Positions 1-23,187 of a stretch of 23,187 bases of DNA are shown here, piece by piece. The DNA comes from a virus. The stretch covers positions 1 through 23,187 of the IMG/VR virus record IMGVR_UViG_3300009161_000246; one strand, given 5' to 3'. Below the pieces are notes generated by a model that was given only the letters and a program-made list of their open reading frames with translations, made no database searches and had not been told where the DNA came from. Position 1 is the first letter of the stretch. Every line of letters starts with the position of its first letter. Made by a program: the position numbers and the translations under genes.

Positions 1-932
1 CATACTATCCATCCGATAAGTTGGATGCAGAATATGTTTTTTTCTTCACGGGTAAAGAAGCGGTGAAAAACTCTCGCATTTTGCACTACATCGATTCTAA
101 TTACAAGATTGATACCGTACCATCGTGCTTTGTTATATCTGACCAGTCTGCCAATTTTGAAACGTTGAACGCGCATAAAAAATATTTTGGATGGAAGGAC
201 GAGTGGATGGTCAACGTTGACACGTTACCAAAAGCACCGTCTAATCCGCGCGAGAAACGTGAGACAATCACCGACAGTGTAATTGCATACTCGCCAACTA
301 ATCAATCAAGTCGCCGTGTAAAAGCTACGATTGATCCCACGCAGACATATTATTACATAGATTTAGTTAGAGAATCGCCCGACACGTGGAAAGGAAAACA
401 GACATCCGGCGTGTTACAAGAAGTTTTTAAAATCTTCGTTGAAAACAAACTCAACGACGATGTTGACGTGGTATATGGTATCAATAAAACAAACAGCCGT
501 CTTCGTAAAGCGGGAACATGGATTAATGTATTCGATGTGGTCAACGATCATGTCCAAAAAAATAAATCCGTTTATGCCAATGAATTGTTTAATATTTCGT
601 TGCACGCCAGTCTTTTTTCTTTGAACGGCGTTCACAATAAATTGAGCCGTAATAGTCACATCATTCCTAATATAAAGAACCCAGCCACAAAATCCATGCT
701 CACAAAGTTTTATAAACTCTACAACAACGTTGTACATCGTTCCAACCGCAGTATTGAATTTTATAAAGTATTTGATATCGAGGCAGAAAAACCAAAAGAT
801 TTTGATTTTGACCTTTTGGAATTTTCTAAAACGTTGGAAACAAAATATATGAACATTTTTGAAGTTGCTGGAGAATACAATTCTTTATACGCTTTGACAG
901 ATATTATAAATTTCATCGACGAAAAATCATAA
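1..932 (+). CDS. Partial gene, possibly rIIA-like C-terminal part
   Basis: The reading frame is open to the left edge, so the 5' end is outside the window. A TTG at 21 is only an internal codon. The visible 309 or so residues have no signal peptide or membrane segment and no catalytic motif I recognise. They include an F-G-W-K-D-E-W segment followed by V-D-T-L-P-K, and an all-helical-looking C-terminus. The next gene is rIIB-like, and in T4-type phages rIIA lies directly upstream of rIIB, so the C-terminus of an RIIA-like membrane-integrity protein is the most economical guess. That guess rests on position, not on a diagnostic motif. The gene ends 7 nt before the next promoter. Confidence 0.6.
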   Translation, partial: YYPSDKLDAEYVFFFTGKEAVKNSRILHYIDSNYKIDTVPSCFVISDQSANFETLNAHKKYFGWKDEWMVNVDTLPKAPSNPREKRETITDSVIAYSPTNQSSRRVKATIDPTQTYYYIDLVRESPDTWKGKQTSGVLQEVFKIFVENKLNDDVDVVYGINKTNSRLRKAGTWINVFDVVNDHVQKNKSVYANELFNISLHASLFSLNGVHNKLSRNSHIIPNIKNPATKSMLTKFYKLYNNVVHRSNRSIEFYKVFDIEAEKPKDFDFDLLEFSKTLETKYMNIFEVAGEYNSLYALTDIINFIDEKS

Positions 933-939
933 AATATAG

Positions 940-967
940 TTGACAAACTATAAAACGCACATAATAT
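940..967 (+). promoter_or_regulatory. Sigma70-like promoter for the rIIB-like gene
   Basis: TTGACA at 940-945, a 16-nt spacer and TAATAT at 962-967. The expected start is near 974, giving an 18-nt leader before the ATG at 992. Confidence 0.75.
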
Positions 968-991
968 ATCACTTTGTTAAATAAAAATACC

Positions 992-2272
992 ATGAAAAAT
1001 AACATCCCATACGTCATCAAAACGAACGGTTCCGTCACACTTTTTTTAAAAGATGAGTGCTTGACTGTTGCTAACGACCATCCAAACTATAACAAGATCG
1101 TTGAAGCACTGAAGAAAGGCGAGTTTGACATTATTGAAAATCTTGCCAACGTCGCGAAAGCAGTAACGCAATATGCCAACGGACAAATTACCGTGAAAGA
1201 CGGTCAAGTTTTCTATGGCACATTTCCTCTGCATAATACCCTAACCAGTCGCATCTTGGCGATGATGAATGAAGGATTCAAGTTTGATCATATGATCAAG
1301 TTTCTTCAAAATCTCATGCAAAACCCAAGCAATCGTGCGGTCAACGAAACCTATACATTTCTTGAGAATTATGGGCTTCCAATTACCGACGATGGTTGCT
1401 TCCTTGCATACAAGGCAGTTCGGAATGACTATATGGATATTTACAGCGGCAAGCTTGACAACCGCGTTGGTTGTGCCCCGTCTATGCCGCGCAACATGGT
1501 GGACGAAGTGTATGAACGTGACTGCTCCACCGGTCTTCATGTTGGTGCGCTCGACTATGTTGTTCAATATGGGCATTTCGTCAAAGGTGCCGAGATTACT
1601 GAAGGTGGCAACCGTCTATTGATCGTCAAGGTCAACCCCAAAGACGTGGTCAGCGTACCAAGATTCGAAAGTCATCCGAAGATGCGCGTGAGTCAATATC
1701 TGGTTGTCTCCGAAATCAAGGATATTGTTAAAGAGCTAGACAAAGTTGTTTACACCAGCAATGCAGAAAATCTAGCTCCGGATAGCACCGATAACGAAGA
1801 CGGTTACGATTGCGAAGATGAGTCTGAATCTCATGACTTCACTGGTGCAGTCGGTCTTCGTTCGTATGACGAAGGTTACAAGGCGGGTGAAAGTGATTAC
1901 GAAACAGACAAACCGTATGGTTTCGGTGCAGATGAAACGCGCAATGCAGAATATGATCTCGGATATAGCGATGGTTATTCTGGTGAAGAATATAATTTGC
2001 CCGATTCTTCCCAACCTATTCAATCTGAATCAGATGAGCGCCGCGACTATGAAAACAACGGTGATAACTGCGGCACAGAATTTGAGACCCCGCAATCGCC
2101 CGTTGATCAAGATCCATCTGAACAAGAACAATACCGCGTCGGGTTCTCGATGGGTCAAAGTGACTTCGAAAATGGCCATAGTTTCGAATTTAGTCTAAAT
2201 TCGTATTATAGCCAATTTTACAAAAACGGATATCGTGATGGCTACAGCCAAGGCGAGGATGCCAGTCTTTAA
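992..2272 (+). CDS. rIIB: rIIB-like protein with Gly/Tyr repeat tail
   Basis: This 426-residue protein has the typical RIIB-family core: D-D-G-C-F-L-A-Y-K-A-V-R near residues 133-144, then Y-S-G-x-x-D-N-x-V-G, M-P-R-N-x-V-D (165-171) and C-S-T-G-L-H-V-G (178-185). In T4 the rII proteins affect lysis inhibition and exclusion by lambda; the biochemical role is poorly defined. The tail from about residue 280 is acidic and holds four copies of a Y-x-x-G-[YF]-x-x-G pattern, absent from the core. The start at 992 is preferred over an in-frame TTG at 974 because that TTG coincides with the predicted transcription start. No Shine-Dalgarno sequence precedes it. Assignment of the core is fairly sure; the tail's function is unknown. 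Confidence 0.8.
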   Translation: MKNNIPYVIKTNGSVTLFLKDECLTVANDHPNYNKIVEALKKGEFDIIENLANVAKAVTQYANGQITVKDGQVFYGTFPLHNTLTSRILAMMNEGFKFDHMIKFLQNLMQNPSNRAVNETYTFLENYGLPITDDGCFLAYKAVRNDYMDIYSGKLDNRVGCAPSMPRNMVDEVYERDCSTGLHVGALDYVVQYGHFVKGAEITEGGNRLLIVKVNPKDVVSVPRFESHPKMRVSQYLVVSEIKDIVKELDKVVYTSNAENLAPDSTDNEDGYDCEDESESHDFTGAVGLRSYDEGYKAGESDYETDKPYGFGADETRNAEYDLGYSDGYSGEEYNLPDSSQPIQSESDERRDYENNGDNCGTEFETPQSPVDQDPSEQEQYRVGFSMGQSDFENGHSFEFSLNSYYSQFYKNGYRDGYSQGEDASL

Positions 2273-2325
2273 ACTTTAGTTACACAAACTAATAAAAATA
2301 ATAAACATTAAACATTAATAAAATT

Positions 2326-2712
2326 ATGTCAAAAAACAACAAAACAGAAAAGAATCGCATAAACATTGAATGGCCAGAAAGCCATTTTACAATCGAAGAT
2401 ATTCAAGTAAAATATCCAGACGCAGTTAACATCACTTTGCGCTTTCGAGTAAAGAAAGCCGAGGAAGCAAAAGAGATCGTGTTGATTGGTAAAGTCAAGC
2501 CAGCCATTGGTCGCCCTCGCAAGGTGTACACTAAGGCCACTCCATCCGAGGAAGTTCTAGCCGCCGCCGCTGCTGCGGGTGTTATTTCCACAGATTCGTT
2601 GAAGGCAACGGTTGCCGTTGGCGACGTAAAAGCCTCCACTTCCGGTAAACAATTAACGGGAGTTGATACCGACGCCGATGAGAGTCGAATTACCAAACAA
2701 ACTGCTGTATAA
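2326..2712 (+). CDS. Small basic protein with GRPRK motif, possible DNA-binding
   Basis: A 128-residue protein. Residues 20-70 read as a short domain with F-T-I-E-D-I, then N-I-T-L-R-F-R-V-K-K and ending in G-R-P-R-K-V-Y. This order resembles a small winged-helix domain finishing in an AT-hook-like GRPRK. An alanine run (about residues 79-84) and a Thr/Ser-rich tail look disordered. There is no SD; the ATG follows an A/T-rich leader. A strong terminator lies 24 nt beyond the stop, so this closes the rII block. A DNA-binding or regulatory role is an inference from the GRPRK motif. I do not recognise the family. Confidence 0.7.
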   Translation: MSKNNKTEKNRINIEWPESHFTIEDIQVKYPDAVNITLRFRVKKAEEAKEIVLIGKVKPAIGRPRKVYTKATPSEEVLAAAAAAGVISTDSLKATVAVGDVKASTSGKQLTGVDTDADESRITKQTAV

Positions 2713-2736
2713 TTTGGTTGGATAAATGGTTATATT

Positions 2737-2773
2737 AAAACCGTCGAAGTGTAAAAACTTCGACGGTTTTCTA
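2737..2773 (+). terminator. Rho-independent terminator
   Basis: A perfect 14-bp stem (2737-2750 with 2757-2770) around a 6-nt loop, ending in a T-rich strand. The flanking A and T runs would also let it work for transcripts from the opposite strand. Confidence 0.85.
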
Positions 2774-2779
2774 TTTATA
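2772..2779 (+). promoter_or_regulatory. TATTTATA box, late-promoter-like
   Basis: The octamer TATTTATA lies 4 nt before the ATG at 2784, which has no TTGACA promoter. Similar boxes stand before five other genes here. T4 late promoters use TATAAATA, so a late role is possible but unproven in DNA this AT-rich. Confidence 0.3.
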
Positions 2780-2783
2780 TCAT

Positions 2784-3104
2784 ATGAAACAAAAACCCGC
2801 ACACTTCAAAAAAATTGACGTAAGGGAAGTGACATTCTTTAATTTTAAATTGGACGCTTCGACCTATGCTTTATACGATTCTGACATGGGTGAGCCGGTT
2901 TCATACGGGTCATTGAATTTTGTTGGTGCAACTATTGCAAATTTACCAAAGAAATGCACGATATTTTATTTTGAATTGAGTCCGACGATGGGATGGAAAT
3001 TAAAAAGATGCTACCGACCGGACAAAACTACCGCACCCGATGAAACTAAGAAGGATAGAATCGACAGTAAAAAAGAAGAATCTCAAGAAGACAAAAATAA
3101 ATGA
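2784..3104 (+). CDS. Hypothetical protein, 106 aa
   Basis: The gene starts 10 nt after the terminator, at ATG 2784. The first 75 residues look like a compact beta-rich domain (T-F-F-N-F-K-L-D and I-F-Y-F-E-L segments). The last 30 are highly charged (K/D/E-rich) and probably disordered. There are no cysteines in a metal-binding pattern, no signal peptide and no membrane segment. I do not recognise the family. Codon use and absence of an SD match the neighbours. It is transcribed apart from the upstream block by virtue of the terminator and ends 19 nt before a TTGACA promoter. Confidence 0.6.
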   Translation: MKQKPAHFKKIDVREVTFFNFKLDASTYALYDSDMGEPVSYGSLNFVGATIANLPKKCTIFYFELSPTMGWKLKRCYRPDKTTAPDETKKDRIDSKKEESQEDKNK

Positions 3105-3123
3105 CGGTCAATTTATAAATTAG

Positions 3124-3151
3124 TTGACATTTAATAGAACTAATATATTGT
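3124..3151 (+). promoter_or_regulatory. Leaderless-geometry promoter for the kinase gene
   Basis: TTGACA at 3124-3129, 16-nt spacer, TATTGT at 3146-3151, then exactly 6 nt to the ATG at 3158. Standard -10 spacing puts +1 on the A of the start codon. Confidence 0.7.
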
Positions 3152-3157
3152 GGGAAA

Positions 3158-3604
3158 ATGAAACCTATTTTAGCAGTAATGGTTGGCATCAGCGGCTCCG
3201 GAAAAAGCACTTATGCTAATGGACTAAAGACATCTTTGAATGCCCAATTGATTGAGACTGATGCGATACGCCAAGAGTTGACGGGTAACGCCGAAGATCA
3301 AACACAAAACGGCAGAGTATTTGATGTCGCAAAGCGCCGCGTGGACAATTCTCTTTCTCAAGGAAAGAATACAATAATCGATGCCACAAGTCTTGGTGTA
3401 AAAGACCGCAAGGATTGGATTCAAATTGGAAAGGCAAACAATGCAGAGGTGCGAGCGTATTTTATTGATACTCCGGTTGATGTGGCAAAACAACAAAATT
3501 CAAATCGGACCCGCAAAGTTCCGGAATTTGTTATAGAAAAACAAGCCAGTAAATTGCATTCCCCGACTAAAGCCGAAGGGTTTGACAACGTGATTACGAT
3601 ATGA
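3158..3604 (+). CDS. Polynucleotide-kinase-like P-loop kinase
   Basis: This 148-residue protein starts with a beta strand and a Walker A loop, G-I-S-G-S-G-K-S-T at residues 10-18, followed by E-T-D-A-I-R around residue 35 and I-I-D-A-T near residue 75. This is the layout of the AAA_33 / T4 PseT kinase domain, which transfers ATP gamma-phosphate to 5'-OH RNA or DNA ends. T4 Pnkp has a C-terminal HAD phosphatase; here the protein stops after the kinase fold, so any 3'-phosphatase step must come from elsewhere. The C-terminal V-P-E-F-V-I segment followed by F-D-N-V is usual in this kinase group. With the 2H phosphoesterase, RNA ligase and cREC genes downstream it suggests an RNA-repair role. Another small-molecule kinase of the same fold cannot be excluded. 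Confidence 0.8.
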   Translation: MKPILAVMVGISGSGKSTYANGLKTSLNAQLIETDAIRQELTGNAEDQTQNGRVFDVAKRRVDNSLSQGKNTIIDATSLGVKDRKDWIQIGKANNAEVRAYFIDTPVDVAKQQNSNRTRKVPEFVIEKQASKLHSPTKAEGFDNVITI

Positions 3605-3631
3605 AATTTGAGATCGTTCTCTGAACGAGAC

Positions 3632-3659
3632 TTGACAATCTACTAGTTTCGTGTAGGAT
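3632..3659 (+). promoter_or_regulatory. Leaderless-geometry promoter for DNA polymerase
   Basis: TTGACA at 3632-3637, 16-nt spacer, TAGGAT at 3654-3659, then 6 nt to the ATG at 3666, so predicted +1 equals the A of ATG. Confidence 0.75.
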
Positions 3660-3665
3660 GCCAAT

Positions 3666-6179
3666 ATGTACCAAGCCATATATTGCGACAGAAAAACAAA
3701 CATCGTACACTTGTGGGACGACGTACACTCATACACGTCATTTAAGTTTAAACCATACGCCTTTAAGAAGGCTAGGGATGGTAAGTATACATCTATTTAT
3801 GGTGATAAGCTTGAGCGTGTAGAAAGATATAATCCAAGAGATCCAAAACTTTTTGAATCCGACGTTCCACTGGATACAAGAGTGTTGGTAGATGCATATG
3901 GAGAAAGTGATGAAACCAGCGTAAATCATCGTATTGCAATCATCGACATCGAAGTCGATTCTGTTGGTGGGTATCCAAATATACAAGACCCACAGAAAAA
4001 AATCACCGCTATAGCGTTGTATGATGCCAAGAATGATCGTTATTATTGCTTTGTTCTCGACGAAGACGGGAATGTGAGTAGCGAGGAAAAAGACAACAGC
4101 AGTGTCATTGCATTTCGCACCGAACAAGATTTATTGATCGAATTCTTAAAAAAATGGCGAGAAATAAATCCCACAATTGCAACCGGTTGGAATATTGACG
4201 GGTTTGACTTTCCGTACTTACACGCTCGTATGGTCGTGGCGATTGGAGAAGAAGCGGCAAGCGGACTGTCTCCTATAAACATTTGCTATTGGAACAAATA
4301 CAAGAACAAGATGACGCTTGCAGGTGTAAACTGCCTAGACTATCTTTTGTTGTACAAGAAATACAGTGGTAAGAGTCTTACCAATTACCGACTAGACACG
4401 GTCGCAAAAGAAGAATTGAAGATCGGTAAGGTTGAATTTGAAGGTTCCATCGACAACTTGAAACGGACTGATATCAAGAAGTTTATAGAATATAACTTAC
4501 ACGATGTTATTCTGGTCAAGAAGATGAACGACCAATTACAATTTATCGAGCTTGCACAAAGCATTTGCCACGTTTGTCATACTGGTTACGAAGAATTCGG
4601 GGTGTCGTCCAAGATTCTCGAAGGGGCGCTGCTTACATATCTCCGCAGAAAAAAGATGGTTGCTCCAAACAAGAAGATCGAAGCTGAAAAACCCAACGAC
4701 GACGATGAACCCAGTAGCGATGTCGGGTTTGAAGGTGCATATGTAAAAGACCCGATACCCGGTCGTTACGACTGGATTTGCAGTGCGGATATCAATTCTC
4801 TTTATCCGTCCGTGATCATGAGCCTGAATATCAGTCCCGAAACCAAGGTTGCCGTTATCAAGGATTGGGACAGTGAAAAGCTCGTCAAGCATAGCTCCGA
4901 CAAGATAATTTTTGACAATGAATTGTACACCTATGAAGATTTTTCTAAGCTCATAGTGGAATACAATTTATCCGTGAGCGCCAACGGCGTTGTATATGAT
5001 CAAAAGAAGGTCGGTTGTGTACCGGATATTCTAAAGAAATGGTTTTCTGAGCGAGTCGAGTTCAAGAATAAGATGAAAGAGTGCTCGGACAAAGGCGATA
5101 AAGAAGGAACCGTCTTCTGGAAACGCCGTCAACAAGTGCAAAAGATTTTGCTCAATTCTTTGTACGGCGTACTCGGACTTAGTATTTTCCGTTTTTACGA
5201 CTTGGATAATGCGGCTGCGGTGACGCTGACTGGCCAAGAGATAATCAAGACCAGTGCTAAGTATGTAAATAATAAGTTTAATAAGCGTTGCAATACAAAA
5301 GATAAGGATTATGTTGTTTACATTGACACGGATAGTTTATATTTGGACATAAAGTCCCTCGCCAATTACGAAAAAGTTGAAGACGTTAAGCCGTTTGCAA
5401 TAAAAACGATCAGTGATGTATCGGACGAGTTGAATGAATTTTATAAAATAATGATGGTTAGGTTCTTCAACTCCACAGACAATCGTATCAAGATTGCATC
5501 TGATGTGGTGGCTAAATCGGCATTCTGGGTTGTCAAGAAACGCTATGCTATGCTCAAAGTATACAACATGGAGCTAAATAAGGACGTGGAAGAGATTGAA
5601 ATCAAAGGCTTGGACGTTGTACGCTCTTCTTACCCAAAGAAGTTTAGAGATTTCATGAAGAGTGTGCTCACCGACATTCTAATGGGCGTTCCAAACTCCG
5701 AAGTTAACAAAAAGGTGGTAAAATTCAAGAGTCAAATGGGAGAATTTGCATTGGAAGATATTGCCAAGAATACTTCGGTCAAGTTCATATCAACCACGGA
5801 GGCACAGAAAAATTTTAATCCAACAGACCGTGAATTGTTTAATTTTGTTGATGGTTCTACCGCGCAATGTAAGGCGTCGTTGGCATATAACGACATGCTA
5901 AAAAAGTTTAAATTAAACGACACCGAACCTATCATGCACGGTGGAAAGATTAAATGGGTGTATCTTAGAGAAAATCCATACGGTCTAGATGGCATGGCAT
6001 TTAAGGACGATGGAAAAGATCCCGAGGTGATTATGAATTTTATCAACGAATATATAGACAGAAACCGAATTTGGAATGCCGAGTTAGAAGGTAAGTTTAC
6101 CGATTTTTATACCGCACTCCGCTGGAACATGTATAGTGAGAATGCCGAAACCATAGACATGTTTTTTAATTTTAATTAA
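3666..6179 (+). CDS. Family B DNA polymerase, T4 gp43-like
   Basis: An 837-residue replicative polymerase (T4 gp43 is 898) with both activities visible. The 3'-5' exonuclease has Exo I D-I-E-V-D (D94, E96), Exo II G-W-N-I-D-G-F-D (D181) and Exo III Y-N-L-H-D (Y276, D280). The polymerase has motif A D-I-N-S-L-Y-P-S (from D375), motif B K-I-L-L-N-S-L-Y-G (from K493) and motif C Y-I-D-T-D-S (D554, D556). All catalytic carboxylates are present, so it should be active and proofreading. The sliding clamp and clamp loader follow directly, as in T4. The start at 3666 is fixed by the promoter 6 nt upstream. There is no sign of an intein or intron. Confidence 0.97.
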   Translation: MYQAIYCDRKTNIVHLWDDVHSYTSFKFKPYAFKKARDGKYTSIYGDKLERVERYNPRDPKLFESDVPLDTRVLVDAYGESDETSVNHRIAIIDIEVDSVGGYPNIQDPQKKITAIALYDAKNDRYYCFVLDEDGNVSSEEKDNSSVIAFRTEQDLLIEFLKKWREINPTIATGWNIDGFDFPYLHARMVVAIGEEAASGLSPINICYWNKYKNKMTLAGVNCLDYLLLYKKYSGKSLTNYRLDTVAKEELKIGKVEFEGSIDNLKRTDIKKFIEYNLHDVILVKKMNDQLQFIELAQSICHVCHTGYEEFGVSSKILEGALLTYLRRKKMVAPNKKIEAEKPNDDDEPSSDVGFEGAYVKDPIPGRYDWICSADINSLYPSVIMSLNISPETKVAVIKDWDSEKLVKHSSDKIIFDNELYTYEDFSKLIVEYNLSVSANGVVYDQKKVGCVPDILKKWFSERVEFKNKMKECSDKGDKEGTVFWKRRQQVQKILLNSLYGVLGLSIFRFYDLDNAAAVTLTGQEIIKTSAKYVNNKFNKRCNTKDKDYVVYIDTDSLYLDIKSLANYEKVEDVKPFAIKTISDVSDELNEFYKIMMVRFFNSTDNRIKIASDVVAKSAFWVVKKRYAMLKVYNMELNKDVEEIEIKGLDVVRSSYPKKFRDFMKSVLTDILMGVPNSEVNKKVVKFKSQMGEFALEDIAKNTSVKFISTTEAQKNFNPTDRELFNFVDGSTAQCKASLAYNDMLKKFKLNDTEPIMHGGKIKWVYLRENPYGLDGMAFKDDGKDPEVIMNFINEYIDRNRIWNAELEGKFTDFYTALRWNMYSENAETIDMFFNFN

Positions 6180-6182
6180 CCA

Positions 6183-6210
6183 TTGACATCCACACTTTCT
6201 TTAATAGAAT
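6183..6210 (+). promoter_or_regulatory. Leaderless-geometry promoter for the sliding clamp
   Basis: TTGACA at 6183-6188, 16-nt spacer, TAGAAT at 6205-6210, then 6 nt to the ATG at 6217. Predicted +1 is the A of ATG. Confidence 0.75.
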
Positions 6211-6216
6211 ACCACC

Positions 6217-6945
6217 ATGAATAAATCAAATCTAGTAAAATTCATCGAATTATACCACTTAAACGGGAACATTGAGCGAGTAAAGTTGGAATCTGACGGC
6301 AAGAATCTAAAAACTGGCATTGTTTCGGACGACCGTACAATGGCAGGTAACATAAAATTTAACAACTTGAGTATTGAAAAGGGGGAGTATGGCATACATG
6401 AAACTTCGCAATTAAAGAAAATGCTTGGGATCTTGGACGAAGAGATTGAGGTTACTGTAAATAAGTTGGATGATGGTCGAGCAATTAGCTTCGCAATATC
6501 GGACAAGAACACCGAGTCCATTATTACGTTGGCAGATATGTCCGTCATACCGAAAGCGCCAGCTGTGAACTCGAATTGTAATTTTGAGCTGGAAATTGAG
6601 TTAACCGAGTCTTTCGTCGAACGATTCGTCAAAGCCAAAAATGCACTTCCGGACGTTGCAGCTTTTACTCTTGGGTTGAACAAGAAAGGTGATAAAGTCG
6701 AGCTTGTGATTGGGGATGGTGACACAAATAACAATCGTATTCGATTGGAAGTAGTTCCGTTGGCAGGAAAAGACAAACCGGCTAAAGACGTTAGTTTCAA
6801 CGCGATACTTTTCAAAGAAATATTGTTAAAAAACCGTGGAGCGATTGGCTCTGTGCTAAAGGTAAATTCAGCCGGTCTGGCGAGTATTAACTTCAAGACC
6901 GATGAGTACGAAGCAAATTATTACCTAATTAAGATCAACAAGTAA
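6217..6945 (+). CDS. Sliding clamp, T4 gp45-like
   Basis: This 242-residue acidic protein matches the size of T4 gp45 (228). Its pattern of alternating beta strands and short helices fits a two-domain PCNA-type clamp subunit: an N-terminal domain to about residue 120 and a second from about 122 to the C-terminal Y-Y-L-I-K-I-N-K strand. Clamps have little sequence signature, so context carries much weight: it sits between the polymerase and the clamp loader, the T4 order being loader and clamp beside gp43. In T4-type phages the clamp tethers the polymerase and also activates late transcription with gp33 and gp55. Neither of those genes is visible here. The clamp-loader ATG follows the stop with 1 nt between. 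Confidence 0.85.
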   Translation: MNKSNLVKFIELYHLNGNIERVKLESDGKNLKTGIVSDDRTMAGNIKFNNLSIEKGEYGIHETSQLKKMLGILDEEIEVTVNKLDDGRAISFAISDKNTESIITLADMSVIPKAPAVNSNCNFELEIELTESFVERFVKAKNALPDVAAFTLGLNKKGDKVELVIGDGDTNNNRIRLEVVPLAGKDKPAKDVSFNAILFKEILLKNRGAIGSVLKVNSAGLASINFKTDEYEANYYLIKINK

Positions 6946-6946
6946 A

Positions 6947-7900
6947 ATGAATTTTCTAATCGACGATAACAGCGAACCAGAAGTTTCTACTCACACAATT
7001 TGGTGCGAGAGGCACCGCCCGTCCAAATTAGACGACTATATTGGAAATGATACGCTGAAAACCAAGGTAAAACAATATATAGAAACCAATGATATTCCTC
7101 ATTTGCTGTTATATGGTAGCGCGGGTACTGGCAAGACGACTCTTGCTAAACTTATTACAAACTCAATAAAGTGTGATGTGCTTTATATCAATGCATCTGA
7201 TGAAAACGGCATTGATACTGTACGAGTTAAAATAAAGAACTTTGCGTGTAATATTGGATTTAATCCGCTCAAGGTTATTATATTGGATGAAGCCGATTAT
7301 TTTACTCCCGCCGCGCAAGCCGGATTGAGAAACACAATGGAAACATTTAGTGAGCATACGAGGTTCATTTTGACTTGTAATTATCATGAACGCATCATTG
7401 AACCTATTCAATCGCGTTGTCAATCATTTGCCATTCATCCCCCAACCAAGAAAGATGTTGCCGCCAATCTTGTAAATATTCTCAAGAAAGAGAATGTGAA
7501 GATAGACAAAGACGGTGTGGTATTGCTTGTGAATACGCATTATCCAGACATTCGTGCTATCATCAACACCGCACAGCGCAACGTGGTTAATGGGGCGCTG
7601 ACACTGGCACGTGAAGATATATTAGAAGGTGATACCAAGGCCAAGATAATTGATATGCTAAAGGATCCCAACAAAAAACAAGCATTTACAAACATCCGTC
7701 AACTACTTGCCGATAATAGTGTAAAGAGCTTCGCTGACTTTTATACAGTATTATTTGAGAAGGTGGATGAATATGCACCTGACAATGTTGCTGACGTTAT
7801 AATTATTATTGCCGATGGGCAATTTCAAGATGCTTCCGTAGTAGATAAAGAAATCTGCTTTATGGCAACAATCGTTAAACTGCTACGAGCAATTAAATAA
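6947..7900 (+). CDS. Clamp loader ATPase subunit, T4 gp44-like
   Basis: A 317-residue AAA+ protein that opens the sliding clamp and loads it on primer-template junctions. Residues 57-64 are the Walker A loop G-S-A-G-T-G-K-T, residues 112-117 the Walker B I-L-D-E-A-D, and residues 156-158 the S-R-C motif with the arginine finger that acts on the neighbouring subunit. The N-terminal W-C-E-R-H-R-P-S-K-L-D-D-Y-I-G segment is the usual RFC-box start. T4 gp44 is 319 residues, so this is full length. The small gp62-type partner was not recognised next to it. It is very likely co-transcribed with the clamp (1-nt gap). Confidence 0.93.
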   Translation: MNFLIDDNSEPEVSTHTIWCERHRPSKLDDYIGNDTLKTKVKQYIETNDIPHLLLYGSAGTGKTTLAKLITNSIKCDVLYINASDENGIDTVRVKIKNFACNIGFNPLKVIILDEADYFTPAAQAGLRNTMETFSEHTRFILTCNYHERIIEPIQSRCQSFAIHPPTKKDVAANLVNILKKENVKIDKDGVVLLVNTHYPDIRAIINTAQRNVVNGALTLAREDILEGDTKAKIIDMLKDPNKKQAFTNIRQLLADNSVKSFADFYTVLFEKVDEYAPDNVADVIIIIADGQFQDASVVDKEICFMATIVKLLRAIK

Positions 7901-7907
7901 TAAACAT

Positions 7908-8309
7908 ATGTATTCCGCAATATTACTAGACGAAAAATCCCAACTCACGTTGTCAGCTTGGGCAGATAATAATATCAAAATTAATGCTGTCAGATTGCCC
8001 ATTGTTGTTCGCGATAATGGCTGGAAAATGATTTGTCATCATATGACAATAAAGTTTGGAGGCACTCCCGAGTTTGCTAAACAATATCTTGACACAGAAC
8101 AAAAGCTTGAAGTCACTCATTATGGTGTGAGTGACAAAGTTGTTGCTGTGCGCGTAGTGGGCTTTCACAGTGAAAACAAGATTCCGCATATTACTGTAGC
8201 AGTCAATGTCAAAGGTGGAGGCAAACCATTTGATAGTAATAAAATCACCGAATGGTTTTCGGTGGAAAAAGGACCAACCCTAAAAGGTCAAGTAAAAGAA
8301 TTACAATGA
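7908..8309 (+). CDS. 2H phosphoesterase-like RNA-end processing protein
   Basis: A 133-residue protein with two H-x-T-x motifs, H-M-T-I (H45, T47) and H-I-T-V (H94, T96), spaced about 48 residues apart and each in a predicted beta strand. This is the signature of the 2H phosphoesterase fold, which opens 2',3'-cyclic phosphates or joins/cleaves 2'-5' RNA linkages. The H-H-M-T-I-K-F-G and P-H-I-T-V-A-V contexts resemble the phage and eukaryotic 'Swiss army knife' RNA-repair group. Lying between the replisome genes and, further on, an RNA ligase and cREC gene, it fits RNA healing. The substrate cannot be read from the sequence. Its stop overlaps the next start as ATGA. Confidence 0.75.
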   Translation: MYSAILLDEKSQLTLSAWADNNIKINAVRLPIVVRDNGWKMICHHMTIKFGGTPEFAKQYLDTEQKLEVTHYGVSDKVVAVRVVGFHSENKIPHITVAVNVKGGGKPFDSNKITEWFSVEKGPTLKGQVKELQ

Positions 8310-8524
8310 AAGTAACCGACGCTATATTTTATACAGACAATACGACTGTAAGATTGGAAACGGACGATGGCAAGTTTTATCTTGATTCTGATAAAAAGTT
8401 TTATGATATGCATCCTATCAATATAATGGCGGAAGAAATCAAGGGCGCTAAACTTAAAGAAATCAAAGCTGCTACTAAAGCCGGTGGATATAAAAACGAC
8501 GCCGAAGTAAAGAAGTGGCTGTGA
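8306..8524 (+). CDS. Hypothetical protein, 72 aa
   Basis: The ATG at 8306 overlaps the previous stop (ATGA), which supports translational coupling and this start over an in-frame one at 8252 inside the 2H gene. The protein is small and charged. The first half looks beta-rich (D-A-I-F-Y-T-D-N-T-T-V-R-L-E-T and K-F-Y-L-D), the second half helical and lysine-rich, ending in D-A-E-V-K-K-W-L. There is no cysteine, signal peptide or membrane segment. I do not recognise the family. The coupling suggests it works with or accompanies the 2H phosphoesterase. Confidence 0.6.
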   Translation: MKVTDAIFYTDNTTVRLETDDGKFYLDSDKKFYDMHPINIMAEEIKGAKLKEIKAATKAGGYKNDAEVKKWL

Positions 8525-8580
8525 CTATACAATAAGAATATTTCTTTATTATATTGGTAAGAACCCACGTTTTTCTTTTT

Positions 8581-8588
8581 TATATATA
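8581..8588 (+). promoter_or_regulatory. TATATATA box, late-promoter-like
   Basis: TATATATA lies 10 nt before the ATG at 8599, in a region with no TTGACA. It may belong to the TATTTATA box class; weak on its own. Confidence 0.25.
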
Positions 8589-8598
8589 CTTATACAGT

Positions 8599-9753
8599 AT
8601 GCATATTAAATTAAAATCCATCTTGGCCGAGTCGATGAACGAAATTGACTGGAAGTCTGACGATTTAAAAGACGTAGACCCATCGGCCCCCGAGAATAAA
8701 ACTCGTTGCATGTCTGTACAAGCTGTTAAAGATTGGTTAAGTTCCGAGTTGGATAGATACGAGTCCGGTGGTAAGGCTGCAAAAAACATGCCGAGACTTA
8801 CAGGTACCACGGTGAGAGGATTGGTTGTAAAAGACGAGAGTGGAACGAGAGAAGTAAAGATCGATCAATTTATAAGAATACTATCAACGCCACCAAAAAC
8901 AATTTTTGACGTTGGTGAAAAATCTCTGCATACCGGAGATAAAAACACAATGACGATCAACACTGGAATACCCGCGTTGAGAGGAATTATCTGGGATCCA
9001 GAAGCTCGCGATTTTAAGATTATAAATACATGTCCATCGGCTGGCAGTTGTGCAGTTGATTGTTACGCTCTTCAAGGTTTTTATATCATGAATGACGGCA
9101 AGAATCTAAAACTTGCACAGCGCCTTCAATTGATACTAGAGAAACCATCCGAATATATAATCCAAGCATTCCGCGAAGCTAGAACCCATGCCCAAGAAGC
9201 AAAATGGGACAATAAGATTTTAGAAATACGTTGGAATGACGCGGGTGATTTTTTCAGTGACAGATATTTCCAGTCCGCAATGGCGGTTACACGCCAATTA
9301 CTAGAAGCGGGGTTCCCAGTAAAATCATACTTCTACACCAAAATGGGCAAGTTTGTTGAACTTGGTCAACAAATGGGAATTGAAGTTACATACTCGTTGG
9401 GTGGAACCGATCAAGTCAAAGATGCAAAGAAAAAATCGGTTATCGTACCATCACCAGTATTCAAGAAATTTTTAACATCAAAGCATGGTAGAGGATTTGA
9501 AAAAGATCCAGAGTCAGGAAAAACAAAAATCACTCCTGACGCAAAAGAAGGATTAAGACAAGCAATATTTGATGAATACAAGAACGATCCCGAATTCAAG
9601 GATCTGAATATTGATACAATAAAATATACAGACGAGATGCCTTCGAAAGAAGACGACGAGAGAAAATACAGTTGCATCATACTTCCTGGTGGCGACAGTG
9701 ATAGACCCGCTCAAAGAAAAGACGTTAAACACGTATTTTTGTTGAAGCATTAA
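8599..9753 (+). CDS. Gp88-like cysteine-cluster phage protein
   Basis: A 384-residue protein whose centre matches the phage 'gene product 88' family: N-T-C-P-S-A-G-S-C-A-V-D-C-Y-A (Cys 145, 151, 155), then R-W-N-D-A-G-D-F-F-S (about 211-220) followed by a helix and S-Y-F-Y-T-K. Three cysteines in a C-x5-C-x3-C array suggest an iron-sulfur or metal site, but the biochemical function of the family is not established. The first 130 residues and the last 80 are extra to the core. The start at ATG 8599 gives M-H-I-K-L-K-S-I-L-A-E-S, a phage-like N-terminus; an in-frame GTG/TTG further upstream adds a low-complexity stretch and was rejected. The gene stands alone between the coupled small gene and a promoter. 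Confidence 0.75.
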   Translation: MHIKLKSILAESMNEIDWKSDDLKDVDPSAPENKTRCMSVQAVKDWLSSELDRYESGGKAAKNMPRLTGTTVRGLVVKDESGTREVKIDQFIRILSTPPKTIFDVGEKSLHTGDKNTMTINTGIPALRGIIWDPEARDFKIINTCPSAGSCAVDCYALQGFYIMNDGKNLKLAQRLQLILEKPSEYIIQAFREARTHAQEAKWDNKILEIRWNDAGDFFSDRYFQSAMAVTRQLLEAGFPVKSYFYTKMGKFVELGQQMGIEVTYSLGGTDQVKDAKKKSVIVPSPVFKKFLTSKHGRGFEKDPESGKTKITPDAKEGLRQAIFDEYKNDPEFKDLNIDTIKYTDEMPSKEDDERKYSCIILPGGDSDRPAQRKDVKHVFLLKH

Positions 9754-9760
9754 TCATATA

Positions 9761-9788
9761 TTGACAAAAACATATTTTAATCTATAGT
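9761..9788 (+). promoter_or_regulatory. Sigma70-like promoter with hairpin leader
   Basis: TTGACA at 9761-9766, 16-nt spacer, TATAGT at 9783-9788. Expected start is near 9795. The 47-nt leader holds a small hairpin, CCGCA-TTG-TGCGG at 9802-9814, before the ATG at 9842. Confidence 0.75.
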
Positions 9789-9841
9789 TATAACTCGAAG
9801 TCCGCATTGTGCGGCTAGACATCTAACAAAAGGTTAAAAAT

Positions 9842-10729
9842 ATGAATATGCATAACGTAAGTATGCACGTCCAAGTAAATGGTCGTGCTTGTAAAGAATA
9901 TACCCACAAAGGTATGAGCTTCATCGAGGCTCGTCACGGTACTAATTATACCGTTAAAATAAAGAACGATAATCCATACAGAGTAATGGCTGTATTGTCG
10001 GTTGATGGATTGGACGTTGTAACTGGAAAACCGGCAGAAGAAACCAACACTGGATACATTATAGATGCTTATAGCAGCTTGGATGTAAAAGGCTATAGAA
10101 TCAGCGATGATAACTCTGCCTCATTTATATTCACAAGCAAAGGTAATAGCTATGTGCAACAAGCCAAGAGTAATGCTACTAACGCGGGAGTTATTGGATT
10201 GCGAACATTCAAAGAAAAAGTTCCGTATTATTCTGGGTGGGTACTAGATTCGCGTGTGCCATATACAACTTTGGTCCCACCCACATACACAACGTCTGTT
10301 CCACTCACATACACAACTTCCGCGCCGTGTACATACACGGTTGGCAATGTCACGACTACGAGTGGAACAGTAACCGCTGCAAATAATTGTTCTAATTATT
10401 TTAACACCACTCTAGCATCGAACACAAGTCTGAATGCGCCATCTGGAATTTTACGTTCAATGAATGTTAGTTCCGACACAAGCACACCATTAAGTCATAA
10501 ACAGTTTGATACTGGTACTGGTTGGGGAAGTAAGCTTGAAGATAAAGTTACAAGAGTAAGCTTTGAAAAAGGCGACATGCTTGTAGAAATAAGTGTGTAT
10601 TATGCTAGTAAAGAAGCACTCGTTGAAATGGGAGTAGATTTACAAAACACGCCCAAGATAGCAAAAGAGCCAGTTATGCCAAAAGCATTTGGAAATTATT
10701 GCACTCCACCAAAAGGTTGGAATGGATAA
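9842..10729 (+). CDS. Conserved phage protein of unknown function
   Basis: A 295-residue protein. The N-terminal 120 residues form a beta-rich domain with V-N-G-R-A-C-K-E-Y, F-I-E-A-R-H-G-T-N-Y, V-M-A-V-L-S-V-D-G-L and Y-S-S-L-D-V-K-G-Y-R, a pattern I have seen in uncharacterised phage and bacterial proteins. A middle section (about 140-190) has repeated Y-T-T-S-[VA]-P units rich in Thr, Pro and Asn, probably an extended linker. The C-terminus has a second strand-rich part with a V-S-F-E-K-G-D-M-L segment. There is no signal peptide. It has its own promoter and the longest structured 5' leader among the TTGACA genes, so it may be expressed strongly. Function is unknown; a virion or decoration protein is possible. 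Confidence 0.7.
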   Translation: MNMHNVSMHVQVNGRACKEYTHKGMSFIEARHGTNYTVKIKNDNPYRVMAVLSVDGLDVVTGKPAEETNTGYIIDAYSSLDVKGYRISDDNSASFIFTSKGNSYVQQAKSNATNAGVIGLRTFKEKVPYYSGWVLDSRVPYTTLVPPTYTTSVPLTYTTSAPCTYTVGNVTTTSGTVTAANNCSNYFNTTLASNTSLNAPSGILRSMNVSSDTSTPLSHKQFDTGTGWGSKLEDKVTRVSFEKGDMLVEISVYYASKEALVEMGVDLQNTPKIAKEPVMPKAFGNYCTPPKGWNG

Positions 10730-10738
10730 AAAATATAG

Positions 10739-10766
10739 TTGACAATGGTCCATGGTAGTATAAAGT
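10739..10766 (+). promoter_or_regulatory. Leaderless-geometry promoter for RNA ligase
   Basis: TTGACA at 10739-10744, 16-nt spacer, TAAAGT at 10761-10766, then 6 nt to the ATG at 10773. Predicted +1 is the A of ATG. Confidence 0.75.
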
Positions 10767-10772
10767 GCTGCC

Positions 10773-11792
10773 ATGGACCGTAAACTAGCATCAATTCAAG
10801 TTATAAAGGAACTGTCTCCAATAAACGGAGCAGACGCAATTCTTTGTGCCAAGGTTCTTGGGTGGGAATGTGTTGTAAAAAAGTCGGAATTTCAAGTCGG
10901 GGACCGTTGTGTCTATTTTGAAATAGATAGTGTTCTTCCTATTGCACAATGGAATGACCATTTACGCAAAGAAGAAGGTAAGAAACTACGAGTACGTACA
11001 ATTCGTCTTCGTGGACAATTGTCGCAAGGCTTGGCTATGCCACTGTCTATTATTCCGTTGGGTGAATATGAAGTGGGACAAGATGTTACACAAGTCGTTG
11101 GCGTTGAAAAATATGAGGCCGTTGTACCCGCTCACTTATCTGGTATGGCTAAAGGCAACTTTCCTGCATTTTTACATAAAACCGACGAAACTCGTTTACA
11201 ATCTGAGCCAAGAGTGCTTGATGAAGCTATATCCAAAGGTCTTGTGCTCGTTGGTACACTCAAAATGGACGGCACGAGTTTTACCGCATACAGAAGAAAC
11301 GCCGACTTCGGCGTATGTTCCAGAAATTTAGATTTGAAAGAAACCGAGGACAATGTTCACTGGAAGATGGCTCGCAAGCTTAAACTTGAAGAAATTCTTC
11401 GTAGTGAACCTCGCAATCTTTGCATTCAAGGCGAAATGGTTGGACCGGGTATTCAAGGCAATCGTATGGGATTAAAAGAAGTTGATTTATATCTATTCAA
11501 CTTATTTGACATTGATACTGGCAAATATGCTGGATACAATGAACTTGTTGAGTTTGGAAAAAAGCACAATTTAAAAGTTGTACCGGTTGTTGCACAGAAA
11601 GATTTTGGTTTTGGTGAAACAACAACCGTAAGTAAAATGCTTGAAGTTGCTTCGGCTTTAAACTATGATAACGGCACACCAGCCGAAGGCATTGTTTGGC
11701 GTTCTGCATGTGAAACATACAGCGAAGTTCTTAAAGGTAGAATGAGCTTCAAGACAATATCAAATCGCTTCCTTGAAAAGTACAAAGAATAA
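10773..11792 (+). CDS. ATP-dependent RNA ligase, DraRnl-type
   Basis: A 339-residue nucleotidyltransferase that should seal 3'-OH/5'-phosphate RNA ends. The lysine nucleophile lies in motif I, K-M-D-G (K164, D166, G167); G-E-M-V-G at 220-224 and L-F-N-L-F-D-I-D at 241-248 fit motifs III/IIIa, E-G-I-V-W-R at 305-310 is motif IV, and S-F-K-T-I-S at 325-330 is motif V. The N-terminal 110 or so residues look like an OB-type domain (V-G-D-R-C-V-Y-F-E-I-D-S-V-L-P), the arrangement seen in Deinococcus RNA ligase rather than in T4 Rnl1 or Rnl2. All motif residues are intact. It has its own promoter and heads a run of small genes that includes the cREC gene, so an RNA-repair role is likely. Confidence 0.92.
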   Translation: MDRKLASIQVIKELSPINGADAILCAKVLGWECVVKKSEFQVGDRCVYFEIDSVLPIAQWNDHLRKEEGKKLRVRTIRLRGQLSQGLAMPLSIIPLGEYEVGQDVTQVVGVEKYEAVVPAHLSGMAKGNFPAFLHKTDETRLQSEPRVLDEAISKGLVLVGTLKMDGTSFTAYRRNADFGVCSRNLDLKETEDNVHWKMARKLKLEEILRSEPRNLCIQGEMVGPGIQGNRMGLKEVDLYLFNLFDIDTGKYAGYNELVEFGKKHNLKVVPVVAQKDFGFGETTTVSKMLEVASALNYDNGTPAEGIVWRSACETYSEVLKGRMSFKTISNRFLEKYKE

Positions 11793-11793
11793 C

Positions 11794-11988
11794 ATGGAAC
11801 AACCCGCAAAACTAAAGTGTCAAGGTTGGTATGGTCCATGTGAACGTGAAGATGCTAAAAGAGGTCATATGAACACTAGATACGTTGATATAGAACGTAA
11901 TTATGTGACTTTATGCCCCGATTGCTGGAAAGATTGCGACGAACACTGGGAAGATATGTGGACCGAAGTATATTCTCAATGTATGTAA
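11794..11988 (+). CDS. Zinc-ribbon miniprotein, 64 aa
   Basis: The ATG lies 1 nt after the ligase stop, the natural coupled start; an earlier in-frame ATG at 11773 would lie inside the ligase. Cysteines pair as C-x6-C (residues 9 and 16) and C-P-D-C (41 and 44), with another Cys at 48, a layout that could bind one zinc. The rest is acidic and tryptophan-rich. No DNA-binding helix is evident. It may be an accessory protein of the ligase because of the tight coupling, but that is inference. I do not recognise the family. Confidence 0.6.
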   Translation: MEQPAKLKCQGWYGPCEREDAKRGHMNTRYVDIERNYVTLCPDCWKDCDEHWEDMWTEVYSQCM

Positions 11989-11999
11989 AAATAAAATTT

Positions 12000-12524
12000 A
12001 TGAAAATGCCAATTATATATAAAATGAAACCAGAGGAAATGCAATTCGCCAAAGATTATGCAACCTATGTTTACAACGAATCTAGAAAATCAAATCTCAA
12101 TTCATTCACAGTTAAAAAAGCAAATAAATCCGAAGCTTTGAACTGGGGAATTGTTGGATATGGCGCAGAAATCGCTTGGTCAAAGGTCTGTGGGGTAGAG
12201 TTCAAACACAACATGAATGAGTTTCATGAAATACCCGATGATGGAATACATGAAGTTCGTTCTACTGAACATCCGCGTGGAGGATTGATTATCAGAGAAA
12301 ACGACTCTATTGATAGAAAGTATATTTTTGCTATGTTACGCAATGGGAATGAATATCATTTTCATGGATGGATGTATGGCAAAGAAATACGCCAGCCAAA
12401 ATATTATTTTAATCCTAACAATTGGAAACCAGCGTGGCGAGTTGATAAAGAACACCTACATCCCATAACAGAAAATGAAATTAACGCTTGCAAAAAAGCG
12501 AGAGCTGGAGTAACGTTTGTATGA
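12000..12524 (+). CDS. Conserved phage protein, possible restriction-like nuclease fold
   Basis: Taking the ATG at 12000 gives 174 residues; ATG 11979 would overlap the previous gene by 10 nt and is the alternative. The core has G-Y-G-A-E-I-A-W-S-K (a helix), then I-P-D-D-G-I-H-E-V-R-S, then G-L-I-I-R-E-N-D and Y-H-F-H-G-W-M-Y-G-K-E. An acidic residue before a strand carrying E-V-R, followed by a W-rich strand, is the layout of phage proteins I associate with PD-(D/E)xK-like folds, with Arg where Lys is usual. No activity can be claimed from this alone. The 3' end overlaps the cREC start as ATGA. Confidence 0.65.
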   Translation: MKMPIIYKMKPEEMQFAKDYATYVYNESRKSNLNSFTVKKANKSEALNWGIVGYGAEIAWSKVCGVEFKHNMNEFHEIPDDGIHEVRSTEHPRGGLIIRENDSIDRKYIFAMLRNGNEYHFHGWMYGKEIRQPKYYFNPNNWKPAWRVDKEHLHPITENEINACKKARAGVTFV

Positions 12525-12895
12525 GTTATAAATTATTTCTTGATGACGAAAGGAATCCAAAGCATGTAACGTGGATAGAGATCCCACTCGGTCCTTGGGT
12601 TGTAGTTCGCAGTTATGATTATTTTGTTAAGTATATTACACAACATGGATTGCCAGATTTTATAACTTTTGATCATGACTTGGGTGTTGAACATTATGCG
12701 CAAGGTGCCGCTGGAACAGCCCCAACATATGACAACTACAAAGAAAGAACAGGATTTCATTGCGCACAATGGCTAATAGAATATTGTATGGACAATAAAC
12801 TTGACATACCAGAATATACGGTTCACAGTATGAATCCAATAGGAAGAGATAATATAAACTCAATCCTAACTTCATTTAAAAACCAAAATATATGA
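12521..12895 (+). CDS. cREC-type receiver protein (cyclic-phosphate processing)
   Basis: A 124-residue protein starting at ATG 12521, which overlaps the previous stop. It opens with a strand and acidic pair, L-F-L-D-D-E-R-N-P (D8, D9), and continues with V-V-R-S-Y near residue 28 and I-T-F-D-H-D-L-G (D51, D53). This is the pattern of the cREC family, receiver-like domains seen with RNA-repair and cyclic-phosphate-processing proteins. The L-D-D-E-R-x-P start and F-D-H-D-L-G are diagnostic of the group; they are unlike response regulators, which carry a single phospho-acceptor Asp. No output domain is attached. Together with the kinase, 2H and ligase genes it completes a plausible RNA end-healing set. 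The exact reaction is not established. Confidence 0.8.
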   Translation: MSYKLFLDDERNPKHVTWIEIPLGPWVVVRSYDYFVKYITQHGLPDFITFDHDLGVEHYAQGAAGTAPTYDNYKERTGFHCAQWLIEYCMDNKLDIPEYTVHSMNPIGRDNINSILTSFKNQNI

Positions 12896-13260
12896 CAAAA
12901 AGAAAATTAAAAATGATTGATATGAAAAATAAAAATATGAACATTGAAGATACAAGTGATAAAAAAGAAACCGGTGATTCTCCCGTTCCATCTTTAGAAT
13001 CTAGGTTGCAAAGTGCATTTTCAAACGATAAAATTAAGGTTTTATTGATTACGGAACGCATATATGACCCAAACACATTCGAGGCATCCCAAGGGATTAA
13101 ACTTGATGTAAATAGCGTCGAAGTAAAGATGCGGTGGAGCGTTGAAACTGCAAATCAGCATCAAACAGCAACGGGCATATCGTCCGAAGACATTATTTAT
13201 AACGCCGTGGTTGGTGCATTGACGGCTTGGGGTACTTGCCGTATGACAATTGTAAAGTAA
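12892..13260 (+). CDS. Hypothetical protein, 122 aa
   Basis: Starts at ATG 12892, overlapping the cREC stop (ATGA), though downstream methionines at residues 8, 11 and 16 are possible starts. The first 40 residues are lysine-rich and polar. The remainder is a compact domain with I-K-V-L-L-I-T-E-R-I-Y, V-E-V-K-M-R-W-S-V-E-T, then D-I-I-Y-N-A-V-V-G-A-L-T-A-W-G. I do not recognise the family. A strong terminator 30 nt downstream closes this transcription unit. Confidence 0.65.
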   Translation: MTKRKLKMIDMKNKNMNIEDTSDKKETGDSPVPSLESRLQSAFSNDKIKVLLITERIYDPNTFEASQGIKLDVNSVEVKMRWSVETANQHQTATGISSEDIIYNAVVGALTAWGTCRMTIVK

Positions 13261-13289
13261 TTACATCGGTTGGTCGGTTATTATATAAT

Positions 13290-13325
13290 AAAGCCCACGA
13301 GGTTAACACTTCGTGGGCTTTTTAT
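13290..13325 (+). terminator. Rho-independent terminator
   Basis: A perfect 10-bp stem, AAGCCCACGA at 13291-13300 with its complement at 13311-13320, a 10-nt loop and a T-run. It isolates the curli-like operon downstream. Confidence 0.9.
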
Positions 13326-13344
13326 ATTTTGGGCATGAATAATT

Positions 13345-13359
13345 TGTGATTATGGCACA
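13345..13359 (+). promoter_or_regulatory. Imperfect CRP-like palindrome upstream of the cyclase operon
   Basis: TGTGA-N5-GCACA at 13345-13359, where the E. coli CRP consensus is TGTGA-N6-TCACA. The spacing is one nucleotide short, so this is only suggestive. It lies 24 nt before the first gene of an operon that encodes an adenylate cyclase. A TATTTATC box (13369-13376) also precedes that ATG. Confidence 0.2.
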
Positions 13360-13383
13360 TATATATGATATTTATCTTTGAAA

Positions 13384-13872
13384 ATGAATATTAAAAAATA
13401 CATATCATTCTTGCTGATATCACTTTGTACCATAAACATATATGGTAGTGATATGGTACATTCTTTTAAGTCGTCGGCGTTTAACGGCGTCAATTTTTCA
13501 AATACTATGTTAACGATTGAGAATTTGGCGAGAACTCGTAAACAAACAATAAAAGATGTTGCAACATCAAAGGCTGAACAAGCAGCAGCACAGGCCCAAA
13601 ATACACCATTAAACACGTTCATAAACAATTTACAGGCCAGAATATACTCACAGTTAGCTTCTCAAGTCACAGACCAGATATTCAATTCCGGTGGAGCAAC
13701 ATTCGGCATAATAAACTTGCAAGGCGGTGCAACTGTCACGTGGCAACGCAATGGAGATTTCGCTACACTTTTTATAAACGACCCAGCAAGCGGAAGTACT
13801 ACTCAAATAACTGTTCCGGTCGGTTCGTTGGTACCGGTACCGCCAACAACATCACCAACGCCTCCGGGATGA
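13384..13872 (+). CDS. csgF: CsgF-like curli assembly protein
   Basis: A 162-residue secreted protein (E. coli CsgF is 138). Residues 1-22 are a signal peptide with a hydrophobic core ending near Y-G-S. The mature start has M-V-H-S-F-K-S-S-A-F-N-G-V-N, matching the CsgF N-terminus (M-T-F-Q-F-x-N-P-x-F-G-G-N) that in E. coli inserts into the CsgG channel. Then come an Ala/Gln-rich helical stretch, longer than usual, an F-I-N-N-L-Q-A-R-I-Y-S-Q-L segment and a C-terminal three-strand part (T-L-F-I-N-D-P-A-S-G-S-T-T-Q-I-T-V). The ATG at 13384 is preferred over a TTG 6 nt upstream. Its stop overlaps the csgG start. This recognition rests on the aligned patterns plus the adjacent csgG gene. Confidence 0.85.
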   Translation: MNIKKYISFLLISLCTINIYGSDMVHSFKSSAFNGVNFSNTMLTIENLARTRKQTIKDVATSKAEQAAAQAQNTPLNTFINNLQARIYSQLASQVTDQIFNSGGATFGIINLQGGATVTWQRNGDFATLFINDPASGSTTQITVPVGSLVPVPPTTSPTPPG

Positions 13873-14672
13873 AAAACTATGCCATTTTTATTATTGCATC
13901 GTTATTGCTGAGTGGTTGTGCTTCTGTCCCCCACAAACCAGCAATTCTCGACGTACCAAGAACGCAAACTTCTCCAATGGAGAATGAACTGTTTTCTATT
14001 CCGATCATTGATGGCCCACGAATCACTATAGGTGTGTATGGGTTTGCAGATAAAACGGGCGCAAGAAAAACCGCAGATAATTATGCATCATTTTCTGCCG
14101 CCGTGACACAAGGCGCTGAAAGTTGGTTGATTGATGCTTTGAGACAATCGGGGCGTGGAACATGGTTTCAAGTGTTGGAACGTGCAAGTTTGGATAATAT
14201 AATCAAAGAACGGCAGCTCATTTCACAAACCAGAGAAACATTCCAAGGAAAAAATTCCGAAAAACTAACCCCGATGCTATTTGCGGGTATTCTTGCCGAA
14301 GGTGGAATTATCGGATATGATAGCAATATTTTGACGGGTGGCGCGGGTGCCAGCCTATTGGGCATATCAGCGAATACTCAATATCGCAAAGACGTAGTCA
14401 CAGTATCATTGCGGTTTGTGAGCGTGCATACAGGAGAAATACTTTTAAGCACCGCCGTAACAAAAACAATTTCCAGTGTAGCAGTGTCGGGTAACTTATT
14501 CAAATTCTATGAACATGGAACATTGTCAATAGAATCTGAATTGGGACTGACCGCAAACGAACCCAACACAATTGCGGTCCGCAGTGCAATAGAAAAAGCC
14601 GTGATAGACATCATTTATCAAGGTGAAAAAATGAATATCTGGAAGTTCAATAAACAAAACACAACACCATGA
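13869..14672 (+). CDS. csgG: CsgG-like curli secretion lipoprotein pore
   Basis: A 267-residue protein (E. coli CsgG is 277). The signal ends in a lipobox, L-L-S-G-C with Cys17 as the lipidated residue, so it should sit in the outer membrane. CsgG forms a nonameric beta-barrel through which curli subunits leave the cell. Family segments are easy to follow: V-Y-G-F-A-D-K-T-G, then S-F-S-A-A-V (F75 aligns with the constriction Phe of CsgG, whereas the neighbouring Asn is Ser), L-E-R-A-S-L-D-N-I-I-K-E-R, E-G-G-I-I-G-Y-D-S-N, the G-G-x-G-A loop, and V-S-V-H-T-G-E-I-L. The gene is full length with no frameshift. It overlaps both neighbours by ATGA, so the three are made together. Confidence 0.93.
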   Translation: MKNYAIFIIASLLLSGCASVPHKPAILDVPRTQTSPMENELFSIPIIDGPRITIGVYGFADKTGARKTADNYASFSAAVTQGAESWLIDALRQSGRGTWFQVLERASLDNIIKERQLISQTRETFQGKNSEKLTPMLFAGILAEGGIIGYDSNILTGGAGASLLGISANTQYRKDVVTVSLRFVSVHTGEILLSTAVTKTISSVAVSGNLFKFYEHGTLSIESELGLTANEPNTIAVRSAIEKAVIDIIYQGEKMNIWKFNKQNTTP

Positions 14673-15529
14673 AAATAATAAACATAATAAAGTTTACAAT
14701 ACTAACCGCAGTCTTCGGACTTGCGTCGGCCATATATTCTCAAACGCCAGGTGCTCTTGGTGCAATTGCGGGAAACTCGTCTGGCAATCAAATATACGTG
14801 AACCAAATCACAACCGGAGGAGACACCACGTTCATACAAAACGGAGCATCCAACAGAATTGGATCTTTTGCTCTTCCAAGCAACATCACCGGAGATAATA
14901 TCTTCATGGAATGGAGGCAGATTGGCAATGGGAATAGTACGGATTTCTCTATCACGGGAGCCAACACTACGAAGTTGCTGTCGGCTTTTGCTGGAAACAA
15001 TAACGAGCAAAGAATATACTTCAACGGTGCCAATAACAATATGAATTTCAAGTTTGATGGTAACACCAACAGACTTTGGATAAACAATGACGTTACTGTG
15101 TATCGCGACGGTGGAGAAAACACTGCAACGGATAAAGCTACACTGGCAAGTTCGGATTTGCAGATCAAGTTTGCTGGTAACACCAATCTATTTGCATATG
15201 CCACAACAAACGGTCTCAATAACTATCTGAAGTATGATGTCACTGGCAATACCAACACCATAAAATCTACCCAAATTGGTAGTGCTGGCACCGGGACTCG
15301 TCAGTCGGGTCACTATCAAGATGTTACCATTCTTGGTGGGGGAAATGATATGATGATATATCAACAAGGCACGGTTCAACAATATTTCCAATATAGTTTG
15401 ATCGGAAGCAACAACGTGATTCGCGTGTCACAGACAGCAACCGCCGCTCCTACCTTCACAGTCAACAATTCAAACCAATTAGCACCACAAGGTCCGAGCA
15501 GTGCAACAACTGTCGTAGGCAACCCATAA
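14669..15529 (+). CDS. Curlin-like Asn/Gln-rich secreted fibre protein
   Basis: A 286-residue protein with a signal peptide (hydrophobic residues 8-22, ending about A-I-Y-S-Q). The mature part is very rich in Asn, Gly, Thr, Gln and Ser, with recurring G-N-x-N/N-x-x-x-x-x-Q/G-x-N units such as S-S-G-N-Q-I-Y-V-N-Q, E-Q-R-I-Y-F-N-G-A-N-N-N and G-G-G-N-D-M-M-I-Y-Q-Q-G. These recall curlin repeats (S-x5-Q-x-G-x-N-x-A-x3-Q), though the repeats are irregular and longer, so a beta-solenoid or amyloid fibre is inferred rather than proven. Lying directly after csgF and csgG it is the obvious export substrate. There is no cell-wall anchor or transmembrane segment at the C-terminus. E. coli CsgA is much shorter (151). 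Confidence 0.75.
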   Translation: MKIINIIKFTILTAVFGLASAIYSQTPGALGAIAGNSSGNQIYVNQITTGGDTTFIQNGASNRIGSFALPSNITGDNIFMEWRQIGNGNSTDFSITGANTTKLLSAFAGNNNEQRIYFNGANNNMNFKFDGNTNRLWINNDVTVYRDGGENTATDKATLASSDLQIKFAGNTNLFAYATTNGLNNYLKYDVTGNTNTIKSTQIGSAGTGTRQSGHYQDVTILGGGNDMMIYQQGTVQQYFQYSLIGSNNVIRVSQTATAAPTFTVNNSNQLAPQGPSSATTVVGNP

Positions 15530-15530
15530 A

Positions 15531-16706
15531 ATGAAAAAAATTGTTATATTGGCATTAACGTTATTTTTATGTAATGACGTTTATGGTTTTGCTGGAAAAT
15601 TGACAGAGGTGACTGGTCCTACACAAGTTAGTAGGGCCAGCGCCAAATTGGATGGGCAGGTTGGCGTTGGCATTGAAATGGATGATACCATAGAAACTCT
15701 CAAATCGCGTGTCGGTATAACGTTTGAAGATGGTACCAGAGTACAATGCACCGAGTTTAGCAAACTGATTATAGATACTTTTGTGTATGACCCAGTTAGT
15801 GGAAAAGGAAAACTTGGAATAAAAGCGACGATGGGAACCGTTAGATATGCATCTGGGTTGATTGCAAAAAATAATAAAGAAGAAGTAAAAGTAAAAACAC
15901 CAACGGCATCTATATCAGTACGCGGTACAGATTTTTCAATGACAGTTGATGAATTGGGTAGAAGCCTTGTTATTCTTCTTCCATCCCAACCTCAATTCGG
16001 ACCCTCGGTGATTGGACAAATAACAGTGAGCAATGGTCTTGGAACCGTTGTGTTGACCAAGGCGTATCAAGCCACATTCGTAGCATCAAGTTCCGTCGTA
16101 CCGTCTTCTCCTGTAATTTTGAATTTTGACGACGAGAGCAAGGTGAACAACATGTTGTTGATAGACACACCCAAAAATGTCACACAGGCCGCAAAAGAAG
16201 CAAAGAAAACAGCGATTAATACAGAAAAAGAAGATACTGGTGAAGATAAAAATAAAAAAATGGAAAAGAAAGAAACAAAGTCCGATAGTAAATCTCCCAG
16301 CACGTCGGTTGCACAAGTCGGAGAAAGTCCAACCGAATCCGCGACCGAACCAACAAACTTACCAGTCGTTGTAGTTCAAGAAACCGTTGTCGCAAATCTT
16401 GATATAACTGCTATAAGTCCAAGTACCAATATTGCTATTATGGATGCAATTGCTTCAAAACAGTCTGTACAACCAACGACAACCTCAATTGCACCAACTG
16501 TATCTATTCCAACTTCCACTGTGAATAATGGTTTTACAACTAACGGCACTCACGCCATACTGTATATAACCAATGGAAACAATATGGTGTGGTATACTTT
16601 AAAAGCCGACGCAAATGCCATATTTAATATAAGCAGCGACGGTAATACAAAAGAATATACTCTCAATTATGGCAGTAAACTTAAAGTGACTGTTGTTCAA
16701 AAATGA
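15531..16706 (+). CDS. FecR-domain periplasmic protein
   Basis: A 391-residue exported protein: signal peptide to about residue 19, a FecR-type domain roughly 20-200 and a long linker followed by a small C-terminal strand domain. The FecR part shows V-G-V-G-I-E-M-D-D-T-I-E-T, then F-E-D-G-T-R-V-Q-C, then T-P-T-A-S-I-S-V-R-G-T-D-F-S, the usual T-P-x-A-x-x-x-V-R-G-T-x-F signature. Such domains sense or relay signals in the periplasm. Residues 225-260 are Lys/Glu-rich and 260-330 Ser/Thr/Pro-rich. It lacks the membrane helix and cytoplasmic part of FecR anti-sigma regulators, so it probably acts on the CHASE2 domain of the next gene's product or on the fibre. It follows the curlin-like gene with 1 nt between and overlaps the cyclase gene. 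Confidence 0.9.
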   Translation: MKKIVILALTLFLCNDVYGFAGKLTEVTGPTQVSRASAKLDGQVGVGIEMDDTIETLKSRVGITFEDGTRVQCTEFSKLIIDTFVYDPVSGKGKLGIKATMGTVRYASGLIAKNNKEEVKVKTPTASISVRGTDFSMTVDELGRSLVILLPSQPQFGPSVIGQITVSNGLGTVVLTKAYQATFVASSSVVPSSPVILNFDDESKVNNMLLIDTPKNVTQAAKEAKKTAINTEKEDTGEDKNKKMEKKETKSDSKSPSTSVAQVGESPTESATEPTNLPVVVVQETVVANLDITAISPSTNIAIMDAIASKQSVQPTTTSIAPTVSIPTSTVNNGFTTNGTHAILYITNGNNMVWYTLKADANAIFNISSDGNTKEYTLNYGSKLKVTVVQK

Positions 16707-18760
16707 AAGGGTATATACTCAAACTATTTGGGATCGGTGTCTTGATATTAACTGCCATGGTTGCACTTCGTATGAAAGATCCATATCCAATAGAAGTATT
16801 GCGTTTAAAAGGGCTGGACTATTATCAACGCACGCAAGACAAAATTGAAAGTGAAAATATTATTGTTGTTGAAATCGACGAAAAAAGTTTGGAAGAAAAA
16901 GGACAATGGCCGTGGCCAAGAAATGAATTGGCAGATGGTATAAAGAAAGCGTTCGAAAATGAAGCAGCTACTGTTGTATTACCAATTATATTTGCAGAAA
17001 AAGATAGAATGGGTGGAGACGCGGCATTTGTGGAAATATTGGGAAAAGCACCCGTAATCACATCACAATCTGCGGCGGTAAAAGGTAAGGGTGTCCCAGT
17101 ACCAAGAGGAATGGCGACGATTGGCGGCAGTGTGGATGGATGGTTGTATGATTACCCCAACGCAATCGGGCCGATGAAAGAAATAGGTGAATCGTCTGCC
17201 GGTGTAGGAATGTTATTGACAGCACCCGAACTTGATGGCGTGGTACGTCGCTTGCCTCTGGTTGTACAAGTAAAAAAAGAAACATACCCAACCTTACCAC
17301 TGGAAGTGTTACGGGTTTTTGGAAACGAACCAAGTTATCAAGCAAAAATCAACGGCGCTGGAGTTCAGGCTATAAGAGTAAAAGGTTCTAACCCAATCAA
17401 TACAGATGCTAACGGTAGAGTGTGGATAAATTTCAAATACAAATTTGATAATATTTCATACACGGACGCCGATTGGTCTAAAGTAAAAGGAAAGATTGTT
17501 GTATTGGCATTAACAGCCGAAGGATTGGTGAATACAGTAGCAACCCCAGTTGGAATATCCCACGGTTATGAAGTTAGTATGCAAACTTTACAGATGTTGA
17601 TAGACGGAAACAGATTAGAAAGAAAAGCCGAGTTCGATTTATATGAATTAATTTCCGGTGTAACTATTGCTATACTTTTAATTTTAGCTGCTGCATATCT
17701 TGGATATGTTTACAATGGTGTTTTGATAACCGTTCTTTTATGTGTACCAACCGCAGTTGGATTTTATGTTTTTAATAAACACGGCTACTTGTTAGATTAC
17801 ACTTGGCCAACACTGGCTTTATTTTTGCCGTGGGTAGGAGCAATATTCATGAGATTTGTGATGGAATACAAACTCAAGATGCAAATCAAGAAGCAATTCG
17901 GTACATATTTAGCTCCGGCTTTGGTGGAAAAGTTGCAGAAGAATCCTGGACTATTACAGTTAGGTGGAGATGAAAGAGAATTGAGCATAATGTTTACAGA
18001 CGTTCGTGGGTTCACCGCAATTTCAGAGCACTATGGCAAGGATGTTCAAGGTCTAACGAAGATTATGAACAGATATATGACCGCCATGACAAAAGCTATT
18101 TTAGAAAATGATGGTACCCTGGATAAGTATATCGGTGACGCTCAGATGGCTTTTTGGAATGCTCCGTTGGATAATCCAAATCACGCCAAAGACGCTGTGA
18201 AAACCGCACTGTCCATGCTAAAAGAGTTGGACACTTTTAATTCCGAAATAAAAAATGAAGGCATTCCTGCATTTGGAATGGGACTGGGTATAAACACAGG
18301 TGACGTTGTTGTCGGAAACATGGGGTCAACACAAAGGTTCGACTATACCTGCTTGGGAGATCATGTGAACTTGGCATCTCGTCTAGAAGGTCAAAGTAAA
18401 TCATACGGTGTGCGTATTATCATCGGATCAAAGACATACGACATGGTAAAAGACGAATATAAATGTGTTGAGTTGGATTGCATTGCTGTAAAAGGAAAGA
18501 AACAAGGTGTAAAAATCTATACCATACTTGAAAATCAAGGAATACCGTTTCAAAGTGCGGTGTTTTCGGTGCATTCCGAGTTCTTGAATCAATACAGAAT
18601 GCAAAATTGGGATAAAGCTATTAGCACAGCGGATGTATTAATGAAACATAATAAAGAACTTATACACTATTATGAGATGATGATAGAAAGAATCGGAGAG
18701 CTTAGAAAGAGTAATCTTCCCCCAGATTGGGACGGCGTTTTTAGAGCAACTTCCAAATAA
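16703..18760 (+). CDS. CHASE2-domain membrane adenylate cyclase (class III)
   Basis: A 685-residue membrane receptor cyclase. One N-terminal helix (about 5-22) is followed by a periplasmic CHASE2 domain (about 25-310) with V-E-I-D-E-K-S-L and W-P-W-P-R, three membrane helices (about 314-336, 338-356, 366-385), and a cytoplasmic class III cyclase domain from about 425 to 600. Catalytic residues are all visible: metal Asp in F-T-D-V-R-G-F (D433) and in K-Y-I-G-D (D479), adenine-binding Lys (K475) with Thr549 in the partner position, and L-G-D-H-V-N-L-A-S-R (N556, R560). A Lys/Thr pair is usual in class IIIb adenylate cyclases. The enzyme should make cAMP in response to a periplasmic cue. It is the last gene of the operon. 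Confidence 0.95.
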   Translation: MKGYILKLFGIGVLILTAMVALRMKDPYPIEVLRLKGLDYYQRTQDKIESENIIVVEIDEKSLEEKGQWPWPRNELADGIKKAFENEAATVVLPIIFAEKDRMGGDAAFVEILGKAPVITSQSAAVKGKGVPVPRGMATIGGSVDGWLYDYPNAIGPMKEIGESSAGVGMLLTAPELDGVVRRLPLVVQVKKETYPTLPLEVLRVFGNEPSYQAKINGAGVQAIRVKGSNPINTDANGRVWINFKYKFDNISYTDADWSKVKGKIVVLALTAEGLVNTVATPVGISHGYEVSMQTLQMLIDGNRLERKAEFDLYELISGVTIAILLILAAAYLGYVYNGVLITVLLCVPTAVGFYVFNKHGYLLDYTWPTLALFLPWVGAIFMRFVMEYKLKMQIKKQFGTYLAPALVEKLQKNPGLLQLGGDERELSIMFTDVRGFTAISEHYGKDVQGLTKIMNRYMTAMTKAILENDGTLDKYIGDAQMAFWNAPLDNPNHAKDAVKTALSMLKELDTFNSEIKNEGIPAFGMGLGINTGDVVVGNMGSTQRFDYTCLGDHVNLASRLEGQSKSYGVRIIIGSKTYDMVKDEYKCVELDCIAVKGKKQGVKIYTILENQGIPFQSAVFSVHSEFLNQYRMQNWDKAISTADVLMKHNKELIHYYEMMIERIGELRKSNLPPDWDGVFRATSK

Positions 18761-18777
18761 TTCATCGTTTTTAACAA

Positions 18778-18817
18778 AAAAAGTGAAAAAATATCACGTT
18801 TTTAATAAAAAAGTGAT
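18778..18817 (+). terminator. Terminator-like overlapping hairpins after the cyclase gene
   Basis: An AAAAAGTGA stem at 18778-18786 pairs with TCAC and a T-run at 18794-18803. A second stem, 18793-18803 with 18807-18817, uses the same central strand. Either can end the operon transcript; the second has an AAT loop and abuts the next TTGACA. Confidence 0.6.
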
Positions 18818-18845
18818 TGACATTTGATTTTTTTCATACCATAGT
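18817..18845 (+). promoter_or_regulatory. Promoter for the leader/attenuator RNA
   Basis: TTGACA at 18817-18822, 17-nt spacer, CATAGT at 18840-18845. The expected start is near 18852. Confidence 0.6.
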
Positions 18846-18875
18846 TGTATTTATTAAATAACAAAGCATCATTAT

Positions 18876-18989
18876 ATGAACAGCGTAGCACATAAATCAC
18901 AAAATTCGAACTCCTATTGGAGCTTGTGCTTTATTGTGCAACCGACACTAGGAACCAATACAGGTCGTGATGCGAAAGGTGTGGCATAA
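18876..18989 (+). CDS. Possible 37-aa leader peptide
   Basis: An ATG at 18876 opens a 37-codon frame whose last three codons and TAA stop form the 5' strand of the antiterminator stem. The peptide is rich in Ser, Asn and Thr with one Tyr-Trp pair. A ribosome reaching the stop would cover that strand and favour the terminator. No SD precedes it, and a frame this short could occur by chance, so its translation is uncertain. Confidence 0.3.
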   Translation: MNSVAHKSQNSNSYWSLCFIVQPTLGTNTGRDAKGVA

Positions 18990-19019
18990 GGAGACTATAA
19001 AAAGTCTAACCTAAATTGC

Positions 19020-19048
19020 CCCACCTTCTAAAAAGAGGTGGGTTTTTT
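19020..19048 (+). terminator. Rho-independent terminator of the leader RNA
   Basis: A 7-bp GC-rich stem (19020-19026 with 19036-19042), a 9-nt loop and six Ts. Confidence 0.8.
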
Positions 19049-19073
19049 ATTTTAGGAGATTTAATAAAAAAGT

Positions 19074-19101
19074 TTGACAAATAAAAAAAAGTAAGTAGAG
19101 T
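19074..19101 (+). promoter_or_regulatory. Sigma70-like promoter upstream of the RNA region
   Basis: TTGACA at 19074-19079, 16-nt spacer, TAGAGT at 19096-19101. No gene follows closely, so it probably drives the structured RNA and the first tRNA. Confidence 0.7.
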
Positions 19102-19107
19102 CTGGGG

Positions 19108-19345
19108 AACCTAATGATAGGTATCAATTTCAAGTTTTTTCACAATACAATTTAGATGGGTAAAAATGCACCCCGAAGCACTAAAATAGCCACCGGCGCG
19201 ATAGCGACCGTTTTGTGGGAATCAATATCAACAGAGATAGTTTATCTGTTGTGAGGCCGAAGTGACATGTTTATTTTAATATAAAGTTGGAGAAAAGTGC
19301 AATATTCCCTACGGATCGTAGGATAAGCACTTTTCTCCAAACATT
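19108..19345 (+). ncRNA. Candidate structured non-coding RNA
   Basis: No convincing reading frame lies between the promoter and the tRNA at 19390. The region has a 7-bp hairpin, CAACAGA/TCTGTTG (19229-19235 with 19245-19251), and a compound hairpin: a perfect 14-bp stem (19287-19300 with 19327-19340), an internal loop, then a perfect 6-bp stem CCTACG/CGTAGG (19308-19322) with a GAT loop. It is not followed by a T-run, so it is not a simple terminator. No known RNA family was recognised. The 3' end is unknown. Confidence 0.5.
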
Positions 19346-19389
19346 TTCCAGTCGTTATTATCAGTTGCGACTATAAATAAAAACTATAT

Positions 19390-19468
19390 GGAAGTCAAGC
19401 TACAGTGGACGGGCATTCGATTCTTAATCGAACTATTCGTGTGGGTTCAACTCCCACGGCTTCCACCA
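19390..19468 (+). tRNA. tRNA-Lys(CTT)
   Basis: Acceptor GGAAGTC pairs with GGCTTCC, anticodon stem TTCGA/TCGAA with loop TTCTTAA and anticodon CTT at 19423-19425, T-arm GTGGG-TTCAACT-CCCAC, discriminator A and encoded CCA. The variable region is slightly long (8 nt). Reads AAG. Confidence 0.9.
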
Positions 19469-19515
19469 AATTTAAAAAAAGTAAATAAAAATGAAGTTTT
19501 GTTAGACATGAAACA

Positions 19516-19523
19516 TATTTATA
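19516..19523 (+). promoter_or_regulatory. TATTTATA box upstream of the holin gene
   Basis: TATTTATA at 19516-19523, 17 nt before the ATG at 19541, similar to the box before the gene at 20801. Possible T4-like late promoter. Confidence 0.35.
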
Positions 19524-19540
19524 AACATACATTATAATTT

Positions 19541-19858
19541 ATGGAAGACAAAGATATTCTCGTCGAGTTTTTAAAAGGTGGATGGGTTGTTGCTCTGATC
19601 GGAGCACTGGGTATGGTAGCAAGAACTTTCATGGATGGTGTAAAACGTACTAATGGTGAACAAATCAAACGAATCATCGCCGCTGCGATATGTTCAACAA
19701 TCGCATGGTTTATTTTAGAACAAATAGAAGTAAGTAGCTTAACAAAAGCAATCAGTTATGGAATAACTGGTGTGATAAGTCCAGAAATCCTTCAAGGTTT
19801 AACACTTCTTTCAAAGAAGTTTGCTAAGAAACCGGAAGATTTCTTAAATAAGAAATAA
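19541..19858 (+). CDS. Putative holin, LydA-like
   Basis: A 105-residue membrane protein. Helix 1 (about 13-30) carries G-G-W-V-V-A-L-I-G-A-L-G, helix 2 (about 44-60) is A-A-A-I-C-S-T-I-A-W-F-I-L, and a third, more amphipathic segment (68-90) contains G-I-T-G-V-I-S-P-E-I-L-Q-G. A W-x-x-x-L-I-G-A-L-G helix, a middle helix after a basic turn, then G-I-x-G and a lysine-rich tail match P1 LydA-type holins, which form lesions in the inner membrane for endolysin release. No endolysin gene lies in the window. It sits between two tRNAs. Confidence 0.75.
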   Translation: MEDKDILVEFLKGGWVVALIGALGMVARTFMDGVKRTNGEQIKRIIAAAICSTIAWFILEQIEVSSLTKAISYGITGVISPEILQGLTLLSKKFAKKPEDFLNKK

Positions 19859-19863
19859 TTTTT

Positions 19864-19939
19864 GCGGTAGTATCTCAGTTGGTAGAGAGCGAGTTTTCCA
19901 AACTTGATGTCGCAGGTTCGATCCCTGTCTGCCGCTCCA
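19864..19939 (+). tRNA. tRNA-Gly(TCC)
   Basis: Acceptor GCGGTAG/CTGCCGC, anticodon stem CGAGT/ACTTG with loop TTTCCAA and anticodon TCC at 19897-19899, T-loop TTCGATC, discriminator T and encoded CCA. Reads GGA and probably GGG. Confidence 0.92.
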
Positions 19940-19943
19940 TTTT

Positions 19944-20004
19944 GTGCTAGGTTTGGTATCCAACCAAACCGAAGATTCATGACAAAAAACATGAACGGTG
20001 TACA
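19944..20004 (+). ncRNA. tRNA-like remnant or small structured RNA
   Basis: Follows tRNA-Gly after the usual ATTTT spacer. GGTTTGG pairs with CCAAACC (19950-19956 with 19964-19970) around a 7-nt loop, and TTCATG pairs with CATGAA (19976-19981 with 19990-19995). It ends in ACACCA then TTTT, the same junction as real tRNAs. No acceptor stem matches that end well, and there is no T-arm, so it may be a decayed tRNA. Confidence 0.35.
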
Positions 20005-20060
20005 CCATTTTGCAAACGCCACGTCATTGGCGAAATTGAGGTTGACTCAAATGACAATTT
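20005..20060 (+). other. Intergenic hairpins before the HNH gene
   Basis: CGCCA/TGGCG and TTGAG/CTCAA hairpins with a T-run after. This may be a terminator in front of the HNH gene. No gene is visible here. Confidence 0.3.
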
Positions 20061-20103
20061 TTTGAAAAAATAATAAAAATGTAATAGGTTTAGATTTCAG
20101 GTC

Positions 20104-20111
20104 TATATATA
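20104..20111 (+). promoter_or_regulatory. TATATATA box before the HNH gene
   Basis: TATATATA lies 6 nt before the ATG at 20118. It may belong to the late-like box class; weak alone. Confidence 0.2.
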
Positions 20112-20117
20112 TTACAT

Positions 20118-20555
20118 ATGAAACAAAATCATAACGTTAAAGTTTCGGATGCTGACATTATCCGAGTATACAATGAGCAATGCACGCTACACGAGGCAGC
20201 CGGAAAATTAAAAGTTACGGTGATAACTTTATGGAGACGAGCCAAAAAATTAGGTTTGGCTTGGAAAAATAAAGATTATACTGGAAACAAAGGGTGCAAA
20301 ATTTTATTATCGGAAATACTTGAAGGAAAACACCCTGAGTATCAAACTTTTAAATTAAAAAATAGAATTATAAAAGAAAAAATAAAAGAAAATAAATGTG
20401 AAGTGTGTGGGATAACAAGTTGGACAGGTAAAGAATTAATAATGCAACTTGATCATATAGATGGAAATCCGCACAATCATAAATTGGAAAATCTAAGAAT
20501 GATTTGTCCAAATTGTCATTGCCAAACACCAACTTGGTGTGGTAAAAACAAATAA
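20118..20555 (+). CDS. HNH homing endonuclease with N-terminal HTH
   Basis: A 145-residue protein. The N-terminus (about 20-48) is a helix-turn-helix: L-H-E-A-A-G-K-L-K-V-T-V-I-T-L-W-R-R-A-K-K-L-G-L, here listed by residue. The C-terminus is an HNH nuclease with zinc Cys pairs C94/C97 and C130/C133 around D-H-I-D-G (H113), N-L-R (N125) and C-P-N-C-H. All key residues are present, so it should nick or cut DNA. Such genes are free-standing mobile elements in phages and often sit in tRNA arrays; this one lies between tRNA-Gly and tRNA-Tyr. No intron boundary is visible around it. Confidence 0.92.
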   Translation: MKQNHNVKVSDADIIRVYNEQCTLHEAAGKLKVTVITLWRRAKKLGLAWKNKDYTGNKGCKILLSEILEGKHPEYQTFKLKNRIIKEKIKENKCEVCGITSWTGKELIMQLDHIDGNPHNHKLENLRMICPNCHCQTPTWCGKNK

Positions 20556-20562
20556 TTTTTAT

Positions 20563-20648
20563 GGGCGCGTCGCATAGCGGCTATTGCAGGACACTGTAAA
20601 TGTCCCCTCTTCGGATAACCCTTGGTTCGAGTCCAAGCGTGCCCACCA
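20563..20648 (+). tRNA. tRNA-Tyr(GTA)
   Basis: Acceptor GGGCGCG/CGTGCCC (one G-T), anticodon stem GGACA/TGTCC with loop CTGTAAA and anticodon GTA at 20596-20598, long variable arm as in bacterial Tyr tRNAs, discriminator A and CCA. It begins 7 nt after the HNH stop. Confidence 0.92.
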
Positions 20649-20659
20649 TTTTAGGATAT

Positions 20660-20747
20660 GGAAGGATGGCTGAGTGGTTTAAAGCAGGAGTTTACTAAAC
20701 TCCCGAAGCGCAAGCTTCCGTGGGTTCGAATCCCTCTTCTTCCACCA
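20660..20747 (+). tRNA. tRNA-Ser with unusual ACT anticodon
   Basis: Acceptor GGAAGGA/TTCTTCC, Ser-type D-arm, anticodon stem GGAGT/ACTCC fixing loop TTACTAA with anticodon ACT at 20694-20696, long variable arm GAAGC-GCAA-GCTTC, T-arm GTGGG-TTCGAAT-CCCTC with one mismatch, and encoded CCA. Bacterial Ser tRNAs for AGY normally carry GCT; A34 is very rare. The stem complementarity leaves no alternative register. Confidence 0.85.
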
Positions 20748-20777
20748 AATTATTAGATGTTTTTGTTATTATATGTA

Positions 20778-20785
20778 TATTTATA
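20778..20785 (+). promoter_or_regulatory. TATTTATA box upstream of 20801 gene
   Basis: TATTTATA at 20778-20785, 15 nt before the ATG. It is embedded in an AT-only stretch, so chance is possible. Confidence 0.3.
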
Positions 20786-20800
20786 TAAAATATACAACAT

Positions 20801-21244
20801 ATGACAAACGAAGATCTAAAACAGTTGATAGCAGAATGCGTTCAAGAAGTTATTCAAGAACACGAAATGGATGAAGGTTGGGGATCTGATATGTGGTCAG
20901 GTATCAAGAAAACTTTTGCACCGGAAAGTCCGGACAGTGGAAAATCCCATTACGACAGATTTGCTCAAACACATGACAAGGGTGTAAAGTATAAGAAAAC
21001 GTTTGATCCAAAAAATCCGGGCGTTGGCGGTGGTAAGCAATCTAAGATGCGGGCTGGTGCTAGACAAAAAGTTCAAAAGATCAAAACTGATTTTGAAGCA
21101 AACTTGAAGAAGGCAATGAGAGATGCTTTCATTGAAGCAGAAGCAGTTGGCATCGACAGAGCCGCTACCAAAAAAATATTTATGTCTAGTATTATGTCGA
21201 TCTCGAATCAATATAAAAAACTAGAAGAAGAAAAGAAAGAATAA
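20801..21244 (+). CDS. Phage protein with helical N-terminus, 147 aa
   Basis: Starts at ATG 20801 with M-T-N-E-D-L-K-Q-L-I-A-E-C-V-Q-E-V-I-Q-E, a short amphipathic helix common at the N-termini of large-phage proteins. A middle section (about 25-80) is Gly/Ser/Lys-rich and probably disordered. The C-terminal 65 residues form a charged, probably coiled-coil helix (Q-K-V-Q-K-I-K-T-D-F-E-A-N-L-K-K). There is no signal peptide and no catalytic motif. I do not recognise it. It lies alone between tRNA-Ser and tRNA-Thr and ends at a terminator, so it seems to be an independently transcribed insert in the tRNA array. Confidence 0.7.
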   Translation: MTNEDLKQLIAECVQEVIQEHEMDEGWGSDMWSGIKKTFAPESPDSGKSHYDRFAQTHDKGVKYKKTFDPKNPGVGGGKQSKMRAGARQKVQKIKTDFEANLKKAMRDAFIEAEAVGIDRAATKKIFMSSIMSISNQYKKLEEEKKE

Positions 21245-21269
21245 GATTTTGTTTACAATTTAAAAACAA

Positions 21270-21297
21270 GAGCGAAGATTGAATTCTTCGCTTTTTT
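21270..21297 (+). terminator. Rho-independent terminator
   Basis: AGCGAAGA (21271-21278) pairs with TCTTCGCT (21285-21292) around a 6-nt loop, followed by Ts. It ends 3 nt before tRNA-Thr. Confidence 0.8.
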
Positions 21298-21299
21298 GT

Positions 21300-21374
21300 G
21301 CCGGATAAACATAAGTGGTAATGTGCAACTCTTGTAAAGTTGAAAAACGAGTTCGACTCTCGTATCTGGCTCCA
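21300..21374 (+). tRNA. tRNA-Thr(TGT)
   Basis: Acceptor GCCGGAT/ATCTGGC, anticodon stem CAACT/AGTTG with loop CTTGTAA and anticodon TGT at 21333-21335, T-arm ACGAG-TTCGACT-CTCGT, CCA encoded. Reads ACA and probably ACG. Confidence 0.92.
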
Positions 21375-21380
21375 GAATAT

Positions 21381-21456
21381 GGCGATGTAGCTCAATGTAT
21401 AGAGCGACTGTCTTCGAAACAGCAGGTTGTAGGTTAGAATCCTACCATCGCCACCA
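21381..21456 (+). tRNA. tRNA-Arg(TCG)
   Basis: Acceptor GGCGATG/CATCGCC, loop CTTCGAA with anticodon TCG at 21414-21416, T-arm GTAGG-TTAGAAT-CCTAC and CCA. The outer anticodon-stem pair is A-C, and the T-loop has TTAG instead of TTCR, so it is somewhat divergent. Reads CGA. Confidence 0.87.
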
Positions 21457-21463
21457 ATTTATA

Positions 21464-21540
21464 TGCAGTAGTAGTTCAATGGTAGAATGCTTCGTTGCCA
21501 ACGAAGAGGTCTGCGGGTTCGAGTCCCGCCTACTGCACCA
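21464..21540 (+). tRNA. tRNA-Gly(GCC)
   Basis: Acceptor TGCAGTA/TACTGCA, anticodon stem CTTCG/CGAAG with loop TTGCCAA and anticodon GCC at 21497-21499, T-arm GCGGG-TTCGAGT-CCCGC and encoded CCA. Reads GGC and GGT. Confidence 0.92.
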
Positions 21541-21542
21541 GT

Positions 21543-21648
21543 TTCGTATGTAGTTCAGAGGTAGACCAGTGCTCACTATGATGGTAAATGACACCGCGAA
21601 AGTGTGATAAAGCACGTGCCGTTGGTTCGAATCCAACCATGCGAATCA
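21543..21648 (+). tRNA. Interrupted tRNA-Ile(GAT)-like gene with 30-nt insert
   Basis: Acceptor TTCGTATG/CATGCGAA (8 bp), a D-arm with GTTC-AGAGGTA-GACC and T-arm GTTGG-TTCGAAT-CCAAC are good. The anticodon stem GTGCT/AGCAC (21569-21573 with 21611-21615) encloses 37 nt instead of 7. Removing 21575-21604 would leave CTGATAA, a standard tRNA-Ile loop with anticodon GAT at 21606-21608. The 3' end reads TCA, so CCA is not encoded, unlike its neighbours. Either a spliced insert, a pseudogene or a special RNA. No group I intron core fits in 30 nt. Confidence 0.5.
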
Positions 21649-21649
21649 A

Positions 21650-21773
21650 TTTTGATAGTGTATGTGTTTTCGTCTCTAAAATCTTACGGCACATGGAAGA
21701 CGTGTAACGGGTTCAAAGTCCGACCACTTTGCATTGAGCGGAGTGAGTAAGCCAACCATATACATTATCAAAA
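21650..21773 (+). ncRNA. Structured RNA closed by a 17-bp helix
   Basis: The ends (21650-21666 and 21757-21773) pair over 17 bp with two G-T pairs. Inside are a CGTCT/AGACG stem (21671-21675 with 21698-21702), a T-arm-like hairpin CGGG-TTCAAAG-TCCG (21708-21722) and a competing CAAAGT/ACTTTG hairpin. A T-arm-like element with a TTCAAA loop suggests a tRNA-derived or tRNA-mimicking RNA, but no acceptor end or anticodon arm fits. It lies between tRNA-Ile-like and tRNA-Phe. No known family was recognised. Confidence 0.55.
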
Positions 21774-21780
21774 TATTTTT

Positions 21781-21854
21781 GGACGATTGGTGAAAAAGTA
21801 TCACTGCTGACTGAAGATCAGTAATTCCGGTTGCAAGATCCGGGTCGTCCACCA
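21781..21854 (+). tRNA. tRNA-Phe(GAA)
   Basis: Acceptor GGACGAT/GTCGTCC, anticodon stem GCTGA/TCAGT with loop CTGAAGA and anticodon GAA at 21813-21815, encoded CCA. The T-stem has one T-T pair and the T-loop TGCAAGA lacks the usual TTC, so it is divergent. Confidence 0.87.
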
Positions 21855-21855
21855 T

Positions 21856-22185
21856 TTATTTAAAATCAAATTCTTTTTTATATTCTAACACTGATGTTAT
21901 ATATGGGACGCTACCATCATCCTCGAATTGTCTGTATGTAAAATCTATTATAAAGTTTCCAACTTGAACAACTGTGTGTGGTAGTTTGTAAACTATATGT
22001 TTAACATCTACGGTCTTTGCTTGTGGAAATCCATTATTATTTAAGAAATTTGCCAGTGAATCTGATATTTCACAACACATTCCTGTTGACCACGTTGGTG
22101 CATGAATAATATTATAATAATCCTCCCCATCGGACTGTAACCAAGAAGTGCAAAGTTCATTTAAAAGTATTTCTGTTAGTTTCAT
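21856..22185 (-). CDS. Hypothetical protein, possible papain-like Cys-His-Asp fold
   Basis: The only credible minus-strand gene, 109 residues, reading into the end of tRNA-Phe. It starts M-K-L-T-E-I-L-L-N-E, like the short helical N-termini of other genes here. The pattern M-C-C-E-I-S-D-S-L-A (C37/C38) in a helix, H-T-V-V-Q-V-G-N (H70) and I-I-D-F-T-Y-R-Q-F (D81) follows the Cys-helix, His-strand, Asp-strand order of papain- or transglutaminase-like enzymes. That would suggest peptidase or amidase activity, but this rests on three residues and should be taken as inference. Codon use resembles its neighbours. It interrupts the tRNA array, as the HNH gene does. Confidence 0.65.
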   Translation of the reverse strand: MKLTEILLNELCTSWLQSDGEDYYNIIHAPTWSTGMCCEISDSLANFLNNNGFPQAKTVDVKHIVYKLPHTVVQVGNFIIDFTYRQFEDDGSVPYITSVLEYKKEFDFK

Positions 22186-22236
22186 AACATATACATATCC
22201 TAAATGTTATTTAATATCAAAAAGAAATATTTGAAA

Positions 22237-22274
22237 GTATCGGCGGTAATACATTTAAACTACCCGAAACACCA
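22237..22274 (+). ncRNA. Minihelix-like hairpin ending in ACCA
   Basis: GTATCGG (22237-22243) pairs with CCGAAAC (22264-22270) except for one A-A, continued by GTA/TAC, and the 3' strand runs straight into ACCA then TTTT. It has the size and end of a tRNA acceptor minihelix and may be a decayed tRNA. Confidence 0.3.
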
Positions 22275-22280
22275 TTTTAT

Positions 22281-22355
22281 TGAGATATAGTGTTAAGGTA
22301 GCACAGCCCGACTGTTAATCGGGAAGTGATGGTTCAAGTCCATCTTTCGCAGCCA
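22281..22355 (+). tRNA. tRNA-Asn(GTT), divergent acceptor
   Basis: Anticodon stem CCCGA/TCGGG, loop CTGTTAA with anticodon GTT at 22314-22316, T-arm GATGG-TTCAAGT-CCATC, discriminator G typical of Asn, CCA encoded. The acceptor TGAGATA pairs with TTTCGCA with two mismatches, so charging or processing may be poor. Confidence 0.75.
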
Positions 22356-22361
22356 TTTTAC

Positions 22362-22437
22362 TGGATAGTAGCTCAGTGGCAGTAGCGGCGCACTGTTAAT
22401 GCGTAGGTCGTAGGTTCGATCCCTACCTATCCAGCCA
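22362..22437 (+). tRNA. tRNA-Asn(GTT), second copy
   Basis: Acceptor TGGATAG/CTATCCA perfect, discriminator G, anticodon stem GCGCA/TGCGT with loop CTGTTAA and GTT at 22395-22397, T-arm GTAGG-TTCGATC-CCTAC, CCA. Better formed than the preceding Asn tRNA. Confidence 0.92.
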
Positions 22438-22441
22438 TTTT

Positions 22442-22526
22442 GTAGGTTCAGTCGGCGGGCAATGCGCTCGCCCATTCGGGGTTTCCCCAAACTTTGAGTG
22501 GCAATGGGGTAATAGATTAAACTTAC
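22442..22526 (+). ncRNA. Candidate structured RNA between tRNAs
   Basis: GTAGGTT (22442-22448) can pair with AACTTAC (22520-22526). Inside are GGGC/GCCC (22457-22460 with 22470-22473) and an alternative CCCATT/AATGGG stem (22471-22476 with 22503-22508) enclosing GGGG-TTT-CCCC (22478-22488). It is not a cloverleaf and shows no anticodon arm. Nothing else was seen in this interval. Confidence 0.35.
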
Positions 22527-22537
22527 TAAACTTTTAT

Positions 22538-22621
22538 GGTGTCGTCCCCATAGCGGCGATTGGTTCCGGCTTTTAACCGGAAATATAAACATCGTGGGTT
22601 CGAGTCCCACCGGCACCACCA
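22538..22621 (+). tRNA. tRNA-Lys(TTT)
   Basis: Acceptor GGTGTCG/CGGCACC, anticodon stem TCCGG/CCGGA with loop CTTTTAA and anticodon TTT at 22572-22574, T-arm GTGGG-TTCGAGT-CCCAC, A and CCA. The variable region is about 12 nt, longer than usual for Lys. With the CTT gene at 19390 both Lys codons are covered. Confidence 0.87.
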
Positions 22622-22629
22622 TTTCATAT

Positions 22630-22705
22630 CCAGCATTCGCCTAGTAGCTATGGCATTCCGTTTGGGGCGGAATTATCGGGGGTGCGAGTCCCTCATGCTG
22701 GACCA
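22630..22705 (+). tRNA. tRNA-Pro(TGG)
   Basis: Acceptor CCAGCAT/ATGCTGG, discriminator A and CCA, anticodon stem TTCCG/CGGAA with loop TTTGGGG, anticodon TGG at 22663-22665 and the G37 typical of Pro. Confidence 0.9.
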
Positions 22706-22710
22706 TTTAT

Positions 22711-22787
22711 GCTTGTGTAGCTCAACTGGATAGAGCAACAGATTACGAATCTGTAGGTTGAAGGCTCGAATCCTTCCACATGCACCA
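22711..22787 (+). tRNA. tRNA-Arg(ACG)
   Basis: Acceptor GCTTGTG/CACATGC with one T-T, anticodon stem ACAGA/TCTGT with loop TTACGAA and anticodon ACG at 22745-22747, normal for bacterial Arg where A34 becomes inosine; T-arm GAAGG-CTCGAAT-CCTTC, CCA. A host TadA would be needed for wobble. Confidence 0.9.
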
Positions 22788-22790
22788 TTT

Positions 22791-22887
22791 TGAACAGAAG
22801 TCTAGTTGTTTGTAAAACAGGAGTCGGTGTAATCATATTGATGTTTTTCAACAGATAACCGTGCGCGGAATAATCGGGTGCTGTTCA
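22791..22887 (+). ncRNA. Structured RNA closed by a perfect 7-bp stem
   Basis: TGAACAG (22791-22797) pairs with CTGTTCA (22881-22887), an acceptor-sized stem. Inside are TGTTT-GTA-AAACA (22807-22819), CGGT/ACCG (22825-22828 with 22858-22861) and CCG/CGG hairpins. There is no T-arm, no usable anticodon arm at the right place and no CCA; the 3' end runs into TTTTTT. It is probably a separate RNA or a degenerate tRNA. Confidence 0.45.
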
Positions 22888-22893
22888 TTTTTT

Positions 22894-22968
22894 GGCCCTA
22901 TAGAATAGAAGTTAGTTCGCCTGACTTTCAATCAGGAGATGTGGGAGCGTTACCCACTGGGGCCACCA
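22894..22968 (+). tRNA. tRNA-Glu(TTC)
   Basis: Acceptor GGCCCTA/TGGGGCC, anticodon stem CCTGA/TCAGG with loop CTTTCAA and anticodon TTC at 22927-22929, T-stem GTGGG/CCCAC with atypical T-loop AGCGTTA, CCA encoded. Confidence 0.88.
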
Positions 22969-22969
22969 T

Positions 22970-23127
22970 TTTGAGCGGCAGCGTGGAAGGACATGCAGCC
23001 TTGAGAAGTTCTATTACGCACAGTATAGTGTACATAAAGCTGTGCCTCTGAAACGAAGCGATGGCTACCTAATAGATCGGGTCAGATTCAATGTCATCAA
23101 TAGGTATCAATTCCTATCCGACTCAAA
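22970..23127 (+). ncRNA. Multi-branched structured RNA of about 158 nt
   Basis: Closing stem TTTGAG (22970-22975) with CTCAAA (23122-23127). Branch one is GGC-A-GCGTG paired with CATGC-A-GCC (22977-23000). Branch two is TCTATTA/TAATAGA (23010-23016 with 23070-23076) holding GCACAG/CTGTGC. Branch three is TCGG/CCGA (23077-23080 with 23118-23121) holding ATAGG/CCTAT. Branches two and three and the closing strand abut without gaps, a junction layout unlikely by chance. It is not a tRNA and no known family was recognised. Confidence 0.55.
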
Positions 23128-23132
23128 TTAAT

Positions 23133-23187
23133 TTTGAATAGCAGCTCGGAGTGTAGGAAAGTTTTTTCCTTTCCGGTACGAGCATGG
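23133..23187 (+). other. Edge region with hairpins, possible truncated tRNA
   Basis: GCTCG (23144-23148) pairs with CGAGC (23179-23183) around GGAAAG/CTTTCC (23156-23161 with 23169-23174), which has a 7-nt loop of TTTTTTC. It could be the first part of another tRNA cut by the window edge, but position 37 would be T, so I am not sure. Confidence 0.25.

Follow-up and report, generated by a model that had tools for sequence, protein, structure and literature searches.

Why would a phage carry the genes for a curli-type secretion pore and a curlin-like fibre in one operon with an adenylate cyclase? Since 2020, it has been called a mystery what phages use curli genes for (PMC7029224), and the question is raised again by the window, the 23,187-nucleotide stretch analysed here, which is a contig of a large tailed T4-like phage. 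Five ORFs were confirmed at 13384-18760, coding for CsgF, CsgG, a curlin-repeat protein, a FecR-domain protein, and a CHASE2 class III cyclase. With a probability of roughly 55%, we suggest that, through these genes, infected cells display a module for fibre secretion that is coupled to a fibre-linked FecR/CHASE2 cAMP sensor. The gene set is known from ocean phages; new here are a separate clade in a distant phage lineage, the bacterial two-module origin, and the fold likeness of FecR.

A five-gene unit in a T4-like phage

The initial annotation described five genes connected by ATGA overlaps or 1-nt gaps, and all coordinates and junctions were reproduced. Specifically, csgF/csgG (13869-13872), csgG/fibre (14669-14672), and fecR/cyclase (16703-16706) overlap by ATGA, while the fibre gene and fecR are separated by a 1-nt gap. 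The annotated gene identities also hold, with the Pfam matches of CsgF, CsgG, FecR, CHASE2, and cyclase all exceeding curated cut-offs (Table 1). The five genes form one unit bounded by two strong terminators.

Table 1 Features of the operon and its borders, with the evidence for each
Feature	Coordinates	Strand	Evidence
Intrinsic terminator	13290..13321	+	Terminator scan; 14-bp stem; separates operon from upstream genes
csgF, pore-associated curli assembly factor	13384..13872	+	PF10614 E=2.1e-12; phrog_35372; N-terminal signal peptide by inspection
csgG, outer-membrane lipoprotein secretion pore	13869..14672	+	PF03783 E=4e-49; lipobox LLLSGC
Curlin-repeat (CsgA/B-like) fibre subunit	14669..15529	+	Family-level curlin matches
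FecR-domain protein	15531..16706	+	PF04773 E=1.3e-9; AlphaFold model
CHASE2 adenylate cyclase	16703..18760	+	PF05226 E=2.8e-40, PF00211 E=1e-23; K475/T549 adenine-binding pair
Intrinsic terminator	19020..19042	+	Terminator scan; 3' of operon and of small ORF 18876-18989

The phage origin proposed earlier is borne out by the genes around the operon, which include a T4-type DNA polymerase, a clamp loader, an RNA ligase, 14 tRNAs, and a holin-like gene at 19541-19858 (phrog_6384, E=8e-8; 90-92% conserved in relatives). The initial annotation itself cautioned that phage and bacterial DNA might have been joined at the operon borders during assembly; we regard the probability of such a chimera as negligible. 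In an independent 90.6-kb contig (G397), the cassette is flanked by the same neighbours (upstream gene 77%, polymerase 95%, holin 92%), and the complete isolate genomes of HTVC008M and Melnitz carry the cassette. The same junctions occur in independent contigs, including L066/G397, and on this basis an assembly artefact was rejected.

Sequence features of the pore, fibre, FecR protein, and cyclase

CsgG matches the E. coli CsgG structures with E=8e-45, and its lipobox, previously pointed out, is present with C17 invariant in an alignment of 14 phage CsgGs. At the constriction, formed by Y51, N55, and F56 in E. coli CsgG, the F56 equivalent is kept and the positions of Y51 and N55 are occupied by A and S, adjoining a one-residue insertion. 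A comparison of CsgF with PDB sequences gave no CsgF match at single-sequence sensitivity. Neither a CsgE gate nor a CsgD regulator was found among the five operon ORFs, nor was CsgC detected in the operon; CsgE and CsgD are also absent from alphaproteobacterial curli systems (PMC9599517).

The fibre ORF of the window taken alone gave no convincing Pfam match, and its assignment comes from the family: 7 of 19 members match Curlin_rpt (PF07012), and the family profile matches the curlin repeat protein in PDB 8c50 (E=2e-8) as well as the curlin genes adjoining bacterial csgFG. The AlphaFold model of the protein is all-beta (pLDDT 72); a fold search with this model in the PDB returned nothing significant, and no solved structure was matched.

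The 391-residue FecR protein opens with a hydrophobic, signal-like helix (an N-terminal signal peptide by inspection), followed directly by the FecR domain, a low-confidence linker at about 207-332, and a C-terminal beta segment. A cytoplasmic anti-sigma domain would not fit at the N-terminus. A FecR profile found nothing useful among PDB sequences. The FecR fold is supported by the predicted model, for which the best Foldseek match is the PupR signalling domain (6ovk; E=5e-4, probability 1.00). The third match is the cell-surface anchoring domain 5ix9 (TM 0.72 of target, 1.3 A over 62 columns), with E=0.03 when taken alone. The C-terminus resembles the end of a curlin repeat in a statistically weak manner, in that the group is shifted (p=1e-5) and no single sequence stands out, by a regular expression composed after the sequences had been inspected. 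Most likely, FecR corresponds in function to a surface adhesin's head and not to an iron regulator; in such a head, a periplasmic anchor domain would most likely be followed by an extended, flexible linker and, at the C-terminus, by a strand that resembles a curlin-repeat end.

In the cyclase, the catalytic residues D433, K475, D479, N556, and R560 listed in the initial annotation are present, as is the substrate-specifying T549. The class III set of two metal-binding Asp, Lys and Thr for adenine, Asn, and Arg is complete, and at all six positions 77 of 78 distinct phage cyclases have residues that would allow activity. The nearest solved structure is P. aeruginosa CyaB (3r5g). Judged by its catalytic residues, the protein would have the cyclase activity that had been expected of it.

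A recurrent cassette, probably assembled from two bacterial modules

The same gene order, for which the initial annotation proposed a search, was found in 60 distinct complete cassettes, without exception arranged as csgF-csgG-fibre-fecR-(second fibre)-cyclase; this recurrence is far beyond chance, and the fecR/cyclase ATGA overlap was seen in 89 loci. The set is not the unexpected cargo that it was first taken to be: CsgG/CsgF in T4-like pelagiphages were published in 2020 (PMC7029224) and CsgF-CsgG-CsgA/B-FecR-adenylate cyclase in marine pelagiphages in 2022 (PMC9599517). The window has the same five genes in the same order as the pelagiphage T8SS/Curli partner-gene cassettes of HTVC008M and Melnitz (PMC9599517), to which its CsgG is 46-47% and its cyclase 41% identical. 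In contrast to these cassettes, it has one fibre gene instead of two, and in a quick tree its cyclase falls into a separate clade. The histidine kinase that precedes the podovirus form of the cassette (PMC9599517) was not seen upstream in the window, where ORF 12892-13260 gave no kinase match in a Pfam search. The phage core is distant from HTVC008M and other pelagiphages (polymerase about 31-34%), and with the polymerases of other carriers, that of this T4-like lineage shares only about 30% identity. Because a separate cyclase clade resides in T4-like phages with such divergent polymerases, the cassette moves as a block from one T4-like lineage to another whose replication genes differ greatly. 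Gene-by-gene distance correlations, calculated for partner inference, were highest mostly between neighbouring genes and, therefore, linkage is inseparable from interaction in these values.

In bacteria, the two parts of the cassette have separate homes. Alphaproteobacterial curli (type VIII) loci share csgF, csgG, and curlin repeats with the phage operon but lack fecR and the CHASE2 cyclase in the five chromosomal loci examined. FecR and CHASE2 genes keep company elsewhere: of the 58 FecR genes in 14 alphaproteobacterial genomes, 12 have a CHASE2 gene within 8 kb, where 0.77 would be expected. The bacterial CHASE2 cyclases nearest to that of the phage often adjoin FecR-headed RTX/cadherin adhesins and type I secretion genes (loci L165, L215, L219, and L223), with HlyD and cyclase genes spaced by ATGA or a few bp in L165, L215, and L223; a FecR gene is nearby in only 6 of the 15 nearest cyclase loci examined. 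The locus of Desertibaculum subflavum (L165) resembles the phage operon in its close packing of secretion machinery, a FecR-domain surface protein, and a CHASE2 cyclase; however, loci of this type have a type I secretion system and a giant adhesin where the phage has CsgG and curlin, and the phage FecR is short and without RTX repeats.

Other envelope systems share single traits with the phage genes. LapA/LapD offers the concept of a periplasmic retention domain that holds a secreted adhesin in an outer-membrane channel and is tied to a second messenger (PMC13090378), but that system reads c-di-GMP whereas the phage system is predicted to synthesize cAMP, and the phage FecR has neither a match to NCBIfam retention_LapA nor a LapG-type [TAP]AAG cleavage motif in its 391 residues. 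Its likeness to a LapA-type retention module is confined to the fold match with 5ix9. The FecR/PupR surface-signalling anti-sigma factors share the domain fold, PupR being the best structural match, yet the phage protein lacks the cytoplasmic anti-sigma part and a sigma factor, and its output would be the cyclase. In the Burkholderia BiofilmReg operon, which is linked to biofilm, a FecR/LysM periplasmic protein adjoins a CHASE2 sensor much as in the phage (PMC5192318), but the output is a histidine kinase and the operon contains no secretion pore or fibre.

Readings of the cassette

In our preferred reading, CsgF, CsgG, and the curlin-repeat protein would export a curli-like fibre across the infected Gram-negative host's outer membrane, and the FecR protein and the CHASE2 adenylate cyclase would constitute a trans-envelope sensor. 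Periplasmic FecR would contact or anchor the fibre or the pore and relay a signal to the cyclase in the inner membrane by way of its CHASE2 domain; the cyclase would set host cAMP. There are precedents for such input, in that, in S. meliloti, the outer-membrane beta-barrel NsrA signals to CHASE2 cyclases (PMC7529298, PMC13001267) and removal of CHASE2 results in constitutive cAMP (PMC5498481). The phage might benefit from adhesion or aggregation of infected cells or from shielding against other phages; no clumping was seen with the cassette carrier Melnitz (PMC9004378). The host-surface change and cAMP signalling put forward in the initial annotation are plausible and close to published proposals. 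Should the display of the fibre be coupled to host cAMP, phages would control the surface of the cells they infect by way of a second messenger.

We also considered readings in which only part of the cassette matters. Buchholz et al. proposed for phage Melnitz, with structure models of its pore (PMC9004378), that CsgG/CsgF sets the time of lysis by depolarising the envelope as infection ends, and a pore without a CsgE gate might indeed leak. This appears quite unlikely here, given that the window phage has its own conserved holin-like gene and that this reading assigns no role to the other conserved genes, those for curlin, FecR, and cyclase. It is similarly improbable that only the cyclase matters, raising host cAMP to steer metabolism or transcription, with the curli genes linked for another reason. 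The near-perfect conservation of the catalytic residues would fit such a function, but the five genes are kept together and in order across distant phages while the sampled bacterial curli loci lack a cyclase and, therefore, the genes were brought together and then retained as a set.

Classical FecR works with iron-citrate uptake, which speaks for the idea that the pore imports nutrients, cofactors, or siderophores with FecR as an iron-responsive regulator. Import has been proposed for pelagiphages (PMC7029224, PMC9599517), but we consider it unlikely: neither a sigma factor nor a TonB receptor was seen among the operon ORFs, the start of FecR excludes an anti-sigma domain, its bacterial kin adjoining CHASE2 cyclases are adhesin heads, and the curlin subunit would be left unexplained.

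Because the cassette merges two bacterial modules, of which the FecR/CHASE2-cyclase part often accompanies secreted adhesins in bacteria, what looked like an iron regulator plus a cyclase becomes a testable hypothesis of fibre anchoring and fibre sensing. In a more detailed version, which we offer as a rather doubtful speculation, FecR is a retention anchor whose linker passes through the CsgG/CsgF pore to a C-terminal strand that nucleates the curlin fibre on the outside, and whose periplasmic head reports to the CHASE2 cyclase whether a fibre is docked, coupling fibre display and host cAMP during infection. If true, a cyclase would take the place of the anti-sigma factor in a form of surface signalling, FecR would fill in for the missing CsgB/CsgE functions, and phages would have rebuilt an adhesin-sensing circuit.

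Regarding expression of the operon, we do not claim a T4 late promoter (TATAAATA) upstream of csgF: the window has two mismatches to it, and near matches 5' of csgF were found in 30 of 65 distinct upstream sequences against 25% in shuffles. An Rfam search of the conserved intergenic stretch gave no family, and the stem of the upstream terminator is also kept in the relative L066/G397.

Operon layout and the two halves of the cassette

The identities that the initial annotation had given to the five genes, and the junctions between them, proved exact: csgF/csgG, csgG/fibre and fecR/cyclase are joined by ATGA overlaps and a 1-nt gap separates the fibre gene from fecR. Terminators on both sides suggest that the csgF-to-cyclase operon is transcribed independently, as a single unit. 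The phage setting described at the same time, with T4-type replication genes and a tRNA array, was also recovered; the genes around the operon encode a T4-type DNA polymerase, a clamp loader, a holin and an RNA ligase, and the window, an IMG/VR virus record of 23,187 bases, carries 14 tRNAs.

Features of the cassette and its surroundings (window positions)
Feature	Position	Strand	Remark
csgF, csgG, curlin-like ORF, FecR-domain ORF, CHASE2 cyclase	13384-18760	+	five genes
Terminator	13290-13321		14-bp stem; upstream of operon
Terminator	19020-19042		downstream of operon and of 37-codon ORF
37-codon ORF	18876-18989		sigma70-like promoter at 18817
32-aa ORF	19156-19254		doubtful as coding gene; promoter-like site at 19074
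Rfam tRNA match	21544-21645		44 bits
GP88-family protein	8554-9753		close to tRNA array
HNH-type endonuclease	20118-20555		close to tRNA array
Possible RNA-repair set	3158-3604, 7908-8309, 10773-11792, 12488-12895		scattered

In the secretion half, CsgG matches the solved E. coli CsgG at 8e-45, and the cysteine of its lipobox, already noted from the sequence, is kept in all 14 aligned phage CsgGs. The fibre ORF alone had no convincing Pfam match; 7 of the 19 members of its family match Curlin_rpt, and the family profile matches 8c50, a curlin-repeat protein of solved structure, at 2e-8 and also picks up curlin genes adjoining csgF-csgG in alphaproteobacterial chromosomes.

All of the key cyclase residues listed in the initial annotation (D433, K475, D479, N556 and R560) are present, together with T549. 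The closest solved relative is P. aeruginosa CyaB, and the Lys/Thr combination is the one used by class IIIb adenylate cyclases of bacteria. No substitution of a metal Asp, the Lys or the Arg occurs in any of the 78 distinct phage homologues, and the transition-state Asn is absent only from the Melnitz cyclase (L002:8983-11034), which has Ser there. Because the catalytic residues are thus near-invariant, the alignment argues for retained catalysis in the phage cyclases. We note that the cyclase gene on a 297-kb contig (L057:10773-11576) is interrupted near its 3' end by a DUF723/T5orf172 ORF, probably a homing endonuclease, and that its catalytic domain has Asp rather than Thr at position 549.

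Distribution and history of the cassette

IMG/VR contains at least 598 candidate stretches encoding relatives of the window cyclase. A search for the same five-gene order, which had been proposed as a check, yielded 60 distinct complete cassettes after removal of duplicates; among the 131 loci analysed, csgF-csgG-fibre-fecR-(second fibre)-cyclase is the gene order of every complete cassette, and the majority of the partial ones run into a contig end. The cassette is also present in the isolate phages HTVC008M and Melnitz. Its description as unexpected cargo does not stand: CsgF/CsgG with unidentified partners were described in pelagimyophages (PMC7029224), and the full CsgF, CsgG, CsgA/B, FecR and adenylate cyclase set was published for pelagiphage podoviruses and myoviruses (PMC9599517). 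A full-text literature search returned no further paper combining adenylate cyclase, phage, FecR and curli. The window cassette is a further instance, in a distinct phage lineage, of this combination known from marine pelagiphages.

In a quick tree of 50 sequences, the phage cyclases form a single group parted from bacterial cyclases by a long, fully supported branch. The window cassette shares the gene set of HTVC008M and Melnitz, but its cyclase belongs to another clade. Its DNA polymerase is closest to that of Microcystis phage Mel-JY01 (41%), whereas those of HTVC008M and Melnitz are only 31-34% identical to it. G006 and G407, long contigs of 140 kb and 128 kb, match the window at 29% in polymerase and 34-36% in clamp loader, and G407 at 28% in the cREC protein, yet identity across the five cassette genes is 47-77%; contig G397 is 91-95% identical in the flanking replication genes but only 53-57% in fibre and FecR. 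Because cassette and replication-gene identities disagree, these comparisons indicate that the cassette has its own history and moves among phage lineages. Transfer across phage families was reported earlier (PMC9599517), and the window adds an example among T4-like phages.

Complete or partial cassettes also occur in contigs binned to Planctomycetota and Rhodobacteraceae genomes (L131, L132, L133 and L163), and their cyclases fall inside the phage clade of the quick tree. L131 is likely misbinned phage DNA because a phage head protease lies on the same contig; the GC content of L163 is 36%.

Bacterial counterparts and the proposed role of FecR

CsgF is rare in Alphaproteobacteria (above cut-off in 5 of 385 sampled genomes); five chromosomal loci of this class with CsgF carry csgG and curlin genes and neither fecR nor cyclase, and csgF and csgG were not found near the nearest bacterial CHASE2 cyclases. 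FecR and CHASE2 genes do cluster with each other: counted from gene coordinates in 14 genomes, 12 of 58 FecR genes lie <8 kb from a CHASE2 gene, versus 0.77 expected by a Poisson calculation. In several cases the FecR gene codes for the N-terminal head of a giant secreted adhesin that carries RTX, cadherin, Big_9 or Calx-beta domains (loci L135/L165, L215, L219 and L223), and genes for type I secretion (TolC-like, HlyD-like or both) are present at 7 of the 15 closest cyclase loci. The Desertibaculum locus runs TolC, FecR-adhesin, HlyD and CHASE2 cyclase, the last two overlapping by 4 bases. The phage cassette thus parallels these loci, with curli secretion and curlin where the bacteria have an RTX adhesin and its type I secretion system.

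In the AlphaFold model of FecR, the N-terminal beta domain is confident; it is followed by a low-confidence stretch (~207-332) and, at the C-terminus, by a beta segment whose resemblance to curlin is only suggestive. Among solved structures the model matches PupR best, in its periplasmic domain for cell-surface signalling (6ovk, E=5e-4), and FecR/PupR domains relay outer-membrane status inward. The third match is 5ix9 (E=0.03; TM 0.72 of target, 1.3 A over 62 columns), entitled "cell surface anchoring domain", which we take to be the retention domain of the Marinomonas ice adhesin. Retention domains remain periplasmic and hold secreted adhesins within the outer-membrane channel (PMC13090378). 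A single Sinorhizobium pathway links an outer-membrane barrel to CHASE2 cyclases (PMC7529298, PMC13001267), and CyaD1 without CHASE2 is constitutive there (PMC5498481); a Burkholderia biofilm operon has a FecR/LysM protein alongside a CHASE2 kinase (PMC5192318). Because of the two structural matches and these precedents, we favour an arrangement in which FecR, linked to fibre or pore, would control the CHASE2 cyclase, possibly by sensing alone or by sensing together with fibre anchoring. For the FecR-cyclase half, this reading is a new and testable account.

Two other readings are weakened. CsgG/CsgF was hypothesized in Melnitz to be a lysis pore (PMC9004378), but the window phage has its own holin-like gene. 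FecR could also be an iron regulator; however, it has no anti-sigma part, the operon has no sigma factor gene, and its bacterial relatives are adhesin heads. For a secreted fibre with FecR-controlled cyclase, possible benefits to the phage are a shield against other phages, the gathering of prospective hosts into aggregates and control over metabolism.

Small ORFs and RNA-related genes

Downstream of the cyclase lies a conserved 37-codon ORF, MNSVAHKSQNSNSYWSLCFIVQPTLGTNTGRDAKGVA, with its own sigma70-like promoter and a terminator, which stays open in ~17 relatives with in-frame length changes. Because substitutions at codon positions 1/2/3 number 712/560/798, its product may be a small protein or an RNA. 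The 32-aa ORF beyond it is near-identical among close relatives and broken in distant ones, hence its doubtful coding status. The Rfam tRNA match is absent from the ARAGORN list. The possible RNA-repair set comprises an AAA_33 kinase, a weak tRNA-ligase phosphodiesterase-like protein, an RNA ligase with a PHA02142 OB fold and cREC, a cyclic-phosphate receiver protein.
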